Source: a virus. From it: a DNA stretch of 64,000 nt. The stretch spans positions 1-64,000 of IMG/VR virus record IMGVR_UViG_3300048583_000366; one strand, 5' to 3'. The notes beneath the pieces were generated by a model. That model saw only the letters and a list, made by a program, of their open reading frames with translations. It searched no databases and had not been told where the DNA came from. Below are positions 1-64,000 of this stretch, piece after piece. The position numbers and the translations under genes are program-made. Position 1 is the stretch's first letter, and the number at the start of each line of letters is the position of its first letter.

Positions 1-212
1 CCCACATAAGCTCCAGACACGTTAAAATAAAAATGCTCCATTGCATCTTCTCTATCCATACCTTCTGATATGAGAATTTCAATGCATTTGGAAACCGAGT
101 AAATGAGTCTTCCGGAATTTTCATCATATCCCATTACGGCATTATCAAAACCGTCTGCTCTTAGAAATCCCATATCTCCGCTGTTGTCTACAAGTACTTC
201 TAGTTTGTTCAT
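1..212 (-). CDS. Hypothetical protein, cut by the window edge
   Basis: Seventy residues are visible from an ATG and the frame stays open to the left edge, so the C-terminus is missing. The start is two bases downstream of the stop of the metallophosphoesterase gene, as expected for a continuing operon. The visible part begins MNKLEVLVDNSGDMG and is acidic, with no signal peptide or recognisable motif. I do not recognise the family. Confidence 0.7.
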   Translation of the reverse strand, partial: MNKLEVLVDNSGDMGFLRADGFDNAVMGYDENSGRLIYSVSKCIEILISEGMDREDAMEHFYFNVSGAYV

Positions 213-214
213 AA

Positions 215-1405
215 TTAATCGCAGAATATAGGTGCTTTTATTGTCATACCTCTTTTAAAATCCATTAACTGGAAAGACTGCATTGGTCTTTCATAACTAC
301 ATCCTATGCTCATAGCATAGGGGTCATACCCCACAATACTGCCATTTATAGTGGATCTGGTGGTAGGATAGCTCAAATTATGGTAGTGATGAATAAAGTT
401 GTAGTAGGCCTTATTTATTTGATCTTGTCTCATTATGTACTTATTCAGAGGGATAGTCAAACCCCCCACACCGCCCTGGAATTTTACTTGATGGCCATGG
501 ATAATTCTGATCATATTACCATAAATATCAACTTCGGCTATCTCCGAATCCGGGATAGTCCACTGAACACTTTCAGATTTAAAGTCATCTCTGAGGATGT
601 TGTATAGAATAGTTTCATAGTTCATCCTATAGTCCACAGATGCTATCATCCTATGAGTTATACGAGAGTGGTTACCCCTGGTACAGGCTACCACTATTTT
701 GTCAAAATTTGCGTACTCTGCTATTGTTTTTATGTACTTACTCAAAATTTCCCTGGCGAACAAGGTTTCTTCCATGGGGGACATGGATGTTGTCATCTCA
801 CTATGATGGTGTAATTGGCTATTCTCTAGAAAGTCACCTCCTAGTATTAGGACCAGGTTATCTATCTTGGTTGCTTCTCTTTCTTTTTTTATAAGCTTTA
901 GAGTATTTTCAGCACAGGTAGACATTCTTTTTTTAGCTATCTCTGGATTGTATGTGTTCAATCCGTTAACTGTAGAGGGGATTACTATCTTACCAAAGTG
1001 ACCATCGCTTATCTGAAGTATAGCGGTGGCCTCATGTTTGTTTTTGGTATTGAGATCTATGGATGGGACCGTATTATTAACTTCTGAACTTTTTAAGTTT
1101 AAGGCTACGTCATAGGCATCTGATAAAACTTCGTAATCTTTAACTGCCTGGGATAATTGTTTTTGCAATGATTTTATCTGTGCATTCTCCCTTCTAATAA
1201 GAACTTGCTCTGTTATCTTAAACTCCACCTCTTTTTCCGGTACTACGGTGGATCTTAGCTTTCTACAAATATGCCTAACCGTTTCTGATGTTACTCCAAA
1301 CATTTTAGCAGTTTGTTCGTAATCTGTTCTTAGCTTTTCTGGATTGCTATTAATATACTTTTCTATTCTAGAATTTCTTAAAAGCACATCTTCTTTTTTG
1401 CTCAT
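215..1405 (-). CDS. Metallophosphoesterase with N-terminal helix-turn-helix
   Basis: This 396-residue protein carries the signature blocks of the calcineurin-like metallophosphoesterase superfamily: DGH near residue 135, GGDF near 188, RGNH near 243 and HGH near 305. These supply the metal-binding Asp, Asn and His residues for phosphodiester or phosphomonoester hydrolysis. Residues about 30-52 look like a helix-turn-helix (MFGVTSETVRHICRKLR), followed by a short coiled coil. Proteins of this build are common in large phages and are often annotated as DNA-repair-type phosphoesterases. A nuclease-like role on DNA is an inference from the HTH; the substrate is unknown. The catalytic motifs look intact. 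Confidence 0.8.
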   Translation of the reverse strand: MSKKEDVLLRNSRIEKYINSNPEKLRTDYEQTAKMFGVTSETVRHICRKLRSTVVPEKEVEFKITEQVLIRRENAQIKSLQKQLSQAVKDYEVLSDAYDVALNLKSSEVNNTVPSIDLNTKNKHEATAILQISDGHFGKIVIPSTVNGLNTYNPEIAKKRMSTCAENTLKLIKKEREATKIDNLVLILGGDFLENSQLHHHSEMTTSMSPMEETLFAREILSKYIKTIAEYANFDKIVVACTRGNHSRITHRMIASVDYRMNYETILYNILRDDFKSESVQWTIPDSEIAEVDIYGNMIRIIHGHQVKFQGGVGGLTIPLNKYIMRQDQINKAYYNFIHHYHNLSYPTTRSTINGSIVGYDPYAMSIGCSYERPMQSFQLMDFKRGMTIKAPIFCD

Positions 1406-1421
1406 TAGGATTTTGTTTAAG

Positions 1422-1586
1422 TTAGGAGGGCCTGTTTTCCGAGATCTCTTTTATCTTGGCTATACAGATATCGATTACTTTATTGTATACATCATTGTTA
1501 TTAGAGTAAGGGTATAAGTTTTTGAGCTGCTCCAGCTCCTCTATTATTTCTGTATAAACGTCATCTGTATGATATGTAGCTGGCAT
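1422..1586 (-). CDS. Small hypothetical protein (54 aa)
   Basis: A short open frame of 54 codons fills most of the gap between the metallophosphoesterase and the dNMP kinase genes. It begins MPATYHTDDVYTEIIEELEQ and is acidic and helical in character. A TATTTATA motif lies 19 bases upstream of the ATG, which supports expression. No family is recognised. Confidence 0.55.
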   Translation of the reverse strand: MPATYHTDDVYTEIIEELEQLKNLYPYSNNNDVYNKVIDICIAKIKEISENRPS

Positions 1587-1605
1587 AATAGTGGCGAATG
1601 TCTTA

Positions 1606-1613
1606 TATAAATA
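1606..1613 (-). promoter_or_regulatory. Candidate late promoter motif TATTTATA
   Basis: The minus strand reads GCATATTTATATAAG here, 19 bases before the start of the 54-aa gene. It is an exact copy of the octamer that precedes most tail-gene units in the window. Promoter function is inferred from recurrence and position. Confidence 0.45.
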
Positions 1614-1624
1614 TGCAATAATAG

Positions 1625-1680
1625 GTGTAAAAGTGATTTTTCGCCAGATGGCGAATATACTTTAGAGGCTGAAATCACTT
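1625..1680 (-). terminator. Two-tier hairpin after the dNMP kinase gene
   Basis: A 6-bp stem (TTCGCC/GGCGAA with a 4-base loop) sits inside an outer 9-bp stem (AAGTGATTT/AAATCACTT). The outer 5' arm overlaps the last codons of the dNMP kinase gene. The downstream T-run is short, so this may be a weak terminator or an RNA-processing element placed before the next candidate promoter. Confidence 0.4.
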
Positions 1681-2402
1681 TGAAACTGATCTAAAAATAT
1701 AGCAGTATTTTTAACTAAATTTCTAATATCTCCATAATTCTTTATTATATAATCAAAAGAATAGTCATCTAACTCAGTTTCAGATGGATGAGTACTGGGA
1801 ATTTCCACCTCAGGCCTGGACATTCTAACTATCACCCCATTATGCTCTTTCACAGCCCTAGCCTCATTTAGGAACCTGCAGTCCGTAATTATCCAATTAG
1901 ATGGGTTGTACTGGGATAACTTAGGAGGCTTGTAGTCTGCAAATAAAGCATTTACCCAAACATCCTCATGCAAACCCATTCTCATAGCATCGGTGCCTAG
2001 CTTCTGCAAAAATTCCCTAACAGTCATTCTTTTAGTTTCCACTCCAGTCACAATACCGTTAGTATCTTTTACTGTCCTAAAGAAAGTATCCCACTCAGGG
2101 CCTAGATAGGATTTTTTAAAATCCTGGTCTTCAAAATCTCCTATAGGAACTCCTAACAAAACAGAGGCTACAAATTTCAACTTCCCGGCAAACTTTTTTA
2201 TCTCCCAATTGGACATCTCTTCAAGCCACCATTGCTCTTTTTTATAATTAGATACTGAGTTAATTATATCGTCTGTATAATTTTCTGCTATACAAGATAC
2301 ATCTTTAGTAGTAAGATTTTTTTGTAAACCTGTTATGTGTTGTAGTATAATACCTGCTGTATCTTTTCCTGAGCCCATACGACCTGATAATGCTATAACC
2401 AT
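1662..2402 (-). CDS. Deoxynucleoside monophosphate kinase (T4 gp1-like)
   Basis: The N-terminus has a P-loop, GRMGSGKDT at residues 7-15, in the GKDT form typical of phage T4 gp1-type dNMP kinases. That family phosphorylates dTMP, dGMP and modified dCMP for DNA synthesis in the cytoplasm. A segment near residue 90 (FAGKLKFVASVLLGVP) and the later GTDAMR and ITDCRF blocks fit the family, whose members are about 240 residues, matching the 246 here. It sits with phosphoesterases at the left end, away from the main replication block, but fits a pathway with the window's thymidylate synthase and ribonucleotide reductase. The narrow substrate range is inferred. Confidence 0.75.
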   Translation of the reverse strand: MVIALSGRMGSGKDTAGIILQHITGLQKNLTTKDVSCIAENYTDDIINSVSNYKKEQWWLEEMSNWEIKKFAGKLKFVASVLLGVPIGDFEDQDFKKSYLGPEWDTFFRTVKDTNGIVTGVETKRMTVREFLQKLGTDAMRMGLHEDVWVNALFADYKPPKLSQYNPSNWIITDCRFLNEARAVKEHNGVIVRMSRPEVEIPSTHPSETELDDYSFDYIIKNYGDIRNLVKNTAIFLDQFQSDFSL

Positions 2403-2407
2403 AATTT

Positions 2408-3127
2408 TTATTTTGTTATTGTAATTGCTATTGGCTTATTGTCTGGAATATAGGAGTGATTACAAATGCTTGCATTTATATGTATGGTTCCCATATTCTT
2501 TGTCATTCCGTATGCTTCATGTATATGTCCGGAAACGTGTAGTTTAGGTTGATGTGCTTCTAATACTCTAGCTAAGTCAGAGCATCCTACATGTACATCT
2601 TGATCAGGAATATAATCCAGTGTTCCCATAACTGGGCCGTGGGTAACTACTATATCTGTGTCGGAAGGGATAGTTTCCCATACTGAGTATATATCATCTC
2701 CTCTATATTTATTGAATGCCCAACTAAGACCGTGAAACCATGGAGTTACGGGAGATCCCCAAATCTTAAGTTCTTTCACTTGGACGTAGCTGTTTTCCAA
2801 ATATCTAACACCATACTCAGGGTTTGCGTATTCATTTAGCATATCTACTAACCAGGATGGTTTTCCTTCTCCCACTCCAGGTATTTCCCCAAACAGGTGC
2901 CTAAACTTAGGGTCAAAACTCCTATCATGATTTCCGGCTATAAAAACAGATCCATAAGTATAATTCCTACTTTTGTTTTTGAGCCATTTTAAAAAGTCTT
3001 CCACTTCATGTTTATACCCCATGGAAGTGCAATCACCGGAGTATATAAAAATATCTCCTTCCGGAAGGGAAACTTGTTTATGCTTTCCGTGACTGTCGCT
3101 AGCACATACAACCTTATACTCACCCAT
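2408..3127 (-). CDS. Calcineurin-like phosphoesterase
   Basis: This 239-residue protein has all the metallophosphoesterase blocks: SDSHGKH at about 10-16, SGDC at 30-33, GNHDR at about 65, THGP near 163 and GHIHEAYG near 200. It is the compact single-domain form, similar to MPPED-type or YfcE-like enzymes, with no extra domain. It is distinct from the longer HTH-bearing phosphoesterase to its left. The gene lies 5 bases from the dNMP kinase gene and 3 bases from the next small gene, so it is operonic. The substrate cannot be told from sequence. Confidence 0.82.
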   Translation of the reverse strand: MGEYKVVCASDSHGKHKQVSLPEGDIFIYSGDCTSMGYKHEVEDFLKWLKNKSRNYTYGSVFIAGNHDRSFDPKFRHLFGEIPGVGEGKPSWLVDMLNEYANPEYGVRYLENSYVQVKELKIWGSPVTPWFHGLSWAFNKYRGDDIYSVWETIPSDTDIVVTHGPVMGTLDYIPDQDVHVGCSDLARVLEAHQPKLHVSGHIHEAYGMTKNMGTIHINASICNHSYIPDNKPIAITITK

Positions 3128-3130
3128 ACT

Positions 3131-3430
3131 CTATACTTTATACTTTAAAGTAAATGGCACATTCTTAAATTCTTTCTTCAAATCTTTTTTTATCTGGCGC
3201 TCATCTATTTTGTGAACCTTTGCTTTTCTTTCCGGAACATTATTCCTATAGGTTCTTTCAAAAAGAATTTCATTTCCCCTTGTCACAGATACGTGATATG
3301 GGTCCCTGCCATGCATAAAAGCAAAATCCGTAGCTCTTTGAGAAATAGTATATTCACATGGATCAAAAAAGGAGAGATGTAAATTAAGGTTCCTGGACTC
3401 TCCTGACTTATACTTTACATTTAACATCAT
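3131..3430 (-). CDS. Hypothetical protein (99 aa)
   Basis: A basic protein of 99 residues, rich in Lys and Arg in its second half, immediately upstream of the calcineurin-like phosphoesterase gene. No transmembrane segment, signal peptide or zinc motif is visible. I do not recognise the family. Its tight spacing suggests co-expression with its neighbours. Confidence 0.65.
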   Translation of the reverse strand: MMLNVKYKSGESRNLNLHLSFFDPCEYTISQRATDFAFMHGRDPYHVSVTRGNEILFERTYRNNVPERKAKVHKIDERQIKKDLKKEFKNVPFTLKYKV

Positions 3431-3455
3431 AGTGTGGGGTATTTTATTTTTTAAT

Positions 3456-4619
3456 TTAATGAGGTCTAAATCCTATAGGCCTGTCTGTCTCCTGAACCAC
3501 AGAAAGATCTTCTCCTATATTATATATTTCAGAGAGAGTCAATCCAGTGCTTGAGATATCATCCTTACCTATATGTTTTAATAGAGCATTAGTGCTTGCT
3601 ACATCTAAGGAATCAAACTTATGCTCAGCTATAAGTCTACCTTTTCTGAGAAGAGCTTTATCTATTTTATCTTTTGTTGTATTAAAGGTCGCTATTATTT
3701 GAATAGATAAACAATCACTCAAAATTCCATCTGTCAGGTTCAATATATTTGACACGCTCTGTCTATTGCTACTTCCAGATTCTCTGTCAAGAACAGCTTT
3801 TTCAGCATCTTCTATAACCAGTATAGAGTTAGTGTGCCCTAATAAGAAAGGTATAAAGTCAGGACTGGATATGTTTTCTGCTAAGTACGGTGGTATAAAG
3901 ATAATCTCTTTTTCCAGGTGGGTACATAGGTGCCTTATATAAGTAGTTTTTCCGGTACCTGGGAGTCCATGAAGAAGAACCAATCCTTTGCCTCCATCTT
4001 CATTTAACTTAGATACTATCTTATCGTGTACTGGTACAAAGGATTCTCCGTAGCTTAAAGCTATATCTAAATCTTTTACAGGCTGGATATTCTGAGGGCT
4101 TACGCTTAGTCCATTTCTTCCAGCTATAACCAATGATATTTTTGACTTATTATCTTTTACAAAAACGTAATCCTTTAAAAAAGGTATAACATTATCTAGA
4201 CAACCCTTACTGGAAAAGTAGAATGTTGCTTCTATAAAGTCAGGTCCAGCACTGTTCTTTTCATCAATTTCCGGATCAAGGAAGGATGGAATATATGAAC
4301 CGTCTGAGCTTCTCTTAAAATCCAAATTAACAAAAACCCTATCTTTTTTATATATCATTCTACGGGGACGAACAGATTTTTCTATATAATCAGTACCTAT
4401 CCAAAATAGTGAGTACCCTACAGATTCTAAAAAATCAGTAAAATTAAGGGTTAAAAAATCCTCTACAGAAAGTATGTTTGGTATTGTATTAAAAGTGTTT
4501 ATGTAATAATTAGACAAAGGAAAAAATCCTTCATAACATAGGTCAAAATAGTTTCCTTTAGGGGATGTTGAATGTACAGATGTCTTAGTGCTATAAGTAG
4601 GAAGATTTGAAACAGTCAT
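3456..4619 (-). CDS. AAA-family ATPase (BCS1/FtsH-like core)
   Basis: The protein has 387 residues with an AAA core in the C-terminal half. Walker A is GLPGTGKTT at about 218-226, Walker B is ILVIEDAEKA at about 266-275, and a sensor/arginine-finger region follows (ATFN, then LLRKGRL). The spacing and the GRL block resemble BCS1-type AAA proteins. The N-terminal half is probably a substrate-binding domain and has no clear match. AAA proteins remodel or unfold partners; the partner here is unknown. It is the last gene of a block, with hairpins in the upstream spacer. Confidence 0.75.
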   Translation of the reverse strand: MTVSNLPTYSTKTSVHSTSPKGNYFDLCYEGFFPLSNYYINTFNTIPNILSVEDFLTLNFTDFLESVGYSLFWIGTDYIEKSVRPRRMIYKKDRVFVNLDFKRSSDGSYIPSFLDPEIDEKNSAGPDFIEATFYFSSKGCLDNVIPFLKDYVFVKDNKSKISLVIAGRNGLSVSPQNIQPVKDLDIALSYGESFVPVHDKIVSKLNEDGGKGLVLLHGLPGTGKTTYIRHLCTHLEKEIIFIPPYLAENISSPDFIPFLLGHTNSILVIEDAEKAVLDRESGSSNRQSVSNILNLTDGILSDCLSIQIIATFNTTKDKIDKALLRKGRLIAEHKFDSLDVASTNALLKHIGKDDISSTGLTLSEIYNIGEDLSVVQETDRPIGFRPH

Positions 4620-4667
4620 TCATTAGTTTTAATAAAGACAAAAATATGACTTATTATATACTTTACA

Positions 4668-4715
4668 AACTTTTATTAAACATTTCTGTAAATAAAAGTT
4701 CTATTGTATGAACTA
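4668..4715 (-). terminator. Hairpin pair after the coiled-coil membrane gene
   Basis: On the minus strand AGTTC-loop-GAACT overlaps the stop codon at 4713-4715 and is followed by TTTATTT, a plausible intrinsic terminator. A second 10-bp repeat (AACTTTTATT/AATAAAAGTT) overlaps it, so two mutually exclusive folds are possible. Confidence 0.45.
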
Positions 4716-5162
4716 TTTTTGAACAGCCAGGAGGACTATAGCTGTTACGGCTACCCCAACTGCTATCTCTAGAACAGTTCTCTTTCTTTTTTCTTTCTTG
4801 AAATCTTTCTGTAGGGATGTGGACAAATCTTTATATTCCTTTATTTCTTTATCCTTCAAGAATATAGTTCTATTAAAAAGTACCTCATTCTGCTTATACA
4901 CTTCTATAGACTCTCTCTGCATACCGATTATACTATCCTTCAGAGATACTGTGTAACTTAGCAAATAAAAATTCTTTTTTAAGTATGCATACTCTTCCAG
5001 TAAAGAGTCTCCCCTGATGATGTCTTTTATAACCTCTATGGTAACTCTCTTAGGTAAAGTGGTGCTGGCAGTATCTTTCTTAGTAGTACTCGCTGTATCG
5101 CTTTGTGAAAAAGCTGTCACGCTGACTACGAGTATAATTATCAACACTACGAATTTTCTCAT
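4713..5162 (-). CDS. Membrane-anchored coiled-coil protein, candidate spanin partner
   Basis: The 149-residue protein starts with a signal peptide or membrane anchor (MRKFVVLIIILVVSVTAFSQ), then has a long helical, coiled-coil-like middle and a second hydrophobic segment near the C-terminus (about residues 130-146). Two membrane ends joined by a coiled coil is the layout expected of a spanin-like protein bridging the envelope. There is no Cys lipobox, so a lipoprotein outer spanin is not supported. Its start lies inside the upstream coiled-coil gene (83-bp overlap), an arrangement typical of Rz/Rz1 pairs. Function is inferred from layout only. Confidence 0.5.
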   Translation of the reverse strand: MRKFVVLIIILVVSVTAFSQSDTASTTKKDTASTTLPKRVTIEVIKDIIRGDSLLEEYAYLKKNFYLLSYTVSLKDSIIGMQRESIEVYKQNEVLFNRTIFLKDKEIKEYKDLSTSLQKDFKKEKRKRTVLEIAVGVAVTAIVLLAVQK

Positions 5163-5466
5163 TGTATACTTTTTGAAGTTTTATAATCTCTTTTTTTGTA
5201 TCATGCATTATACGATTATTTTCCATAATCATATCAGTAACATTCATTTGGCTTACTTCCAGCTGCATAAGTCTACCTGCACTGAACTCCACTATCTGCT
5301 TTAGACTGTCCATTTCTGAGTGGAGGATTTTTACATCCTCATTGGTTTCCTTAACTCTGGAATTAGTGTCTGAGTTACTTCCTTTGAAAAAAAATACGTA
5401 CAGCAGAACTGCTATTAAGAGAACTGTTAACCCATTTTCTGCTACCCATTTAAGTATCTTATTCAT
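5080..5466 (-). CDS. Single-pass coiled-coil membrane protein, candidate i-spanin
   Basis: The protein has 128 residues, with one transmembrane helix at about 10-27 followed by a long amphipathic coiled-coil region. This is the build of inner-membrane spanins (Rz) that act in the last step of lysis of Gram-negative hosts. The gene overlaps the candidate partner downstream by 83 bp and the holin-like gene upstream by 8 bp. A structural or unrelated membrane role cannot be excluded. Confidence 0.5.
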   Translation of the reverse strand: MNKILKWVAENGLTVLLIAVLLYVFFFKGSNSDTNSRVKETNEDVKILHSEMDSLKQIVEFSAGRLMQLEVSQMNVTDMIMENNRIMHDTKKEIIKLQKVYNEKIRSVDNYTRSQRDSFFTKRYSEYY

Positions 5467-5863
5467 TTTTTGGAGGTTTAGATTTCCTTTTTGAAATTTC
5501 TGGTTGATCCACTTGCTCTACCGGAGGTCCTTCACCATCCGTAGGACCGCTACTTCCTGGATATATAGGGCCCATATTCGGATCTTCCATCATATAACTA
5601 TCTACAAATGCCTTTGGGTTAAATTGAGATAAGGATCCTAGTACATTGTATTTTAAGACCTTATCAGCGCTCATAAACCTAAATGCTATCCACATAGTCA
5701 CAGAGCACAAGGATACATAGAATATAGAGAAATTTATATCAAATTGACCCACTAACCCTCTTATACCATATGCTACAAACATTACCAGGCATATCAAGCC
5801 TATAACTCTTTTTACGGATATCTTATTAGAGTCTGAAATTAGAAGTCTTAGAAAATTACGCAT
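5459..5863 (-). CDS. Holin-like membrane protein
   Basis: The 134-residue protein has a short basic N-terminus, two transmembrane helices (about 18-38 and 45-64) and a charged, proline-rich C-terminal tail ending in basic residues. This matches the class II holin pattern, and the two coiled-coil membrane genes follow at once, as in lysis cassettes. No endolysin was recognised in the window, so the cassette is incomplete here. A TATTTATA motif lies 6 bases before the start, implying late expression. Confidence 0.5.
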   Translation of the reverse strand: MRNFLRLLISDSNKISVKRVIGLICLVMFVAYGIRGLVGQFDINFSIFYVSLCSVTMWIAFRFMSADKVLKYNVLGSLSQFNPKAFVDSYMMEDPNMGPIYPGSSGPTDGEGPPVEQVDQPEISKRKSKPPKNE

Positions 5864-5869
5864 AGTATA

Positions 5870-5877
5870 TATAAATA
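5870..5877 (-). promoter_or_regulatory. Candidate late promoter motif TATTTATA
   Basis: The minus strand reads CCGCATATTTATATATACTATG, with the octamer only 6 bases before the holin-like start codon. If it is a -10 type element, the mRNA would be almost leaderless. Confidence 0.45.
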
Positions 5878-5909
5878 TGCGGATTTTCTTATACGGAATC
5901 TATTGAGCC

Positions 5910-6110
5910 TTAAGGGGTGTTTTTCTTTAAAATCCTGTTAGTCAGGGATATTAAGTACAAAGGTAAGTATTTCCACCAAAGAAGAAACCAGGTAAATGCA
6001 TCCAGACCGTCAGCATCCAGGTTTTGTTTTCCTGCTATAGACCGGGTTATGCCTATAACAGAGGTTACACATCCCAAAATACAATACCACATCATCAAAG
6101 TCGTTATCAT
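5910..6110 (-). CDS. Small membrane protein (66 aa)
   Basis: This 66-residue protein has two hydrophobic segments (about 5-24 and 38-56) joined by a short polar loop, and a basic C-terminus. It sits between an Ig-like protein gene and the holin-like gene. A lysis-related role such as antiholin is possible but not shown. Confidence 0.55.
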   Translation of the reverse strand: MITTLMMWYCILGCVTSVIGITRSIAGKQNLDADGLDAFTWFLLWWKYLPLYLISLTNRILKKNTP

Positions 6111-6128
6111 AGGTTATTTTTTAAACTT

Positions 6129-6162
6129 AAAAAAATGGCTTGAGTATTTCATCAAGCCATTT
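6129..6162 (-). terminator. Strong intrinsic terminator
   Basis: The minus strand carries a perfect 10-bp stem, AATGGCTTGA/TCAAGCCATT, with an 8-base loop and then seven T residues. It lies just after the Ig-like protein gene at 6175-6492. Confidence 0.8.
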
Positions 6163-6169
6163 ATAAATA
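6162..6169 (-). promoter_or_regulatory. TATTTATA motif abutting a terminator
   Basis: The octamer reads AGTATTTATAAATGG on the minus strand and lies directly before the terminator stem, 51 bases from the next start. A transcript starting here would run straight into the hairpin, so this copy may be a decoy or regulated differently. Confidence 0.35.
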
Positions 6170-6174
6170 CTAAT

Positions 6175-6492
6175 TTACTTAAGAACAGGAACTTTAGCTG
6201 TAGGATTCAGAGTAGCTGCCACATTGTCATATACTTCTATGTATAAAACTTTATTGACATTACCTTCTTGATTCTGAAGTTGAATTTCACACATACCTTT
6301 ACTGGTAGTTGTTATAGTAGCCTCATCACCTAACTCGGTCGCAGAAATACTCAATACCGGGTCATTGTCTGAAAACCATCTAATACCTCCAGGTGGGTCT
6401 ATCAACTCTACTTTAAAAGTCTGCCCTAATTTAACATCAAATTTATTGACATTGTAAGCCTTTACATTATCGAATACTATGTTTGCTTCCAT
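6175..6492 (-). CDS. Ig-like domain protein
   Basis: The 105-residue protein is predicted all-beta. The pattern LGQTFKVELIDPPGGIRWFSDNDPVLSIS, then a run of strands ending in YIEVYDN, resembles bacterial Ig-like (BIG2) domains used as phage head or tail decorations. A second all-beta protein of equal length lies immediately upstream, so the two may be related virion surface proteins. Attachment to the capsid is inferred. Confidence 0.5.
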   Translation of the reverse strand: MEANIVFDNVKAYNVNKFDVKLGQTFKVELIDPPGGIRWFSDNDPVLSISATELGDEATITTTSKGMCEIQLQNQEGNVNKVLYIEVYDNVAATLNPTAKVPVLK

Positions 6493-6512
6493 GTTAATTA
6501 ATTGATATTAGA

Positions 6513-6830
6513 TTATTTCAAAATTGCTTCACCAGCTACGATCCCGAGTGCGCTTGCAGTTGCAGCAACTACTGCCAGATCAATAACATCAGTGATAGAT
6601 ATTACTCCTTCGCCGAGATCAGCATCAGCAGTAACACTAATTTTGGAGTTTACAGATGCGGCTCCAGATACTAAAAAAGCGGATAAACCGTCTTCAGCTA
6701 CTTCCAAGGTAGCATCGCCTTCTGTTACAGACCATGACGGAACACCATCAAGTACTGCAGGATTGCCAGCTTGAGTTACAGGGGCCAAAGAAACTTGAAC
6801 TTTTTGTTCATTTGTGATTGTGATAAGCAT
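6513..6830 (-). CDS. Ig-like / decoration-type protein
   Basis: This 105-residue protein is beta-rich with low charge and many small residues. The WSVTEGDATLEV and VSGAASVNSKISVTADADLGEG segments are typical of Ig-like repeats in phage virion proteins. It has the same length as its downstream neighbour. A candidate late promoter 25 bases upstream fits a structural, abundantly made protein. Confidence 0.55.
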   Translation of the reverse strand: MLITITNEQKVQVSLAPVTQAGNPAVLDGVPSWSVTEGDATLEVAEDGLSAFLVSGAASVNSKISVTADADLGEGVISITDVIDLAVVAATASALGIVAGEAILK

Positions 6831-6855
6831 AATTGTCTTTTTTTAATTGTGAGTC

Positions 6856-6863
6856 TATAAATA
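6856..6863 (-). promoter_or_regulatory. Candidate late promoter motif TATTTATA
   Basis: The minus strand reads TTTGTATATTTATAGACTC, 25 bases before the decoration-type gene start. The spacing would allow a normal short leader. Confidence 0.5.
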
Positions 6864-6894
6864 TACAAATATTGAGCCTAAAGTTAATCAATAT

Positions 6895-7440
6895 TTACTT
6901 ACTAGCAATATTAATTTTTAAAGTGTCCTTACTGCCGTCAGGCTTAGAATATACAGCATGAGTGGGGTTTAGCTTATAATTTATCCCTTCCAGGGCCTTA
7001 GTATACGTGTCACCCTTTCCTGGGGCAATATAGCCTATAGTAAGATGCGGATGATAGTCTGGGTAGTCATTAGTATGAGGGTACTTACAAAGGGCTGCAT
7101 TTGCTTCATGGAGGCTATCCCCGGTAACGTCAAATTTAAGCACATCGTACTTTTCATTTTTGAACAAAGACGCATTTCCTATAGAGCATTCACCGAAAGT
7201 AAACTTCTTAAGCGTCTTTTTAATGTCCTCTGTAGTAACCTCCTCATGTAATCCGAAAAGGAGAGTAGTGTGTGGCTCATCTTCCAGACCGTAAGTTCTA
7301 TCTCCCTCTTCCGTATATATATCTTTTTTTGAGATCATACTGTGAATTTTACTTATTTCCGGTAAGTTGAAGTATAGCATGACGCATCCGTACTCAAATT
7401 TAGACGTAGACTCTTCTAGTAATAGATCAATAAATTTCAT
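6895..7440 (-). CDS. 2H phosphoesterase, Acb1-like
   Basis: The protein has 181 residues with two HxT motifs, HTTLLFGL at about 57-64 and HPHLTIGYI at about 130-138, which define the 2H phosphoesterase (LigT-like) superfamily. Members cleave 2'-5' or cyclic phosphodiester bonds. Phage 2H enzymes of this size include Acb1 (T4 57B family), which destroys the cyclic oligonucleotide signals of CBASS defence. Both catalytic His and Thr residues are present. An RNA-processing or ADP-ribose-phosphate role is also possible. The N-terminus MKFIDLLLEES resembles T4-type capsid-targeting peptides cleaved after LxE, so packaging is conceivable. Confidence 0.72.
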   Translation of the reverse strand: MKFIDLLLEESTSKFEYGCVMLYFNLPEISKIHSMISKKDIYTEEGDRTYGLEDEPHTTLLFGLHEEVTTEDIKKTLKKFTFGECSIGNASLFKNEKYDVLKFDVTGDSLHEANAALCKYPHTNDYPDYHPHLTIGYIAPGKGDTYTKALEGINYKLNPTHAVYSKPDGSKDTLKINIASK

Positions 7441-7452
7441 GGTGTTAGTTGT

Positions 7453-7659
7453 TTAAACTGTCTTTGATATGGTACCGTGGAATACACTAAAGTTTATATA
7501 CTGATCAACAATTTCAAATAGATCATCATCTGTGATAGGCACTCTTCCTTCCTCCACTTGAAACTCTGCTCTGTCCGTATTGTTCAACCAATGGATATTG
7601 TTTTTTAGTAGAACCCTTTTTTTAATATCCATTATAATTCTTTTTTGTTGCTGTGTCAT
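7453..7659 (-). CDS. Hypothetical protein (68 aa)
   Basis: A 68-residue protein with a basic N-terminal helix followed by an acidic stretch. It lies between the 2H phosphoesterase gene and another short gene with 3-base spacing, consistent with an operon. No recognised family. Confidence 0.6.
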   Translation of the reverse strand: MTQQQKRIIMDIKKRVLLKNNIHWLNNTDRAEFQVEEGRVPITDDDLFEIVDQYINFSVFHGTISKTV

Positions 7660-7662
7660 GTA

Positions 7663-7863
7663 CTAGTTATTTGGTGTAGATTTTTTTATTACTTCTTGAC
7701 AATATGATATTGCATCAATCCCCATATCATACAACATCATTATATCTGCATCTGAAATTCTATAGTCTATCTTATTTCTTGCTCTTTTTAAATACTCGAA
7801 TTGAAGTTCTTGTCTTTTTATAAAGTAAAAAAATTCATTATCTGTAAAATTCTTTATTGGCAT
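7663..7863 (-). CDS. Hypothetical protein (66 aa)
   Basis: This 66-residue, mostly helical protein ends four bases from the upstream thymidylate synthase stop. It is rich in Tyr and Asp and has no visible motif. Its co-transcription with thymidylate synthase is inferred from spacing. Confidence 0.6.
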   Translation of the reverse strand: MPIKNFTDNEFFYFIKRQELQFEYLKRARNKIDYRISDADIMMLYDMGIDAISYCQEVIKKSTPNN

Positions 7864-7867
7864 ATTA

Positions 7868-9007
7868 TCAATTATTCAATTTAGCTTTTATGCTGTCATG
7901 GGATTGATAATTCTCTACTTCAAAATCACTTATGCTGATAGTTTTTATTATAGAGTCAAAGTTATCTCCATAAGTACCTGGGCCCATTCCGCATCCATCA
8001 TTAGTTCCTGGATACCAAAACTCAGAATTAATGTATAACTTAGGTAAATCAAAAGAAGATCTGTTCATCTGTTCTGTAGCCTGTTCAATATGATTAAGAT
8101 AAAGATGAGTATCACCTAAATTACCTATAAGCTCTTCAGGAACCATATTAACTATTTCTCCTAGTATTTCCAATAGAAGTCCATAAGATGCTATATTAAA
8201 TGGTAAACCAAGAAATGTATCTACTGATCTTTGATTCCACATTAATGAGATTGCTCGTTTAGGAGTAGATTCCTTATACACTTCTTCAGTTATATAAAAA
8301 TTTTCCATCTCTACATTAGTATTTTTCATAACCCATTGAACTTGTTCTTCCCAAGTCAATTCTCTAGTATAAATTTGAAATCCGTAATGACATGGAGGAA
8401 GAACCATTTTATCTATTTCTGCTACATTCCAGGCATTAACCATTAATCTTCTACTATCAGGATTTTTCTTTAAATCATTGATTAGGTTTTGGATTTGATC
8501 TATTTCCTCTACTTCCACTCCCTGAACAATATGATTATAATCTACTAGAGGGCTTATTTTTCCTGTCCACCTACGCCAACCTGCCCCATAAATAGGTCCA
8601 AGATCTCCCCACTTATCTGCAAAATCAGCATTATTTTTTATTTTATCAACGAACATTGCTTGAGTCATTAAGTCATCCTCAAAATAAGGAGGATTTGAAA
8701 ATGGTGGGTTTTCTTTTAGCCACTCTTTCTCATAATTTTTATAAGCATCACCATCCCAAATATGACAATCATTATCGATAAGATACTTAATATTAGTGTC
8801 GCCTCTAAGAAACCAAAGTAACTCGGTTACAATACCTTTAAAGTACATTTTCTTAGTAGTGATAAGTGGGAATCCATTTTTCATGTTATGGCGAATCTGT
8901 CTGCCAAAAATGGATTTAGTTCCTACTCCGGTTCTATCTTTCTTTTCTATTCCGAAGTGGATAATGTCGTGCAGTAGTTCTGAGTATTCCAGGTCTAGTG
9001 AATTCAT
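7868..9007 (-). CDS. thyA: Thymidylate synthase
   Basis: The enzyme makes dTMP from dUMP using methylene-tetrahydrofolate. ThyA blocks are clear: DRTGVGTKSIFG near residue 23, GELLWFLRG-like TELLWFLRGDTN near 62, GPIYGAGWR near 137, the catalytic Cys in LPPCHYGFQ near 205, LMWNQRSVDTFLGLPFNIASY near 255 and GDTHLYLNH near 302. At 379 residues it is about 110 longer than E. coli ThyA, with two insertions, one before the GPIYG block and one after the catalytic Cys. It overlaps the upstream gene by 4 bp (ATGA). Together with dNMP kinase and RNR it supplies dTTP. Confidence 0.95.
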   Translation of the reverse strand: MNSLDLEYSELLHDIIHFGIEKKDRTGVGTKSIFGRQIRHNMKNGFPLITTKKMYFKGIVTELLWFLRGDTNIKYLIDNDCHIWDGDAYKNYEKEWLKENPPFSNPPYFEDDLMTQAMFVDKIKNNADFADKWGDLGPIYGAGWRRWTGKISPLVDYNHIVQGVEVEEIDQIQNLINDLKKNPDSRRLMVNAWNVAEIDKMVLPPCHYGFQIYTRELTWEEQVQWVMKNTNVEMENFYITEEVYKESTPKRAISLMWNQRSVDTFLGLPFNIASYGLLLEILGEIVNMVPEELIGNLGDTHLYLNHIEQATEQMNRSSFDLPKLYINSEFWYPGTNDGCGMGPGTYGDNFDSIIKTISISDFEVENYQSHDSIKAKLNN

Positions 9008-9474
9008 ACTATTTTATTTGTTTCTTTGTAATTATTAAGTTGTGATAATGTCTCTGCCATTACACTCATGCAGTAATCAAATTCTTTTGAATTTATAAGT
9101 AATAATTTATCTAAAAGTTCTAAGGTTGACAGTTTCTCAAAAGCTGAAACAATGTCTTTAGAAACTTCCTCCCTGGTATACGGTTCCATACCACCATCTA
9201 TATCATCATTCATTGTGTCATCATTATCATCAATTACTTTAGCTACCGTAATTTGATAAAATTTTTCTTCATCAAAACCAAGTGTCATAAATTTAAAATT
9301 AACTTTTTTATCTTCGTCTTCATCTTTGTACAAGGCCTGATCAGATTCTTGTATTAAAGTTGTTTCCCAATGAGTCCCATGAGCAAATGAATGTAGATCA
9401 CTCCACTTAACAGCCCAACCTTTATCTGTTTTATGTAAAAACCCAGTTCGTAATAATTCCTTTTTTGTACTCAT
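9004..9474 (-). CDS. Hypothetical acidic protein (156 aa)
   Basis: The 156-residue protein has two strongly acidic stretches (around residues 49-56 and 76-90) and a helical C-terminus. Its stop overlaps the thymidylate synthase start in an ATGA junction, so translation is probably coupled. No domain is recognised. Confidence 0.65.
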   Translation of the reverse strand: MSTKKELLRTGFLHKTDKGWAVKWSDLHSFAHGTHWETTLIQESDQALYKDEDEDKKVNFKFMTLGFDEEKFYQITVAKVIDDNDDTMNDDIDGGMEPYTREEVSKDIVSAFEKLSTLELLDKLLLINSKEFDYCMSVMAETLSQLNNYKETNKIV

Positions 9475-9486
9475 TGTATGCAGTAT

Positions 9487-9717
9487 TCACAGTCCCTCAA
9501 ATTTTTCGGGATTTAATTTCATATCTTCTAGTACTTTTGGAAAGTAAGTTTCCATCAATTGTTGTTGAGTTATACTCCAACCTGGAGGAGGATAATCTTC
9601 CGTATCTTCAAAGTAAGTGTATCTTATCATGCCTCTCATATTAGGCCCTGCATCTACAACTCTACCATCATCCATCGTAACTTTAAATTCTCCGTTTTCT
9701 GTGTGTGTTATGATCAT
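9487..9717 (-). CDS. Hypothetical protein (76 aa)
   Basis: A 76-residue protein beginning with a beta-hairpin-like segment (THTENGEFKVTMDDGRVVDAG). The N-terminal pattern of alternating hydrophobic residues around DDGR recurs in the small protein at 18855-19073, but length and remainder differ. Its start overlaps the preceding gene by 4 bp. Confidence 0.6.
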   Translation of the reverse strand: MIITHTENGEFKVTMDDGRVVDAGPNMRGMIRYTYFEDTEDYPPPGWSITQQQLMETYFPKVLEDMKLNPEKFEGL

Positions 9718-10073
9718 TTTACTTGATTGATATGTTCCTCCAAGTCATCTATGCACTCACCTAAAGTCTCCCAAAAATGAGCAGATAGATTAGATAAAGA
9801 CCATCCATTTTCATTTGGGGGAGCCGAATAAGTAGATAAAAACTCTCGTATTCCTTTTAAATTTTCCAGGACTACATTTAATTGGGATACACCATATTGC
9901 ATAGTTTTAATTTTATCAACATAATAATTATCTGAAGTATATCCGTACTCAATTCTTTTTTCAATGGCCTCCTCTTTGGTATTAAATGGCCCTAATATAA
10001 TTCCATTTACCTCACTGCCATGTGCTGGTACTTTTTCAAATACAGCAAACTGTTCTTTAGCTTCTATAATCAT
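9714..10073 (-). CDS. Hypothetical protein (119 aa)
   Basis: The protein has 119 residues. The first 45 (FAVFEKVP..GPFNTKEEAIEKRIEYGY) look like a small alpha/beta fold that phages often use, and the rest is helical. There is an ATGA overlap with the next gene. Function is unknown. Confidence 0.6.
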   Translation of the reverse strand: MIIEAKEQFAVFEKVPAHGSEVNGIILGPFNTKEEAIEKRIEYGYTSDNYYVDKIKTMQYGVSQLNVVLENLKGIREFLSTYSAPPNENGWSLSNLSAHFWETLGECIDDLEEHINQVK

Positions 10074-10083
10074 TTATTTTTTT

Positions 10084-10413
10084 TTAACGGATTTTATCTA
10101 ATAGACGGTTAAACATGATAATAGCTTCTTCTCTGGCAGAGTCAAACTGATCACCCTCACATCTTTCCACGGAATTTACCATGAAGCTAATAGACTCTTC
10201 AGGAGACATGTTTATGTTTGTCCACTTACATTCCTCATTCTCATTAAAAAATGATATCAAAACATAATCATACTCCTTATAATACAAACAGGCTGTAATG
10301 AACCAGTACTTTCCATCTAAAGCAGGATACCTGGAATCTTTAAAGTAAACTATCTGATGATATAAATTCTTATCTAATGATTGTTGCAAATACTGAAAAG
10401 GATCTTCACTCAT
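10084..10413 (-). CDS. Hypothetical protein (109 aa)
   Basis: A 109-residue protein, acidic and rich in aromatic residues, with no recognised domain. It overlaps the upstream 74-aa gene by 4 bp, which supports a real start. Part of a run of small early-type genes. Confidence 0.6.
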   Translation of the reverse strand: MSEDPFQYLQQSLDKNLYHQIVYFKDSRYPALDGKYWFITACLYYKEYDYVLISFFNENEECKWTNINMSPEESISFMVNSVERCEGDQFDSAREEAIIMFNRLLDKIR

Positions 10414-10634
10414 GCGGATGGTATTTTATAGATGAACTCCTCTATTATTTCATCAGCTATAATACGTGGAGCCTTTGGTATATTCGTTAAATCAGACACT
10501 CTTCTTTCATATGCCTTTCTGCATTCTTCTTCAGTTCCAGTCATTAAAATCATAAGATCTTCAATATAATACCATATCTCTTTATTGTTGGATAGGGTTC
10601 TTCTCTTTAGAGTTAATTTTTTTTCCTTTTGCAT
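10410..10634 (-). CDS. Hypothetical protein (74 aa)
   Basis: A 74-residue protein with a basic N-terminus (MQKEKKLTLKRRTL) and an acidic centre. It is probably translationally coupled to the next gene through a 4-bp overlap. The family is not recognised. Confidence 0.6.
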   Translation of the reverse strand: MQKEKKLTLKRRTLSNNKEIWYYIEDLMILMTGTEEECRKAYERRVSDLTNIPKAPRIIADEIIEEFIYKIPSA

Positions 10635-10643
10635 ACACTAATT

Positions 10644-10829
10644 TTAACTTAGAAAAAAAGAAAAGGCTTCTTTTATAATTGTGAGATTTACTTCATGCAG
10701 TATTAACCACTTCAACCAAACCAGGGGAGCGAATAAAAAGTCTATTACTGCCCAAAATATACTGTTGTGAATTCTATATCCTATAGTTGCTGTAGCAACA
10801 GAGAATATTATATAAATTAATCTTTCCAT
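10644..10829 (-). CDS. Small membrane protein (61 aa)
   Basis: This protein is almost wholly hydrophobic, with one or two transmembrane helices (about residues 3-21 and 26-46). It has tight spacing on both sides. Small phage membrane proteins of this sort often act on the host envelope or in superinfection exclusion, but nothing specific supports that here. Confidence 0.5.
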   Translation of the reverse strand: MERLIYIIFSVATATIGYRIHNSIFWAVIDFLFAPLVWLKWLILHEVNLTIIKEAFSFFLS

Positions 10830-10831
10830 AA

Positions 10832-11116
10832 TTATTCTAAATTAGATTGAAATACCCACCTAGTTTTGCCATTTTTTACAGGATCTCCTTTCTTAGTTAA
10901 CATCACCCCTTTATAGGAACATTCAGGAAGACAAGACCCACAAGATTTGTTAATCCTGATTTTATCTACTCTAATTGATCCAATATGATCTTCTACAATA
11001 TCCCCTTCTTTAACTGGATTATTGGACATGGCGTAAGCAGCATAGTGCTTATTTAATTTTTTTCTGTACTCATCTGCCATTTCTTCAAGACCTTTAGCAC
11101 ACTCTTCTTTATTCAT
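10832..11116 (-). CDS. Hypothetical protein with Cys cluster (94 aa)
   Basis: The protein has 94 residues and a CGSCLPEC segment near residue 61 that could bind zinc. The N-terminal 30 residues are helical and charged. It overlaps the zinc-finger gene upstream by 4 bp. Function is unknown. Confidence 0.6.
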   Translation of the reverse strand: MNKEECAKGLEEMADEYRKKLNKHYAAYAMSNNPVKEGDIVEDHIGSIRVDKIRINKSCGSCLPECSYKGVMLTKKGDPVKNGKTRWVFQSNLE

Positions 11117-11376
11117 TGATAATTTTTTATATTATCCCTAGTCCAGGAAACTATATCTTTTGGAGGTGGTTCTACATTTTCCCCTTCTTTTATTACCCTA
11201 TCCGGTGGGGGAGGAGGTGGAGGTGCTAGTTTCTCTCCTGAGAATCTATTAGGAGGGAGCCCTGATATAGTAGAAATTATCCCAGCGCCAGAACATACCT
11301 TACAAGGACTTACCCAGTGTATAGTGTACCCTTCCCCGGTCCCATTACATATAGGACATTTTTGCCATGCATCCAT
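11113..11376 (-). CDS. DnaJ-type zinc-finger-like small protein
   Basis: Two CxxCxGxG motifs (CPICNGTG at about residue 7 and CKVCSGAG near 27) match half of a DnaJ cysteine-rich zinc domain, enough for one zinc site. A run of seven prolines follows near residue 51 and the tail is charged. There is no J domain. Such fragments are found as free zinc-binding proteins in phages; the partner is unknown. Confidence 0.65.
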   Translation of the reverse strand: MDAWQKCPICNGTGEGYTIHWVSPCKVCSGAGIISTISGLPPNRFSGEKLAPPPPPPPDRVIKEGENVEPPPKDIVSWTRDNIKNYQ

Positions 11377-11379
11377 GAT

Positions 11380-11790
11380 CTATAGTTTAAAGTCAAGTTC
11401 CTGTCCGGTAAGGAAATAATAGAAGTTTTGAAACTCATGGACATAATTGTACGGTCTGCAAGTAGTATCAGAGATGGTATACATGCCATCAAAAACCTGA
11501 ATTACTTCCCTACCATTCTCATTCTCCCACCAATCATATTCTCCTATTGAGGCTGCGTCTGCAGTAGTCTTTTTAAAGCCCATAGTTTCCAGGATATCAG
11601 AAGTTATCTCTATTGGGGATACTTGGTCTATTGAAACCACAACTTGGTTATTATCAAAAAAAACTTCTCCAGCTCCACCTATACCAAATACTTGCATAGG
11701 CATAGTAGCATCGTTGGTAATATTGCTATCTGCAATTGAGCTAGGGGCTATCTTTACCCAGTTTCCTTTTCTAAGATCTTGTAAAATCAT
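11380..11790 (-). CDS. LRxGN-family small protein, paralog 1
   Basis: The 136-residue protein opens with LRKGNWV, has an I.IT.DIL...GF block in the middle and ends with VHEFQNFYYFLTGQEL. The same skeleton occurs in three tandem genes at 14957-16058, so these four are paralogs. The family is frequent in Bacteroidota phages and prophages; its function is not known to me. A TAnnTTTG element lies 32 bases upstream. Confidence 0.65.
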   Translation of the reverse strand: MILQDLRKGNWVKIAPSSIADSNITNDATMPMQVFGIGGAGEVFFDNNQVVVSIDQVSPIEITSDILETMGFKKTTADAASIGEYDWWENENGREVIQVFDGMYTISDTTCRPYNYVHEFQNFYYFLTGQELDFKL

Positions 11791-11822
11791 TTGTAGCTAT
11801 ATTTTAAGGTTATTAAGAATTG

Positions 11823-11830
11823 CAAATATA
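11823..11830 (-). promoter_or_regulatory. Bacteroidota-type -7 element TATATTTG
   Basis: The minus strand reads TATATTTGCA, matching the Bacteroidota -7 consensus TAnnTTTG, 32 bases before the start of the paralog 1 gene. The same ten bases occur at 31511-31520. A -33 TTTG is not obvious. Confidence 0.45.
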
Positions 11831-11864
11831 ATAAATTATATCAATAAAATTTATTTTTTAAAAA

Positions 11865-12155
11865 CTATAAAACCACTTCCAGTTGCTCCGACTTAAACCA
11901 CTCATCCAGGGTGTACACACTACTCTCTATATTATCTATTTCATACTTATCCAACCATGGGCCACCCTTAAAAAGTTCCCTTTTCTTATATTCTTCAACC
12001 CCACTATATGATTTGTAAATCTCCCACTGAGTATCTTCGAACTTAGTAAGTACATCAAATATAAACTTTACTTTACTTTCGTATTCAAAGCAAAAGAATA
12101 TGTCGCATGAATAAGTACATTCATCTGTGGAGCAGTATTTATAGACTAGTTTCAC
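11865..12155 (-). CDS. Hypothetical protein (96 aa)
   Basis: A 96-residue acidic protein with several aromatic residues and four Cys in the first 25 residues (CSTDECTYSCDIFFC), which may bind a metal. No known family is recognised. It starts the segment right of a candidate promoter gap of about 75 bases. Confidence 0.6.
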   Translation of the reverse strand: MKLVYKYCSTDECTYSCDIFFCFEYESKVKFIFDVLTKFEDTQWEIYKSYSGVEEYKKRELFKGGPWLDKYEIDNIESSVYTLDEWFKSEQLEVVL

Positions 12156-12162
12156 CTTATTT

Positions 12163-12552
12163 TTATTTTGATATTAATTCAGGATTTTCGTATATATTTC
12201 CTATGACTTCCATCTGTTCCCAATTCCATAAATCTTCCCCTTCCCAACCATAAGCTTCATCATTAACCCAAAAACCTTTATCCATATATACTATATAACT
12301 TATTTTATTATACCACTTTACTATATCCCCTTCATAAATCTCCTTACCGTTTTTATCCAGTAACCCGGTGAATTGCATGAGGATGATTTTGTCCCAATCG
12401 TCTAAAGAAAAAGAAGATAACATTCTTTGGTACTCTCCGAAAACCATTACTTCTCCTAACATTGAAAATCCTCCCAAGTTAGGAAGTTCGTACCCAAGTA
12501 ACCACTGTTTATTTAAAGCATCCCAGGCCCTGAACTTTATTACCCTGTTCAT
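12163..12552 (-). CDS. YopX family protein
   Basis: The 129-residue protein has the YopX hallmarks: IKFRAWD at the N-terminus, LMQFTGLLDKNGKEIYEGDIVKW in the middle and VIGNIYENPEL at the end. YopX proteins are widespread in phages and prophages of Firmicutes and Bacteroidota; their biochemical function is unknown. The start overlaps the upstream stop by one base. Confidence 0.88.
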   Translation of the reverse strand: MNRVIKFRAWDALNKQWLLGYELPNLGGFSMLGEVMVFGEYQRMLSSFSLDDWDKIILMQFTGLLDKNGKEIYEGDIVKWYNKISYIVYMDKGFWVNDEAYGWEGEDLWNWEQMEVIGNIYENPELISK

Positions 12553-12809
12553 TATGTTTTACATGTGTTTTTGTAATACTCATCCAACTCTTCATAAGGC
12601 ACTCTAATCATTGTATGCTTTTCAAAATCCAAATATAGTAGATATACGCATTCATCATCTGCTTTTTCTATTCCGGCAAACCCATATCCCTCACAAATAA
12701 TTCCTATGAAATATCCTCTAGATAATTTTGAAGCTTCTTCTTCTATTGAGAAGTCCCAGGGCATTCCTGAGTCATACTTATAGCAATACTCTTTGCTAAA
12801 ATCTGCCAT
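12552..12809 (-). CDS. Hypothetical protein (85 aa)
   Basis: An 85-residue acidic protein. Its ATG overlaps a TAA stop (TAATG), and that stop belongs not to the frame of the annotated upstream ORF but to the frame reached by a one-base shift at an A8 run. This makes the junction informative about the upstream gene. The family is not recognised. Confidence 0.65.
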   Translation of the reverse strand: MADFSKEYCYKYDSGMPWDFSIEEEASKLSRGYFIGIICEGYGFAGIEKADDECVYLLYLDFEKHTMIRVPYEELDEYYKNTCKT

Positions 12810-13142
12810 TACTGAAGTTCTTTTAAAGTTATTGAATCTGGGGCTTTTCCATCAAGCCACCTATCATTATATTTATGTTGGATTTTTTTTACAGACACTA
12901 CACTGTCTCTCCATAACATCACAGATATCAAAGTGCTTGTGACCTAAAACCATTATTTTTTTACTACAGATGCCCCATATGTGTCTACCATATTTGCAGA
13001 AATCAAAGGTAGGAATTATTTTAATGATCTTACTAAAAAAATATTTTAGTATAATAATAGGGAGCTTATGGTGAATATAAAATAATGCTATTACAGTAGA
13101 TGCTAAAGAGACTATTATTATTTGTAGGGGACTTATCTCCAT
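12809..13142 (-). CDS. Membrane-anchored zinc-finger protein, frameshifted at an A8 run
   Basis: The zero frame gives 89 residues: a transmembrane helix at about 7-25, then a region with several Cys and His residues ending in CSVCKK and three more residues. At A8 (12883-12890) a one-base skip leads into another 24 residues (IQHKYNDRWLDGKAP...) that read as a natural continuation of the zinc finger and end in a TAA overlapping the next ATG. The full protein would be about 110 residues. The cause could be programmed +1 slippage, transcriptional slippage, a real mutation or a homopolymer sequencing error; I cannot tell which. Confidence 0.6.
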
Positions 13143-13146
13143 ATAA

Positions 13147-13383
13147 TTATTTTACAACGCATACAATATCTTCATAATACTTTCCAAGAATACCATGATC
13201 TTTTACCTTATCTAGGGACATATATTTCAATCCTGAATCTCCATATGCATCCTGATAAATAACCATAACCCCTTTTCCTAAATCTGTAAGATAGCAGCTG
13301 ATGATAGTGTATACAGTATCTTCTGCAGATATAACAAAACAATTAGTTACTTTAGCACTGGTGCTTACTAAATTTTCGTTCAT
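13147..13383 (-). CDS. Hypothetical protein (78 aa)
   Basis: A 78-residue, probably beta-rich protein with a segment DLGKGVMVIYQDAYGDSGLKYMSLDKV. No family is recognised. The 4-bp overlap with the upstream gene supports the start. Confidence 0.6.
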   Translation of the reverse strand: MNENLVSTSAKVTNCFVISAEDTVYTIISCYLTDLGKGVMVIYQDAYGDSGLKYMSLDKVKDHGILGKYYEDIVCVVK

Positions 13384-13583
13384 TTTAAATTATTTTTTAT
13401 AAAGACATTGGAATCCTCATTATTAGCATCTACCCATGCCTCGTAGATAACTTCTTTCATAAAGGAATAAAACCATCTTTGAGTCATTGGATCCACCTGA
13501 ATAAGTTTTAACTCTATATCAGAAATCATACTTCTCATTGTATTATAGTCTTCCGTGTTTATATCATGGTAATTTTTAGACAT
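13380..13583 (-). CDS. Hypothetical protein (67 aa)
   Basis: The frame is open further upstream, but the internal ATG (MSKNYHDINTED) is the better start because it lies 4 bases after the stop of the preceding gene, whereas the longer form would overlap it by about 86 bases. The product is helical and acidic. Function is unknown. Confidence 0.6.
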   Translation of the reverse strand: MSKNYHDINTEDYNTMRSMISDIELKLIQVDPMTQRWFYSFMKEVIYEAWVDANNEDSNVFIKNNLK

Positions 13584-13587
13584 ATAA

Positions 13588-13803
13588 TTATCTTTCTTTA
13601 TTTCTTTCATTAGCCATATAATCTGCCATCTCTCTAGTCTTATACCAATTATTAACTCCCCAGGTACCGTCACTATACTTATAGTTGGATATCTTTATTG
13701 CTATAGTCTTCTTATGGTCTAGACTAAAAACCGTTATAAATCTATAGCCCTGTTTTTTTACGTTAATACTTTTTTCTAATTTTTTAAGTTCTTCTAATTC
13801 CAT
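13588..13803 (-). CDS. Hypothetical protein (71 aa)
   Basis: A 71-residue basic protein beginning with a charged helix (MELEELKKLEKSINVKKQ) and followed by beta-like segments. No family is recognised; the context is the small-gene cluster. Confidence 0.6.
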   Translation of the reverse strand: MELEELKKLEKSINVKKQGYRFITVFSLDHKKTIAIKISNYKYSDGTWGVNNWYKTREMADYMANERNKER

Positions 13804-13812
13804 ATATTGTTT

Positions 13813-14169
13813 TTAGTATTCCGGGTTAAGAGAAACGTCATTTGTGAGAATAAGAACCATGCCCAGCAAATCAAACATTGTTCTTGTCATATTATCATGA
13901 TTAGGATCAACGGGTATCGCAAGAGCTTCTATATCTACTGCTGTTTGTCTACACTTTGCTTTGTATGCGTGATTGTGTATCCTGGATACTCCTTTAATAG
14001 GCATCCATTGTTTTTGTATTATGTTGTGCATACCAGAATAATCTCCTTCTAGTTCTAGTTCATGTTCACGTATTCCGACAATCTTTAAAGCTTCTCTATG
14101 GGAGTATACCTGTCTGTGATAGACTATATCTCCTAATTTAAAATTATGAAATGTTGATGCACTGCCCAT
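13813..14169 (-). CDS. Hypothetical protein (118 aa)
   Basis: The 118-residue protein begins with a beta-barrel-like KOW/SH3-type segment (FKLGDIVYHRQVYSHREALKIVGI), which resembles the start of the small LRxGN and YopX-type proteins nearby. It lacks their C-terminal signature. Function is unknown. Confidence 0.6.
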   Translation of the reverse strand: MGSASTFHNFKLGDIVYHRQVYSHREALKIVGIREHELELEGDYSGMHNIIQKQWMPIKGVSRIHNHAYKAKCRQTAVDIEALAIPVDPNHDNMTRTMFDLLGMVLILTNDVSLNPEY

Positions 14170-14173
14170 GTTA

Positions 14174-14512
14174 TTAAGGTTTTAGTATTTCACCAAGTAT
14201 AAAAACAAACTGGTCTTTTATTTGATCACCTCCCCATTCTGGATGATCAGATCTCCCTACTCTCCAATCATCAACCATAATAGTGAATGAAGGGCGATGC
14301 TTGCCATACCCATTTGTAAAACATATAGCATCTGGAAGATTTTTCATTTCCTCATTCCAATACCCGTTATCCTCTGGACAACCTGAACTTTCATATGCAT
14401 ACCCAAATCTTTTAATCCAGTATTCTTTAAACTCTCTGTACTCTTCTTTTTTTTCACCTGACAGAATCATATCAAACCATTTTTTCTTTAGTGTTAGGTT
14501 CAGTATTTTCAT
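14174..14512 (-). CDS. ASCH domain protein
   Basis: The N-terminus, LNLTLKKKWFDMILSGEKKEEYRE, matches the start of the ASCH fold, an RNA-binding domain related to PUA. Later ICFTNGYGKHRPSF and FVFILGEIL blocks fit. At 112 residues it is a stand-alone domain. ASCH proteins are proposed to act in RNA-linked regulation, and one family is an RNase or N4-acetylcytidine hydrolase. The exact role here is unknown. Confidence 0.75.
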   Translation of the reverse strand: MKILNLTLKKKWFDMILSGEKKEEYREFKEYWIKRFGYAYESSGCPEDNGYWNEEMKNLPDAICFTNGYGKHRPSFTIMVDDWRVGRSDHPEWGGDQIKDQFVFILGEILKP

Positions 14513-14523
14513 GGTTTTAAGCT

Positions 14524-14784
14524 TTACCTATTAATAAAATCTTCATACCCAAGTCCATTTTGGATCATGAAATGAAGCTTCCTATTTTCTTCTTTCACCT
14601 CCGCTATCTCTTTGTCCTTAGCGGCAAGTTCAGCCCTAAACGATTCATTTGTTTTACCATATTCATTTATCATTTTTGCTTCACTAATAGCAACTGCTTC
14701 TTCCATTGCTTTTAGTGCAGCATCTTCGTATATCAAGTTACTTGCATGGGTTTTGTACTTGTCTAGTATTTCTTTATGTGTCAT
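14524..14784 (-). CDS. Hypothetical coiled-coil protein (86 aa)
   Basis: An 86-residue, strongly helical protein with heptad-like AALKAMEEAVAISEAKM and KEIAEVKEENRKLH segments. It is likely an oligomer. No family is recognised. Confidence 0.6.
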   Translation of the reverse strand: MTHKEILDKYKTHASNLIYEDAALKAMEEAVAISEAKMINEYGKTNESFRAELAAKDKEIAEVKEENRKLHFMIQNGLGYEDFINR

Positions 14785-14786
14785 AG

Positions 14787-14960
14787 TTAATTACTTAAGT
14801 ATTCTATGTACCAACCAAAAATTTTAAATGGTTTTTTATATCCATATCTTATGGAAAATCTTTGCTGCTGGTGGATGCATAATCTCTTATTGTTGATACC
14901 GAATGTGCAAAGTCCGTTTGATTTTTGGAACCACAATTTCAGTGTATATAACCTGGTCAT
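14787..14960 (-). CDS. Small basic protein (57 aa)
   Basis: This 57-codon frame starts at an ATG that overlaps the TGA of paralog 2 (ATGA) and ends 2 bases before the coiled-coil gene, so it fills a gap exactly. The product is very basic and aromatic (begins MTRLYTLKLWFQK). Spacing and overlap make it a credible gene despite its size. Nucleic-acid binding is conceivable from charge only. Confidence 0.6.
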   Translation of the reverse strand: MTRLYTLKLWFQKSNGLCTFGINNKRLCIHQQQRFSIRYGYKKPFKIFGWYIEYLSN

Positions 14961-15349
14961 AGTTGTATATTTAGTTCCACTCCTGTGAGAGATTGATATA
15001 TATTTTGAAGTTGATGAACATACTCTATATGGCTATTTAGATACCCATATAACTTTAGAACACCTCCTCTTGCAGTTGATATATTTCCTCTAAATGTAAT
15101 ACCGTCTTTGTGCCATATATCTAAACCTTGCCACATGTCTGCCCCACTAATGCCACATCTCCGATACTTAAATTCACATTTCTGTAATATTTCCGGAGTA
15201 ATGGGTATAGGGTGAATGTTAATTTGCTCTGGTAATAATCCTTCACATAGATCATAGATATCCTTAGACATTATCCTGTGTGGTTGTGGAAGAGTCATAC
15301 CAGTATCTAATAACACCCAGCTGCCTATTCTTAGTTCACTTATATTCAT
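14957..15349 (-). CDS. LRxGN-family small protein, paralog 2
   Basis: The 130-residue protein opens ISELRIGSWV, carries HPIPITPEILQKCEF and ends VHQLQNIYQSLTGVELNIQL. It is one of three tandem paralogs joined by ATGA overlaps, plus a fourth at 11380-11790. Conserved ends and variable middles suggest recent local duplication with divergence of the central region. Function is unknown. Confidence 0.7.
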   Translation of the reverse strand: MNISELRIGSWVLLDTGMTLPQPHRIMSKDIYDLCEGLLPEQINIHPIPITPEILQKCEFKYRRCGISGADMWQGLDIWHKDGITFRGNISTARGGVLKLYGYLNSHIEYVHQLQNIYQSLTGVELNIQL

Positions 15350-15720
15350 AACTGTATATTTAATTCTTCCCCGGTTAATGCGTATACTAAGTTTTGGAGT
15401 TGGTGTAGATGTTTTACTTGTACGAAATAGCTGTAAAAGTCATCATCAACTTGATTATACCAACCAATAAAGTCCTCTTTAATACCAACCTTAAAACTCC
15501 CAACTCTGTATATATCATGCTTTGGTGAATTCCAGTTACCTGCGTCATCATCCTTCTCAAAACCACACTTCGTTAAAATTTCCAGTGTGAGTGGGATGGG
15601 TTGTATATAATCATCTTCGTACTCTTTTTCCTCGATTGACACAAGTAACTTAGCGTGTACTACAATTTCCCTGCCCCTAAAAAATACCAAGTTCCCTACT
15701 CGTAACTCATTTGCTTTCAT
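15346..15720 (-). CDS. LRxGN-family small protein, paralog 3
   Basis: The 124-residue protein has NELRVGNLV at the start, IQPIPLTLEILTKCGF in the middle and LHQLQNLVYALTGEELNIQL at the end. The last seven residues or so are identical to paralog 2. It is coupled by 4-bp overlaps on both sides. Confidence 0.7.
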   Translation of the reverse strand: MKANELRVGNLVFFRGREIVVHAKLLVSIEEKEYEDDYIQPIPLTLEILTKCGFEKDDDAGNWNSPKHDIYRVGSFKVGIKEDFIGWYNQVDDDFYSYFVQVKHLHQLQNLVYALTGEELNIQL

Positions 15721-16058
15721 ATGCTAATAATTAGTTCTTCTACAGTTATTGAATGGTATAAATTTTGGAGTTGGTGTAGGTATTTTATGTGATCAAAATC
15801 TATACCGTCCCACACATTCCAGTATACGCCATATGAATTCCATTCAAATCTACCAAATTCCCAATTATGTCCCTTAAGTACAAACCCACACTTTTCTATT
15901 ATTTCCGGCGTAATGGGGATAGGTTTTAGATCTTTACATCTCCATTTACAAACGGCATACTCAAAAGACTTTACGTTTAACTGTATAATGCTTCCTTCAG
16001 CATAAACGTAGTTTCCTATTCTTAGCTCATTCGGTTGTATTGATACTGTTAAGTCCAA
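15717..16058 (-). CDS. LRxGN-family small protein, paralog 4
   Basis: The 113-residue protein has NELRIGNYV near residue 10, LKPIPITPEIIEKCGF and a degenerate end (LHQLQNLYHSITVEEL). Its start lies inside the zinc-ribbon gene by 32 bases, the only large overlap in this cluster. It is the shortest paralog, with a reduced central part. Confidence 0.68.
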   Translation of the reverse strand: MDLTVSIQPNELRIGNYVYAEGSIIQLNVKSFEYAVCKWRCKDLKPIPITPEIIEKCGFVLKGHNWEFGRFEWNSYGVYWNVWDGIDFDHIKYLHQLQNLYHSITVEELIISI

Positions 16059-16305
16059 GTTCTCTAATTTTATTAATTGATATGTTTATTAGCATCTCCT
16101 TCTCTTCCTGGCTCATTGGGTCATTTACTTCTACGTTCTTAACAAAGGCTTGCAACCTCTGCCAAAATCTATAACTCATTGTATAGTCGTAAGGTTGCTT
16201 ATACAGCTCTTCACATTTTCCGCAAGTTATAGTGCCTTTAAGACCTGTAAATCTTTCTCCACAGGTGAAACAGGTACATAGCGCATATGGGTGAAAAAAT
16301 TCCAT
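16027..16305 (-). CDS. Zinc-ribbon protein (92 aa)
   Basis: The N-terminal 35 residues contain CTCFTCGERF and ITCGKCEEL, two CxxC knuckles spaced for a zinc ribbon. The rest is helical. Such proteins often bind nucleic acid, but there is no specific clue here. Confidence 0.65.
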   Translation of the reverse strand: MEFFHPYALCTCFTCGERFTGLKGTITCGKCEELYKQPYDYTMSYRFWQRLQAFVKNVEVNDPMSQEEKEMLINISINKIRELGLNSINTTE

Positions 16306-16311
16306 AAAAAA

Positions 16312-16524
16312 TTATTTAAAACTATTTGAAACCCACCTAGCATAATCTTCATCTACATCTCTAACATATTTTACATTTTTAATGGGAGTGCCTCTAAGTT
16401 CCATTAATTTGCATAAGATAGACTCATTAATGGTCTCTACTTCGAAATTACCGTTTGATAGAATGCTCCACACAATATCAATAATCTCTTCATCATTTAG
16501 TCGATTAACATAATCTAAAGCCAT
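16312..16524 (-). CDS. Hypothetical protein (70 aa)
   Basis: A 70-residue acidic, helical protein, the last small gene before the RNA island. It begins 16 bases after the end of the tRNA-Cys-like gene. No family is recognised. Confidence 0.6.
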   Translation of the reverse strand: MALDYVNRLNDEEIIDIVWSILSNGNFEVETINESILCKLMELRGTPIKNVKYVRDVDEDYARWVSNSFK

Positions 16525-16539
16525 ATGTATTTTATTTTG

Positions 16540-16661
16540 TGAACGGGGCAGGATTTGAACCTACAGTGTGCTGCTCCTATGACACTCACATCTATGTGGT
16601 TTTGCAGACCACTCGCAAACAGCCTCTCAGATAATAGCGTCTACCATTTCGCAACCCGTCC
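16540..16661 (-). tRNA. Oversized tRNA-Cys(GCA)-like gene
   Basis: A 7-bp acceptor (GGACGGG/CCCGTTC with one G.U), a D-arm (GCG-AAATGGTAGA-CGC), a textbook Cys anticodon arm (GTGGT-CTGCAAA-ACCAC) and a regular T-arm (GTAGG-TTCAAAT-CCTGC) are all present, with no encoded CCA. The gene is 122 nt because 23 extra bases lie between the D-arm and anticodon arm and about 31 lie between the anticodon arm and T-arm. Part of each extra segment can pair (GCTGTT/AGCAGC). Whether it is charged, processed further or a tRNA-derived RNA is open. Confidence 0.6.
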
Positions 16662-16797
16662 TCCTTCCGTCTTTCCGGAATGTCGGTATTTTTTACGCTT
16701 CCTTCAGTTATTTCTTAACCGAGTTCGACCCGTAGCGTATAGGTTTGGCAACCTTGGTGCAGCTTTGCCAACACTTCTAATGCTGCACTTGGTACGG
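16662..16797 (-). other. Structured non-coding spacer with an H-type pseudoknot
   Basis: No gene was seen in this 136-base spacer between two tRNA-like genes. Two 7-bp stems interlock: TTGGCAA (16745-16751) with TTGCCAA (16765-16771), and GTGCAGC (16757-16763) with GCTGCAC (16782-16788). A further small hairpin (TTCCG/CGGAA) precedes the tRNA-Cys-like gene. The strand of any RNA is inferred from the flanking genes. Confidence 0.45.
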
Positions 16798-16918
16798 TGG
16801 ATGAGAGAGGACTCGAACCTCTACGTGCTGCCAGGTATTATGGCCCCTCAAATATGAGGTTTTTTACACTCGTAATATCTACCATTACGATACGTCTTCC
16901 AATTTTCGTCACTCATCC
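16798..16918 (-). tRNA. Oversized tRNA-like gene, anticodon uncertain (Leu-like)
   Basis: The gene has a perfect 7-bp acceptor (GGATGAG/CTCATCC) and a perfect T-arm (AGAGG-TTCGAGT-CCTCT) 121 nt apart, and a D-arm resembling tRNA-Leu (ACG..AAATTGGAAGA..CGT). The next hairpin has a 7-bp stem with loop GGTAGAT, which would give anticodon TAG but has G instead of the near-universal U at position 33. A long variable region holds two more hairpins. The size matches the Cys-like gene almost exactly. It may be a class II tRNA, a degenerate one, or a tRNA-like RNA with another role. Confidence 0.5.
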
Positions 16919-17041
16919 TGTTTGGGTCTCTCCCCAACTGTCACCCTCCACTATTTAGCGCCAACGAATACTAACTCACGACTAGAAAGAAACCTGCTAG
17001 ATTCGTTAATTACCCCTGCGGACAGGTCAACGGGGTTCCAG
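16919..17041 (-). other. Structured non-coding spacer
   Basis: No gene was seen in these 123 bases. They hold a 7-bp stem AACGAAT/ATTCGTT enclosing a CTAG/CTAG pair, a CCTG-TCCG-CAGG hairpin, and an imperfect GTTtGGG/CCCcAAC hairpin. This much pairing suggests either tRNA-processing signals or a small structured RNA. Confidence 0.35.
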
Positions 17042-17115
17042 TGGACAGGAATGGGCTTGAACCATTGACCCCCTGATTATGAGTCAGGTGCTCTAACCAA
17101 CTGAGCTACATGTCC
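17042..17115 (-). tRNA. tRNA with CAT anticodon (Met or Ile2)
   Basis: This is a normal 74-nt cloverleaf: acceptor GGACATG/CCTGTCC with one T.C mismatch, D-arm GCTCAGTTGGTTAGAGC, anticodon arm CTGAC-TCATAAT-CAG-type with CAT, and T-arm AATGG-TTCAAGC-CCATT. CCA is not encoded. The A-U/G-C first pair of the acceptor argues against initiator tRNA. The CAT anticodon could be elongator Met, or Ile2 if the host lysidine synthetase modifies it. Confidence 0.88.
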
Positions 17116-17236
17116 GAGTGCAACTTTTATAATACCACCAGAGTTGCCAACTGTGCTAACCTACGATTTAGAGTACAAAGTGTGCTTCAAAGAGAGGCCT
17201 GTACTGTTTTCGATTCCTGGCCGGGGACTTATTAAT
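17116..17236 (-). other. Non-coding spacer with a tRNA D-arm-like segment
   Basis: No gene was seen in these 121 bases between the ATP-grasp gene and the CAT tRNA. A 6-bp hairpin (GCAACT/AGTTGC) and a D-arm-like segment (TTAGCACAGTTGGCAA) are present, but no matching T-arm or acceptor could be found. It may be a decayed tRNA. Confidence 0.3.
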
Positions 17237-18031
17237 TTACCGTGTAATACAATGATCTTTACTAAAAGATTTCTCAAGAGCTTGTAATAATTTGCTCATA
17301 TCTAAATCGTAAAATCCTGAGCAGTTCATACAGTTTATCTCAATTATTTTATATTCATCCTGGAATAGGCAGATATCTAAAACAAATGCCCTTGCAGGAG
17401 AATATAGCTTAGCCATCTTTTTAGCAAATATGTAGGCCTCTTCGTTGTTATCATGATTCTGATAATTAACTCTTCTACCTATTTTGTACTGACTAATAGT
17501 AACAGGCTCACCATCCACTATCCAACATCTTATCTCTTGCTGAATATCCTTCGTAGGAGCTACAAGTATTTTTGTTTCATCAGTGAGATTCTGTACTAAA
17601 TTGCTATCTTCTATTTCCCGGGTCCACTCTTTCCAGGCTTCCCTTGAGAATACCTGACCACTGAAACTTTTGGTATCCTGTGTGGGCCTAGCAAAGAATA
17701 TTTCAGGTAGAAATTCCGGTAAGGGTTCTCTAAAGGATATTATCTTCCCATCACTGTTGAGCATATTACTTCCATAGTATGGAGCATAAACTTCTATATT
17801 GTGATTGTCATTATACATAGACCCTGGATTCCAGTCATACTTTTTAGCCACAACAGCTAGGTTATTGGATCCAAAACACCAAACGTCTTTCCTGTCTGTC
17901 TTAAATTCTAATTCGTAAGTAAACGGTCTAAACGGAATAACCTCATACTCTAAACCATATTTTTCTAAGTAGTTGATCAGGGTGTTATAATGAAACTCTT
18001 TAAATAAGTTTTCCTGAATAATGTAGTACAT
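17237..18031 (-). CDS. ATP-grasp protein, R2K-clade-like
   Basis: The 264-residue protein has an ATP-grasp C-terminal half: QQEIRCWIVDGEPV near 165-178, ARAFVLDICLFQDEYKIIEINCMNCSGFYDLD near 217-248, with the Asp and Glu/Asn metal ligands. This matches the phage R2K clade of ATP-grasp domains, predicted to ligate peptides or modify proteins and often linked to counter-defence or translation. The gene lies beside the tRNA island. The substrate is unknown; the fold assignment is by motif. Confidence 0.65.
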   Translation of the reverse strand: MYYIIQENLFKEFHYNTLINYLEKYGLEYEVIPFRPFTYELEFKTDRKDVWCFGSNNLAVVAKKYDWNPGSMYNDNHNIEVYAPYYGSNMLNSDGKIISFREPLPEFLPEIFFARPTQDTKSFSGQVFSREAWKEWTREIEDSNLVQNLTDETKILVAPTKDIQQEIRCWIVDGEPVTISQYKIGRRVNYQNHDNNEEAYIFAKKMAKLYSPARAFVLDICLFQDEYKIIEINCMNCSGFYDLDMSKLLQALEKSFSKDHCITR

Positions 18032-18033
18032 GG

Positions 18034-18252
18034 TTATTTTTTATCTTCTTTATTATAAAAATTCTCGTACCCGATCTTTAGTCTATTAAACAACTCTTCA
18101 TGATCATCATACCCATCAGGAGTTGAATTAGTGTGCCCGTAAGAATATTCCCCTATCAAATCAAGAAGCCTGTGAATATCAGGGCTACCAGTCCATCTAA
18201 GAGTATGCAAACTTATTAATAAATTATGATACAGTAGCTCTTTTTCTGTCAT
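18034..18252 (-). CDS. Hypothetical protein (72 aa)
   Basis: A 72-residue protein, helical, with an acidic C-terminal half. It lies 2 bases upstream of the ATP-grasp gene and is probably co-expressed. A terminator precedes it, so it may start a transcription unit. Confidence 0.6.
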   Translation of the reverse strand: MTEKELLYHNLLISLHTLRWTGSPDIHRLLDLIGEYSYGHTNSTPDGYDDHEELFNRLKIGYENFYNKEDKK

Positions 18253-18266
18253 AACAAAATGTTAAA

Positions 18267-18322
18267 GTAAAAATAAAACCCCCATACAGAAAACTTGATG
18301 GGTATTCTTTAGGGGGAGTTTT
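18267..18322 (-). terminator. Intrinsic terminator
   Basis: On the minus strand a C5/G5 stem flanked by further pairing (AACTCCCCCTA/TATGGGGGTT) is followed by TTTTATTTTT. It separates the two-TM protein gene from the ATP-grasp unit. The loop is long (about 20 bases) and contains a second small hairpin. Confidence 0.6.
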
Positions 18323-18385
18323 ATATAGGGTTGGGATTGACTGGTACTAGGGAGACAATGTTTCGCTATAAGAGAAAAATATCAC

Positions 18386-18775
18386 TTACTTCTTATAGAC
18401 TGCTTGGCAATTATGAGCAGCGCCTAACATTAAACAGTTATTATATAAACTGTCAAAGTAATACCTATTACCGTCATTCATATTTCGGTAGTACTTCTCT
18501 GTTTCTTCAGACATGGGTTTATCATTCTCAAACCTGATATCTGCAACTTTACCATACGGTATAGCCACTCCACCAGCAAAGAAAATAAAGGCTGCAAAGT
18601 ATGCAACAAACCCTGGTATATTATATTTCTCCATTAAAGCTGGAGCCTTCATTACAGTGATAACTCCAAGAGCTATACCAATAACGCCTAATAAGATAAG
18701 AAGATAGTAAGATGGGCTTAAAAAAGCGTAATGAAATGCATCTGACCAGGTCGGAGAAATTGTTAAGTTAACCAT
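18386..18775 (-). CDS. Two-pass membrane protein (129 aa)
   Basis: The 129-residue protein has two clear transmembrane helices (about 20-42 and 54-74) and a hydrophilic C-terminal domain with two Cys (NNCLMLGAAHNC). It is flanked by a terminator downstream and an 80-base spacer upstream. The topology resembles small envelope-modifying phage proteins, but no family is recognised. Confidence 0.6.
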   Translation of the reverse strand: MVNLTISPTWSDAFHYAFLSPSYYLLILLGVIGIALGVITVMKAPALMEKYNIPGFVAYFAAFIFFAGGVAIPYGKVADIRFENDKPMSEETEKYYRNMNDGNRYYFDSLYNNCLMLGAAHNCQAVYKK

Positions 18776-18854
18776 TTTATTTGTTTTTTTTATTTACTGT
18801 TATTAATTTAAAGGCCATATCGGTAGAAACCTTAAGGCCATAAAAAAGGAGAAT

Positions 18855-19073
18855 TTAAGTTCCTTTAACTGTGTCTGGGTAATTTGTTGATATGTATAAA
18901 CTTTTTACTTTTAATATTCTATGAGGAGGATAATGCTCAAAAATAATACCATCATTATGACGATACCCGTCTTTCACTATTGCAGAAGCATGTTCTCGTA
19001 CTTTCTCTGCACTAGGTACATCATACTCAAAAATTCTGCCATCATCTAAATAAACGCTAATGGTATATGCCAT
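18855..19073 (-). CDS. Hypothetical protein (72 aa)
   Basis: A 72-residue protein with an N-terminal beta-hairpin (YTISVYLDDGRIFEYDV). It is divergent from the only plus-strand gene, 12 bases away, so the two probably share a short promoter region. No family is recognised. Confidence 0.6.
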   Translation of the reverse strand: MAYTISVYLDDGRIFEYDVPSAEKVREHASAIVKDGYRHNDGIIFEHYPPHRILKVKSLYISTNYPDTVKGT

Positions 19074-19085
19074 ATATTTATTGTT

Positions 19086-19451
19086 ATGGAACTGTTATCT
19101 ATAACCTGGTACTACGAGCCTCCTATAGACTTTGAGCATAAACAATATGTCTTATACTCATATCTTCAAAAAGTGGATGAATCTTTCCTGGAAAGGGTTA
19201 TTTCTCCACACTTACTTCACCTTGAAAGGCTAGAAAAAGAACTAATATCTTTTGACAATACTTTAAAAATAACTAAAATAGGTTTAGATAAAAGTAGATA
19301 TAAGTTTTTTGAGTGTACCGATCTTATATCAACCAATGATCCGTTGCTATTAGAAATCAAAGATATAGTAGATTTTTCTATTGACCAAATAAAACCTAGA
19401 ATCCAACTTGGTTATAAAATTTGTACTAAATACAAACAAGTTTTATTCTAA
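19086..19451 (+). CDS. Hypothetical protein (121 aa), only plus-strand gene
   Basis: The frame is open for 121 codons in a stretch with no competing minus-strand gene, and the protein looks natural: charged, helical and Leu-rich (FLERVISPHLLHLERLEKELISF), without membrane segments. It faces the tmRNA gene convergently and is divergent from the 72-aa gene. Its orientation against all its neighbours suggests separate regulation or recent acquisition. The family is not recognised. Confidence 0.65.
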   Translation: MELLSITWYYEPPIDFEHKQYVLYSYLQKVDESFLERVISPHLLHLERLEKELISFDNTLKITKIGLDKSRYKFFECTDLISTNDPLLLEIKDIVDFSIDQIKPRIQLGYKICTKYKQVLF

Positions 19452-19563
19452 AAAAAGTAGGTGCGTATTCGTCCCATCTGTGCCGCTCCGATGGTAATAT
19501 CTCATATCGTTAGATATGATAGGACTTGTTTATGCCTACAAAATGTGGACCCGGTGGGAGTCG

Positions 19564-19799
19564 CTATCCCTCAAAGAACTCTTCCAAGTTCTATCCAATT
19601 ATTTCTAACTGGGGTGGACTATATCATCATCTGTTCTAGATGTTGGATGCTATGGGCTCACCGTAGTGTCCCTAGTCTCTGAACCTTCTTAGGTCTTCCC
19701 CTAAGCTAGGCTGCTGATTAGCATATCTTTGCAGACTTAGCTTTCCAGCAATTCTTCCAATTTTTACCACAGTATCCCTACTATGGGGGTCCGAAATTA
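19564..19799 (-). mobile_element. ORF-less group I intron in the tmRNA T-loop
   Basis: The core elements are readable: P AATTGCTGGAAA (about 19742-19753), Q AATCAGCAGCC, R GTTCAGAGACTA (19673-19684) and S GATATAGTCC (19616-19625), with P7 formed by GACTA/TAGTC. P1 pairs the exon end GGGTT plus T with GGACCC in the intron and places a U.G wobble at the 5' splice site after U55. The intron ends in G at 19564, directly before CGACT of the T-loop. There is no homing endonuclease frame, so mobility would need help in trans. Length is 236 nt. Confidence 0.88.
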
Positions 19800-20135
19800 A
19801 ACCCACGTCCGAGAAAGAAGACAATAATCACAGCATATCACATGCTTAGTACTGGCTTCAGCGTCATTGGGAGAGCTGCCCTTCCCACGAACTTAAAAGG
19901 ATACTAGCCGCAGCGTTATCCTACTGAGCTACCTGCTCCGTAATTTGATCTGCAAGCTGATCAGTATAAAGGCTGAACCGTTTTATGGGTTCAAACTCCA
20001 CCACTTAGTTTTGAGAAAACTAAGAAAACTCGCAAGGCAGCACATATTTGCCTCGATCACTGCATCATTGTGTCTCCTTGAGCATATGCATGTGCATTTC
20101 TATTTTCTGTTGCAAGGTATAGATACCCCGGAGAA

Positions 20136-20219
20136 CTAGGCCATTACGGCTTCGTCCGCTCCTACAAATGCCATAGCATCTTCGAAACTCCAAGTAGAAA
20201 GTTCTACGTTGTCGTTTGT
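20136..20219 (-). other. tmRNA tag-peptide reading frame
   Basis: Read in the frame of the TAG at 20136-20138, the tag starts near ACA AAC GAC AAC (TNDNVELST...) and ends DEAVMA, about 27 residues, against 8-15 in most bacteria. The first bases resemble the E. coli resume region (GCA AAC GAC GAA AAC). The hydrophobic small-residue end is typical of ClpXP-targeting tags. The exact resume codon is inferred, not proven. Confidence 0.65.
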
Positions 20220-20317
20220 TTTTTGTACAGATTTAAAGTCATCTAGTACTTCTGACTGCATGTGTGATTACCACTCGCATTCCCGTCAAAACCAGGCGGG
20301 CCCGTTATGTAAAAGAA

Positions 20318-20707
20318 CTATCTAAATACCTTATTATAGAAAGTATTAAATGCTATATTCCAAAAAATACCATAGAAAATTAAATCAGATACTGCTCCTA
20401 AGAAATTTGACCAAAAATCACTTTCTATAAAAAGACAGTATAACTGTGAAAATATTGGGCTATATACTACTATGGCAAGGATTAAAAAAAATATCATAGT
20501 AGATTTAGCTAAATGCCAAGCATCTGGCCTATATTTTGTGTGGGGTAGAAACCCTACGTATAAATGAGAAACTTCCTTATTCCACCATTTAGGATTTCTG
20601 TTTTTAAAGATAGACTTTCTAAAAGCTATACTAGTTTCAACAGAATCCATCAGAGCATTTGCTATAGCAGCTATTATTATAAAATGAATACTCCACATAT
20701 CAAACAC
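20318..20707 (-). CDS. Multi-pass membrane protein (129 aa)
   Basis: The 129-residue protein has about three hydrophobic segments (around 5-22, 68-92 and 98-122) separated by a basic, aromatic loop. It lies 14 bases upstream of the tmRNA 5' end. It is not recognised as a known holin or transporter. Confidence 0.6.
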   Translation of the reverse strand: MFDMWSIHFIIIAAIANALMDSVETSIAFRKSIFKNRNPKWWNKEVSHLYVGFLPHTKYRPDAWHLAKSTMIFFLILAIVVYSPIFSQLYCLFIESDFWSNFLGAVSDLIFYGIFWNIAFNTFYNKVFR

Positions 20708-20736
20708 ATTTGAAGGGTAAAATTACATCAGTGAAA

Positions 20737-21066
20737 TCAATTCTCCAAATATTTCTGTGAATATTTCTCCTTAATTTTTTTTATCCCATTTACAGCCAGG
20801 GCACAAAGTTCAAAATCTTCATACAATATTAAGGTCTTCATGTTTATCTCTAACGCTTTTATAAAATACTGCTCTTCTGATTTTAAAGTTATATTGTGGG
20901 TGGGAGTTATAATTTTAGCTATCTCTACATAGGTCTTATCTTCATCCACAGCCTCGCAAATACCGCTTACTATTTTACTAGATAATTCCCTCTCATACTC
21001 CTTCAAGAGATCCTCTAGAGGGGTATCCAGATCATCAACTAGTATTTGGAGTATTTTAAAAGCCAT
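20737..21066 (-). CDS. Hypothetical protein (109 aa)
   Basis: A 109-residue, helical and acidic protein. It overlaps the next gene by 11 bp and belongs to a chain of four overlapping genes. No motif is recognised. Confidence 0.6.
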   Translation of the reverse strand: MAFKILQILVDDLDTPLEDLLKEYERELSSKIVSGICEAVDEDKTYVEIAKIITPTHNITLKSEEQYFIKALEINMKTLILYEDFELCALAVNGIKKIKEKYSQKYLEN

Positions 21067-21421
21067 ACTTATTCTTTATATGGTATACCCATTTTAAGCT
21101 ATCTTTAACATCATCCATATTCTGATCCCTCTTCATATTCTCCTCAATCTCCTCGCACTTTACTATCTCCCTTTCCAGGTTAGGTATATTACCGTTCCAA
21201 GTCTCTTTTGCCTGGAAGAATTTTAACCTCTCTTCCAGTCTTTCTTTTAACTTTGGAATCTGTTTAGATACCTCTTTACGCAGTATTTCGTCTTCAGGGA
21301 TTCCTGTTAATACTGATGTCAAGTTTGATGCAAAAGTAGATAGTTTAGAGAGCTTCTGAGAGTCCTCATACCTCTTTAATAACTCATCTGCAGACTGTGA
21401 TAGATGCGATTGCCTTTTCAT
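21056..21421 (-). CDS. Hypothetical helical protein (121 aa)
   Basis: The 121-residue protein is very rich in Lys and Glu and is predicted almost wholly helical, with coiled-coil character from about 60 to 110. It overlaps the HTH/zinc gene by 4 bp. Function is unknown. Confidence 0.6.
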   Translation of the reverse strand: MKRQSHLSQSADELLKRYEDSQKLSKLSTFASNLTSVLTGIPEDEILRKEVSKQIPKLKERLEERLKFFQAKETWNGNIPNLEREIVKCEEIEENMKRDQNMDDVKDSLKWVYHIKNKYGF

Positions 21422-22113
21422 CTCTTTTTAATTGAAACTATTAAATCATTACCAAAATCCTCCGGTTTCTCCTCACTCTTATAAATATGTTTATTTTCTA
21501 AGTTAACTGAGGATTTTATCTCTTTATCATATATTTTGGGTAGTTCAAGATCTATGGGAGTAGTGAAAACTTTGTAATCTTCCATGGCCTCTACTTGCTT
21601 CTTTTGAAAAACATCACCTACGTGAAGAAAATAGCAGTTATAACATAGAAATTCTAAATTTTCTAATTTCCAGTTTTTTTTATTGTTGTCCAGATAGTTT
21701 ACTATTAATGGAACTTTCTCATCCAAAACTCTCTTCTCTCTGAATTTACAACGGGAACACTCCTCTTTCATGTACCCCTCAGATATTATCCTACCCTTAA
21801 TCTCTTTCATAGAGATCATATTGGTATCAACCCTGCCCTCAAGAATATCCAGTAACACAGGGCCCCTGGATTTAGTATTAGCATACTTAGGTATACCTAG
21901 CCCGGAAGGATTTAGATGTAACTCATAGAGTGATTTGCCTTCCTCATTTTTGAATTGAGATGCTATGTTCTTGTAAGTTTTAAAACTAAGTCCAAGGTAC
22001 CTGGCGGCAGCTTTATTTGACTTAGTATACTTCATAGCACGTTCTACGTCCTGCCTATCAAGTATTATCTTTCTAGTCGTTCTTTTCTTTTCTGGATTAT
22101 TGTTTGGTGGCAT
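21418..22113 (-). CDS. HTH plus HNH-like zinc-module protein
   Basis: The 231-residue protein has a helix-turn-helix at about 22-52 (VERAMKYTKSNKAAARYLGL) and a treble-clef module at about 117-165: CSRC, then PLIVNYLDNNKKNWKLENLEFLCYNC. The layout matches HNH endonucleases, but the position of the catalytic His pair reads NYLDNN, so nuclease activity is doubtful. Many phages carry this version, which may act as a DNA-binding regulator. It is flanked by overlapping genes. Confidence 0.6.
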   Translation of the reverse strand: MPPNNNPEKKRTTRKIILDRQDVERAMKYTKSNKAAARYLGLSFKTYKNIASQFKNEEGKSLYELHLNPSGLGIPKYANTKSRGPVLLDILEGRVDTNMISMKEIKGRIISEGYMKEECSRCKFREKRVLDEKVPLIVNYLDNNKKNWKLENLEFLCYNCYFLHVGDVFQKKQVEAMEDYKVFTTPIDLELPKIYDKEIKSSVNLENKHIYKSEEKPEDFGNDLIVSIKKR

Positions 22114-22525
22114 TTTCTAATCCTTTTAAAAGATTCCATAAATCATCTGTATTATCCAGCTTAATAGGGAAGTCAGACTTGTCTCTCAATTCTATCATAG
22201 TCCCATCAGCATTGTATCTGTCATACAGGAAAAAATCTATTAACTTTATCTGCTCTTTTGAGAAAGAGAAGTTAAGAAAAGAATCTATGATCTCAAAAAA
22301 TATCTTATTGTAATTATTAAGATTCACTCCCAAGGCCTCATCCAGCATACCACTCCTCTCTTCTGCCTCTACTATTTTACTTATTATAGTGGAAAATAGG
22401 GCTTTACGTTGATCAGCTTCAGTTTTCTTACGTCTGCCTAAAGTAATTTTTTGACCTAGAATTTTTTCTATAGCTACTTTAACATTCTCTTGGTGCGGTA
22501 GTTCTGGATTGAATTCACTTTTCAT
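22097..22525 (-). CDS. Hypothetical protein (142 aa)
   Basis: The 142-residue protein is helical, with a basic patch near residue 30 (LGRRKKTEADQRK). It overlaps the HTH/zinc gene by 17 bp and the upstream gene by 11 bp. It may form a complex with its neighbours, but nothing specific shows that. Confidence 0.6.
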   Translation of the reverse strand: MKSEFNPELPHQENVKVAIEKILGQKITLGRRKKTEADQRKALFSTIISKIVEAEERSGMLDEALGVNLNNYNKIFFEIIDSFLNFSFSKEQIKLIDFFLYDRYNADGTMIELRDKSDFPIKLDNTDDLWNLLKGLENATKQ

Positions 22526-22868
22526 AACTTAAATTTTCTAATAATTCCGAATCTAGTATGTCCATTAAATCCTTGCATCTCTTACACATCTCATAGTTCT
22601 CAATATCTTCTGAGGAAAAAAATTCAACTGCTTTTAATAGACTATTTCTCCATCTCAACTTATTAAGTACTAGTAAATGTTCCTTATCAAGCATAAAAAT
22701 CTCAGCATTAGATTTTTTATTTTTAATACCATCTTCCACAGACTCTACCAATGTTTTAAATACTACCTGCTTAGATTCTTTTGATTCGCACATAGTCTCA
22801 TAGTCTTTAAAGGATCGGACATTGAAAGTGAGAATCGGTACTACTCTTTTGCTGCTTTTCCTTTTCAT
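22515..22868 (-). CDS. Hypothetical protein (117 aa)
   Basis: The 117-residue protein has a very basic N-terminus (MKRKSSKRVVPIL) and a helical C-terminus with a CKRC pair near residue 102. It begins the four-gene overlapping chain after the WYL-like gene. The family is not recognised. Confidence 0.6.
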   Translation of the reverse strand: MKRKSSKRVVPILTFNVRSFKDYETMCESKESKQVVFKTLVESVEDGIKNKKSNAEIFMLDKEHLLVLNKLRWRNSLLKAVEFFSSEDIENYEMCKRCKDLMDILDSELLENLSYEK

Positions 22869-22878
22869 CTTTATTTGT

Positions 22879-23796
22879 TTATAGTATTCTCACTGCTTCT
22901 AATATTGCTCCAACCATAGACTCTTTTAACTCATCTTTTTTAGCTCCAGGCCTAGCTGGTCCTTTACCAGTTCTAGCTGGATTCAAGGCTCCTGGCCTAG
23001 CTGGTCCTTTTACAGGTTTTTTGGAAGACTGAGGCTCTTGTTTAGTAGATCCTCCTCCCAGGCCTGGTGAAGATATGCTAGGTTCCTTTTCTGCCTTTTT
23101 TGTACCACCTGGTTTACTTGGTTTAGGTGGTTTACTAGCAGGAGGTACTGGTGGGGTATCTTGATTAAAATCAGCAATAGCGTATATAATATCCAGATGT
23201 TTATCTCCGCTTGGATTGAAATCCGCTCTAGGGGGTGTATAAAAAGTTTTAGTCCCTGCCACTTGCCATTCACCTATTCTGTCCAGCCTAAATAGTTTCC
23301 AAGCTGGTACCTTTGTTATAGTCTTACCGGAATCCTGCCACGCCCTTACATACTTAACTCCCTTCCTTGAACCGAAGCAAACAGGTTTAACACTAGTTCT
23401 CCATCCAGGATCTTCTTCTTTATCTCCCTGATAGTATAGTTTTATAATCCTTTTGTTTACAATGGCATCTGCAATCTGCTTATCCATTCCAGATAACTCT
23501 GTCTTTACTACTTTGGCGCTAGAAGTTTGCTTTTCCTTTTCGGCCCTCTTTGCTGGCTCACTTCCTAATATATTCCAATTAGTTATTTTACCAAGCTCAT
23601 ATCTTTTAAGATCGTCCTCACCTTCCTCAAATGCTATTAAAAAATCTGTCCCATTCACATTTTGCACTCTAACAGGTTCTATTTTTAACCAATGCTTATC
23701 ATAATAGATACTCCTTTTCTTTCCAGAATCTACAAATTTAGTAGCTGTGCTTATATCTATCGGTGCTTCCATGAGCATTGTCAGTAGTGATGTCAT
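22879..23796 (-). CDS. WYL-like protein with proline-rich tail
   Basis: The 305-residue protein has a WYL-type segment at about 108-170 (IADAIVNKRIIKLYYQGD, then R..VKPVCFG..KGVKYVRAW and LFRLDRIGEW) and a possible degenerate copy at about 25-80. A low-complexity Pro/Lys linker follows, with two copies of KGPARPG. The N-terminus MTSLLTMLMEAP resembles a T4-type capsid-targeting peptide cleaved after LxE. A TATTTATA motif 4 bases upstream suggests late expression, unusual for a ligand-sensing regulator. It may be a virion or DNA-associated protein. Confidence 0.5.
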   Translation of the reverse strand: MTSLLTMLMEAPIDISTATKFVDSGKKRSIYYDKHWLKIEPVRVQNVNGTDFLIAFEEGEDDLKRYELGKITNWNILGSEPAKRAEKEKQTSSAKVVKTELSGMDKQIADAIVNKRIIKLYYQGDKEEDPGWRTSVKPVCFGSRKGVKYVRAWQDSGKTITKVPAWKLFRLDRIGEWQVAGTKTFYTPPRADFNPSGDKHLDIIYAIADFNQDTPPVPPASKPPKPSKPGGTKKAEKEPSISSPGLGGGSTKQEPQSSKKPVKGPARPGALNPARTGKGPARPGAKKDELKESMVGAILEAVRIL

Positions 23797-23800
23797 CTTC

Positions 23801-23808
23801 TATAAATA
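23801..23808 (-). promoter_or_regulatory. Candidate late promoter motif TATTTATA
   Basis: The minus strand reads ACCATATTTATAGAAGATG, with the octamer 4 bases from the WYL-like start. If it acts as a -10 element the transcript would be leaderless or start inside the gene. Confidence 0.4.
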
Positions 23809-23821
23809 TGGTATATACTTG

Positions 23822-24655
23822 TTACACCTCAAGAACAGCTTTGCCGTAGAAATGATAATGGCACACTCCAATATCCTTAAACAATATGTTCTTGTGGGAG
23901 GGATCCCCTATTGGATAATTTTCAACCAAACTCAGTAATTCTTTGAATTTATCTAAGATCAAGCAGTGTTTGCTTTTGTCTTTTACAGTTCTTCCTAGAT
24001 GAGTTTCACAATCAAATTTGATATCAAAAGGTATTTCCCAGGGTTTTATATTCGGATAGTTCTTCTTAATCTCTGTATAAACACGATGTTTATCGTTAAC
24101 ATCGTTGCCATAAAGCATATCAATATCATTGATGCGCAAAATGAAAAAAGTAGTTTGAGGAGTCCAAAAATGACTTTCAAAATTTTCATATATTTTAAAT
24201 AAGTTTTCCTTAGACCCAGCTCTAACTATAGATTCATTGCTAAATCCAGGAAGATAATAAAAATCTACCTGTGGGACTTCTGCCAAAAGTAGAGCCTCGG
24301 AAACTATAACATCATCCATAGACTTAAATAAATATTCCACTTGAGGTAACTTCCACCTTATATGTCTTAGTATAGCTTCCTCCAAGTCTATAGTACCGAA
24401 CATGTGTCCTCTATTTTCCGGAAGATCTAATATAACTGATTTTGGGACATTCTCAGACCATATGGTTTTATAGGCCTCTACTATATTGTTGGAAACTGTA
24501 TCGGTCCTATTTAGGGCCAGGATTACGTAGGGGAACCTGTTTATGGTTGGAAGATTGTACTCTAGAAAAAATACTAACTTATCCAGAGATTCTTTTCCGG
24601 ACACTGTAGCTATGGTTCCAAAACAAGACTCTGGTAGAATATCCTCTAGTTTCAT
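23822..24655 (-). CDS. Glycosyltransferase-like protein
   Basis: The 277-residue protein has a GT-A-like layout: alternating strands and helices in the first half (FPYVILALNRTD) and an acidic SMDD motif near residue 115 that could serve as the DxD metal site. The C-terminal His-rich segment is unusual. It is the first gene of the glycosylation island in gene order. No exact GT family is recognised. Confidence 0.5.
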   Translation of the reverse strand: MKLEDILPESCFGTIATVSGKESLDKLVFFLEYNLPTINRFPYVILALNRTDTVSNNIVEAYKTIWSENVPKSVILDLPENRGHMFGTIDLEEAILRHIRWKLPQVEYLFKSMDDVIVSEALLLAEVPQVDFYYLPGFSNESIVRAGSKENLFKIYENFESHFWTPQTTFFILRINDIDMLYGNDVNDKHRVYTEIKKNYPNIKPWEIPFDIKFDCETHLGRTVKDKSKHCLILDKFKELLSLVENYPIGDPSHKNILFKDIGVCHYHFYGKAVLEV

Positions 24656-25470
24656 TATAATTTGATAAAGTGTGGGTATTTTAGCATCAAGTTTCTCACT
24701 GTCTCCGGGTATTCTTCAAGTCCTACAAACTTGTACCTTACACCGGGCCTGTTAAATATATCCTCGCCTCTTTCTAAAGACTTGATAATATGCTCATCAG
24801 AAGTTATTTCAGGGTTATTGAATTCTGTATGAGCAAAAGATTGTATTTTAGTTCGTATTTTTTCTACCCCTCCTAGAAAAGAGAAATGGTACCCACCTGA
24901 TATTTGCTTATTTGAGTTCCTGGAATTTCTTAAATCTTGAGGAGTGGTTTCTTTAAAAGTCTTTCCCTGGCATGCTACTGTACCATTCCAATATCTTTCA
25001 TATCCTATATTTTGGCAGTTCATATAATAGTAATGAAACAGCATTTTAATAGATATTGGGGAAATTATAGGAATATACTCCTTTAAAATTTTAACGGTTT
25101 CTGGAAATGGTATCTCATCCAAATCCCCTACTAACACAATGTCTTCATCACTCACCATATTGGAAGCATACATAAGAGCATTCCTCTGCTCATTTTCTAG
25201 GATCCAGCTACCATTAGAAGGAGTATATGACTTAACATCGTCAAAGGACAACCCTTCTACCTTTTGATCAACCTGAATCATTATTATCTTATGTTTCCAT
25301 TTTTTAAATTGCTCTAAGTTCTCTCCTAAGGTGAAAAACTTTTCTTTTCCACTATGAGTAAGATTACTTTCTACTATTACATGGTAATCCACCACATCAT
25401 CCAATAATTCCATCCTAAATTTTAATAAGTCAAGCTCATTAAAAAAAGTAAACATATCAAATACTTTCAT
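24655..25470 (-). CDS. Glycosyltransferase family 17-like
   Basis: The N-terminus MKVFDMFTFFNELDLLKFRMELL, then VDYHVIVESNLTHSGKEK, matches GT17 (N-acetylglucosaminyltransferase III-like) enzymes that use nucleotide sugars. A VGDLDEIP block near residue 98 gives the acidic metal-binding motif. At 271 residues it is a single catalytic domain without signal peptide, so it acts in the cytoplasm. It overlaps both neighbours by a few bases. Confidence 0.75.
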   Translation of the reverse strand: MKVFDMFTFFNELDLLKFRMELLDDVVDYHVIVESNLTHSGKEKFFTLGENLEQFKKWKHKIIMIQVDQKVEGLSFDDVKSYTPSNGSWILENEQRNALMYASNMVSDEDIVLVGDLDEIPFPETVKILKEYIPIISPISIKMLFHYYYMNCQNIGYERYWNGTVACQGKTFKETTPQDLRNSRNSNKQISGGYHFSFLGGVEKIRTKIQSFAHTEFNNPEITSDEHIIKSLERGEDIFNRPGVRYKFVGLEEYPETVRNLMLKYPHFIKL

Positions 25471-26186
25471 CTATCCATTCTTGAGTGTGTGAATAATCCT
25501 TCTCCATGAGCTACTATAAATGGCTGTTCTTGCCACCAACCATCTATTTTTCCTTCAAGTTCTATCCCTTCCCCGGCAAATGGAGATATCTGTTCAAGGT
25601 AGAAATGAGTTTTATACATGCATGGGTTATTAGTATGGTTAGCATACTTAGAAGTAGCTGCATATAATCCTGTATCAGGATCTTTCCATATTAACCCAGG
25701 GAACTGTTGATCTGGATTTTCAACCCAATGACAGCACTCAAATAAATGCTTAGGACTAGCCATCTCTCTTCCCTTATATTGCTGAGTGTATAAAGGTTCA
25801 CCCGGGTTTCTACGATGTCTATATTTAACAGCGTCAGCCGTTCTTGCACTAAGCATCTCTAGTCCCTGGTTAAGTCTACCATAAGTGGCCCCTATATCCT
25901 CTATATTAACCCAATCATTTTCAAGAAATAGGATATTATCTGCTAAAGCAGTCTGAGCAAGTCTAGTAAAAGCTTTCCCTATCCCCACATTAGTTTCACT
26001 GAGAATAGCATGCACTTTATATAATTCAGCTATAGACCTGTCCATCTCATTACCCTCCTGAAAGAATATTCGGACATCTTTTACCATAGTCAATAGACCT
26101 GACTTTTTATAAGACTCCATGGTATTTATAAGAGTCAAAGGAGATTTCCAGGATAGGATACCTATAGTTAAATTAAGCTCTTGCAT
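25467..26186 (-). CDS. Glycosyltransferase (GT-A, family 2-like)
   Basis: The 239-residue protein begins LTIGILSWKSPLTLINTMESY, the usual GT2 entry strand and helix, and has FLENDW near residue 93 where a DxD-like motif is expected. The second half is aromatic-rich and may bind the acceptor. It overlaps the methyltransferase upstream by 14 bp. Confidence 0.65.
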   Translation of the reverse strand: MQELNLTIGILSWKSPLTLINTMESYKKSGLLTMVKDVRIFFQEGNEMDRSIAELYKVHAILSETNVGIGKAFTRLAQTALADNILFLENDWVNIEDIGATYGRLNQGLEMLSARTADAVKYRHRRNPGEPLYTQQYKGREMASPKHLFECCHWVENPDQQFPGLIWKDPDTGLYAATSKYANHTNNPCMYKTHFYLEQISPFAGEGIELEGKIDGWWQEQPFIVAHGEGLFTHSRMDR

Positions 26187-26763
26187 ATAGTTCGAAAAAT
26201 TGTTCGTAAGAAATTACACCTAACCATTCTTTATGGTTTGCTTGATAGCTTTCCCAATTTAAATTATCCATGGTTGGAGAAGTTAACTCTTGCTTGCCTG
26301 GGCGTACTATTGCACATCCACAATCATGATCCACAGTTCTTATTTCTAAATCTGCTCTATCGCTTTTTAAATCAACAATAGCCTTCCAGACATCTCCCAT
26401 CCAAGGTCCTCCATGATCATCCCTGGCCTGTACTCTTTCGGTATCCGGCATACAGTCATGAACCACTATAGTACCGCCTTTCTTAAGATGACTCAGAGAG
26501 TTTATAATATCTCTATACACTTGCTCCCTGTGATGAAGACCATCTACAAAAACAATGTCGTATAGAACATCTGCAGGTAATTGCTCAAAAAAAGCATCAG
26601 AAGTCATAACATAATCACACCTATTCCTAGGAGCAGGGTCCACTGCTGTTTTATTTGGAGTCTTTATTTTTGCACAACAGGATTCGTAATCCTGAACTCC
26701 AACTTCTAAATAATCTTTGTACCCATTCTGGTCTACTAAGTAATTAATAATATCCCATCTCAT
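26173..26763 (-). CDS. SAM-dependent methyltransferase (Methyltransf_24-like)
   Basis: The 196-residue protein has a class I fold: the SAM loop YLEVGVQDYES near residue 19, the acidic motif II VDPAPRN near 42 and the motif DIVFVDGLHHREQVYRDI near 70, followed by GGTIVVHDCMP. This HH and HDC pattern is typical of family 24 methyltransferases that act on sugars or small molecules. It probably methylates a glycan made by the neighbouring enzymes. Confidence 0.75.
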   Translation of the reverse strand: MRWDIINYLVDQNGYKDYLEVGVQDYESCCAKIKTPNKTAVDPAPRNRCDYVMTSDAFFEQLPADVLYDIVFVDGLHHREQVYRDIINSLSHLKKGGTIVVHDCMPDTERVQARDDHGGPWMGDVWKAIVDLKSDRADLEIRTVDHDCGCAIVRPGKQELTSPTMDNLNWESYQANHKEWLGVISYEQFFELYARA

Positions 26764-26764
26764 A

Positions 26765-27424
26765 TTAGTCTGTTTTATATTTTGTGTCGTAAATTACAGC
26801 GTCTGCATTTTTTATCTTATCAAATATTGGATCATTTGATGTAGTGCTCATTTTAGTCTGTATAGGAAATATGAATACTCCATTAGCTCTTCCAGACCTT
26901 CTATTCTCATGAAATATATAATCATCTCCTGCCCATATAAGTAAATCATCAGGTATTTCCGGATAGTTCTTTTTAGCCATAACCATAATAATCCCAAACC
27001 CCCAACACCTTATAGGTATGGGAGATACTTGAAAATCCTTAACAGTGAATCTTTGTGGAGTTTCCATTTCTTGAATAAGGGGATGATACGCTCCCACTAC
27101 TCCAATATTATCAAAGTCCACATAATGCATTTGAGAGAATATACCGTCAGGTATGGTGATATCGTCATTTAATATGGCTACGTACTCCTGGGTGCTTAAA
27201 GATACTCCAAGATTCCAAGCCGGGTTTACGAAGATATTCTTCCCCTGGTTATATATTTTCAATTTTAAGGAGATGGGTATATCTGGAATATCAGTATCAG
27301 TGCTATTATTTATTATAATAACTTCAGCTACTGAATCATCTTCATAGAGATTTTTGAGTAGCTTGCTAGTAACATCTAAGCACCTGAACATTGTTGGAAT
27401 TATTACTGAAAACTTTCTCTCCAC
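26765..27424 (-). CDS. Glycosyltransferase family 2
   Basis: The 219-residue protein begins KFSVIIPTMFRCLDVTSKLLKNL and has NPAWNLGVSLSTQEYVAILNDDITIP near residues 70-95, with NDD as the metal-binding motif. This is a typical compact GT2. It overlaps the next GT gene by 22 bp. Confidence 0.82.
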   Translation of the reverse strand: MERKFSVIIPTMFRCLDVTSKLLKNLYEDDSVAEVIIINNSTDTDIPDIPISLKLKIYNQGKNIFVNPAWNLGVSLSTQEYVAILNDDITIPDGIFSQMHYVDFDNIGVVGAYHPLIQEMETPQRFTVKDFQVSPIPIRCWGFGIIMVMAKKNYPEIPDDLLIWAGDDYIFHENRRSGRANGVFIFPIQTKMSTTSNDPIFDKIKNADAVIYDTKYKTD

Positions 27425-28293
27425 TCTTTATAATTTTCTATTATAGTGTCAACTCTCTGAACTTGGGTGTGGTTAGCTAATACCTTTCTATATCCGTTAG
27501 TAGCTATTGTTTCTCTTTCCTCTTTTCCTTCTTTACAAAGATAGTAATTTATCTTAGATATACAATCAGCGATATTGTCGTAGTAAACTATATCCTTTCC
27601 TTCTTCAAATAAGTCATCTATGCGAGTATCAGAACTTAATCTATCGGTTAATACCATTCTATCACAAGCCATCCCTTCAAAAATTCTTCTGGTTATTTCT
27701 CCCCATCTGCTGTTCTGTAATACTATTTTTCCGTTATTTAAAAACGCTCCGTACCTTGTTCCCATTAACCCATTCATGTTTATAAACTTATGTGGCATGC
27801 AATAAGATAGATTATCCATAAAAGTAGAACCTCCTCTGCCTCTGGTAGATCTAACAGGTGGGTATTCATCATGACCTAAATATACATTATGTATACCTGT
27901 ATCTGCGAAATGGTTCATCCATAAACAATTGTAACCAGCGGCATTATACTTTTCTGAAGAAACATAATCAGGTGTTAATAGAAGATCGTAATTTTCACAA
28001 CAAGGCAAATGCTTAAAATAATTTTGAGGAGTATCACCATTCTCCCTTACCAAGAAAGTTTTATTGTAATTTAAAAATGACTTAATACCTTTTGGAATAT
28101 CTATTCCTTTCCAATCCATTGTTATTACTATATCAAAGAAAGGTTTCATCATATCTCTAAGGTCCTCAGCTAAATGGTACCTACTAACATTCCACCCCCT
28201 ATTCTTAAACTCTGTCATTAAAGAATGAGGAGTTGACCAGGACTCTGATCCATACTCATATACAAAAGCTATATTATAATTCGAATTTTGCAT
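27403..28293 (-). CDS. Glycosyltransferase, CgeB-like (GT-B)
   Basis: The start at the internal ATG (MQNSNYNIAFVYEYG) is preferred because the longer frame would overlap the FkbM gene by 62 bp. The C-terminal half has the CgeB/GT-B signature: LQNSRWGEITRRIFEGMACDRMVLTDRL, then DIVYYDNIADCISKI. The N-terminal half holds DIVITMDWKG. The enzyme should transfer a sugar from a nucleotide donor. Confidence 0.72.
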   Translation of the reverse strand: MQNSNYNIAFVYEYGSESWSTPHSLMTEFKNRGWNVSRYHLAEDLRDMMKPFFDIVITMDWKGIDIPKGIKSFLNYNKTFLVRENGDTPQNYFKHLPCCENYDLLLTPDYVSSEKYNAAGYNCLWMNHFADTGIHNVYLGHDEYPPVRSTRGRGGSTFMDNLSYCMPHKFINMNGLMGTRYGAFLNNGKIVLQNSRWGEITRRIFEGMACDRMVLTDRLSSDTRIDDLFEEGKDIVYYDNIADCISKINYYLCKEGKEERETIATNGYRKVLANHTQVQRVDTIIENYKEWRESFQ

Positions 28294-28927
28294 CAAAAGA
28301 TTTATTTCTGTTGTAATCGAATCTCTTATACCCAAGACTGAACAAATACTCTATCATCTCAACTTCGTATCCCCACAAAGGATGATCATTAGTAATCCCT
28401 ACTTCCATTAGTATTTTAGATGGCAAATGATTTTTAAAAAACTCCCTGGCCCCTAGAATAACTAAGTACTCAGATTGTTCTACATCTATCTTAATTACAT
28501 CTGGAGGAGGTATACGTCCATGCTTAATTACGCTATTTAATGTCATACCCGTAACTAGCTCTTTGCTACCATAATCCAAAATGGATGATATAGTATTCCA
28601 CCCTCTGTTATCCGTATCTACAGACATAGTTATTACTCCATCTTCCGATGATAATGCTGCATTAAAAATTTGAACAGTAGAAGTGCATTCCTTAAATTTC
28701 TCTACTGCAGCATTGTAATACATGGTTATTGGCTCAAACATTACCAGATGAATATCGGGTCTCTTCTCTATAACCTTTTTAGAAAGTAGTCCGGTATTAG
28801 CGCCAATATCATATAGAACTCCATCTTTAGGAGTATTCTCTATCAAGTAATTTATATTATCCACTAAAGATGGATATAACCTATCTTCCCAAGCTTGAAA
28901 CTGATTCAGATTACGAAATTGATCCAT
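28274..28927 (-). CDS. FkbM family methyltransferase
   Basis: The 217-residue protein has LYDIGANTGLLSKKVIEKRP near residue 36 (SAM loop), VMFEPITMYY near 60, and IKIDVEQSEYLVILGA near 140, the signature of FkbM O-methyltransferases. In phages these are often in glycan clusters. It has a 2-base gap to the upstream GT-B gene. Confidence 0.85.
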   Translation of the reverse strand: MDQFRNLNQFQAWEDRLYPSLVDNINYLIENTPKDGVLYDIGANTGLLSKKVIEKRPDIHLVMFEPITMYYNAAVEKFKECTSTVQIFNAALSSEDGVITMSVDTDNRGWNTISSILDYGSKELVTGMTLNSVIKHGRIPPPDVIKIDVEQSEYLVILGAREFFKNHLPSKILMEVGITNDHPLWGYEVEMIEYLFSLGYKRFDYNRNKSFDAKFEL

Positions 28928-28928
28928 A

Positions 28929-29858
28929 TTATAAAAAAGATTTGAATTTTTTCATTACCTCTTCCGGAGTAAAATCTTTAACCAGGTGCCGCATATAGTA
29001 TTTCTTTTTTTCAAATGACAGTAGAATAGTTTTCAACTCTTCAGAAGTTTCATAATAAAACCCTTCACTACCTAGCATATGAATATGATTTCTATCTCTA
29101 CCGTCTATATTAGTTATCACAGGCTTGTCCTGATGTAAAAACTCAGCTATAGCTAATCCGAAAGTCTCTCCTTCCATTCTCCCATGTATCATTGCGTCAC
29201 ATGTATTTATAAACCTGGTTTTAGTTACCAAATCTATTTCCGGATCTACGTGTATTATTCTATCGTGGTAAACATTAAGAGGCGCTGTATTCATTAGTAA
29301 AAATACTATATCTCCACGACTGGCACAAACATCTTTTATTATATCTAGGTATGGAACATCAAATTGAGAATATCCTCCATGCCTACCAAAGACTATGGCA
29401 TCCTTTTTAATTCCTATGAAGTCTCTGAAATCTTCTGTCTCCTTTGGAAGACTAACTATGTGCGGAAGGTAATCTATTTTATATTTGTCACCTAGCCATT
29501 TGCTTACAGCTACGTAATGATCTCCATGAGGTTGAGATCCATCAAATACTGCATGGACTATATTCTTTATTCCAGGTACTAGTTTTCCATCATTAGCCCC
29601 ACCTTTTATAAAGTAAGCGTGAGTTATTTTAAATATGTTCACCAAGTTAGAACAGAACTCAGTAAAATCATCATAAAGAAGTATTCTGTCAAACCCAAAT
29701 CTTCGTACAAACTTATCATGAGCAGACATATCACTGCCCATGGGTACAGCTATATAAGATTCATTTCCTAGAATAGTTTCATTATAATGAGCGTAGTCAT
29801 ATAAGGCTATTTCTGTGCCCCTTATTCCCAATTGGTTTGAGTGGAACAATACCCTCAT
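28929..29858 (-). CDS. Glycosyltransferase (GT-B, family 4-like)
   Basis: The 309-residue protein starts with MRVLFHSNQLGIRGTEIALYDYA, the GT-B N-terminal loop, and has DAMIHGRMEGETFGLAIAEFLHQDKPVITN near residue 220, the E(x7)E donor-binding region of family 4 enzymes. It overlaps the next GT gene by 4 bp. Confidence 0.75.
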   Translation of the reverse strand: MRVLFHSNQLGIRGTEIALYDYAHYNETILGNESYIAVPMGSDMSAHDKFVRRFGFDRILLYDDFTEFCSNLVNIFKITHAYFIKGGANDGKLVPGIKNIVHAVFDGSQPHGDHYVAVSKWLGDKYKIDYLPHIVSLPKETEDFRDFIGIKKDAIVFGRHGGYSQFDVPYLDIIKDVCASRGDIVFLLMNTAPLNVYHDRIIHVDPEIDLVTKTRFINTCDAMIHGRMEGETFGLAIAEFLHQDKPVITNIDGRDRNHIHMLGSEGFYYETSEELKTILLSFEKKKYYMRHLVKDFTPEEVMKKFKSFL

Positions 29859-30478
29859 AATGACTCGTATAAGTTATTCTGTAATTCTTGTCTCTTGATA
29901 TCCTTCATGTGTAGAAGACAATAGTCCTCTGTCTCATAAGGCAGAGTAGTATGAGTCTCATGGCCCACTAATCTTTCATGGACTTTCCCTTCCCACTTTA
30001 TAGTCTCTATATTTTTTATAATCCTGGTCTGTAGATCGGGGTACATTACGTATCCTTTTTCATTAACAGTCCATCCCCACTTAGCTATATGTTCCGGTGT
30101 AAGTCCTACAACTACATTCACCCTGGGTACCAGGTATAAATCTACCTTCGAATTATTGTATAATATTTCTTTTAAAGTTAGCATGAGATTTTCATGCATA
30201 TTCTCATCTGCATCTATAAAGAAAATATACTGTTTGGCACATTTAGACTTTGCAAAATTTTTATGGGCTGAGAAATCTCCTTCAAACTTATGCTGGTAGT
30301 AGGAGATTTTATCTTTATATTTTTCTAATACTTGTACAGTGGTGGGCTCATCTGAGTAATCATCTACTACCACTATCTCATCTTCCGGCTGTAGATGCCT
30401 AAGTAACCTTTGCATAAGGGAATCTATATACATACTCCCCTCATTATGAACTGTTATACAGTAAGATATACTAACCAT
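29855..30478 (-). CDS. Glycosyltransferase family 2
   Basis: The 207-residue protein begins SISYCITVHNEGSMYIDSLMQRLL and has DEIVVVDDYSDEPT near residue 35 and FIDADENMHENL near 88, the DAD metal motif of GT2 enzymes. Resembles WaaE-type LPS core glycosyltransferases. It has an 8-bp overlap with the upstream 67-aa gene. Confidence 0.82.
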   Translation of the reverse strand: MVSISYCITVHNEGSMYIDSLMQRLLRHLQPEDEIVVVDDYSDEPTTVQVLEKYKDKISYYQHKFEGDFSAHKNFAKSKCAKQYIFFIDADENMHENLMLTLKEILYNNSKVDLYLVPRVNVVVGLTPEHIAKWGWTVNEKGYVMYPDLQTRIIKNIETIKWEGKVHERLVGHETHTTLPYETEDYCLLHMKDIKRQELQNNLYESL

Positions 30479-30674
30479 TGTGCGTGTTTAATACTTTAAA
30501 AAATCCACGATAATTTTGTATGTTCCTGAGAATTTTTAAAACTAGTTCTTTATCCTCCAAGTCAGCTCCCTCTAATTTTTTTATAAGGATTTTTAGTTCA
30601 TTATCTGCATCCTTATGTTTTTTTTCCCAGGCTTTATTAGCATCATATTCGTAAGAATCGCTATAATGTCCCAT
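30471..30674 (-). CDS. Hypothetical protein (67 aa)
   Basis: A 67-residue charged, helical protein, rich in Lys, Asp and Glu in the middle. It sits between the zinc-ribbon and GT2 genes. No motif is recognised. Confidence 0.6.
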   Translation of the reverse strand: MGHYSDSYEYDANKAWEKKHKDADNELKILIKKLEGADLEDKELVLKILRNIQNYRGFFKVLNTHNG

Positions 30675-30684
30675 AGTATTTAGT

Positions 30685-31128
30685 TTAAAGAAATCCTAAG
30701 GCCTCTAAAGCTTTGGAAAAATACCCCTGATCAAAATGCATAACATTTTTCATATCAGTTTTATACTTGTGGTATGTCCCATCTGCTTTTCTAAATCTTT
30801 CTTTTTCTTCCTCTTTCACAGGTATGTGTAAAGCTACTGCCCATTTCCAGTCTTCTTTGTTGGTACCATCCGGAAACACTATACCCACACCTTCCTTTAT
30901 TACAGTATTAGGGTACCAGACAAATCCCTCAGAATCAATAAATTTAATATCCCTAAATAGATTAGGAACCATGGACTGATATTCCATAATAGCCTCAGTA
31001 TTTTCCAGTAGAAGAGTATTGGTGGTATACCCACACTGAAGGCAATCCCAAGAAATAACTCCGTCACGATGTCTTTCATAACAAAGAGGAGATCCGCATT
31101 TTCTACAACTAGTCAATGTATCTTTCAT
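30685..31128 (-). CDS. Zinc-ribbon protein (147 aa)
   Basis: Two knuckles, CRKCGSPLC near residue 8 and CLQCGY near residue 30, form a zinc ribbon. The remainder (FVWYPNTVIKEGVGIVFPDGT, then FRKADGTYHKYKTDMKNVMHFDQGYFSKALEALGFL) is typical of a phage protein seen in many large myoviruses. Function is unknown. Confidence 0.62.
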   Translation of the reverse strand: MKDTLTSCRKCGSPLCYERHRDGVISWDCLQCGYTTNTLLLENTEAIMEYQSMVPNLFRDIKFIDSEGFVWYPNTVIKEGVGIVFPDGTNKEDWKWAVALHIPVKEEEKERFRKADGTYHKYKTDMKNVMHFDQGYFSKALEALGFL

Positions 31129-31130
31129 TA

Positions 31131-31508
31131 TTAATCTATTAGTAGTTGTTTAATTTTCATGCTTAAAAATTGTGGGTCTGATGGAATTACTTCTTCTTTA
31201 TTTATCCCAGGTAAATCAGAAGTTAAAGTTTCCGGATTCTTTGCTGTAGTAAATGTACAATCTTTATATTCTCCATTAGCTGAAGCGGCTACAGAAACTC
31301 CAGTAGCTGTAGACACCCAGGGTAAGCCGCCACCAGTACCTCCATCATTAGTTAATACTCCAGTAGGAAGTACTGTAAGAGGTTTATTTCCATCATTAAC
31401 TTTTTCCAACTCTTCCACCAATAAATCCCATTGAGCTGGTGTTATATTAAAAGAGTTAGCAGCTTTAGAAAAACCTTTTAGCCATATTACAAATTCTTTG
31501 CTTGTCAT
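31131..31508 (-). CDS. Conserved phage protein (125 aa)
   Basis: The N-terminus MTSKEFVIWLKGFSKAANSF is a pattern I have seen in many phages of Bacteroidota and other hosts, followed by a Gly/Thr-rich low-complexity middle. No biochemical role is known to me. A TATATTTG element lies 4 bases upstream. Confidence 0.6.
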   Translation of the reverse strand: MTSKEFVIWLKGFSKAANSFNITPAQWDLLVEELEKVNDGNKPLTVLPTGVLTNDGGTGGGLPWVSTATGVSVAASANGEYKDCTFTTAKNPETLTSDLPGINKEEVIPSDPQFLSMKIKQLLID

Positions 31509-31512
31509 AATG

Positions 31513-31520
31513 CAAATATA
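31513..31520 (-). promoter_or_regulatory. Bacteroidota-type -7 element TATATTTG
   Basis: The minus strand reads TATATTTGCATTATG. The ten bases TATATTTGCA are identical to those at 11821-11830. Only 4 bases separate the element from the ATG, so a transcript from here would be leaderless. Confidence 0.4.
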
Positions 31521-31524
31521 AGGG

Positions 31525-32835
31525 TTATTTAATTTCTTCTAAGTATTCTGGGTCTGGTTTTTTTATACTAGCCAGCTTTGGTAGAGATATTGGTACTGGT
31601 CTGCTTATAGCCGGAGTATACTTTTTCAACAATTCATCTAGTTTTTCTGCCATTTTATCCATACTGAAAACAGTTCTAGACCTATACCCCTGTCTTTTAC
31701 CTCCATCAACATACTTAGAGTAGTTAGAATATATTTCCTGGAGTTTATCAGATATACTCTTTACGTTAGGTTTAAACCAAGAAGACTCTTTTAATAAGAA
31801 ATCATTCACCGTAGCCTGGTGTATTGGTTCTATGGCCCCTTCCACAAATAGATTGAATTCTTTTTCTAGAAAATCCATATGACCGCTCCATGGAGAAGCT
31901 ACTATAGGCTTTCCTGATACTGCTGAAAATTCAATATAGGGTAGACCAAATCCTTCATTTCCCATCAAAGTAAAAGCTTTTACTTTTGGGTGAACATATA
32001 ATTCACACATTTCCTCTTCAGTAAGTTCACCATGAAGTAAGTATATATTTGGGAGATCCGTATCATCTACAGTCTTAATGACACTACTAATAATTTTTAA
32101 TGTGGCCTCTTCGTGAACATATGAATGACCCACAACAGAGGATTTTAAAATTAAAGCAGGTTTGTTTTTTTTGCCTTTGAAAGCTTCTAAGAAACCTTTT
32201 ATAAGCCTTCCTACCATTTTCCTATCTTCTAATATATCAGCACCTGGAAGTAAGTGCCCCACTGCAAGGAAACAAAAATCTTCATTTATGTAGGACAGAT
32301 CAAGATTTTTAGTAGTAGGTTTTTTATACACAGTAGTATCTAATCCTAAGAATAGAGTTTCCATTGGTTTTTCTAACTTTACCTTACCTACGCTCACCCC
32401 ATTGTTATCTTTCTTTTCCCAAATAACTTCCTTAGCAGTAGTCTTTGCATGTTCACATGATACCAGGTTTAAATCCATTGCATTAAGTCCTTCTATCATG
32501 GGGGCTGGTACAAGAGTTGTTTCCACTAAACAAGAATACCCTATATTAAACACTCCCATGCTTTTAAATTCATTGGCAACGCTTATTTGAATCCATACAT
32601 CAGGTTTAGATTTTATCTGATTCTGATCTATGATCCTACTCTGTAAATCTATATCATCCGGATTCCCAGTATTCAAAGCGCCGAAAGGAGTATTCCCCCA
32701 TCGTAGAGATAGGAGCTTTATGTCCCACTCATTTCCTCTGACTTTAATAAGAGATTTTATGAACGACCTGCTCATTGTCCCATAACCAGAAAAAGTATCG
32801 ACTGGCGAAGCTATTACACAACTTAATTTATTCAT
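31525..32835 (-). CDS. Glycosyltransferase family 1/4 (GT-B)
   Basis: The 436-residue protein has a GT-B layout. The N-terminal domain begins LSCVIASPVDTFSGYGTMSRSF, and the C-terminal domain has the donor-binding block VKAFTLMGNEGFGLPYIEFSAVSGKPIVAS near residues 285-315. A proline-rich tail ends the protein. It overlaps the gmd gene by 8 bp, so its donor may be a GDP-sugar. Confidence 0.8.
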   Translation of the reverse strand: MNKLSCVIASPVDTFSGYGTMSRSFIKSLIKVRGNEWDIKLLSLRWGNTPFGALNTGNPDDIDLQSRIIDQNQIKSKPDVWIQISVANEFKSMGVFNIGYSCLVETTLVPAPMIEGLNAMDLNLVSCEHAKTTAKEVIWEKKDNNGVSVGKVKLEKPMETLFLGLDTTVYKKPTTKNLDLSYINEDFCFLAVGHLLPGADILEDRKMVGRLIKGFLEAFKGKKNKPALILKSSVVGHSYVHEEATLKIISSVIKTVDDTDLPNIYLLHGELTEEEMCELYVHPKVKAFTLMGNEGFGLPYIEFSAVSGKPIVASPWSGHMDFLEKEFNLFVEGAIEPIHQATVNDFLLKESSWFKPNVKSISDKLQEIYSNYSKYVDGGKRQGYRSRTVFSMDKMAEKLDELLKKYTPAISRPVPISLPKLASIKKPDPEYLEEIK

Positions 32836-33802
32836 GTTCTAATAGTAATTTAATGTCATTTGTAACCATTTTAAAAACCATATCATGGAAAGAAGTTTTA
32901 GGTTTCCATCCCAATTCTCTTTTTGCTTTTGAGTAATCACCACGCAGAACGTCAACTTCTGCTGGCCTGTAAAACTTAGGATCTATTTCTATGTACTCTT
33001 CCCAATCGTATATGTCAACCACAGAAAAAGCTGCTTGTAGAAAATCTCTCACACTATAAGTCTCATCAGTAGCTATCACATAATCATCTGGTGAATTTTT
33101 CTGTAACATTCTCCACATCGCATCCACATAGTCTGGTGCGTATCCCCAATCTCTTTTTGCTTCTATATTCCCCAAACTAATTTTATGAGAAATTCCTCTA
33201 GCTATCTTAGCTACTCCCATACTAATTTTTCTTGTAACGAATTCTTCTCCACGCCTTTCTGATTCATGGTTGAATAGAATACCGCTGCAAGCATACATAT
33301 GATAGGATTCCCGGTAATTTTTAGTTATCCAGTGACCGTATAGCTTAGACACTCCATATGGGCTCCTTGGATAAAAAGGAGTATTTTCATTTGCCGGATT
33401 TTCAACCATTCTCCCAAACATTTCAGAGGATGAGGCCTGGTAGAATTTTATATTTCCGGATTTGCTATACATTCTAATAGCTTCTAGCATTCTTAATACT
33501 CCTAGACCTGTTACATCTGAAGTCTGTTCTGGAGTATTCCAACTCTCCCCTACAAAAGATTGAGCGGCTAAGTTGTAAACCTCATCTGGTTTAGATTCTT
33601 CCAGGCATCTTAGTAAAGAGTTCTGATCAGTTAAATCACCTTTAAGTAGATTTATCTTACCAGACAAGTGTTTTATGTTCCCTCCCACAGAGCTAGAAGT
33701 TCTTCTCTGCATACCGAACACTTCATATCCTTTGTCTAATAGAAAGTCAGCTAAATGACTTCCATCCATTCCATTTATACCTGTGATAAAAGCTGTTGGC
33801 AT
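32828..33802 (-). CDS. gmd: GDP-mannose 4,6-dehydratase
   Basis: The 324-residue short-chain dehydrogenase has the NAD(P)-binding GINGMDGSHLADFLL at residues 8-22, the GDP-mannose dehydratase block YEVFGMQRRTSS, the SSSEMFGRM site with catalytic Ser and Thr/Glu, and the YGVSKLYGHW catalytic Tyr-x3-Lys near residue 148. It converts GDP-mannose to GDP-4-keto-6-deoxymannose, the precursor of fucose, rhamnose and perosamine. No downstream reductase or aminotransferase was seen in the window. Confidence 0.92.
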   Translation of the reverse strand: MPTAFITGINGMDGSHLADFLLDKGYEVFGMQRRTSSSVGGNIKHLSGKINLLKGDLTDQNSLLRCLEESKPDEVYNLAAQSFVGESWNTPEQTSDVTGLGVLRMLEAIRMYSKSGNIKFYQASSSEMFGRMVENPANENTPFYPRSPYGVSKLYGHWITKNYRESYHMYACSGILFNHESERRGEEFVTRKISMGVAKIARGISHKISLGNIEAKRDWGYAPDYVDAMWRMLQKNSPDDYVIATDETYSVRDFLQAAFSVVDIYDWEEYIEIDPKFYRPAEVDVLRGDYSKAKRELGWKPKTSFHDMVFKMVTNDIKLLLEHE

Positions 33803-33811
33803 ATTAATTTT

Positions 33812-35248
33812 TTATAAGGATAATGGGTGTTTTAAGGTACGTATAGGATTTCTTTCTACTTTTAAAAGATTGTACCTTTCTCTGGGCTCAAAATTCTCTA
33901 CAGTTTGATCAATAGCTTCAACAATATTTTTACACATGTTTGTAGCACTCATCATAGACTCATCAGAGGTAACCCAATTCCTTCCGGATATTCCCCTATT
34001 CTCTCTTTCCTCTTTAGGCATGTCGTATACTTTTCTTATGGCTATAGCAGCATCTCTAAAGTCTACCCTATCATCTGCAATATATGGGGTAGGTACGGAC
34101 CCTTGTATACTTATATTTGATGGGAAAACAGGAATGGCCCACTCTCCACATTTTTTATATCTACCAAAATGGTTGGAGCAGAACTCTTCAGTGAACTCTA
34201 TCCACTCTCCTTTCTCATTCTCGAATCTCATTTGATCTTGCATCCCTCCGGTAACATTGGCTATTATAGGAACACCACACATTAAGCTCTCCGTTAGGGA
34301 TAATCCCCACCCTTCATTACTACTTAGGAGTATTGTAACATCAGATGAGTTGTAAAGCATGTTCATGTATTTTACATCAGATCCTACCTGGGAGAAGATT
34401 ACCTGTTTGTACCTATCTCCCATGAACATTTCTATAACAGCATTTAAATCGGTACCGTTCTCGTCTACAGGATTAGTATGAAGAACTAAGCAACACTTGT
34501 CTGCTTTTTCTGAACTTAATTCATCAAGAAAAAGTTTGAAAGCTACTATAGTATCTGGAATAGATTTTCTACGTATATTTCTACTGTTAAATAGAACTAC
34601 AAATTCATAGTCCTTTTTAAGAAGTTTCTTTTTGAACTCTTGAAGTTCTGAGTATTTCTCATGACCTGGAACTATATTAGAAAACATAGTTTCGTGAATT
34701 CCATGAGGAACATACTTTATAATCTTACTATCAGCATGCTCTCCTAAAACAACTCTATTCAATATCTCCGTTTGTTTGGAAATAGCCAATAAAGTATTGC
34801 AGCTTCTGTAGAACTCTTTATTGTATAAGGGCCCGGGCTCACAATCCCATATTTGAAGATATACGAAAGGTATAGTTTTCCTAATTTCATGCTCAATTTC
34901 AAAAAGCCAGATATAGTATCTTGGATCTGTAATAAACATGATAACATCTGGTTTCTCATGAGCAATTAAAGATCTCACGATATCAGGATTCCCATACCCA
35001 TCAACAGGGTATAAGAACACATGAGAATCGTCTATACCAACTATATCATTAGTTGACTGACACAACTCTAGTCTTTTACCCTTGTCCGGATGGTTCATCG
35101 CACCTCCCATAACAGCGTAATTGTACCTATGTGCCGTACCTAATACTATTTCTCTTGCTATTGTAGCAATACCGGAAAAGAACCTTATATCATCAGCTAT
35201 CAGCAGGATCTTCTTCCTATCTTCTTTTTTTATATAACCTTCTCTCAT
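33812..35248 (-). CDS. Glycosyltransferase family 1 (GT-B)
   Basis: The 478-residue protein has FSGIATIAREIVLGTAHRY near residue 20 and the donor-binding block VTILLSSNEGWGLSLTESLMCGVPIIANVTGGMQDQ near residues 305-340, hallmarks of GT4-type GT-B enzymes. It lies 9 bases upstream of gmd, which suggests that it uses a product of that pathway. Confidence 0.85.
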   Translation of the reverse strand: MREGYIKKEDRKKILLIADDIRFFSGIATIAREIVLGTAHRYNYAVMGGAMNHPDKGKRLELCQSTNDIVGIDDSHVFLYPVDGYGNPDIVRSLIAHEKPDVIMFITDPRYYIWLFEIEHEIRKTIPFVYLQIWDCEPGPLYNKEFYRSCNTLLAISKQTEILNRVVLGEHADSKIIKYVPHGIHETMFSNIVPGHEKYSELQEFKKKLLKKDYEFVVLFNSRNIRRKSIPDTIVAFKLFLDELSSEKADKCCLVLHTNPVDENGTDLNAVIEMFMGDRYKQVIFSQVGSDVKYMNMLYNSSDVTILLSSNEGWGLSLTESLMCGVPIIANVTGGMQDQMRFENEKGEWIEFTEEFCSNHFGRYKKCGEWAIPVFPSNISIQGSVPTPYIADDRVDFRDAAIAIRKVYDMPKEERENRGISGRNWVTSDESMMSATNMCKNIVEAIDQTVENFEPRERYNLLKVERNPIRTLKHPLSL

Positions 35249-35287
35249 TATTATAACAAATGTGTTTTAATTTTTACTGCACATTAC

Positions 35288-35488
35288 TTATAGGCTTCCG
35301 CTAGGGGCCAGGGAACTATACGACATTAAATTTTCTTTGAATTGAGGATCATTAATAAAAAGGTGTATAGTCCTGTTAACTAGTTTTTGCAAAGAGAATC
35401 CGGTTCTTGCACTTTCTATCCTAAAACTCTCTGCTAAATCTGAGTGTATTTTTACCGAAGTAAGCTTTAAATTATCGTTTCTGCTCAT
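35288..35488 (-). CDS. Ribbon-helix-helix protein (66 aa)
   Basis: The protein has 66 residues. A short strand (LTSVKIHSDLAESF) and two helices (RIESARTGFSLQKLVNRTIHLFIN) match the ribbon-helix-helix DNA-binding fold of Arc/MetJ-type regulators. A TATTTATA motif is 20 bases upstream. It could be a late regulator of the adjacent glycosylation genes, which is inference. Confidence 0.65.
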   Translation of the reverse strand: MSRNDNLKLTSVKIHSDLAESFRIESARTGFSLQKLVNRTIHLFINDPQFKENLMSYSSLAPSGSL

Positions 35489-35508
35489 ATGATCAATATA
35501 TTTGTATA

Positions 35509-35516
35509 TATAAATA
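35509..35516 (-). promoter_or_regulatory. Candidate late promoter motif TATTTATA
   Basis: The minus strand reads CTGTATATTTATATATACAAATATATTG, 20 bases before the ribbon-helix-helix gene and just after the end of the PD-(D/E)XK nuclease gene. Confidence 0.5.
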
Positions 35517-35542
35517 TACAGATTTGGGCATAAAAGTATAAT

Positions 35543-36484
35543 TTATCCAGGTTTTTTATCGCAAAATTCAGGTTTATCGCTAAATGGGCAAAATCTGCAG
35601 TTACTACTTGAAGGTTTTTTAGGGTGGTATTTCTCTTTTGCAACTCCATTAGGCTCAAAACAATCATCTATAAACACATTTAACCTCTGCAGAGCATTTT
35701 TTACCTTATTCGTTCCATGGGCTGGCTCATGTATTTGAATTCTGCTTTGGGGGAAATCTGCATTCTCCCATAACTTTCTTTTCAAAATTCTGAATTTAGG
35801 AACTATTTGTTTTGGGTCGATACCAAACTGCTTACCGAAGAAGTGTTTATATAAAAGTAGTTGGGATTGTTTAGTCTCATCAGATTTTTCATACTTAGAC
35901 CATCCCTTAGTAGAGGTTTTGAAATCCTCCATACTTATAGTCTGATCAGAATTTTCCCTAAGAACTAAATCTATGAAAGCGTTAAATAAGAAAACATCGC
36001 TATCATCTTTTATAGGGACGCTTAAGGGTATCTCCATTCCAAGTAATTCCTGGGTTCTATTGGAAAAATGTTCTTTTCTTTTTTTCTTAAAGGTTTCCAG
36101 GATATTTACACCATCCTCATAGAATTCCATCATCTCTTCTTTATTAGAAAAGTGAATTCCGTTATTCTTCTCAAGTTCTACTTTATACTCTCTTTTAAAG
36201 CTTTTCTCAAATATGCCTAATATGTCTATCTCATCAGCTGCTTTTGCACTTTTTTGAAATAGTACTTTTAGATATTCCTGTATAGCTTCGTGTATAGCGG
36301 TACCAAATATAGTGTTTACACTCCCGGTAAATAGATAATTACCTTTGGCATATGTTAAGTACCATCTATATGGGCAACTTTCATACACTGAGAATTGTGA
36401 GTATGATATATTTTTTTGATCAGCTCTTTTCTCCTTGCTTAATTTAGACAGTATTTCCTCAGATAGGCCCAGGTGTCCTTTCAT
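35543..36484 (-). CDS. PD-(D/E)XK nuclease, RecB/Cas4-like with Fe-S cysteines
   Basis: The 313-residue protein begins a domain with ISYSQFSVYESCPYRW (first Cys near residue 33), has TIFGTAIHEAIQEY near 65, the catalytic FIDLVLREN...SMEDFKTSTKGW (D-x(n)-D-x-K) near 165-185, and three more Cys near the end (CRFCPFSDKPEFC). Four Cys at these positions bind a 4Fe-4S cluster in AddB/Cas4-type exonucleases. It likely processes DNA ends in recombination or replication, next to the replication block. Confidence 0.85.
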   Translation of the reverse strand: MKGHLGLSEEILSKLSKEKRADQKNISYSQFSVYESCPYRWYLTYAKGNYLFTGSVNTIFGTAIHEAIQEYLKVLFQKSAKAADEIDILGIFEKSFKREYKVELEKNNGIHFSNKEEMMEFYEDGVNILETFKKKRKEHFSNRTQELLGMEIPLSVPIKDDSDVFLFNAFIDLVLRENSDQTISMEDFKTSTKGWSKYEKSDETKQSQLLLYKHFFGKQFGIDPKQIVPKFRILKRKLWENADFPQSRIQIHEPAHGTNKVKNALQRLNVFIDDCFEPNGVAKEKYHPKKPSSSNCRFCPFSDKPEFCDKKPG

Positions 36485-36672
36485 TATAATTTATTTATTA
36501 GGTTCTCTAACTCTTCTATTAATTTTTCAGATCTGCTGAGAAGTTCTTCAAAGTAGTTAGAATCATTAATTTGAGTGGATTGTCCTATCTCATAGAGTTT
36601 TATTTCAGTCTCCAGGCTTTTCAGTTCAGTTTGATTCTCAAGTATCTTCTTATTTATTTCCGAAATATCCAT
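36484..36672 (-). CDS. Coiled-coil protein (62 aa)
   Basis: A 62-residue, all-helical acidic protein (KKILENQTELKSLETEIKLYE). It shares single-base TAATG junctions with both neighbours, so it is probably translationally coupled to the nuclease. It may be a small accessory subunit. Confidence 0.6.
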   Translation of the reverse strand: MDISEINKKILENQTELKSLETEIKLYEIGQSTQINDSNYFEELLSRSEKLIEELENLINKL

Positions 36673-36911
36673 TAAGATTCTTTTTCAGATTTTAATCCTT
36701 CAGGTAAAAACTCATCATTCACGTGTCCGCAACTTACACAATGAAATACTGGTATTGGGATTAATTGATCCTTATCGCTTGTTGAGGCTAAAAGAAACTT
36801 AGATACTTTTCTAAGTAAATAGGACTCAGAAAAATTAGTACCGTTACATTTTTCACAAAGTACTCCGGTAGTTTGTTCAAATCTTATTCCTGCTAATGGG
36901 TTTTGTTGCAT
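36672..36911 (-). CDS. Zinc-ribbon protein (79 aa)
   Basis: CEKCNGTNF near residue 19 and CVSCGH near residue 60 form a two-knuckle zinc ribbon. The proteins of this sort in large phages are often small nucleic-acid or polymerase-binding factors. The precise role is unknown. Confidence 0.62.
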   Translation of the reverse strand: MQQNPLAGIRFEQTTGVLCEKCNGTNFSESYLLRKVSKFLLASTSDKDQLIPIPVFHCVSCGHVNDEFLPEGLKSEKES

Positions 36912-36915
36912 ACTT

Positions 36916-37023
36916 TTAAATTGAGTTTACTACATCTATTATTTTGAAAATAGATATGATTACTAGGGCAGATGAAATGATTAAGATAATATCTCTTCTT
37001 GTATTTAATTTTACAGATTTCAT
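36916..37023 (-). CDS. Tiny membrane protein (35 aa)
   Basis: A 35-codon frame with an ATG fills the gap between groEL and the zinc-ribbon gene. The product has a basic start (MKSVKLNTRRD) and one transmembrane helix (IILIISSALVIISIF). Spacing and natural composition support it, but it is short and unproven. Confidence 0.4.
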   Translation of the reverse strand: MKSVKLNTRRDIILIISSALVIISIFKIIDVVNSI

Positions 37024-37036
37024 TTTTTATTATTTA

Positions 37037-38683
37037 TTACATAAACTGACTGTAGTCAATATCTTCTTTTTTCTTTTCCCCTATAGTATACACTACAGAC
37101 TCTGTTGTGAGGATAGTGCCAGCTACGCTAGCTGCATTTTCTAAAGCTGTTATAGTAACTTTAGTAGGATCTATTATACCAGCAACAAAGGTATTAACCC
37201 TCTGACCTGTTTTTACATTGAACCCTTCCCAATATGGATCCTCAGAGGTAACTTTTTCAGTATTTATTTTGCTTAAAACAGAATGATAATCCTCTATTCC
37301 TGCATTTGCAAGGATAACTCTGAAAGGTGCGTATAAAGCTTTCTCAACTATTCTGAAGCCCATCAATTGATCATCATTATCAAATTCTAAAGTGGAGAAT
37401 TCTTCTATAGAATTTATTAAAGATACACCGCCGCCAGGAACTATGCCCATATCTAGGGCAGCTTTAGTTGCATGAAGAGCATCATCTACACGATCCTTTT
37501 TTTCTTTCATCTCAATTTCACTAAGACCTCCTACATTTATTATAGCTACTCCTCCGGTTAGTTTGGATAATCTATCTTGAAGTCTCTCCCTTTCAAAATT
37601 AGACTTAGCTAAACCTATTTGTGCCTTTATCTCATCAAGGCGCTTCTCAATACCTTCTGCAGATCCCTTACCATCTATGATAGTAGTATCTTTTGAGGAC
37701 ACACTAACCATTCTAGCTTCTCCAAAAAATGTACGAATCTCATCTTTCTTCATCTTATCTATCTTATGACCCTTGGTAGGAGCTACTACGGTTCCTCCAG
37801 TTAAGATAGATATGTCTTCTAATACATGAGTCCTACGATCACCAAAATCAGGAGCTTTTACTGCACATACTTTTATAACATTATTAGCTTTGTTTACAAC
37901 TAACAAAGCTAGAGCCTCTCCTTCAATGTCCTCTGCCACTATTAAAACTCCCTTAGAGTCTTCTGCAGCTGCTTGTAGTATCGGTACTACCTGAGATGCT
38001 CCGGTTAACTTACCATCATACAGGAAGATGTATGGTTTCTCTAACACAGATTGCATCATATTTTGATTAGTGACAAAGTAGAGTGATTTGTACCCTCTAT
38101 CAAACATCATCCCTTCCACTACCTCAAGGGAAGTTTCCCCTGTCTTTGATTCCTCGATTGCAACTACTCCGTCTACTCCAACCTTATCTAAGGCAGTGGC
38201 TATAAGATTTCCAACCTCTTCGTCATTATTGGCTGATAAAGTAGCAACCTGGCGTATTTGATCTTCAGATGATATCTGTCTGCACATCTTCTTTAAAGCA
38301 CTAACAACAGCTTTAACTGCCTTATCTATGCCTTTCTTTACTTCCACCGCATTTGACCCTTGAGCAATTACTTTAATGCCCTCTGTTACCATCATAGTGG
38401 CTAGTAGAGTTGAAGTGGTAGTACCATCCCCTGCCTTATCTGCAGAACTCTCAGACACTGTCCTTATCATCTGGGCACCTATATCTTCTACATCATCTTC
38501 TAATTTACTGAAAGCTTTAGCTACAGTTACGCCATCCTTAGTTATTTTAATAGTGCCGTCATCTCCCCTGATAATAACATTCCTGCCACCCGGGCCTAAT
38601 GTAGAAGATACGCTATTATTTAGAGCATTTATACCAGCTAATAGTTTTTTCTTTAGTTCAGTTCCAAACTCAGTCTTTATCAT
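37037..38683 (-). CDS. groEL: Chaperonin GroEL
   Basis: The 548-residue protein is full length and has the family blocks: [10 protein letters not shown] near residue 31, TKDGVTVAK near 50, [11 protein letters not shown] near 86 (nucleotide-binding), AVEEGIVPGGG-like [11 protein letters not shown] near 408 and an ATP-binding GFRIVEKAL region. The C-terminus lacks the GGM repeats of cellular GroEL. It assembles with GroES into the folding chamber in the cytoplasm. It overlaps the 72-aa gene by 4 bp and is separated from groES by that gene. It is likely used for a phage virion or replication protein. Confidence 0.95.
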
Positions 38684-38898
38684 TTTTTATTAGGTTTTTT
38701 AGTTTCTTTAAGCTTAAATACTTTATAAGGAGTTCTTGATAAATTTGCATCCCATCTGATGTCTGTTATTTTGAACTCAACAGGAATGTAATTACTGTCT
38801 ATGTCATCTTGCATATTTTCATAGTAGTCAGGAAACATCATAAATTTTCCAGGTGCTGGGTAGTCTAATAAAAATGCCAAATGCTTGGTAGTTTCCAT
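38680..38898 (-). CDS. Hypothetical protein between groES and groEL (72 aa)
   Basis: A 72-residue protein with no recognised motif, basic at the C-terminus. It sits between the chaperonin genes, 2 bases after groES and overlapping groEL, so it is translated with them. It could be a chaperonin substrate or modulator, which is a guess from position. Confidence 0.6.
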   Translation of the reverse strand: METTKHLAFLLDYPAPGKFMMFPDYYENMQDDIDSNYIPVEFKITDIRWDANLSRTPYKVFKLKETKKPNKK

Positions 38899-38900
38899 TA

Positions 38901-39197
38901 TTAATCAGATATTTTAGTTAAAATTTCCACTTCTCTACAAACATAGTACTCATCTCCGTCTACTGTTATTTGAGTCACGGATGCTTTTGGAACTACTACA
39001 ACATCTCCCACTTTTGTTTCCATTGGAAAAAATCCACCCATATGAGGATTAAACATCCCAGGGCCAGCATCCACTACTTCAAAATAGTTAGATTTTTCTT
39101 TACCAGTATCGGGTATAATAATTCCACCTACTACAGTATCTTCAGAGTCTATCTTTTTTAAAATAACTTTGTCGTGCAAGGCTACCAGTTTACTCAT
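38901..39197 (-). CDS. groES: Co-chaperonin GroES
   Basis: The 98-residue protein has a typical co-chaperonin build: LHDKVILKKIDSEDTVVGGIIIPDTGKEKS contains the mobile loop (about 17-35) that contacts GroEL, then VGDVVVVPKASVT and YYVCREVEILTKI. Length matches cellular GroES (about 97), and the IIIPDT loop resembles Bacteroidota GroES. It is more like bacterial GroES than the T4 gp31 analogue. Confidence 0.93.
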   Translation of the reverse strand: MSKLVALHDKVILKKIDSEDTVVGGIIIPDTGKEKSNYFEVVDAGPGMFNPHMGGFFPMETKVGDVVVVPKASVTQITVDGDEYYVCREVEILTKISD

Positions 39198-39214
39198 TTT
39201 ATATTTATTTTTGA

Positions 39215-41518
39215 TTAGTGACCTTCCTTCAGGTTTTTAGATATAGCAGGAGGTGCCACCAAAGGTAAGGAAAGTTTTGTTGTATTTTCCATTTTGTCTC
39301 TCACTATTTTAGAAAATTCCTCTGCTTGACTTTCTTCAATTTCCACAACTAACTGGTCATGTATCTGAGCCACAACCAATCCATCAATCCCATGTTCCTT
39401 TAAAGCTCTATTTATTTCTATTGCAGCCCTATTGACTATGGAGGCAGCTAAGCTCTGTATTTGGAAGTTCATTGAGTTATTAACCCCATTCTTATAATCC
39501 CTAACCATGTTTATAACCAAATCTTCTTCTAATTGAGACATTAACCATGATTGAAAAGTCCTATCTAACAATTTGTCTCCAAACTTTTCATAAAGATATG
39601 ATACTTTAGGTAAATGCCTAATTCTTCCCACCTGATTTTTTATATAACCGTTTCTTTTCACAAATTTTTTTGACTCCTCCATCCAATTCCTTAGATTTGG
39701 AAAACTGTCTAAATACCCATCTATCAATACCTGAGCAGCTTTAGTGGAGACATCTATGGACTTTCCAAGAGCATAGGCCTCCATACCATAAGGAATTCCT
39801 AATGAATATGATTTAGCTTTTGTCCGGACCTGTGGTGCAGCATTTCTTAAGTAATTAGGATCTTTTTTATTGGGAGAGTATTGACTTAGTCCCTCTGTCC
39901 TTATCGCAATAGTAGAGTAGAAGTCCCAATTATTTCTGAAGATGTCTTTTAATCCTTCATCTCCTGATACGTGAGCAAAAACCCTAGGCTCTAGAGATTC
40001 ATAGTCACAGTCTATAAACACCTTCCCGGGCTTAGAGATAAAAAAGGCCCGTATTAAATTATTATACTTTATTATGATTTCCTCATCCTCTCCCTCATCT
40101 ATAGGCCTGGGTAACTGTTGAGCATCAGATCCATATCTTCCAGAAACTGTACCATGTTGTTTATAATAAAAATAATATAGACCATCTTCTTGATTGTCTA
40201 AAAATCTATCCATATAGGTAGATTTTATTTTCAGAAGCTTGTTGTATATTCTTAACAACTTAGCCCACCTATTATTTTTGGCTATGCTCTGTATGAACTC
40301 CTCATCAAATTTACTTTTCCCGGCATCAGTTTGAGCTAGTGGCTTAAACTTTAATGCCTTAAAAGCAATCTCTCCCATGTGGGTTTTAGACTGTATGTTG
40401 AAATATTCACCATCCTGGCTTTTTTTCCAAAGTAGAACACTAATTTTAGTTAGGTGTTCATCCTCTATTCCAAAAGGAAGTCCAGTAGTTAGATAATTTT
40501 TTATGGGACTATCAGGTAGTTTTGATACATTTGAAGCATTTATCAGGAACTTTCCTGTTTTTTCTGAAACAGGTAGAGATACTTTATTATACTCTAATAA
40601 CATTTGAGCAAAATTACCTTTATGGCTAGAAGGAAATTCTTTTATTGCTCTACTAACTACCCATTCCCTGACTTCTGGGATCTTTATTAACTCTTCAACT
40701 ACTTCTTTTTTATAAAAAGACAGCTCTTTAGTTATCTCTTCTCTGGAGCTTTGAATGAGTTCCATATTCAACTCCATGCCATTTGATTCCATTGGGATGG
40801 TTACTTCCCTGTATAAAGGCATAACTTCTTCCTCATAGAATAACTTAGTTAACCCTTCCTCTTCTAATATAGGCTCGTAATGATTAAATATTCTTAGCGT
40901 TAAGTCGGTATCAGCACAGGCATAATCTGATAAGATCTTCATATCTGCTTTCCATATCTCATAATTATCTTTTGTGGTAGAGCCCCCATTAGCTTTTATA
41001 GATGCTTTTAGAGCTAACTGTTCTTCATTAGCCTCTTTTTCTATATCCAGGCCCAGCTGTTCTTGTATAGATATGGCTATCTCTTTTAATGCAAATATAG
41101 AAGCAGTTCCATTACCAGCGCCTTCCTCACAAACAGTGTGAACAAGGAGCATAGTATCTGCATATATGCTATCTACTAGATCAATACCGTAGTTGGATTT
41201 TACTATCCTAACATCAAAAGAAAGATTATGACCAATCAGTTTCTTTTTGGATAGTAAGTTTATGGTTTTCTTAGCTAGATCATGACACAGTATCCCATCT
41301 ATATATGAATCTCTCAGCTCACCATCATATACCATAGTGGGCATATAGTACCCCTTACCAACTTCACCTGTAACAGATATGCCTATTACCTTACCCTTCC
41401 TGGTATTCAGACTAGTAGTTTCTGTATCAAAAGAAACTATAGAGTGTTCCTTTATATGCTGTATCATCTCTATAAGAGTGTCTTCGGAGTCTACCGTAAC
41501 ATATTTTTTTTCCTGCAT
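39215..41518 (-). CDS. polA: DNA polymerase family A (Pol I-like) with 3'-5' exonuclease
   Basis: The 767-residue protein has a 3'-5' exonuclease domain: VSFDTETTSLN near 30, LIGHNLSFDVRIV near 95, YACADTDLTLRI near 212. The polymerase domain has motif A DCDYESLEPRVFAH near 518, motif B RTKAKSYSLGIPYG near 585 and motif C AQIHDQLVVE near 715. There is no 5'-3' exonuclease domain; that function is the separate gene at 45536-46576. It is probably the replicative polymerase. Confidence 0.95.
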   Translation of the reverse strand: MQEKKYVTVDSEDTLIEMIQHIKEHSIVSFDTETTSLNTRKGKVIGISVTGEVGKGYYMPTMVYDGELRDSYIDGILCHDLAKKTINLLSKKKLIGHNLSFDVRIVKSNYGIDLVDSIYADTMLLVHTVCEEGAGNGTASIFALKEIAISIQEQLGLDIEKEANEEQLALKASIKANGGSTTKDNYEIWKADMKILSDYACADTDLTLRIFNHYEPILEEEGLTKLFYEEEVMPLYREVTIPMESNGMELNMELIQSSREEITKELSFYKKEVVEELIKIPEVREWVVSRAIKEFPSSHKGNFAQMLLEYNKVSLPVSEKTGKFLINASNVSKLPDSPIKNYLTTGLPFGIEDEHLTKISVLLWKKSQDGEYFNIQSKTHMGEIAFKALKFKPLAQTDAGKSKFDEEFIQSIAKNNRWAKLLRIYNKLLKIKSTYMDRFLDNQEDGLYYFYYKQHGTVSGRYGSDAQQLPRPIDEGEDEEIIIKYNNLIRAFFISKPGKVFIDCDYESLEPRVFAHVSGDEGLKDIFRNNWDFYSTIAIRTEGLSQYSPNKKDPNYLRNAAPQVRTKAKSYSLGIPYGMEAYALGKSIDVSTKAAQVLIDGYLDSFPNLRNWMEESKKFVKRNGYIKNQVGRIRHLPKVSYLYEKFGDKLLDRTFQSWLMSQLEEDLVINMVRDYKNGVNNSMNFQIQSLAASIVNRAAIEINRALKEHGIDGLVVAQIHDQLVVEIEESQAEEFSKIVRDKMENTTKLSLPLVAPPAISKNLKEGH

Positions 41519-41527
41519 ATCATAAGA

Positions 41528-41854
41528 TTACCTATTATCCCCTGAGCCTTGTAATACATTCCTGTCAGATCTGGATTTCAGCTTCTCATAATTCATAACA
41601 GCAACATCTTCCAGGCTTATATCTAAGTCGCTAGACACTGCTGCTAAGTACCATAACACATCTCCTAGTTCTTTAGTCAATTCAGCCTTAGTTAAAGGAT
41701 TGGATAAGTCAGTATTATCTCTTATAGACTTTTTAACTTTTTCCAAAACCTCACCAACTTCTCCAGCTAATCCCAGGCATGGGTAATAAACCTTTGCTCT
41801 TTCCGGATATATGGCAGTTGTCTTAGCTAACTCTTGATAAGTTTTAAATTCCAT
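41528..41854 (-). CDS. MazG-like nucleotide pyrophosphohydrolase
   Basis: The 108-residue protein has GEVGEVLEKVKK near residue 31 and ELGDVLWYLAAVSSDL near 64, the paired E-x-x-E and E-x-x-D metal sites of the MazG superfamily. It hydrolyses NTPs or dNTPs to monophosphates. Phage MazG enzymes have been linked to nucleotide-pool control and to ppGpp. It sits between polymerase and RNR genes. Confidence 0.85.
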   Translation of the reverse strand: MEFKTYQELAKTTAIYPERAKVYYPCLGLAGEVGEVLEKVKKSIRDNTDLSNPLTKAELTKELGDVLWYLAAVSSDLDISLEDVAVMNYEKLKSRSDRNVLQGSGDNR

Positions 41855-41876
41855 AACAATTTTATTAATTTAATAT

Positions 41877-42092
41877 TTAAGGTAAAGGTGTATTTTCACT
41901 ATCAGAAACTTTCTTTAAAATCTGCTTCTCTATTTCATCAAATTGCTTTGTTAAAAAATCCATTGTGGCAGTGGATATTAGAATAAATTTCACCATCTCA
42001 ATGTTCATAGATTTTTGAATATCCAACTGATGATACAAATAAGCTACTGCTATCACTAAGCATATCAATATTCCTCCGGTAATTACAGTCAT
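41877..42092 (-). CDS. Small membrane protein (71 aa)
   Basis: A 71-residue protein with one N-terminal transmembrane helix (about 4-21) and a helical cytoplasmic tail. A TATCTTTG element lies 25 bases upstream. Function is unknown. Confidence 0.55.
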   Translation of the reverse strand: MTVITGGILICLVIAVAYLYHQLDIQKSMNIEMVKFILISTATMDFLTKQFDEIEKQILKKVSDSENTPLP

Positions 42093-42117
42093 GGTATATG
42101 TTTTAAGGTCAAGAAAG

Positions 42118-42125
42118 CAAAGATA
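42118..42125 (-). promoter_or_regulatory. Bacteroidota-type -7 element TATCTTTG
   Basis: The minus strand reads TAGTATCTTTGCTTTC, matching TAnnTTTG, 25 bases before the small membrane gene. It lies in the short gap after the RNR gene. The -33 element is not clear. Confidence 0.4.
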
Positions 42126-42131
42126 CTAAAA

Positions 42132-44054
42132 TTATTTAATTGGGCAAGCTCCTGTGCTACATTCAAGTAAATCAAAATCCTCTTCTTTTATTTCAATAGA
42201 CGTTATAGGTTTGACTTTTTCTTTCATTTCCATATATTGCTCTTTAGTTATTGTTTCATATGGAGCTTGAACAAACCCGTGACCGCGATATAATAAAAAG
42301 GATACTGTCTTTATTTCATTTTTAAAATGCTCTTTAAGGTAGTCCTTGATATCATCGAGATCCTCTTTTTTATAATAAACAGTACAACTGACAGAATTAT
42401 CAGACCATTCAGATTGCAACTTTCTTACCATATCTAATTGAGATCTCCAACCAAAATCTGCAGCCACCGGAGTTGCCTCTGGAACCTTGCAAGGAAAAGA
42501 AACAACCATAGTAGACCTATCTTCACTTCCATCAAAATTTCTTTGGTATTCTATTGGGTATCCATGTTTTCTACATACTTCTACTAATGAAGATTGAGTG
42601 GATATTCTAATCCTTCTAATGTAATATGGGCCAGCAGGGTTTGGATGTACTCCAGGAGTGACTCCTGCTAATAAGCTTAATGTCCCACTAGGTTTAATAG
42701 TTGTTAACTTAATACTAGGGGGGAATCCCTTTTCAGCAGAGTATTTTTTATCATAAGATCTTAGCCAAACATAAGCATTCTTTAACCACTCTACTTGCTC
42801 TTTAGATGCTTGTAGAATTCCTGTCATACCAATGCCCATTCTCATATTTCTGTGAACAATGCTCTCTGTTTCCTTTAAGTGGCAATGCAGACTCAATGAA
42901 TGCTTACTCATTCTATATGCGAAAGTTATAGCCTCTAGTAACTCTTCGTAGCTTTCAATATTAGGCAAGTATACCTCCGATAGACAACAAGTTTCAAAAT
43001 TAGCCAAAGATTGTTCCGCACAAGGATTAAACCCTTCAACATCAGGGTCAGGATATTGAGTTTCTCCTGTTCTTCCTACTGTTTTTGCTAATTCTAAATT
43101 TATAAGTCCATAAGGCTCTCCTTGATTGTAAGTCTCCCAAAATTCATTAGTCAAATCATCAAAATTATCTGGAGCTATTACTGAGTTATTGCTCATGGAT
43201 CTCCAATTAGGGATAGTTCCTAAATCCCATCTCTTAGCCTTTAAAAATTCTAAATCGTCATAATCACCTAAAGCTATTTGAGCTGATCTCCTTACATTAC
43301 CAGCAACCACTACAGATCCTATGATGTTCATAATATCTAGGCAATCTATAGGCCTTAGTTTTTTATTAGATCTGCTATTTAGTATTTTACTGATTTCATT
43401 AATACCCCAGCATAAATCTTCCGGCCCAGAGGCAGTGCCTCCAAAACCTTTAATAAGTGCTCCTTTAGATCTTATACATATTGTGGAGTAAGAGAACCCT
43501 TCCCCACTATAAAAATGTGATTTCAGTACTTTTCCTAATAATTTAACCCACCCGTCCCTGGAATCAGGAACTATATAATCTGCATCTTTAGTATCCTTCC
43601 TTTCTATTTTTATTTTGCCTTTTAGTTTTGGCAATTGATATACATTGTGTTTTTGTATGTTATACCCAACCCCACTACCAAGCATTAACATTTCGAATGT
43701 CCAAGTAAAAGGCTTAATAGGTTCATTTACAACTGTAAAAGCACAATTTTGTAAAGAAGGCAATCCAAGTTTATCTACTGTTTTAGTTCCCAATTGCCAC
43801 ATAAATCTACCTGCAACAGAAAATTTTAATTTCATCCTAAGCTCAAAGTACCTACGCTTCTCTTCCTCTGTGAAACCCACTTTAAGTTGTTTTTCCGAAG
43901 ACTCCAATTCCCTTTTTATCACCTGATAAAACTCCTCTGTCTCAGAATTTTGATCATCTTCTTTTAATCGTCTAGCATACGTCCTCTTAAATGTTATATA
44001 TCCTATCTCGCCCCATGGCACATCAATATAGTTGGTGAAATCAGTCATTTTCAT
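42132..44054 (-). CDS. Class II ribonucleotide reductase (adenosylcobalamin-dependent)
   Basis: The 640-residue protein matches the monomeric ribonucleoside-triphosphate reductase family: QNCAFTVVNEP near residue 100, SGVGYNIQ near 127, the NPCAEQSLANFETCCLSEVYLP active-site Cys-x-Glu near 337-358, and a C-terminal Cys pair (CSTGACPIK) for rereduction. It makes dNTPs using vitamin B12, with no small subunit required, and none was found. B12 would come from the host. Confidence 0.88.
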   Translation of the reverse strand: MKMTDFTNYIDVPWGEIGYITFKRTYARRLKEDDQNSETEEFYQVIKRELESSEKQLKVGFTEEEKRRYFELRMKLKFSVAGRFMWQLGTKTVDKLGLPSLQNCAFTVVNEPIKPFTWTFEMLMLGSGVGYNIQKHNVYQLPKLKGKIKIERKDTKDADYIVPDSRDGWVKLLGKVLKSHFYSGEGFSYSTICIRSKGALIKGFGGTASGPEDLCWGINEISKILNSRSNKKLRPIDCLDIMNIIGSVVVAGNVRRSAQIALGDYDDLEFLKAKRWDLGTIPNWRSMSNNSVIAPDNFDDLTNEFWETYNQGEPYGLINLELAKTVGRTGETQYPDPDVEGFNPCAEQSLANFETCCLSEVYLPNIESYEELLEAITFAYRMSKHSLSLHCHLKETESIVHRNMRMGIGMTGILQASKEQVEWLKNAYVWLRSYDKKYSAEKGFPPSIKLTTIKPSGTLSLLAGVTPGVHPNPAGPYYIRRIRISTQSSLVEVCRKHGYPIEYQRNFDGSEDRSTMVVSFPCKVPEATPVAADFGWRSQLDMVRKLQSEWSDNSVSCTVYYKKEDLDDIKDYLKEHFKNEIKTVSFLLYRGHGFVQAPYETITKEQYMEMKEKVKPITSIEIKEEDFDLLECSTGACPIK

Positions 44055-44176
44055 TTATATGTTTTTGAAGTTTTATGTTTAAAAATTAACGGAGGTAAGA
44101 ATAAATACTGTATATACTACTGAAAATATTCACCGTCTTCATTTATTTTTTTACTGTATATATGATACTTATCAAT
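44055..44176 (-). other. Non-coding spacer before the RNR gene
   Basis: No gene was seen in this 122-base AT-rich spacer, the longest within the replication block. It contains AGTATATACAGTATTTATTC on the minus strand, a near-match to the TATTTATA motif, and several TATATA runs. It is probably a promoter region for RNR. Confidence 0.4.
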
Positions 44177-45526
44177 TTACTTTTTTCTAAGAAACTTTCC
44201 TTTTAGTTTATCTAGCTCTTCACCGGAAAAATCACCATTTCCACCATCTGTATCAGCATCCTCATCATATAAATCTTCTGATATATCTATTCTACCCTTT
44301 TCCAGATCAATGGTAGCGTTGTATGTCATGCCATCGGGTCCTAACCTGGATTTCATTATATGGAATCTTCCCGTACCGTTTATCTTATCCTTCCTTTTCC
44401 TTGACAATGAGATGCTTAAATCAGCTATCATCATCTTATCATAGCTACCAGATACCTTATCTCCTTCGATAATGTCATCTTTGGCTCCAAGTCTGTTAAT
44501 TTGAGAAGGGCATATAAAAGGAATTTTTCTTTCGGTGGCTAATCCTTTGACATCAATGTATATGTCATCTAGCTCCTGTTTGAGGTCTTTACGGACAGCC
44601 CTGGCCCTTAAAAGATCAGGGTAATCTATTATGACTATGTCAGGAATAAAGCCGTTATCAGCCTCTATTTGCTTCAGGTGAGATTCTATAGTATCCAGTG
44701 AAGCCTTACGTGGGGAGTATTCTTTAATCAGTATCTCACCTGGAAGATCTTCTATAGCTTTGGCAACCTCTTTCCTATGATGTTTTAGCATCTTTATATC
44801 TATGCCAGTCAGGATAGAGTCTATTTTCTTACCTATATACCTTTCGGTAAGTTCTAAACTGTAATACAGTACCTTATACCCTTTCCTTGCTGCAAAAGCA
44901 GCTATATTACAAACTACTGTAGTCTTACCTATACCGGGAGGAGCAAAAAATAAGACCAGATTTCCATCCCCAGGCCCCCCTTCGGTTATGTCATTGAAGA
45001 CTTTCCATGGGAACGGTATTTTATGATCCTCTTCCTCCCTAAACCGGGACTCTATATCCTTTGCATATTCGTGCCCTTTATTTTTATCATTTCCTGCCTT
45101 AAGTGCCTGATCTATTATCTTCCTGATTCCTTCGTACTCTCCCTCTTTCAATAAATCCACAGAAGCTAAAAGGGCATCTCTCAGCCTTTGGTTTTTACAA
45201 AAATCAAAAAACTCCTCTTTTACATACTCTACTTCATCGTGTGTGGTGGTATATACCTGCTTTAATTCTTCTTTTACAGATAACCTCAACACCTCATTCT
45301 GCTCTTTACCCATTTCTATCTTGACAACTTCCATTGTCGGATAAGTATTATACTTTGTATAGTACTTAAGGATCATATTCAATATCCATTTATGAGAAGG
45401 AGCCTCAAAGTATTCCGGAGTGATTACATCATATATTTTCTGTAAAAATAGCTTATCATTAAGAAGAGAATAAATAACCTTAATCTGAAATTGATGTCCG
45501 TATTCATTTAATTTATTGGCTGTCAT
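44177..45526 (-). CDS. Replicative DNA helicase, DnaB-like
   Basis: The 449-residue protein has an N-terminal DnaB-type helical domain and a RecA-like core: Walker A FAPPGIGKTTVVCNIA near residue 197, YYSLELTERYIGKKIDS near 222, Walker B IVIIDYPDLLRA near 300 and the SQINRLGAKDD block near 343. It should be the hexameric replicative helicase. The C-terminal tail is acidic. It lies upstream of the RNR in the replication operon. Confidence 0.9.
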   Translation of the reverse strand: MTANKLNEYGHQFQIKVIYSLLNDKLFLQKIYDVITPEYFEAPSHKWILNMILKYYTKYNTYPTMEVVKIEMGKEQNEVLRLSVKEELKQVYTTTHDEVEYVKEEFFDFCKNQRLRDALLASVDLLKEGEYEGIRKIIDQALKAGNDKNKGHEYAKDIESRFREEEDHKIPFPWKVFNDITEGGPGDGNLVLFFAPPGIGKTTVVCNIAAFAARKGYKVLYYSLELTERYIGKKIDSILTGIDIKMLKHHRKEVAKAIEDLPGEILIKEYSPRKASLDTIESHLKQIEADNGFIPDIVIIDYPDLLRARAVRKDLKQELDDIYIDVKGLATERKIPFICPSQINRLGAKDDIIEGDKVSGSYDKMMIADLSISLSRKRKDKINGTGRFHIMKSRLGPDGMTYNATIDLEKGRIDISEDLYDEDADTDGGNGDFSGEELDKLKGKFLRKK

Positions 45527-45535
45527 GTATTTCTT

Positions 45536-46576
45536 CTATTGATAGTTGTTAAGAGATGAGAATAAATTCAACCAAGTATCTAGGTTTCTAATAGCATCTC
45601 CCATTTTATCATGAGAGTACAGCTTCATAAAATCATATTTTTTAAATTGCTGTATCTTGGAGTGGTACTTAAATACAATTGAATTCTTATCCTCTTCTGA
45701 TATGTTCGGATTTTCTAGATCCATTATTTTATAAAAAACTTCCACCTCATTACTCACATTTAAAACCCTATCATAAAGGACAGATTTTTTATCTGCATTT
45801 CTGCAGACCTCATAAACATATTCTAAATTTTTTTTATCGCTTTCTTCTAAAAATTTAAATAGGCTTGGGGCTTTCTTGTCACCTAATCCATACACTCCAG
45901 GTATGTTATCAGAAGAGTCACCTACAAGGGCCTTGTATATTAAGAAGTTATTAGGATGAACTCCAAACTCTCTTAAAATATCATCCACATGGTATATTAT
46001 TTTTTTAGTAGGACTATATAGCTTAACCCTACTATTTACAAGTTGCATAAAATCATTGTCCGATGACATTATAAAAACCTCACTATCATCGTACTGCTCT
46101 TGAATTGTACTAGTTAAAAAACCTATTACATCATCAGCTTCCAATCTATCCATTGATATATTGAGAATTGGTAAATATAATAGGTAATCTACGAGTCTTA
46201 CTATTTGATTGTACTTTGAGTCATCTTCATCCCCTTTTGTCAAAAATGATTTCTTATTAACTATTCGACTATTATCCCTGTTGGCTTTATAGTCTGGGTA
46301 TAGATACTTTCTATTTTGGGACCCGGATTCGCCATCGAACACAACAACTACTCTAGTTGGATTTAGTAGCTTTATTGCATGACCTAAAGACGATAAAAAA
46401 CCGACTATACCACCTACTTCATGTCCTAAAAGATTCATCCTTCCAACACCTGCAAATCCTCTTAGAAATGTATTTAATCCATCTACTAATAGAACTCTGC
46501 TATTTAAGTGAAAGTTAGATGGTCTTTCATCTTTTTGAATCTTTGAAAATAAGTCTAATAGTCGGTCTTTATTCAT
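45536..46576 (-). CDS. 5'-3' exonuclease / flap endonuclease
   Basis: The 346-residue protein has the FEN/Pol I 5' nuclease signature: VLLVDGLNTFLRGF near 28, VVVFDGESGSQNRKYLYPDYKANRD near 77, LEADDVIGFL near 146, SSDNDFMQLV near 168 and the helix-3-turn-helix VGDSSDNIPGVYGLGDKKA near 215. It removes RNA primers or 5' flaps, as T4 RNase H does, and complements the polymerase that lacks this domain. Confidence 0.92.
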   Translation of the reverse strand: MNKDRLLDLFSKIQKDERPSNFHLNSRVLLVDGLNTFLRGFAGVGRMNLLGHEVGGIVGFLSSLGHAIKLLNPTRVVVVFDGESGSQNRKYLYPDYKANRDNSRIVNKKSFLTKGDEDDSKYNQIVRLVDYLLYLPILNISMDRLEADDVIGFLTSTIQEQYDDSEVFIMSSDNDFMQLVNSRVKLYSPTKKIIYHVDDILREFGVHPNNFLIYKALVGDSSDNIPGVYGLGDKKAPSLFKFLEESDKKNLEYVYEVCRNADKKSVLYDRVLNVSNEVEVFYKIMDLENPNISEEDKNSIVFKYHSKIQQFKKYDFMKLYSHDKMGDAIRNLDTWLNLFSSLNNYQ

Positions 46577-46581
46577 CTTAG

Positions 46582-47679
46582 TTATTCTTCGTCATCTAAA
46601 ATATAACCTTTCGGCATTATCTTAATCTCTTCTGCTATGTCCGGTTCTATTACTACCTCCACTTCTCCCTCTCCTAAGATAGATAACCATTCATGTCTGT
46701 GCTGTTTTTTGTACTTTTCTAATGCTGCCGGGGTATCTTCTATAAATCCATGGGCAGTCATTATGATACGTGTAGATGTAGTAGATTCAGTGATATGATT
46801 CTTGTCTACAGATATCTTTGTACGCTTAGCAAATACAACTGTTTTTTTATCCTTGGTAGCCTCTATTTTAGAGACACCTGCATTTGTTATATTTCCTAGG
46901 GTAACAACTAAAGAAGCATCCCAAAACATTGCATCACCAGCCTTATTTCTCATTTTAGGCTTTTCCATTGGATTGTTAATAGGATATTCCACTCTTATCT
47001 TGTTGACAACAACAAATGTGTTCGTGTATTTACTACTAGCTTTCCTGGACAGTGGAAACAACTGATTTATAAAATTTCCAAATTGAGTAGACATAGCAGC
47101 TGCATTCCACATGGCATTATTTTTACCACTGTCTACAGACTGCTGACACGGAATAGATCCTGCAGAGTCCCAGAAAAAAACTAACTCCACAGGAAGATTT
47201 CCCTTTTTCTGCTCCATCAACATATCAAGTATAAATGAAGCCACATCCTCTATAGTATTTAAAGATGATCTGTCAACATATATAAAATCTCCTGAGTACA
47301 ACACTTCTCCTGTCTCTGTATCTGGAGTCGCTAACGCATCCAGTCCCATTTGAATGGCATGTTCAAAAGACCATTTCATTTCGGTCATAATAAATACCGG
47401 GAGTAACCCTAATTTCTGAGCTGAAGCTGCTGCCTCAATCATAGCAGTAGTCTTTCCAGTATCACTATGCCCTCTTAAAATACTTATATGCCCTTTAGGG
47501 AGACCTGGTAAACTAATACCATTATTAAATGCGGTGGATAATGGTATCCACTCTTGTTTCTTAAACTTAATGCCCTCTGTAAGATTTTTTGATTTCTTAA
47601 AATTCTCTACACTAAAGGCACTAGAAGTCTTAGCAAGAGCGCCAGCTACAGCGCTCTTGATATTTTTTTTGTCATCCAT
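46582..47679 (-). CDS. uvsX: RecA/UvsX-like recombinase
   Basis: The 365-residue protein has Walker A ILRGHSDTGKTTAMIEAA near residue 68, a Walker B-like LVFFWDSAGSIP near 167, and RMRN/QFGNFINQL-type segments in the core expected for UvsX or RecA. Size (about 390 in T4) and context with ssDNA-binding protein and helicase fit strand exchange and recombination-dependent replication. The acidic C-terminus is typical. Confidence 0.85.
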   Translation of the reverse strand: MDDKKNIKSAVAGALAKTSSAFSVENFKKSKNLTEGIKFKKQEWIPLSTAFNNGISLPGLPKGHISILRGHSDTGKTTAMIEAAASAQKLGLLPVFIMTEMKWSFEHAIQMGLDALATPDTETGEVLYSGDFIYVDRSSLNTIEDVASFILDMLMEQKKGNLPVELVFFWDSAGSIPCQQSVDSGKNNAMWNAAAMSTQFGNFINQLFPLSRKASSKYTNTFVVVNKIRVEYPINNPMEKPKMRNKAGDAMFWDASLVVTLGNITNAGVSKIEATKDKKTVVFAKRTKISVDKNHITESTTSTRIIMTAHGFIEDTPAALEKYKKQHRHEWLSILGEGEVEVVIEPDIAEEIKIMPKGYILDDEE

Positions 47680-47689
47680 ATGTAGTTAT

Positions 47690-48637
47690 TTAAAATGACG
47701 GGTCATCTACAAATAGTTCATTGAACTTATCTGCATTACTTTTTTTCTTTGGGATTTCTTCATCAGCCTTTTCAATGATGTCATCATCATCGTCTTCTTC
47801 TGATGGAATAGTGACCTTAGTTTCTGCCTTAGGTTTAGGTTTAGGTTTTAAAGCCTTTGCTGGTGCAGGTTCTACAGGGGCTTCTTTTTTAACCTCTGCT
47901 TTTACTGCTGGCTCGTCTTCCTCTTCTTTTTCGTCCTCAGATTCTTCTTTAGGATCTAAGTAGTTTTTCAACATAGACTTTATCTCGTCATATGTATACT
48001 TCTTATATATCTCCAGGATATCTTTTTGATTTTCTAAAAATCCTCTAGCCTCTTCTGCATCTTCTGATAGAGGGGCCGTTTTTCTTTTTGGAGTTATATT
48101 TACTGCTATGTAGTTAACAGTTTTCTTACCTATCTGAACTGAATCATTATATCCTTCAACTGTTAGATCAGTTCCACTGGAAATGTCACTAACATCTCCA
48201 TAATCATCATCAGCCATGATGGTTAAAAGCTTTTCGTAAGTGGTTTTATTAAATTCCCAAATACGTGTTCCTGCTTCTTCTTCGTCTCTTACGACTACCT
48301 GTGCAAAATACTTTGTACGAGGCCTGATTTTTTTGGCTAACTCTTTACTGTCTTCTGTGTTTTCATTGTACAGTTCTTTCACTAGCTGCATAACTGGATC
48401 TTTTTCTCCAAATGCCTCTAAGCAATAAACACTTTTTTTAAACACATTGTACTGATGGAAGGGGACTTCTACGAAGGGGTAATCTTTGTTTGACTTACGG
48501 GGGACAACTCTTACAACCTGCTTACCGAGTTTTGGTTTCCAAAAGAGCGCTGCGTAGTCTATTTTTTCCCCGTTTCCACCGCCTTTTGATTGAAGTTTTG
48601 CAAGTCTTTCTTTGATAAGATCCATGTTTGATGCCAT
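47690..48637 (-). CDS. Single-stranded DNA-binding protein (gp32-like)
   Basis: The 315-residue protein has an N-terminal OB-fold-like core (FWKPKLGKQVVRVVPRKSNKDYPFVEVPFHQY, then KYFAQVVVRDEE) and a long Lys/Pro/Glu-rich tail ending in FNELFVDDPSF, the acidic tip by which ssDNA-binding proteins recruit partners. T4 gp32 has a zinc finger; no Cys/His cluster is seen here. It lies next to the UvsX gene. Long polyacidic stretches occur near residue 285. Confidence 0.85.
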   Translation of the reverse strand: MASNMDLIKERLAKLQSKGGGNGEKIDYAALFWKPKLGKQVVRVVPRKSNKDYPFVEVPFHQYNVFKKSVYCLEAFGEKDPVMQLVKELYNENTEDSKELAKKIRPRTKYFAQVVVRDEEEAGTRIWEFNKTTYEKLLTIMADDDYGDVSDISSGTDLTVEGYNDSVQIGKKTVNYIAVNITPKRKTAPLSEDAEEARGFLENQKDILEIYKKYTYDEIKSMLKNYLDPKEESEDEKEEEDEPAVKAEVKKEAPVEPAPAKALKPKPKPKAETKVTIPSEEDDDDDIIEKADEEIPKKKSNADKFNELFVDDPSF

Positions 48638-48690
48638 GCTGTTTTGTTTTTAGTTTTTAGCAAAATTATAATTAGCAAATTTAACAACTA

Positions 48691-48720
48691 TTAGGATATT
48701 AACAAAAAATAATATCCTAA
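48691..48720 (-). repeat. Perfect 11-bp inverted repeat
   Basis: TTAGGATATTA and its complement TAATATCCTAA are separated by 8 bases and overlap the stop of the 143-aa gene. It would form a stable RNA hairpin on either strand. On the minus strand the T-run lies in the loop rather than after the stem, so a terminator role is uncertain. Confidence 0.5.
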
Positions 48721-49148
48721 TTAGTGTTTATTATTTTATGCACTTTAGTATTTAAATGGGTGAACTTCCCTGCTCTGGTTAATAGCATACTATTTCTATA
48801 GTCTCCCCAATTAACCTTATAGTTTTTATCCAGGATTCCCCCATTTAAATCAGCTATCAATAAGTTCAGAGAGTTTATAGTATACAAGGTATCTGTTTCT
48901 TTCCTCCTATGCATTAAAATAGTCCCTGGGAGAACTCTTGATTTTTCAGTATTTTCTATATCTATGTTATACGTGCAGACAAACTCCAGGCTGTCGGATA
49001 CCTCCAATACAAATATTTTAGAATACAGTACCGTATAGGTACTATTTATCCTAAAAAGAGTTTCCTCTATACCGTCTTTTTGAGTAAAAGTGCAGAATAG
49101 TTTATTCAACGTATCTTCTATTGTAACTTCATAATCTTCGTATAACAT
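48717..49148 (-). CDS. Hypothetical protein (143 aa)
   Basis: The 143-residue protein is predicted beta-rich with many Tyr and Thr. It lies at the boundary between the replication and tail blocks, with a TATTTATA motif one base before the ATG, so it should be late-expressed. A minor structural role is plausible, but no family is recognised. Confidence 0.6.
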   Translation of the reverse strand: MLYEDYEVTIEDTLNKLFCTFTQKDGIEETLFRINSTYTVLYSKIFVLEVSDSLEFVCTYNIDIENTEKSRVLPGTILMHRRKETDTLYTINSLNLLIADLNGGILDKNYKVNWGDYRNSMLLTRAGKFTHLNTKVHKIINTN

Positions 49149-49149
49149 A

Positions 49150-49157
49150 TATAAATA
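49150..49157 (-). promoter_or_regulatory. Candidate late promoter motif TATTTATA
   Basis: The minus strand reads ATGATATTTATATATG, with the octamer separated from the ATG by one base. Either the real start is further downstream or the message is leaderless. Confidence 0.4.
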
Positions 49158-49176
49158 TCATTAAAATAGGTAAAAA

Positions 49177-50514
49177 TTAGATGGATTTCATATCCTGGTA
49201 GTTTTTTCCGAACTTAGCGGAAGTCTTATATCCCCCCTCTTGCAAAATGCCTAAAATATCGTTTAGTAAGGCCTTTCCGTCCTCCTTAGAATAATCTATC
49301 AAAAATGAGTCGTAGCAGTAAAGTATCAGTCGGCTCCTTTTATTATTTAGGAATTTTAGAAGATTGGACAGTATTGTTAGATTTCTAGCAGTTTCATAAT
49401 CTTGCAGTATATATGGCAATATCTGGGTTTTTGTTTCAATTCCAGTGAGTCTCTTTCCGGTAAGGAAGCTTTTTATATACCCGTCTTTTTTGTACTGATC
49501 CCACATAGTGTGTTTAAAGTCCCTGACCTTTGAGAAAAAAGGAATATTTTCAACCTCCTCCAGCTCGTACTCATTGTACAGAAGTCTGAAAGTTAATCCC
49601 TTACTCTCGTCATACTCCTCTTTAGTTATGTCCTCTTTATTGTAGTAGTGTTTTGCCAGGTGTTTATGGATATCGTCATCTCCGAAAGTATAGTTTATTA
49701 AATTGCATAATATTCTAAGGTGATAAGACGAATAATCAAACTCAACTAGGAAATCGTTGGAAGGGATTATAGCTTTCCTGGAACCGTCTTCTTTTTTTAA
49801 AGCAGCGAAGTTAATGCCATTAAAGGAATCAGAGGGTCTCCCGGTAGCCGTTTGCATATTGTATTGGCTATATATCTTACCGTCTTTTATGGATGCATCC
49901 TTTATTCTAGGGGAAAAATGCTTGTCGAATTCTTTCTGATCTATACTTATGCCTGTCTTCTCTATATAATGGAATATTTTAGTAGCCAGTTCTCCATATG
50001 TATCATACCCTGCAGTATTTATTAGTTTTTCTGGATTTTTAAAAAGAGAGATCATCTTTTCCAATTTCTCATAATGCTTTGATACAGGTATTATTTTATT
50101 GACATCTTCTAAGTTGCCGTACTTAGAATAAAAGAATCTATGAGAATTAGTGTTATAATCAGATTCATCTAAAGAAACCCCTTTGGTTAGAAATAGCCCC
50201 GTCCTTAAACAATATAGTGGGCCCTTTCTTCTAAAGTAGTATTTTAATCTTTTAGCATTTACTGCATATACCTTTCCTATTAATTCATTCACTACATTGG
50301 CTATAGAGGAATACGAAAGGGAAAGTGTCTCAGAATGGTTTATGGGTAGTATAAATCCAGCCCTAGACCTGAAAGGCCTTATATAAACTAAGCTTGCCGG
50401 GGATATGGCATTGTGGTAATGATCATTGTATGGGACTACATCTACATAACATTGCGATAAGTCGTATTGACAGTATTTACTAAGCTGTTCTTCAGTCTCG
50501 ATTATGTAATACAA
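49177..50514 (-). CDS. Divergent family A DNA polymerase-like protein
   Basis: The 445-residue protein starts at TTG. Its C-terminal half has family A motifs: MQTATGRPSD near 221 and LVEFDYSSYHLRIL near 256 (motif A), KGLTFRLLYNEY near 305 where Pol I has the O-helix K-x3-F-x2-YG (here N replaces G), and LYCYDSFLID near 408 for motif C. The two catalytic Asp residues appear to be kept. There is no recognisable exonuclease domain in the first 170 residues. It is a second, distinct PolA-like protein, next to tail genes. Activity is untested. Confidence 0.7.
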   Translation of the reverse strand: MYYIIETEEQLSKYCQYDLSQCYVDVVPYNDHYHNAISPASLVYIRPFRSRAGFILPINHSETLSLSYSSIANVVNELIGKVYAVNAKRLKYYFRRKGPLYCLRTGLFLTKGVSLDESDYNTNSHRFFYSKYGNLEDVNKIIPVSKHYEKLEKMISLFKNPEKLINTAGYDTYGELATKIFHYIEKTGISIDQKEFDKHFSPRIKDASIKDGKIYSQYNMQTATGRPSDSFNGINFAALKKEDGSRKAIIPSNDFLVEFDYSSYHLRILCNLINYTFGDDDIHKHLAKHYYNKEDITKEEYDESKGLTFRLLYNEYELEEVENIPFFSKVRDFKHTMWDQYKKDGYIKSFLTGKRLTGIETKTQILPYILQDYETARNLTILSNLLKFLNNKRSRLILYCYDSFLIDYSKEDGKALLNDILGILQEGGYKTSAKFGKNYQDMKSI

Positions 50515-50532
50515 TTATGGCATTGTTTGAAA

Positions 50533-50540
50533 CAAAGATA
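50533..50540 (-). promoter_or_regulatory. Bacteroidota-type -7 element TATCTTTG
   Basis: The minus strand reads CCCTATCTTTGTTTC, 18 bases before the TTG start of the second polymerase-like gene. This is the same element as at 42118-42125. It suggests early or middle expression, unlike the adjacent tail genes. Confidence 0.45.
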
Positions 50541-50543
50541 GGG

Positions 50544-51023
50544 CTATTTTATGTATTGCCTAATATTTGTCAAAAAATTTTCTACCCCAGGTATTTCTTT
50601 TTTTAAGGAATTTATAACATTTTTGTTATCAGATCCGTCTCCGGATATCTTCCATTTTATCTCTTTTACTAAGTATAAAGGGTTCTGTTCCAATCTTTTA
50701 CTGTCTTCCTTAGACAATTCTCTAATACTGTATACGTCCCCGTTCACCCGTTTAGAGAAATATCTATATATGTACCCTGCCTCATAATCCTTTTCTGTGG
50801 GAGTTGGATAATACTGTCCGGTTATTTTTGATAAATTTCCCCTGTCTTTTATAGTGAGCTTTACTATTTCCCTGGCCTGGGGGGAATAGTCTTTCCCAGT
50901 ATAGTACTTTCCATCAGTAGTGGCATAGTAAGGACCTCTGTAAGTCTGGTGAGTTTCCTTATAAATGAACTCCCCGGTACTTGTGTATAAATTTGAGGTT
51001 ATTTCTGACTTAGGGTAATACAT
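50544..51023 (-). CDS. Hypothetical structural-block protein (159 aa)
   Basis: The 159-residue protein is rich in Tyr, Thr and Gly (YYATTDGKYYTGKDYSP), a composition typical of virion proteins. Its start shares one base with the stop of the hub-like gene. No family is recognised. Confidence 0.6.
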   Translation of the reverse strand: MYYPKSEITSNLYTSTGEFIYKETHQTYRGPYYATTDGKYYTGKDYSPQAREIVKLTIKDRGNLSKITGQYYPTPTEKDYEAGYIYRYFSKRVNGDVYSIRELSKEDSKRLEQNPLYLVKEIKWKISGDGSDNKNVINSLKKEIPGVENFLTNIRQYIK

Positions 51024-53998
51024 TATTTTTTAAACGCTTTATCAAAAGTAAAGGATAAACTCACACCACTATTTAATTTTGCAGGGTCCAAAATACCGTA
51101 CTCATTATAAGCTTCAGGGTTATAATAAGGAACCTGATACCCACCATCTATTACACTAGGCACTATACTAGAAAGTATATTACTGGTATTTCCACTTAAA
51201 AGAGCCCCGACTATATCTTGTACTACTGTAGACCCTTCCATGTATTTTGCTTTGATTCCAGAAAAAGCGTTATCAAAATACCTTTTTATCTCTGGGTGAT
51301 CCATATCACGGTAATACGGATTATTTGAAATTATATAATCTAGGTATTTTATAACATTCCCCTTTATATCTCCTACAACAGACGGAGCCTGGATTACTCC
51401 TGTTTGCTCAGAAGGTATTTGGGTTGCTGGAGAACTAAAAGTAGTTATGTCTAGATAAGTAGACAATTGTGTAGGATCCTTCATAGATTTTTTTGTATTC
51501 CTACCAAAAGCTTTTTGCTGAGTTCCTGTATAAGTTGCCCTACCTATCATCTCTTTTTTCATGTAAGAAAAAGCAACTCCTATGTCCCCTTTAAATTGAT
51601 CAAACATTGCTTTCATAGCCCGTAACCGTCCCCCTCTACTAGAGTATAGTAGCTCTGCTGTATCTTGCTCATACGACTTTATATCAAACTGATCTTTAAA
51701 AAAGTCATGTAAAAAAGCTATTAAAATGTTGTAGTTAATAACGCTGTTATAAACAGAACTTTTCTCATTAGAAACTTCCTCATCTAATTCTTTAGTAAAC
51801 GATCTTACAGATTTCCTAGTCTCTTTCTGTCTTTCCAGCTGATCTAGTAAACAAAATTGAGTTACTAATGTAGTAGTCCAATCAGGTCTGCTTATAGCTT
51901 GTGATATTCCTGTTACTATAAATCCAACTGCTTTGTTATTATATTCTGCAGGTAGCATATCTTTATCTATAGTAAATATTTCTCCTATGGTTACTCCTCC
52001 TAAACCATCCATTTCTATTTCTAAAAACAATGGTATAATTGCTTTATAGTTAGTCCCTTTATCTATCCGTACTAAGAGAGTATTTAAAAAGGTATTAAGA
52101 GCCCCCACAGATACTTCAGAATTGGTAAAAGATTTACCAGTCATTACGTACTGCTTAACATAAGTAAGAAGCACTCTTATATTACCGAGGAATATTTTCT
52201 TTTCCTGGGCCTCTAAATTATCCAATGATTCTCTAGATTCTCCAGAAATCCTATACAGTCTATCCTCTATGTTTTTATTCATGAAAACATTTGTAGAAGA
52301 TTGGAGAGAGGCTATGTTCTCTCTTGACTGAGCAGCAATAGCTATCATAGTAGCTTGCTCTTGAAATATTCTGGATGTGAGATTATGCCTTCTCACAGTG
52401 GTATCTATTCCACCTATACTCAAATTAAACTTACTACCATACTCACTATCTTCCTCTAACTCTACATAGTGCTTATCTATTATAGCGCATCTGTTATCAT
52501 TAACAGATAAATCAAAAGAGTTTATAGAGCCTAGAGTATAAGATATATCTTGCAATAAAGCTCTTAAAAATTTTGCCACACTAACTCCACCATTACTAGC
52601 CTTATGCTCTATTTTATAGATATCTAATATCTTACCTATGTTTATGTAGATATTTCCTATGATTCCAAAATTAGTATTTTTATATAGGTATTCATCCATT
52701 TTATTTTGAGTAGGATATGCATTAGTTAATGATATCACTTCCGGTGAGTACCCGTTAGCTCCTAACAAATTAGCAGAACTATTCTGAATTACACATACAG
52801 AGTTATCTATTGTCATAGAGTTATAAGATGCTATGCAAAGTCCATTTCCTAAATTATTGGTTATTTTAGGATGGGGTATTTCAAACTCCACCAGCTTTTG
52901 TCCTTTATCCAGGAAAATGTTGGTGAACTCATTAAGGATATGAATAAAATAAGCAAACTGTATATAGGTCTTACTACTTAGATTTGCAGTATAATCTAGC
53001 GTAGGGTTTACTGTTGAGTTAAAAGTACCAAAATATTTTATATCCTTATCTATTATTGATAAACTCCCAATTGGTATTTTTTTATCTATCTGCTGTATTA
53101 ATGCATCTGAAGTGTTTGTACTAGATACTCCTCCATTAGCTAGCGCTCCCATAAGTAGTTCAAACTCATCTTTCTTGTCTTGCAGATCTCTAACAAGATC
53201 ATTTGTTGTTCCTACTTCTTGCTTCTTTATGATGACACCTTTCTCGGCATTCATCTTTATACTTTCTATAACATCACCTATACTTATTAAAACGGTTGTA
53301 CATTCGAATCCTCCATTAGGTAACATTGTGTAACTAAAGTTTTTTATGGTACCTAACATTCCTTCATAGTTTCCCTGGTACCTTTCATTATACTTTGCTA
53401 AATTAGAGTATATCCCTTCTATGGTTATAGTTGGATCGAAACAATCTAAAGTCTTGAAATCACCATCTATAACTTTGCCAGTATCGCTATTCAAATACAT
53501 AGACCATCCCCACTCAAGAATTACATGATATCCAGGCTTCATAAAAAGAATGAATAAATTCTCTAGCTGTTTTACGTCCCAGGCATAATATGTTATAGTA
53601 GCTTCTCTCAAAGATCCATAAGCCCCTTTTGATTTTATGTCTACGTGAGAAATACCCGGCATAGGACGTATACCATATTGACCACTTCCTAAATTAGTGC
53701 CATAAGATCCACCTTTAACACTTACACCGCTACGCAATTTATTTTTTAAAGCATCTTTAGGACTTGCTGGATCAGGGTAAAGGGTACCACCAAATAATAT
53801 ATAGTTTCTAGCTAATGTCTGATCTCCCTTATAGTCTACCAAGGAAGTCATTTTTACCCATGGAGATTTAGCAGATGTATACATTTGCAGATCTATAGGC
53901 CTTGCTCCATTAGCCCCTTCTTTGTAAGACAGTAGTTTCTGCCTTGCCTTTATCTGCTTCTGTAAATGTGGTTTAAAAGTTTGTTTAAATATAGACAT
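51023..53998 (-). CDS. Large baseplate hub-like protein
   Basis: The 991-residue protein is the largest in the tail block. A segment near residue 135 (YAWDVKQLENLFILFMKPGYHVILEWGWSMY) and one near 690 (GVTIGEIFTI...AVGFIVTGISQAISRPDWTTTLVTQFCLLD) resemble hub proteins of the gp27/XkdQ/gpD type. It follows the LysM-type protein gene. A C-terminal 200-residue extension is helical and could be an assembly or membrane-contact module. No lysozyme domain was seen. Confidence 0.6.
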   Translation of the reverse strand: MSIFKQTFKPHLQKQIKARQKLLSYKEGANGARPIDLQMYTSAKSPWVKMTSLVDYKGDQTLARNYILFGGTLYPDPASPKDALKNKLRSGVSVKGGSYGTNLGSGQYGIRPMPGISHVDIKSKGAYGSLREATITYYAWDVKQLENLFILFMKPGYHVILEWGWSMYLNSDTGKVIDGDFKTLDCFDPTITIEGIYSNLAKYNERYQGNYEGMLGTIKNFSYTMLPNGGFECTTVLISIGDVIESIKMNAEKGVIIKKQEVGTTNDLVRDLQDKKDEFELLMGALANGGVSSTNTSDALIQQIDKKIPIGSLSIIDKDIKYFGTFNSTVNPTLDYTANLSSKTYIQFAYFIHILNEFTNIFLDKGQKLVEFEIPHPKITNNLGNGLCIASYNSMTIDNSVCVIQNSSANLLGANGYSPEVISLTNAYPTQNKMDEYLYKNTNFGIIGNIYINIGKILDIYKIEHKASNGGVSVAKFLRALLQDISYTLGSINSFDLSVNDNRCAIIDKHYVELEEDSEYGSKFNLSIGGIDTTVRRHNLTSRIFQEQATMIAIAAQSRENIASLQSSTNVFMNKNIEDRLYRISGESRESLDNLEAQEKKIFLGNIRVLLTYVKQYVMTGKSFTNSEVSVGALNTFLNTLLVRIDKGTNYKAIIPLFLEIEMDGLGGVTIGEIFTIDKDMLPAEYNNKAVGFIVTGISQAISRPDWTTTLVTQFCLLDQLERQKETRKSVRSFTKELDEEVSNEKSSVYNSVINYNILIAFLHDFFKDQFDIKSYEQDTAELLYSSRGGRLRAMKAMFDQFKGDIGVAFSYMKKEMIGRATYTGTQQKAFGRNTKKSMKDPTQLSTYLDITTFSSPATQIPSEQTGVIQAPSVVGDIKGNVIKYLDYIISNNPYYRDMDHPEIKRYFDNAFSGIKAKYMEGSTVVQDIVGALLSGNTSNILSSIVPSVIDGGYQVPYYNPEAYNEYGILDPAKLNSGVSLSFTFDKAFKK

Positions 53999-54010
53999 TT
54001 TAATATAACA

Positions 54011-54310
54011 TTATATTGTGTTAAGAGCATCGTATTGTGCTTTTAATTCTGCTGTGTTGGATGGTATTCTTAATTGTGTTCCAGGTTGTACAAACATACT
54101 ATCCCCAGGAAGATTATTAGCGGCTATCAATATCCAATAATCATCAACAGTACCATAATAGTCAAAAGATATTATGTCCAGCCTATCACCATATACTGTT
54201 ATGATGTAAATATCTTCATCCCTATATGGAACAGCCGGATACTTAGAACCCCTGTAGTATCTTTTTCCTGTTTTAAAATCTTTTAATATGTTTATATTAT
54301 CGTATCTCAT
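54011..54310 (-). CDS. LysM-type baseplate protein (gp53/tail X-like)
   Basis: The 99-residue protein has DRLDIISFDYYGTVDDYWILIAANNL followed by MFVQPGTQLRIPS, the pattern of LysM-containing baseplate wedge/tail-completion proteins such as T4 gp53. Unlike secreted LysM proteins it has no signal peptide. It sits between two large baseplate genes. Confidence 0.78.
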   Translation of the reverse strand: MRYDNINILKDFKTGKRYYRGSKYPAVPYRDEDIYIITVYGDRLDIISFDYYGTVDDYWILIAANNLPGDSMFVQPGTQLRIPSNTAELKAQYDALNTI

Positions 54311-54318
54311 ATTGTTAT

Positions 54319-56208
54319 TTATTCAGGTTCTCTAGTATACGAGAAATCACTGGTAGCTGTCTTTCCAAAATTATCAGATTTTTCTGGTTCTGGTACCGAT
54401 AGAGACCATTTAGGTTTTTTCTTTATTGGCTCAGGAGCAGGTACTGATTCCTTTAATTCTTTTTTCTCAGCATTTGGCATAGTTCCTTTACTAAGCCATT
54501 TTTGTCCCTCTTTTATTTTTGGAAAATAATCTATTCCAATAAAAGGAGACTGTGCAGATTTCCTAGGTAAGAAGTTGTATATAGGAATGAATGTCATGCT
54601 ACATTTTATTAATTGAGGTAGCTCATGCATATCCTTATCATTACCATCTTCATACTCATCTATAGCTATATCCCAATTACTGTCCTCATCTATTATCATA
54701 TCTAAAGAAGTTATTACTCCAGGCTGATATAATAGAAAATTACCTACAGTAAGTTCGGATAAATTTCCTCTCATCCTACCTAAAGAATTGTAATCAGGTG
54801 TCAAAGTGGATATCAAGTAATTCAATTTTTGATAAATTGATTTCATCTCAAATCTACTGGATGCAGCTATAGTAAAATTTATATGGAAAGATTCAGCAAA
54901 CCCATCATATAAGTAAAAATTTTCTCCCCTTCCCATATAAGAGTAATCTTTCCACTTGGAAGTAAAAGATCTTTTTATAGTGTTGATGTAGGATCTAAAT
55001 ACCATGTAAACACCTTTTGTTGGGTTGTCATTATCTATGGATTTTATCCTAAATTTTATCATGTCACGAATAGCCGTAACATTATTTCCATTATCATCCG
55101 GATTGTACCCTACATCATTACCATTAAAATCCTTAACTGTGCCAAAATCAGGATTAGGTTTATCGCTATAATACAGACTAAGAGCATTAACTCTATCATG
55201 AGTGTTAGATACATTACTGGTGTAATCTACCCTCTCATAAAGACTCTTTCTATTCTTAGCTATGCCCAACCTATTCTCTAAGTTAAGCTTTTTATAGTTT
55301 GTTACTGGTAGAACATTTCCAGGTACCAGTGTTTTAAGTTTATTTTTGTAGCCCCTAAAATCACTTTTTTCTCCAAACTCATAGTACCCTTGCCCGGGTA
55401 CATCAGAATTATAGTAGAATTTTACAGCCATGGAACTTTGGGAGTCTTCCACAACCGGAGTTATTAAGTTTTTTGTTGGTATAGCAACGAACCTGCTTCC
55501 TGCCACATCCTTAGAATTATAATCGTCCAAGAAATCAACTACTCTATTTCCAGCATTTAAAGTATTCCCATATCTTCCTATGGTAGTATCCCCTAGCCCA
55601 TATAAAGACCCTGGGCCCCCTTTATACTTTAGTACATAGTTTCTCTGGCTCTTCCTCATATCTCCTCCAGAATAGTCAGAACTAAGCGCTCTGGACAATG
55701 TAACCAATCTATTTCCACCCTCACGATCTTTTACTATGACATAGTTAGAGTAATCGCTTGTATTAGATACTCCGGGGAACTCTCCATGCCTCATAAACCT
55801 GGCACCAATACCTGATCCAGCTACTTGAGCAAGCAAGGGTAGCGGACTCCATACTCTAGTGGATCCAAATTTTTCTTTATTGCTATCAGTTGATTCTCCG
55901 TTATGTTCTAACCTTACATTACTCTTTTGAAGTCCTATCTGCTTAACCATAAACAATGGTCCACTGATAGTGCTGGTAAGGAATTTTCCTATTCTAAGAA
56001 CATCTGCTGCTGATCTAGTAGCTATTGTAGCTGCTCCGAATTGAAGAAATCCATCATCAAAATTAGAAGGACTCCATCTAAATCCTGGAGGAGTGGTTAT
56101 AAGAGGCTTCTCGGAACCATACCCTATTTTATTTTGAGTAAAGTTTCCCGGCCCACTATAATAATCAAAAGTGGCTAGATTGTTAGCTAAATCTCTTAGT
56201 GACGGCAT
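54319..56208 (-). CDS. Baseplate/tail structural protein (629 aa)
   Basis: The 629-residue protein is Asn-, Ser- and Tyr-rich with few charged runs, typical of virion proteins. A segment near 410-530 (KWKDYSYMGRGENFYLYDGFAESFHINFTI, then LTVGNFLLYQPGVITSLDMIID) resembles baseplate proteins that cap the tail tube in long-tailed phages. The C-terminal 50 residues are a Lys/Pro-rich tail. Assignment rests on position between the tape measure and LysM genes. Confidence 0.55.
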   Translation of the reverse strand: MPSLRDLANNLATFDYYSGPGNFTQNKIGYGSEKPLITTPPGFRWSPSNFDDGFLQFGAATIATRSAADVLRIGKFLTSTISGPLFMVKQIGLQKSNVRLEHNGESTDSNKEKFGSTRVWSPLPLLAQVAGSGIGARFMRHGEFPGVSNTSDYSNYVIVKDREGGNRLVTLSRALSSDYSGGDMRKSQRNYVLKYKGGPGSLYGLGDTTIGRYGNTLNAGNRVVDFLDDYNSKDVAGSRFVAIPTKNLITPVVEDSQSSMAVKFYYNSDVPGQGYYEFGEKSDFRGYKNKLKTLVPGNVLPVTNYKKLNLENRLGIAKNRKSLYERVDYTSNVSNTHDRVNALSLYYSDKPNPDFGTVKDFNGNDVGYNPDDNGNNVTAIRDMIKFRIKSIDNDNPTKGVYMVFRSYINTIKRSFTSKWKDYSYMGRGENFYLYDGFAESFHINFTIAASSRFEMKSIYQKLNYLISTLTPDYNSLGRMRGNLSELTVGNFLLYQPGVITSLDMIIDEDSNWDIAIDEYEDGNDKDMHELPQLIKCSMTFIPIYNFLPRKSAQSPFIGIDYFPKIKEGQKWLSKGTMPNAEKKELKESVPAPEPIKKKPKWSLSVPEPEKSDNFGKTATSDFSYTREPE

Positions 56209-56429
56209 TATGTAGGAAGGTTGTCCAAATACTTAGATGGATTCTCAGGAAAAGTCAATTTCTCATTAACTGGACGTTGCCTTCTCAAGTAAGCACTAGC
56301 ATAGCTACTAAAAGGAGGTTTTCCATTAGTAGAAGATGTAAAGTGCAAAGTTGAGCCAGCTCCCAGTTCGAAATTATTAGGCCTTCCGTCCGGGTAAGCC
56401 ATTTTTGATTTTAAATCTCTTAGTGCCAT
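56208..56429 (-). CDS. Small structural-block protein (73 aa)
   Basis: A 73-residue protein with low hydrophobicity and no helix-rich region (NFELGAGSTLHFTSSTNGKPPFSSYASAYLRRQRPVN). It is probably a virion component given its place after the tape measure and a candidate late promoter 17 bases upstream. Confidence 0.6.
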   Translation of the reverse strand: MALRDLKSKMAYPDGRPNNFELGAGSTLHFTSSTNGKPPFSSYASAYLRRQRPVNEKLTFPENPSKYLDNLPT

Positions 56430-56446
56430 AATTGTTTTCTATTTTA

Positions 56447-56454
56447 TATAAATA
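56447..56454 (-). promoter_or_regulatory. Candidate late promoter motif TATTTATA
   Basis: The minus strand reads AGCATATTTATATAAAAT, 17 bases before the 73-aa gene and immediately after the tape-measure stop codon. Confidence 0.5.
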
Positions 56455-56456
56455 TG

Positions 56457-58718
56457 CTACGCAAACAAAGTACGTGAGGTTCCTAGAGTGGATCCAACTA
56501 AATTGGAGTCTAAATAAACCCCTTTACTCTTCTCAACAGCAGAAATAAGTTGATCAAATTTTTGCTCAAGACCACTATTGTCATTACCCCCGTTTCCGGA
56601 AAGCATTTGAGATGGGGGAGCAGTACTAGTATATACGTAGTCATTCTTATCTGGAACTATACCCCCTTTAGGAGTAGATATCATTATCTGTCCATTAGGA
56701 GCGATTGCTGAATCACTAACTGCTGCAGCTGTTCCTAATCCTAGTGCTGCAATTCCACCTCCTACGGCTCCCAAAGTTGCTGCAGCAGCTAGGTTAGCTC
56801 CTCCAGTTATAGCAGTCATTGCTACAGCTGCAGCAACTAAAAGACTTACAACTCCAACTAAGGCAACTTTTAAAGCAGCAGTATGCTCTAATATTCCAGC
56901 AACAAACTCCAATATCTTGGTTAAAGGTCCTGACATCCTTATGAATACTTCTTTTATCCTATTCATAGCTTCTTCAAACCTGGCAGCTAGTGAAGCCCTG
57001 GCTATATCTTGAGCAAGTATTTGACCATTCTTTTGTTTTTCTATATCTTTCCTTAATGCCTCAGCTTGAGCATCTTCTCCCATACTTTTTAGAACATTAT
57101 ATCTTTTCTCCAACTCTTCTTTATTAGCAAATCCTAATTTTCTAACTACTTCTTCTTGTTGTGCAAATTTTGTTAACTCTTCAGCAGATAATCCTATAGA
57201 TTCAGCAAGGGCTTTTCTTGAAATAACATTTAATTTTGTCAGTTCATTAAGACCTCCTGCCTGTTTTACTACATCGGCAGCTGCAGCAGCAGAGTCTCCG
57301 TTCAATGCTAATAACCTAGCCTTCTCAAAATTTAATTGTTTTCCAAGTAGTAACTCAGATTTTAATTCTCCTTCTATAGAACTTTCAAACTCCAACAAAC
57401 TGTCAGCTATCTTTCTAGTATCATCCAGAGTCATACCAAGTTTCTGAGCTTGTACGACAGCTTTAGCTATAAGTTCTGGTTGATTTTTATACGCAGTGGA
57501 TATCTCAGAATTAACTTTAGCTATTTCTGCTATAATTTTTTTATTAGAGAGAAAAGATTTGTTTTGTTTTAAAGAGGTATCAAGAATACTTTTAGCAGAG
57601 TCTCCTGTTAACACAGCAAATTTCTGAATACCAGCTGCTTCATCAGCGCTTAAACCCATTTGCTTTGTCATGACAATCTGATTCTGGATCATTTCATCCG
57701 ACAACATTGCAGATACTCCTAGAGATTCTTGAATGGATGCCAGGGCTTCTGACATGTTCTTCATACTTATAAAAGACTTATCTAATATTCCAGTGAAGTC
57801 TCTTCCAGCTTGTGATATTTCATAAAAGGTAGAATTTATACCACGAGCACTTTCTTTAGTAAGAGCCATGGTATTTCCCATGCTAGTAACTCCCTTATCA
57901 AACTCTATAGTTAAAGTAATACCTTTTTTTATAAGGTCTATGACCTTACCCCATAATTGATAAGCTATAAATCCAGCTATTATTTTATTTCCGCCAGTTT
58001 CTTTCCCCTGGTCCCTTAGATCTTTTATTAAAGATATCCACCCTTTTTTGGCGCTCTCTGCTGCTCTTTCTAAATCTATAAAGTGTCCTAAGATTGGTAT
58101 TTTAGATAGAGAATTTAATAATCCGGAGAGTGCTTTAGTCTCATTTTGAGCTATAGTTGCTTTTCTATTGAACTTATCAAGTGATCCTAGCATTCTTTCT
58201 AATGCAGCTCTATTAAGTTTAACAGCTTCCTGTTGAGCATCTAAGAAGTTAATAGTTTCTTGATATTCAGAATTGAGTCTATCCACTATCTCTGCATCAT
58301 TTAACAATAAAGCATTTTTGTCATTATGGGCTCTGGCTAGTTGTTTAAACTGAGCTACCATAGTATCCATGGACTTTTCTTGAAGTTCCTCATTTTTCTT
58401 AGTAGCACTTTCTCTAGCCTCAACTATTCTTTTCCTTTGAACCTCAGTTTCTTTTATAAGTTCGTTTAATCTGTTCTGCTTTACATAGGATTCTCCTAAC
58501 CGGGTATTTATAGCAAGAATATTTTCAGAAGTGTTTTTGATGCCAGTTGCAATCTCCTGGGCTCGTCCCATACTCCTCCTAAACTCTACCATTGCAGTTG
58601 TTAGAAGTCTGGCATTATCAGCCGTCTCAGCAAAATCCTCTCTTAAGGCAGCTATATTTTGAGATATTTCGCTTGATAGTTCGTTTAGCCTTTGATATTC
58701 CTTTTCTTGTTCAGTCAT
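56457..58718 (-). CDS. Tail tape measure protein
   Basis: The 753-residue protein is helical with coiled coils over residues 1-190 and 280-560, a membrane-like hydrophobic segment at about 632-685 (rich in Ala, Val, Gly) and a C-terminal Gly/Ser-rich part. This is the usual tape-measure build, with the hydrophobic region thought to enter the host membrane. By the usual rule of about 0.15 nm per residue it implies a tail near 110 nm. It sits between the baseplate-assembly pair and other tail genes. Confidence 0.8.
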   Translation of the reverse strand: MTEQEKEYQRLNELSSEISQNIAALREDFAETADNARLLTTAMVEFRRSMGRAQEIATGIKNTSENILAINTRLGESYVKQNRLNELIKETEVQRKRIVEARESATKKNEELQEKSMDTMVAQFKQLARAHNDKNALLLNDAEIVDRLNSEYQETINFLDAQQEAVKLNRAALERMLGSLDKFNRKATIAQNETKALSGLLNSLSKIPILGHFIDLERAAESAKKGWISLIKDLRDQGKETGGNKIIAGFIAYQLWGKVIDLIKKGITLTIEFDKGVTSMGNTMALTKESARGINSTFYEISQAGRDFTGILDKSFISMKNMSEALASIQESLGVSAMLSDEMIQNQIVMTKQMGLSADEAAGIQKFAVLTGDSAKSILDTSLKQNKSFLSNKKIIAEIAKVNSEISTAYKNQPELIAKAVVQAQKLGMTLDDTRKIADSLLEFESSIEGELKSELLLGKQLNFEKARLLALNGDSAAAAADVVKQAGGLNELTKLNVISRKALAESIGLSAEELTKFAQQEEVVRKLGFANKEELEKRYNVLKSMGEDAQAEALRKDIEKQKNGQILAQDIARASLAARFEEAMNRIKEVFIRMSGPLTKILEFVAGILEHTAALKVALVGVVSLLVAAAVAMTAITGGANLAAAATLGAVGGGIAALGLGTAAAVSDSAIAPNGQIMISTPKGGIVPDKNDYVYTSTAPPSQMLSGNGGNDNSGLEQKFDQLISAVEKSKGVYLDSNLVGSTLGTSRTLFA

Positions 58719-58734
58719 CCCTTACTTGCTTTGA

Positions 58735-58742
58735 TATAAATA
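58735..58742 (-). promoter_or_regulatory. Candidate late promoter motif TATTTATA
   Basis: The minus strand reads TTGATATTTATATCAAAG, 16 bases before the tape measure gene. This copy lies inside a 7-bp palindrome (TTGATAT/ATATCAA). Confidence 0.55.
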
Positions 58743-58752
58743 TCAAAAGCTG

Positions 58753-59034
58753 CTATTTTTTAGCAGCTCTTGGGCTTGTGAAGTCCGGTAAATCCTCTTT
58801 TCTCTTGGAAAGATCAGCCATGGATAGAGATGTGCCACCATTTTTAGCCTTTTCTACCTCTTCCTTTCTTCGTAGGTTAATATCTGATATCTTCTTTACG
58901 TTGAATGCCCTATAAGCTATGGGCATGTGATAAGCCTCTGAATAAGATATTCCTCCTTCAGAGTTCATAGCAAGCCATAATACCTCATCGAACATTAAAC
59001 TCCTATACTCAAAGCTCAGGCCAAAAAAAGTCAA
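58753..59034 (-). CDS. Tail/baseplate assembly protein, possible frameshift product
   Basis: The frame overlaps the end of the T4_baseplate-family gene by 26 bases. It could start at TTG (59034), at the internal ATG (58995, 80 aa), or be reached by a +1 or -2 shift at a T7 run (59023-59029). The product has SFEYRSLMFDEVLWLAMNSEGGISYSEAYHMPIAYRAF, a pattern typical of the small downstream partner of gp26-type genes. Tail-assembly chaperone pairs are often made by frameshifting. Confidence 0.55.
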   Translation of the reverse strand: MTFFGLSFEYRSLMFDEVLWLAMNSEGGISYSEAYHMPIAYRAFNVKKISDINLRRKEEVEKAKNGGTSLSMADLSKRKEDLPDFTSPRAAKK

Positions 59035-59773
59035 CCGTCATCGGTAAAGTCAGGCCCTCCACCACCTCTCCATTACCTCTAACAAAATCAAACTTCATAT
59101 CTATATCCGGAGAAATAGTTGACATATACTTTCTGAGTTCCTGAGAATCTCTCATTGGCATGGCTTTGACAAAGTCCCTTATCTGTTTTTGGTCCCTGTT
59201 ACCATTCACAGCAACAATAGTGTGATATAACCTCACAGTTATGTCGGAAGTTACATTTTTATTTATCTTCTGCAGTCCTTTAAGCTCACCTTCTATGTTA
59301 TTTTCGTCTTTGTGGCTCAAAAGTTTAAAGGTAATGGTAGCTTTAGACATGGGGAGAAGGAAATCAAACTCATTTACACCTTTTGTAAACAGGCTCCAGT
59401 CAACTTCTTTGTCTTTTAAATCTGCCAGGTCCACTGTTACATCTTCTTGAACCTTTGTTACCGGGTCAATATACTTAAAAGTGTACTTAGACCCGTAGGC
59501 AAGTATCCTGGCACCTACTAAAATAGCATTTTTGTCACCTACAAGGAGTTCATCATAATTGACTTTACTAGCAATTATAGACTGCAGGAACTTATCAAGG
59601 ACTACGCCTTGCTGTATGTAGTTCCTATTGGTAAGAATGTCCTCATGAAGGGCTGTGGGAAGGTATAAATCTACTATTCCGGAGGATAGTGGACTTGTTT
59701 CTGGGTAAAGAAGGCCTTTAGAAGGTAGGTCTAAAGGTTGAGTTGGAGTTTTAAATACTTGCTGATCGTTCAT
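59009..59773 (-). CDS. T4_baseplate-family protein (gp26-like)
   Basis: The 254-residue protein has LDLPSKGLLYPETSPL near residue 14, ILTNRNYIQQGVVLDKFLQSII near 45 and LVGDKNAILVGARILAYGSKY near 78, the pattern of the T4_baseplate family that includes gp26, a baseplate hub assembly protein. The C-terminus ends in FFWPEL just after a T7 run. A TATTTATA motif is 17 bases upstream. Confidence 0.78.
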   Translation of the reverse strand: MNDQQVFKTPTQPLDLPSKGLLYPETSPLSSGIVDLYLPTALHEDILTNRNYIQQGVVLDKFLQSIIASKVNYDELLVGDKNAILVGARILAYGSKYTFKYIDPVTKVQEDVTVDLADLKDKEVDWSLFTKGVNEFDFLLPMSKATITFKLLSHKDENNIEGELKGLQKINKNVTSDITVRLYHTIVAVNGNRDQKQIRDFVKAMPMRDSQELRKYMSTISPDIDMKFDFVRGNGEVVEGLTLPMTVDFFWPEL

Positions 59774-59790
59774 AAACTTTGTTTTGTATA

Positions 59791-59798
59791 TATAAATA
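59791..59798 (-). promoter_or_regulatory. Candidate late promoter motif TATTTATA
   Basis: The minus strand reads CTATATATTTATATATAC, 17 bases before the gp26-like start and directly after a strong terminator. This pair of signals shows a transcription-unit boundary. Confidence 0.6.
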
Positions 59799-59819
59799 TA
59801 TAGATTTTACTTTTTGCAC

Positions 59820-59848
59820 AAAAAAACCTACTTTTTTAAGGTAGGTTT
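59820..59848 (-). terminator. Strong intrinsic terminator
   Basis: The minus strand has an 8-bp stem, AAACCTAC/GTAGGTTT, with a 9-base loop and a run of seven T residues including the stem end. It ends the unit containing the 431-aa gene. Confidence 0.85.
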
Positions 59849-59877
59849 AATTGTTTTTCCTATGGTAGCAGGATATT

Positions 59878-61173
59878 TTACTTAGTGAATCCCTCTCTCA
59901 GGGCTACATTAAGCATAGCTTTTGCAATTTTCTCTTCATCTATCTCTCCTGCAGACTTGTCTTTAAGCTGAAGGACTTTCTCTATTGGCATTTTTTTCAT
60001 TATCTTCTCAATGGAGTCCTTATCTTTTATCACTTTTCCCAGATGTTTACGTATATTCTTAAGGTTGGATTCACCATCCTTCATCTGGACCGCTTTTTCT
60101 TTTTCTTCCAGCATTACTTCATGTGCAGTCAGACCCTCTAGGGCCGTTTTAGCAGCTTCCATATATTTTATAGCCTTATCTGCATGCTTCTTGTATTTAT
60201 TGTCCCTAGGGGCTTCAGAGATGGCATTAAGCTTATCCAGGATCTCTGACACTTGTCCAGATAAGTCTGTAGCTTTAGGAGATTGTACTGCATCCTCTTC
60301 AGTGGTAGGTTCCAGTTCATCTGCTTCTTCTAAAGAACTTGTTGATGGAATAGTACCAGACTTACGATATTTTATAGTATCCCCGGCTTTTGCTTTAGAT
60401 ATTGATTGCTTTTGTTGAGAAGTGGCTGTTTTTGAGGTACCATCGGTGGTTACTACTTCTTTATCCTCCTCGTCTACACGATTACCTGCTTTAAAAGTCA
60501 CTAATGACCCATTAGGATCTGGCTTATTTGTTACAGTATAGTCTCCAAATGGACTGTCTTTACCTTTCTGAGATTTAACTACATGGGTAACTATACCCTT
60601 TTCCTGGCTAATCCTCTTAGCTGCTTCAATGGCTTTCTTTAGATCAGGATTTTTTTCTTCTTTTATAGGCAGCGTTTTCTTTTCTCCATCTAATTTAGGT
60701 AACTCTTTCTCCCTTATAGTTCTTATAAGCCTTTCTAATGCTCTTTGAGCATTTTCTGGAAGAGGTCCAAATTCTTGATCAGGCTCTACATCTACTCTAA
60801 AAGATTTTTCTTTGCTTATATAATATTTTATTTTCTTACTTTTAGGATCCCTGGGGGTGTGAAAAATTATCTGTGCATCCATTCCGTCCGGTTTTCCCCG
60901 ATCTCCTTTTTCTATGGATGCTATGAAATTTTTATCTATAAGCTTAGCTACTCTATCCGCTTCGTTTTTAACATCAGGAGATATATTCTTTACAAATGTA
61001 TGTGCCTGACTCATACGTTTGGTCTTAGTTGCATCATCATCAGACTTATCAAAAGCATCTCTGGCTTTATCAAAAGCCTTATATCTTAATTCTGGGCTAA
61101 GCTCGCTAATTTTTCCAAATTCTTCTTTTATCATCTTGCTGATAAGCTTATCTAACTTAGGGAGTTGTTTCAT
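59878..61173 (-). CDS. Charged structural-block protein (431 aa)
   Basis: The 431-residue protein is very rich in Lys, Glu and Asp. It opens with a helical segment, KLDKLISKMIKEEFG, that resembles T4-type capsid-targeting peptides with an LxE/IxE cleavage site. Low-complexity Lys/Thr regions occupy the middle (about 190-300) and the C-terminus is helical. It could be an internal head, scaffold or tail protein. Late expression is suggested by TATTTATA 20 bases upstream. Confidence 0.55.
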   Translation of the reverse strand: MKQLPKLDKLISKMIKEEFGKISELSPELRYKAFDKARDAFDKSDDDATKTKRMSQAHTFVKNISPDVKNEADRVAKLIDKNFIASIEKGDRGKPDGMDAQIIFHTPRDPKSKKIKYYISKEKSFRVDVEPDQEFGPLPENAQRALERLIRTIREKELPKLDGEKKTLPIKEEKNPDLKKAIEAAKRISQEKGIVTHVVKSQKGKDSPFGDYTVTNKPDPNGSLVTFKAGNRVDEEDKEVVTTDGTSKTATSQQKQSISKAKAGDTIKYRKSGTIPSTSSLEEADELEPTTEEDAVQSPKATDLSGQVSEILDKLNAISEAPRDNKYKKHADKAIKYMEAAKTALEGLTAHEVMLEEKEKAVQMKDGESNLKNIRKHLGKVIKDKDSIEKIMKKMPIEKVLQLKDKSAGEIDEEKIAKAMLNVALREGFTK

Positions 61174-61193
61174 GTGTTGAAAGTATTATATAC

Positions 61194-61201
61194 TATAAAT
61201 A
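61194..61201 (-). promoter_or_regulatory. Candidate late promoter motif TATTTATA
   Basis: The minus strand reads ATGATATTTATAGTATA, 20 bases before the 431-aa gene. It overlaps the stop region of the metallopeptidase gene by one base. Confidence 0.5.
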
Positions 61202-61795
61202 TCATAATCCCTGCTCAATAAAAAGCTTTTCATATTTTTTAGCCAGCTTTTGATAATTCATACTAAACTTGCTTGGCATAGCATTGACCAGAACATGATT
61301 ATTGTATGGAGTGTTCAATGGAGAAGACCATTTTCTTGAAGTGAGTAAGTAGTTATAGAATTGAATATAGGTGTTAGCTTTCCTGGTATATGCAGCAATA
61401 TCTATTGGTAATGAGAATTTCTTTATAAGTTTAACCGTTCTTTTCTCATTATCCAGTTCCATATCCCTAACCCGGGCCATATGAGTAGCAATATTATCTA
61501 CCTCTTCACCAGCTAACCAACTATCAACAAATCCAACACTCTTATTTGCATTTATCCATAATTCAGTCTGATCCCTCCATTGGGTAAAATGCCCAAATTC
61601 ATGAGCTAAAATTTCTATAGCTATGGATTTTTTCATAGAACAGACCAAAGCAGGTACCTCCTCGTCAAAATACCCTGAAGCTTTTATATTGTCTGATACA
61701 ATTACATAACTCGTATTTCTTAGATCGCAGACTACTCCGTAATCCCTACACTCAGATTTAACATGGTCTATGAAATATAAGGATGATTTGGTCAT
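61202..61795 (-). CDS. Zinc metallopeptidase-like protein
   Basis: The 197-residue protein has EILAHEFGHFTQWRDQ near residue 60, an HExxH zincin active site, and a downstream Glu-rich stretch (LAGEEVDNIATHMARVRDME) where a third ligand is expected. There is no signal peptide, so it acts inside the cell or in the virion. It lies between tail-tube and tail-assembly genes. A role in tail or head maturation is a guess. Confidence 0.65.
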   Translation of the reverse strand: MTKSSLYFIDHVKSECRDYGVVCDLRNTSYVIVSDNIKASGYFDEEVPALVCSMKKSIAIEILAHEFGHFTQWRDQTELWINANKSVGFVDSWLAGEEVDNIATHMARVRDMELDNEKRTVKLIKKFSLPIDIAAYTRKANTYIQFYNYLLTSRKWSSPLNTPYNNHVLVNAMPSKFSMNYQKLAKKYEKLFIEQGL

Positions 61796-61801
61796 GGTAA
61801 A

Positions 61802-61809
61802 TATAAATA
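61802..61809 (-). promoter_or_regulatory. Candidate late promoter motif TATTTATA
   Basis: The minus strand reads ACTCTATTTATATTTACC, 6 bases before the metallopeptidase gene and just after the terminator of the tail-tube unit. Confidence 0.5.
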
Positions 61810-61825
61810 GAGTATATACAAAATA

Positions 61826-61853
61826 AAAATCCCCACTTTGTAGTGAGGATTTT
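61826..61853 (-). terminator. Intrinsic terminator after tail tube gene
   Basis: The minus strand forms a 12-bp stem with one mismatch, AAAATCCTCACT/AGTGGGGATTTT, and a 4-base loop, followed by TATTTT. It lies downstream of the tail-tube gene. Confidence 0.8.
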
Positions 61854-61877
61854 GTTATTAATTTAAGACATTGGTTA

Positions 61878-62366
61878 TTAGTAGTTTAGGATCATTCCAG
61901 AATTTCCAAGTGTCATTTCGATAGTAGTGTACTCAGAAGCTGACCAATCCCAATCTCCAAAGTTTGCCACATTCTTAATGAAGGCTTTCTTTATTACCCA
62001 CTCATTCACTGTGTTACCAACCGGATCAATAGCATTAAAGGTAATATCCTTCCAATAGAAGTCACCATACCCTGCTCTACCTGTTACAGTTTCGTATCCC
62101 AACCTGGCCCATTCCATAACTGCCTGGGCTCCACTAGGACTTACTGGGTTATAAAGGCTAAGAGTAAGGTCATTCCACCTACGCTTTTGCCTAAACTTTA
62201 TGTAACTGTTAATATGGTCGATAATTACCTCACCATCATCAAAGCCGATTCCGCTTATTTTTTTTATGAGATATGCCGGAATGCCATCGATAGACATTAC
62301 AAACCTATGTTGTAGGATAGGTTCAAACATTGTACCGAGCATCTGGTCTGTAGAAAGTATAGGCAT
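61878..62366 (-). CDS. Tail tube protein (gp19-like)
   Basis: The 162-residue protein matches T4 gp19-type tubes. FRFVMSIDGIPAYLIKKISGIGFDDGEVIIDHIN is the typical opening, then LTLSLYNPVSPSGAQAVMEW, and the C-terminus IEMTLGNSGMIL. It forms the inner tube of the contractile tail. Its order after sheath is the usual one for myoviruses. A near-match TATTTATTA lies about 25 bases upstream. Confidence 0.92.
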   Translation of the reverse strand: MPILSTDQMLGTMFEPILQHRFVMSIDGIPAYLIKKISGIGFDDGEVIIDHINSYIKFRQKRRWNDLTLSLYNPVSPSGAQAVMEWARLGYETVTGRAGYGDFYWKDITFNAIDPVGNTVNEWVIKKAFIKNVANFGDWDWSASEYTTIEMTLGNSGMILNY

Positions 62367-62401
62367 TTTACGTTAATTTATTTCTATTAATAAATATTAG
62401 A

Positions 62402-64000
62402 TTATTGAAAAACCGCTCCTGTAGCTGTTACATTAAACTCAAGAAGTATAAACTCTATGGATTTAGCTGGTGAGATATAAATCTTACCTATCAACTGGTT
62501 CCGGTCTATTACATCATTTGTGTTTAAAGACTCATCAATTACAACTCTGAAAGCATACAATCCTTGACGAGATTGAACATCTTCCATATAAGGAACTATC
62601 TGGTTGACCAACTTATTCCTGGTCTCTACCGTATTGTTTTCGAATACAAAGTTTTTAGCAATTCCTCCGATATACCCCCTAAGGTTTATTAAGAGCCTAC
62701 GAACATTTATACGGTTCAAGGCAGTATCCCTAACTTGTAGAGTTTTTTGTCCCCATATTACTACACCAGTGTTTGGAAACTTAGCAATTGGATTGATCCT
62801 GGCATTATAAAGAGCATCTCTGTCTGCTTTACTCAGCCTAACCCTAGTGTCTATCGCACCAAGAACACCACGTTGAAGACCAGCAGGAGCAAACCATTCA
62901 GCAGCCACTCTATCATTATAAGCATATCCTTCCGGAACAACTACTGATGGAGGTACTAGGATGTCTCTTGAACTTCCAAGATCCCTTACTTTAATCCATG
63001 GGTAGTAAACCGCACTGTAGCTAGAATCAAGGCCAGCAGCCGTTGCTACTGCAGTGGCTATAGTTGCATTCATTGAAGTAAGATCCCTCAGATATACGCA
63101 GTCTGTACGCTCTTCAGCGGTAGTCTGAGCATATGCTGTTACAGCTGCATGATACTCTTCTAAAACACCAGGAAGAACTAACAGATCGAACTGATATTCT
63201 TCAGCATTGTTTAAGATATCCAGAGCTTTTTTGTAAGAGGCATATCCAGGAGCTGTGTCGCTTGACAGATCGAAACCGAATACGTTGGTACCGTCTGCAG
63301 AGATATTAACTCCAAGTTTCTTTATAGTGATTGGATTCATTCCATCAGAACCACCTTGGAACGGTATTGTAAATTTATTATCGTTAGTAGGTTTGGTAAA
63401 GTTGGCATTGGACCCGGTGATCGCTTCACTAGGAACAGGATTAAGATAATTTAAGTTATCTATATTTCCATAATCAAATCCGGAATAAACAACTGATCCG
63501 GTATTGCTGCTTATGTTAGCAGCTGCTGGAAGATACACTTCGTAGAAACCAGCTACTGTCTCATAAAGAGACTCATATCCATTTGGATACAGTTGAGGGT
63601 GAGTTGATCCACCAGCAACACCATCGGTTGCTTCTACTCTTATGTATTTGGATATGTTTGGATAATCTCCATACTCTACTACCTTTCCTTGAACATCGCT
63701 ATACTCACTGTACTTAGTTCCTATTGCTTTCAAGATAAAGTTAGCTGAATTTGGATCCATGGATACATTCAAATACTGCTCTATGATAGAAGGGAACCTA
63801 TCAACATCGTTCCAGGCCCTTACGTAGATATCGAAAGAAGAGTATGTATTAGAATCAGATCCTTTAGTGATTCTGTTAAAAGACACTTTAATGTCTTTGT
63901 TAGTCTTAGTACCGTCTGAAAGATGATGGAATCTAAATAATCTCACTCCACTATCAGCAACAACCCATGGTGTAGCTGCATGGTTGTATCCACCTACAAA
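62402..64000 (-). CDS. Tail sheath protein, cut by the window edge
   Basis: The frame runs past the right edge, so the N-terminus is missing; about 533 residues are visible. A GTG within the frame near 63946 is not the true start, because coding sequence continues upstream (VGGYNHAATPWV...). The C-terminal half has the sheath signature: APAGLQRGVLGAIDTRVRLSKADRDALYNARINPIAKFPNTGVVIWGQKTLQ, then NVRRLLINLRGYIGGIAKNFVFENN. It is the contractile sheath and defines a myovirus. Confidence 0.95.
   Translation of the reverse strand, partial: FVGGYNHAATPWVVADSGVRLFRFHHLSDGTKTNKDIKVSFNRITKGSDSNTYSSFDIYVRAWNDVDRFPSIIEQYLNVSMDPNSANFILKAIGTKYSEYSDVQGKVVEYGDYPNISKYIRVEATDGVAGGSTHPQLYPNGYESLYETVAGFYEVYLPAAANISSNTGSVVYSGFDYGNIDNLNYLNPVPSEAITGSNANFTKPTNDNKFTIPFQGGSDGMNPITIKKLGVNISADGTNVFGFDLSSDTAPGYASYKKALDILNNAEEYQFDLLVLPGVLEEYHAAVTAYAQTTAEERTDCVYLRDLTSMNATIATAVATAAGLDSSYSAVYYPWIKVRDLGSSRDILVPPSVVVPEGYAYNDRVAAEWFAPAGLQRGVLGAIDTRVRLSKADRDALYNARINPIAKFPNTGVVIWGQKTLQVRDTALNRINVRRLLINLRGYIGGIAKNFVFENNTVETRNKLVNQIVPYMEDVQSRQGLYAFRVVIDESLNTNDVIDRNQLIGKIYISPAKSIEFILLEFNVTATGAVFQ

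What the first reader, a model, noticed from the sequence alone, without database searches (positions are those of the whole stretch)
19546..20303. Phage-encoded tmRNA with an intact alanine identity pair
A complete ssrA gene lies in the phage genome on the same strand as the other genes. Seen directly: the 5' block CCTGGTTTTGACGGG, a 7-bp acceptor whose third pair is G.U (G3.U70), conserved CTAAGCATGTGA and CGGACGTGGG blocks, and a regenerated T-arm. tmRNA is rare in phages; a few large phages have it. With phage GroEL/GroES and tRNAs in the same genome it suggests that the phage manages protein quality and stalled ribosomes itself, for example when host mRNA is degraded during infection. Mature size (about 522 nt) is well above typical tmRNAs.
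Basis: partly seen in the sequence, partly recalled or inferred. Interest (0 to 1): 0.88.

Follow-up and report, generated by a model that had tools for sequence, protein, structure and literature searches.

The report
Intron-split phage tmRNA with long tag
This virus of bacteria carries its own ribosome-rescue RNA, interrupted by a predicted self-splicing intron. It belongs to a previously unnoticed, apparently phage-only family of such RNAs that add an unusually long, conserved 23-26 amino-acid label to unfinished proteins.

Summary
In detail: a complete tmRNA gene lies on the minus strand at 20303-19546. It has a 7-bp acceptor stem with G3.U70 and a 522-nt mature form. Standard tools miss it because a 236-nt group I intron (19799-19564, Rfam 82.8 bits) splits the T-loop. 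ARAGORN finds the tmRNA once the intron is removed. A close relative has the empty site, and another carries the same intron with an HNH endonuclease gene, so the intron is mobile and its boundaries are fixed by comparison.

The main new result is the tag. The reading frame has 25 codons (DNVELSTWSFEDAMAFVGADEAVMA*), against a usual 10. The same long tag occurs in at least 239 IMG/VR viral loci. ARAGORN calls tmRNA in 146 of 160 fetched loci, almost all with 24-26 codons. It was not found in one genome from each of 84,980 bacterial and archaeal species. Peptide-level selection is strong (dN/dS 0.28 overall, 0.10 in the core). The tRNA-like stems covary almost perfectly. A few family members encode SmpB or a ClpP-like protease.

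Best reading: a working phage tmRNA that uses host alanyl-tRNA synthetase and mostly host SmpB, and adds a phage-specific extended degron. What the extra 15 or so residues do is unknown.

The parts
19800..20303 (-). tmRNA exon 1: 5' acceptor strand, D-like region, tag reading frame, pseudoknot region, 5' half of T-arm (ends ...GTGGGTT)
   Evidence: Sequence; ARAGORN on spliced sequence; alignment with 11 relatives
19564..19799 (-). group I intron, 236 nt, between T-loop nucleotides 2 and 3 (TT|CGACT; subsite 3), ending in omega-G
   Evidence: RF00028 82.8 bits, model 1-253 of 253; fold z-score -3.76; empty site in G002 and same-site introns in G001 and G005
19546..19563 (-). tmRNA exon 2: 3' half of T-arm, 3' acceptor strand, discriminator A; CCA not encoded
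   Evidence: Sequence
20297..20303 (-). acceptor stem 5' strand GGGCCCG (pairs with 19547-19553); G3 at 20301 pairs with U70 at 19549
   Evidence: covariation in relatives
20136..20213 (-). tag reading frame, 25 codons plus TAG: DNVELSTWSFEDAMAFVGADEAVMA*; resume codon GAC inferred
   Evidence: Translation; homologous to the long tag in relatives; dN/dS
20194..20207 (-). hairpin inside the tag frame, GTAGA-ACTT-TCTAC, covarying in relatives (GAAGA/TCTTC, TCTGA/TCAGA)
37037..38683 (-). GroEL in the same record (context)
   Evidence: phrog_5725 5e-140; TIGR02348 614 bits
38901..39197 (-). GroES in the same record (context)
   Evidence: PF00166 Cpn10 1.8e-19

Best explanation
This is a functional phage ssrA gene. 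Its transcript contains a group I intron in the T-loop that is expected to splice itself out, restoring GUGGG-UUCGACU-CCCAC and giving a 522-nt tmRNA. The RNA is charged with alanine by the host enzyme (G3.U70), enters stalled ribosomes with SmpB (the host's in this phage; some relatives bring their own), and appends alanine plus a 25-residue tag. The tag is a phage-specific extended degron: an ssrA-like end (YAVAA/YALAA in most members, AVMA here) preceded by a conserved segment ELS-x-(W/M/F)-TF(E/D)DAMAF. The gene is inherited in a lineage of large myophages that probably infect Bacteroidota. Shown here: gene anatomy, intron boundaries, tag conservation and its absence from bacterial genomes. 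Inferred: splicing, charging, trans-translation, and degradation of tagged proteins by a host or phage AAA+ protease.
For: tRNA-like domain with G3.U70 and covarying stems. Group I intron at full model length, with P1 GGGUU/GGACCC, omega-G and empty-site comparison. Long tag in 170 and 239 viral loci. ARAGORN calls tmRNA in 146 of 160 loci, with a 24-26 codon tag in 67 of 70 unique genes and ends VAA 52, LAA 8, MAA 6. dN/dS 0.28 overall and 0.10 in the core, against 1.4 and 2.4 in the other frames. Only three weak matches in 84,980 GTDB species genomes, all inside repeat proteins. SmpB above equivalog cut-offs in a family member. Terminase in most large family contigs. Host signals: 1 of 47 genes with Shine-Dalgarno-like sequence against 18% background; nearest isolates include Flavobacterium phage immuto; intron subsite 3 is otherwise reported only in Bacteroidia (PMC11915505).
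Against: No expression, splicing or tagging data. ARAGORN alone picks a different, unrecognised tag in the spliced window sequence, and the window has C instead of U at -5 of the resume codon. The tag ends in AVMA here and ATFA in the sister clade, not the usual AA, so degradation by ClpXP is less certain for these phages. No SmpB or ClpP was found in this 67.7-kb record. Pseudoknots were not modelled.
Confidence: 0.82

Rival explanations
1. An ordinary recently captured copy of the host's tmRNA, with nothing phage-specific about its tag.
For: Phages do carry host-like tmRNAs (2.3% of 18,146 phage genomes in PMC9004378). The tag starts with ND-N and ends in YALAA/YAVAA in most members, like common bacterial tags.
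Against: The long tag was not found in 84,980 species genomes but is in at least 239 viral loci, in diverged tmRNAs (64-68% exon identity even to the nearest relatives). Similar small genes, including an HNH-like gene, lie upstream of the tmRNA in distant members.
Confidence: 0.08
2. The extended reading frame is not a real tag. Its conservation reflects RNA structure only (for example the GTAGA/TCTAC hairpin).
For: A hairpin inside the frame covaries (GTAGA/TCTAC, GAAGA/TCTTC, TCTGA/TCAGA), so part of the VELST segment is constrained as RNA.
Against: Outside the hairpin the core TFEDAMAFVGA has 50% synonymous difference and dN/dS 0.10. Heterozygosity is concentrated at third codon positions (0.33 against 0.15 and 0.14) and the other frames contain stops. 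ARAGORN independently picks this frame in most relatives.
Confidence: 0.04
3. A decoy or inhibitor of host trans-translation, like the tRNA-domain-only RNA of mycobacteriophage DS6A.
For: Such an RNA is described (PMC4131195, PMC11915505). No SmpB gene is in this record.
Against: DS6A lacks a reading frame. Here the whole mRNA-like part and the tag peptide are under purifying selection, and some relatives add their own SmpB.
Confidence: 0.06
4. A decaying gene: the intron no longer splices and the AVMA tag end marks loss of function.
For: The window clade has atypical tag ends (AVMA, ATFA), and the window tmRNA has about 110 nt more than its sister clade in the pseudoknot region.
Against: Acceptor, T-stem, G3.U70 and intron core are intact. 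The frame is open and its residues match the family consensus.
Confidence: 0.07

Closest known systems
Intron-form tmRNA genes (883 sequences; Nawrocki, Petrov and Williams 2025, PMC11915505)
   Same: Group I intron in the T-psi-C loop. Here it is at subsite 3, reported there only from Bacteroidia.
   Different: This one lies in a phage genome. The homing gene found in the sister phage intron is HNH-type (phrog_3322) and antisense, whereas the paper detected LAGLIDADG genes. The paper's text read here does not mention phage members among intron forms.
Phage tmRNAs of Bacillus phage G, Bxz1-like mycobacteriophages, methylophage Melnitz and huge phages (PMC4131195, PMC9004378, PMC7162821)
   Same: Complete tmRNA encoded by a large phage. 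Huge phages can also encode SmpB.
   Different: The long conserved tag was not found by tblastn in 50,697 phage records. The Melnitz tmRNA is two-piece (permuted); this one is one-piece with an intron.
Mesoplasma florum ssrA tag (AANKNEENTNEVPTFMLNAGQANYAFA; PMC9097571)
   Same: A tag of similar length, read by a dedicated protease (Lon).
   Different: No visible sequence similarity. The phage tags mostly end in AVAA/ALAA rather than YAFA.
Flavobacterium phage vB_FspM_immuto
   Same: Nearest isolate by GroEL (53%), with tail sheath (50% over 54% of the query) and a further protein also matching.
   Different: No tmRNA found by RF00023.

Membership tests
tmRNA (RF00023) | tRNA-like domain: 7-bp acceptor, 5-bp T-stem, TTCGA loop | tested here: met
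tmRNA (RF00023) | G3.U70 alanine identity pair | tested here: met
   Window and 36 of 37 other unique sequences; the one exception, L190, looks like a misplaced ARAGORN 5' end
tmRNA (RF00023) | tag reading frame with resume codon and stop | tested here: met
   Comparative. ARAGORN did not recognise it in the window itself.
tmRNA (RF00023) | covariance-model match spanning both ends | tested here: inconclusive
   None on the raw window because of the intron. Intronless relative G002 scores 67.4 bits over the full model. The spliced window could not be given to the model search.
tmRNA (RF00023) | pseudoknots around the reading frame | not tested
   Only a global alignment and a pseudoknot-free fold were made
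tmRNA (RF00023) | alanylation, SmpB binding, tagging | not testable with these tools
   Needs experiments
Group I intron (RF00028) | full catalytic core | tested here: met
   82.8 bits, positions 1-253 of 253
Group I intron (RF00028) | U at -1 pairing with G in P1; terminal G | tested here: met
   GGGUU|...GGACCC and ...AUAG|CGA read from sequence; hairpin in the fold
Group I intron (RF00028) | self-splicing | not testable with these tools
   Needs in vitro splicing
Intron-form tmRNA, subsite 3 | insertion between T-loop nucleotides 2 and 3 | tested here: met
   TT|CGACT in the window; TT|CGAAT in G001 and G005; uninterrupted TTCGAAT in G002

The most novel reading that the evidence does not exclude
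Large Bacteroidota phages share a phage-only tmRNA lineage whose extended tag does more than mark proteins for ordinary host ClpXP. The conserved ELSxWTFEDAMAF segment would be recognised by a specific partner (a phage or host adaptor, protease such as the linked ClpP-like protein, or chaperonin), so that the phage reprograms where stalled nascent proteins go during infection.
Probability: 0.35. Interest if true: 0.82.

Novelty: new variant of a known kind. Interest (0 to 1): 0.64.

Why it matters
Ribosome rescue is normally the host's business. A large family of phages that carry their own tmRNA with a distinct, strongly conserved tag suggests that phages redirect the fate of stalled proteins instead of merely copying the host system. 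The tag is short, well defined and easy to test by mass spectrometry or by fusing it to a reporter. The intron series (empty site, intron, intron with endonuclease gene) in nearly identical phages shows recent intron mobility into a tmRNA gene. Because tools miss the intron form and may misread the tag, such genes are probably under-annotated.

Tried and rejected
RF00023 and ARAGORN on the raw window: no tmRNA, explained by the intron. ARAGORN's tag AHAYAQGDTMMQ for the spliced window was rejected because it is labelled 'not identified' and has no counterpart in relatives. I first considered resume codons further upstream (K, Q) in the tag; comparison and ARAGORN in relatives point to GAC/GCA. 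The three bacterial genome matches were rejected: they lie inside repeat proteins of Ruminococcus/Anaerotruncus. Tag against Pfam and PDB: nothing meaningful. Tag motif elsewhere in the same phage genomes: only one weak 11.5-bit match. ClpP-like genes as a dedicated partner: found in 9 of 25 contigs, often within 4-6 kb of the tmRNA, but below the cut-offs of both ClpP and head-maturation-protease models and absent from other large members, so not claimed. Nearest isolates show no tmRNA (Flavobacterium phage immuto) or only weak partial matches. A literature search for FEDAMAF found nothing.

Full report
**Observation.** The acceptor is GGGCCCG/CGGGTCC with G3.U70, followed by discriminator A. 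CCA is not encoded. Standard searches of the raw window do not report a tmRNA (ARAGORN; Rfam). What Rfam reports is a full-length group I intron (RF00028, 82.8 bits, E 1.5e-19) inside the gene.

**Intron.** The boundaries follow the usual rules: -1 U paired with G in P1 (GGGUU/GGACCC) and a terminal G. This gives an intron at 19799-19564 (236 nt), and the joined exons restore GTGGG-TTCGACT-CCCAC. ARAGORN then calls a tmRNA with an intact tRNA domain. The intron folds better than all 200 shuffles (z -3.76). The insertion point, between T-loop nucleotides 2 and 3, corresponds to subsite 3 of Nawrocki et al. 2025. They report that subsite only from class Bacteroidia (PMC11915505). The correspondence of numbering is my reading of their figure legend.

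**Allelic series.** GroEL-guided searching found sister phages whose tmRNA genes could be compared. G002 has no intron: TTCGAAT is uninterrupted, and RF00023 gives 67.4 bits. G005 has a 278-nt intron at the same site. G001 has a 798-nt intron at the same site with an antisense endonuclease gene (phrog_3322, E 1e-22; also HNH families). The exons of G001 and G002 are 98.0% identical. The intron cores of G001 and G005 are 98.8% identical while their exons are 93.6% identical. This is the pattern of recent intron movement, and it independently fixes the exon boundaries.

**Long tag.** The relatives share a reading frame much longer than the common 10-residue tag (PMC11915505). In the window it is DNVELSTWSFEDAMAFVGADEAVMA*, 25 codons at 20213-20136. 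A search of IMG/VR with five aligned tags gave 170 confirmed loci. With 29 tags it gave 239. Of 160 fetched loci (the two sets overlap), ARAGORN calls tmRNA in 146, which are 70 unique genes. Tag lengths are 24 (40 genes), 25 (21) and 26 (6), with three outliers that it probably misreads. Tag ends are VAA (52), LAA (8), MAA (6) and a few others. The sister clade of the window has 23 codons. The consensus is about (D/A)NVELSTWTFEDAMAFVGADYAVAA.

**Is the tag peptide real?** Over 42 distinct coding sequences dN/dS is 0.28 for the aligned tag and 0.10 for the core TFEDAMAFVGA. The two other frames give 1.4 and 2.4 and contain stops. Third codon positions vary most. One short stretch is also constrained as RNA: a hairpin GTAGA-N4-TCTAC changes to GAAGA/TCTTC and TCTGA/TCAGA in other members, with matching amino-acid changes. 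It is imperfect in a minority, including the sister clade.

**Phage specificity.** The same queries in one genome for each of 84,980 bacterial and archaeal species gave no tmRNA. Three weak matches lie in repeat proteins. No convincing match was found in 50,697 phage records, so the family appears to be almost unsampled by cultivation. Most of the family contigs tested above 130 kb carry a terminase, so these are phage genomes. A bacterial host outside these collections could still have such a tag.

**tRNA-like domain.** Thirty-two distinct acceptor/T-arm sequences pair in 99.5% of cells. Nine of 12 pairs have changes on both sides, and G3.U70 is invariant in this set. This argues strongly for function as a tRNA mimic.

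**Partners.** SmpB is not in the window record. It is encoded by four other family members, and the one tested is above NCBIfam equivalog cut-offs (161 bits against 130). GroEL is in 13 of the 19 contigs that were chosen by the tag alone (the other six were found through GroEL). A ClpP-like gene is in 9 of 25 contigs and lies 4-6 kb from the tmRNA in seven. Its models do not separate true ClpP from head-maturation protease.

**Host.** The window phage uses almost no Shine-Dalgarno sequence (1 of 47 genes against 18% background). The nearest isolates include Flavobacterium phage immuto and, more remotely, Rhodothermus phage RM378. Together with the intron subsite this points to a Bacteroidota host. 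This is inference. One fairly close relative by tail sheath is recorded from Microcystis.

**How it probably works.** The intron splices out, the RNA is charged with alanine, SmpB delivers it to stalled ribosomes, and the long tag is added. The AVAA/ALAA ends of most members suggest degradation by a ClpXP-like protease. The window's AVMA and the sister clade's ATFA are atypical, and the role of the conserved inner segment is unknown. Long tags are known in Mesoplasma, where they are read by Lon (PMC9097571). This shows that tag length can go with protease choice, but there is no sequence resemblance.

**Novelty.** The tmRNA itself and the T-loop group I intron are known kinds. The combination in a phage, and above all a phage-restricted tmRNA family with a conserved 23-26 residue tag, is not described in the open-access papers I could search.

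Noticed in passing
window 16540-16661 (-) and about 16794-16919 (-): Two odd tRNA-like genes, 122 and about 120 nt, with normal acceptor and T-arms but long inserts before the T-arm. One matches RF00005 at 31.8 bits. ARAGORN calls neither, and no convincing copies were found in seven relatives.
   Followed up: partly
window about 19870-19960 (-): The window tmRNA has about 110 nt more than its sister clade in the pseudoknot region. One inserted stretch (GGAGCAGGTAGCTCAGTAGGATA) looks like the 5' half of a tRNA.
   Followed up: partly
L146 (G015), L239 (G054), L240 (G058), L241 (G060): Phage-encoded SmpB in members of the long-tag tmRNA family.
   Followed up: partly
L338:3362-3904, L339:4152-4691, L340:8053-8616, L341:8718-9359: ClpP-like protease genes a few kb from the tmRNA in several family members.
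   Followed up: partly
L340:3845-4441 (-): Antisense HNH-type endonuclease gene inside the tmRNA group I intron of G001.
   Followed up: yes
window 20737-22868 (-), L338, L339, L342, L343: A set of small genes, including an HNH-like gene (21418-22113), lies upstream of the tmRNA; similar-looking sets occur upstream of the tmRNA in sister and distant phages.
   Followed up: partly
window 39215-41518 (-) and 49177-50514 (-): Two separate family-A DNA polymerase-like genes, the second matching only part of the polymerase profile.
   Followed up: no
whole window: Shine-Dalgarno-like sequence is depleted before genes (1 of 47 against 18% background), as expected for a phage of Bacteroidota.
   Followed up: partly

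What the first reader, a model, noticed from the sequence alone, without database searches (positions are those of the whole stretch)
19564..19799. Group I intron splits the tmRNA T-loop of a phage
P, Q, R and S elements (including TTCAGAGACTA and GATATAGTCC) are readable and a P1 with a U.G pair places the 5' splice site after U55. Ligation of the exons restores a perfect T-arm (GTGGG TTCGACT CCCAC) and an acceptor that pairs. The intron is 236 nt with no endonuclease. I recall group I introns at this tmRNA site in some bacteria, but a phage copy would be new to me. Splicing would gate tmRNA activity on GTP and on ribozyme folding.
Basis: partly seen in the sequence, partly recalled or inferred. 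Interest (0 to 1): 0.85.

Follow-up and report, generated by a model that had tools for sequence, protein, structure and literature searches.

The report
Self-splicing intron in a phage tmRNA
A bacterial virus carries its own ribosome-rescue RNA gene (tmRNA), and that gene is split by a small self-splicing intron that must cut itself out before the RNA can work; the same split is present in more than twenty other viral sequences, where ordinary tmRNA searches miss it.

Summary
On the minus strand at 19799-19564 lies a 236-nt group I intron (Rfam RF00028, 82.8 bits, E 1.5e-19). It splits a phage tmRNA gene between U55 and C56 of the T-loop. ARAGORN finds no tmRNA in the raw sequence and a complete one after in-silico excision. 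P1 (U.G), P10 and omega-G are all present. The phage is a myovirus related to phages of Flavobacteriia. A near-identical tmRNA without the intron (L088, against L074) shows the exact empty site. The setting is known in kind: 883 intron-form tmRNAs were catalogued in 2025, all in the T-loop, with this subsite (position 3 by my reading of their numbering) reported only from Bacteroidia. New here is that this site is repeatedly occupied in viral tmRNAs: 23 IMG/VR records, including contigs near 350 kb, and one GenBank crAss-like genome. Many of these introns carry HNH or LAGLIDADG endonuclease genes on either strand. The window's intron is 86% identical to one that carries LAGLIDADG, while the tmRNAs are only 54% identical, which suggests horizontal movement with loss or gain of the endonuclease. 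Gating of tmRNA by GTP is unsupported. Splicing itself was not tested.

The parts
19800..20303 (-). tmRNA 5' exon (504 nt): acceptor 5' strand GGGCCCG at 20303, tag reading frame, CTAAGCATGT signature (19849-19839), first half of the T-arm ending GTGGGTT
   Evidence: ARAGORN on spliced sequence; acceptor 7/7 and CTAAGCATGT; coordinates
19564..19799 (-). group I intron, 236 nt, no endonuclease gene; 5' splice after U55, 3' end G (19564)
   Evidence: Rfam RF00028 82.8 bits; empty-site relatives; covariation
19546..19563 (-). tmRNA 3' exon CGACTCCCACCGGGTCCA: second half of T-loop, T-stem, acceptor with G3:U70 pair, discriminator A; CCA end not fully encoded
20136..20219 (-). tag reading frame, read as TNDNVELSTWSFEDAMAFVGADEAVMA*; homologous to tags of related phages (INDEMSTMTFDDLMAFVGADEATFA*, VNDEMSTMTFEDLMDFVGADYAVAA*). 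ARAGORN's tag AHAYAQGDTMMQ is probably wrong
   Evidence: tags of L088, L074, L075, L091, L087, L090; ARAGORN tags
19787..19804 (-). P1: exon GGGUU (19804-19800) with guide GACCC (19791-19787), U.G at the splice site
   Evidence: sequence
19792..19794 (-). P10 strand UCG, pairs with exon 2 CGA (19563-19561)
   Evidence: 3 or more contiguous P10 pairs in 20 of 26 introns
19643..19760 (-). P3 (19760-19756 with 19647-19643), enclosing P4-P6 (19751-19745 with 19717-19711; 19708-19701 with 19692-19684)
   Evidence: (compensatory changes in P3 and P6)
19617..19677 (-). P7 / guanosine site: GACUA (19677-19673) with UAGUC (19621-19617), flanking P7.1 hairpin (19672-19654) and P8 (19642-19628)
   Evidence: Rfam alignment
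19575..19612 (-). P9 (19612-19595) and P9.2-like hairpin (19592-19575); an endonuclease gene occupies the region just 3' of P9 in the closest intron (L186)

Best explanation
It is a compact group I intron in the T-loop of a phage-encoded tmRNA gene. After transcription the intron folds, binds exogenous guanosine at P7, cuts after U55 and ligates U55 to C56. This rebuilds the T-arm, so the RNA can be given its CCA end, charged with alanine and used with host SmpB to add an unusually long (about 27-aa) tag. Until splicing happens the RNA cannot form its tRNA-like domain. The intron is best seen as a mobile element that spreads among phage tmRNA genes by endonuclease-driven homing. This copy has lost, or never had, its endonuclease and persists because it is spliced out cleanly. 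Shown: anatomy, covariation, empty sites, endonuclease-bearing relatives. Inferred: splicing, tmRNA function, homing.
For: Full-length Rfam group I match. A tmRNA appears only after excision. P1, P10 and omega-G at the junction. Alignment of 18 introns: 29 of 50 pairs with compensatory changes in P2, P3, P5/P6, P8 and P9. Relatives L074 and L075 have an intron at the same bond, and L088, whose tmRNA is nearly identical to that of L074, has none. 7/7 acceptor stems with GGG/UCC, hence G3:U70, in 23 viral records. Tag frame conserved at protein level in relatives. Phage: tail sheath, DnaB nearest Flavobacterium phages, RNR nearest a Maribacter phage. Endonuclease genes in related introns: antisense HNH, antisense LAGLIDADG, sense LAGLIDADG. 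Intron of L186 is 86% identical with both ends shared although the tmRNAs are 54% identical. Tree conflict: tmRNA window+L074+L075 support 96, intron window+L186 support 82.
Against: No RNA data: splicing, expression and tmRNA use are untested. The phage record is a 67.6-kb fragment without SmpB, so function would depend on the host. The tmRNA body is long (522 nt) and RF00023 does not match the unspliced gene. The tree conflict rests on one moderate support value (82) and short alignments; in a tree that also holds uninterrupted tmRNAs the window's own position is poorly supported (21).
Confidence: 0.93

Rival explanations
1. A decayed tmRNA gene: the intron or the tmRNA no longer works and the locus is a relic.
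For: Long tmRNA body, no ARAGORN or RF00023 hit in the raw sequence, no SmpB in the fragment, no endonuclease.
Against: All core helices, P1, P10 and omega-G intact; 7/7 acceptor stem with G3:U70; tag frame conserved among relatives.
Confidence: 0.08
2. Regulatory intron: splicing is used to time or gate tmRNA (GTP level, folding, stage of infection).
For: The intron fully blocks the T-arm; it is kept without an endonuclease. A different phage (Melnitz) is proposed to control its tmRNA with a glutamine riboswitch (PMC9004378).
Against: No ligand-binding element found by Rfam in the stretch. Near-identical phage tmRNAs exist with and without the intron. Introns with endonuclease genes point to selfish spread. 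Cellular GTP normally far exceeds the need of group I introns (general knowledge).
Confidence: 0.07
3. The phage took over an already interrupted tmRNA gene from a Bacteroidia host, and the intron was never mobile in phages.
For: The same T-loop subsite is reported from Bacteroidia (PMC11915505); relatives of the phage infect Flavobacteriia.
Against: Interrupted and uninterrupted versions of nearly the same phage tmRNA; conflicting intron and tmRNA trees; phage-type tags and phage-borne endonucleases; 0 of 395 sampled Bacteroidia genomes match the strict site pattern.
Confidence: 0.1

Closest known systems
Intron-form tmRNA (ssrA) genes of bacteria, tmRNA database 2025 (PMC11915505; first reported by Williams 2002, NAR 30:179)
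   Same: Group I intron in the T-loop, -1 U paired with G in P1, omega-G, mostly without endonuclease; subsite 3 by my reading of their numbering (after the second loop base, U55) is one of their four
   Different: Theirs are described from bacteria (subsite 3 only from class Bacteroidia) and the endonucleases as LAGLIDADG; here the gene is on a phage, and related phages carry HNH as well as LAGLIDADG, often antisense. Whether any of their 79 phage tmRNAs is an intron form is in a supplement I could not read
Clostridium botulinum tmRNA group I intron (self-splicing; used in PMC2729099)
   Same: 287-nt intron near the 3' end of a tmRNA gene, described as self-splicing
   Different: Bacterial gene; the earlier known introns sit at T-loop position 7, not after U55 (PMC11915505). 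I did not align it
Phage group I introns in protein genes (e.g. psbA of cyanophage S-PM2, phage DNA polymerase genes)
   Same: Core sequence similar: S-PM2 psbA intron 78.5% identical to the L113 intron over 161 nt; polymerase-gene records match the window core
   Different: Inserted in protein genes, not in a structural RNA
Phage-encoded tmRNAs (e.g. Cellulophaga phage Calle_1; methylophage Melnitz, PMC9004378)
   Same: Complete tmRNA gene on a phage, probably using host SmpB
   Different: Uninterrupted, or permuted two-piece in Melnitz; no group I intron

Membership tests
Group I intron (RF00028) | Covariance-model match over the conserved core | tested here: met
   82.8 bits, model 1-253 of 253
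Group I intron (RF00028) | U.G pair at the 5' splice site in P1, G as last intron base, P10 | tested here: met
Group I intron (RF00028) | Compensatory base changes in the core helices | tested here: met
   29 of 50 pairs in 18 related introns; P7 itself is invariant and so uninformative
Group I intron (RF00028) | Guanosine-dependent self-splicing | not testable with these tools
   needs in-vitro transcription
tmRNA (ssrA) | tRNA-like domain with acceptor stem, T-arm and G3:U70 alanine identity | tested here: met
   after excision only
tmRNA (ssrA) | Internal tag reading frame with stop codon | tested here: met
   TNDNVELSTWSFEDAMAFVGADEAVMA*, conserved in relatives
tmRNA (ssrA) | Match to RF00023 | tested here: inconclusive
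   no match in the unspliced window, as expected of an interrupted gene; the uninterrupted relative L089 scores 65.6 bits. The spliced sequence could not be submitted to cmscan
tmRNA (ssrA) | Pseudoknots, SmpB binding, trans-translation activity | not tested
   -
Intron-form tmRNA of PMC11915505 | Intron in the T-loop at one of four subsites (2, 3, 7, 8) with -1 U and omega-G | tested here: met
   after U55, i.e. subsite 3 by my reading of their numbering
Mobile (endonuclease-bearing) intron | Homing endonuclease gene in the intron | tested here: not met
   none in the window's 236 nt; present in L074, L165, L190 (HNH-like) and L135, L139, L150, L171, L174, L178, L186, L191, L204, L212 (LAGLIDADG)

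The most novel reading that the evidence does not exclude
Phages of Bacteroidia are the main reservoir of T-loop subsite-3 tmRNA introns. The introns move between unrelated phage tmRNA genes by homing, with exchange of endonuclease type and strand. Some of the 'bacterial' subsite-3 cases now on record would be phage or prophage genes in metagenome bins.
Probability: 0.4. Interest if true: 0.65.

Novelty: new member of a known kind. Interest (0 to 1): 0.52.

Why it matters
tmRNA finders miss interrupted genes, so surveys of phage tmRNAs (e.g. 402 phages found with ARAGORN, PMC9004378) probably undercount them. The set gives natural pairs of phages with and without an intron in the same RNA gene. 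That makes it testable whether such introns are mere passengers, how they home into a structural RNA gene, and whether phages carry their own ribosome-rescue RNA to good effect.

Tried and rejected
Strict tmRNA 5'-end pattern in viral contigs: four chance hits, none with a tmRNA match. Free-standing HNH gene at 21418-22113 as the partner endonuclease: no similarity to the intron-encoded ones. ARAGORN's tag AHAYAQGDTMMQ: rejected in favour of the frame conserved in relatives. Stricter pattern in 395 Bacteroidia genomes: none; the looser pattern gave nine matches whose printed sequences look like chance. Exon/guide covariation test with a guide that departs from GACCC: only one tmRNA-like case (L389), and it is not compensated. 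P10 counts are inflated by one pair because the search pattern fixes the first G. L166 was dropped from the count: the split gene is a tRNA-Ala on a contig that looks bacterial.

Full report
WHAT IS THERE. The element lies on the minus strand. The tmRNA gene runs from 20303 (GGGCCCG...) to 19546 (...CGGGTCCA) and is interrupted at 19799-19564 by 236 nt. Rfam Intron_gpI matches 19810-19595(-) over its whole length with 82.8 bits, E 1.5e-19. ARAGORN finds nothing in the raw stretch and a tmRNA once the 236 nt are removed in silico. The junction obeys the group I rules: exon GGGUU pairs with guide GACCC, with a U.G pair at the splice site; the three guide-side bases UCG can pair with the first three bases of exon 2 (CGA, P10); the last intron base is G. 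Joining rebuilds GTGGG-TTCGACT-CCCAC. The acceptor stem pairs 7/7 and has GGG/UCC, hence G3:U70, the alanine identity pair.

THE tmRNA. The tag that ARAGORN prints (AHAYAQGDTMMQ) is probably wrong. A frame further upstream reads TNDNVELSTWSFEDAMAFVGADEAVMA* (20219-20136). It is clearly homologous to the tags of related phages: INDEMSTMTFDDLMAFVGADEATFA* (L088, L074, L075), VNDEMSTMTFEDLMDFVGADYAVAA* (L091) and GEEKSSFTFEDALAFVGADYAVAA* (L087). The exact resume codon is my reading. The phage lacks SmpB in the part held and would use the host's (inference).

THE PHAGE. The record is a 67,654-base IMG/VR fragment. It has a tail sheath, a phage GroEL, RNR, DnaB and a UvsX-like recombinase. DnaB is nearest Flavobacterium phage vB_FspM_immuto (48.5%) and RNR is nearest Maribacter phage Panino (62.6%). 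The host is therefore probably a member of Flavobacteriia (inference).

EMPTY AND OCCUPIED SITES. Among phages related by DnaB, whole-record searches with RF00028 and RF00023 gave two with an intron and five with an uninterrupted tmRNA. The tmRNA of L088 (uninterrupted) and the spliced tmRNA of L074 differ at only a few positions, and the intron sits exactly between T55 and C56. L074 carries a 798-nt intron with an antisense HNH-type gene; L075 carries the same intron at 278 nt and retains the stretch that encodes the last codons of that gene.

HOW WIDESPREAD. I searched IMG/VR for the site-plus-guide-plus-core pattern GGGTTN{4,16}GGACCCN{20,50}GAATTGC and checked each hit for a core, a matching T-stem and a matching acceptor stem. 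This gave 23 records (the window included) with an interrupted tmRNA, a 7/7 acceptor stem and GGG/UCC ends; 14 of them also pass ARAGORN after excision. They include 348- and 345-kb contigs that look alike (L180, L181) and a 355-kb contig (L223); all three carry a sheath match. Not every record was shown to be viral by a hallmark gene; nine of the larger ones have a sheath match and some a terminase. The GenBank crAss-like genome cr128_1 (MT774392) has an 869-nt intron at the same site, unannotated. One viral contig (L356) has an intron at the other, commoner T-loop position, after TTCGAT. Intron lengths fall mostly into two classes: 188-278 nt without a gene, and 639-869 nt, which carry an endonuclease gene wherever I examined them; L215 (452 nt, no long ORF) lies between. 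LAGLIDADG genes occur sense (L150, L186, L191) and antisense (L135, L139, L171, L174, L178, L204, L212); HNH-like genes occur antisense (L074, L165, L190). The family of one member of each type was confirmed by profile (L186, L074); the rest are assigned by similarity to these.

STRUCTURE TEST. In an alignment of 18 of these introns, RNAalifold predicts 50 pairs and 29 show at least one double change that keeps the pair, spread over P2, P3, P5/P6, P8 and P9. P7 is invariant and says nothing. P10 of three or more pairs is possible in 20 of 26 introns; my search pattern fixes the first of these pairs, and the sequences are related, so I do not attach a probability.

MOBILITY. The window intron is 86% identical to that of L186, shares both of its ends, and lacks only the block with the LAGLIDADG gene. 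The tmRNAs of these two phages are 54% identical, whereas the window tmRNA is 61-64% identical to L074 and L075, whose introns are only 62-63% identical to the window's. In trees of the interrupted set, window+L074+L075 has support 96 for tmRNA and window+L186 has support 82 for introns; with uninterrupted tmRNAs added the window's position is poorly supported. This fits horizontal spread followed by loss, or gain, of the endonuclease gene. It is suggestive, not proof: the alignments are short. L186 is a phage contig (endolysin, phage DNA polymerase).

WHAT IS KNOWN. Group I introns in the tmRNA T-loop are well known. The 2025 database paper lists 883 unique intron-form sequences at four T-loop subsites, position 7 being the main one and position 3 found only in class Bacteroidia; 36 of the 883 carry an endonuclease, and the paper names the LAGLIDADG type (PMC11915505). 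By its numbering, as I read it, the present site is position 3. Its main text mentions 79 phage tmRNAs but no phage intron form; its supplement could not be read. The C. botulinum tmRNA intron is described as self-splicing (PMC2729099). A survey found tmRNA in 402 phages using ARAGORN (PMC9004378), a program which gave no tmRNA for the interrupted genes in the window, L074 and L075. No held paper found by five text searches describes a phage tmRNA intron; most subscription journals are not held.

JUDGEMENT. The element is a genuine group I intron of a known kind at a known subsite, in a setting (phage tmRNA) that I did not find described and that turns out to be recurrent. The claim that it gates tmRNA on GTP is not supported: no ligand-binding element was found, and nearly identical phage tmRNAs exist without the intron. 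Self-splicing is inferred from anatomy and covariation and needs an in-vitro test.

Noticed in passing
window 16661-16540 (-): A 122-nt tRNA-like match (31.8 bits) with a plausible GCA anticodon loop (GTGGTCTGCAAAACCAC) and far too much sequence between the arms; ARAGORN does not call it. Possibly a decayed or unusual tRNA-Cys.
   Followed up: partly
window 19939-19904 (-): Inside the tmRNA body lies GGAGCAGGTAGCTCAGTAGGATAACGCTGCGGCTAG, which looks like the first half of a tRNA; the window's tmRNA is about 110 nt longer than that of L088, L074 and L075.
   Followed up: no
window 37037-38683 (-): The phage encodes its own GroEL-type chaperonin (phrog_5725, PF00118).
   Followed up: no
window 21418-22113 (-): Free-standing HNH endonuclease about 1.1 kb from the tmRNA gene; not similar to the endonucleases inside related tmRNA introns.
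   Followed up: partly
L166:433-730: A tRNA-Ala-like gene split at the same T-loop bond by a group I intron (92.3 bits), on a contig filed as viral but next to a gene that reads like paaA, so probably bacterial.
   Followed up: partly
L356:3524 onward: Viral contig of 102 kb with a tmRNA interrupted after TTCGAT (the commoner subsite 7), with what looks like an antisense LAGLIDADG gene.
   Followed up: partly
L381 (GenBank MT774392, crAss-like phage cr128_1): Deposited genome with an unannotated tmRNA interrupted by an 869-nt group I intron.
   Followed up: partly
record of L181 (344,634 bases), 82646-83065: SmpB gene (E 7.6e-51) on a large contig that also has an interrupted tmRNA; the similar 348-kb contig (L180) has none.
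   Followed up: no
L175:3304-3454: Hatchet ribozyme match (75.1 bits) on the same viral contig as a group I intron at a GGGTT site.
   Followed up: no
tmRNA tags of L074, L075, L087, L088, L090, L091 and window: A family of long phage tags (about 24-27 aa) with a conserved F-D/E-D-x-M/L-x-F-V-G core, quite unlike the usual 10-aa tag.
   Followed up: partly
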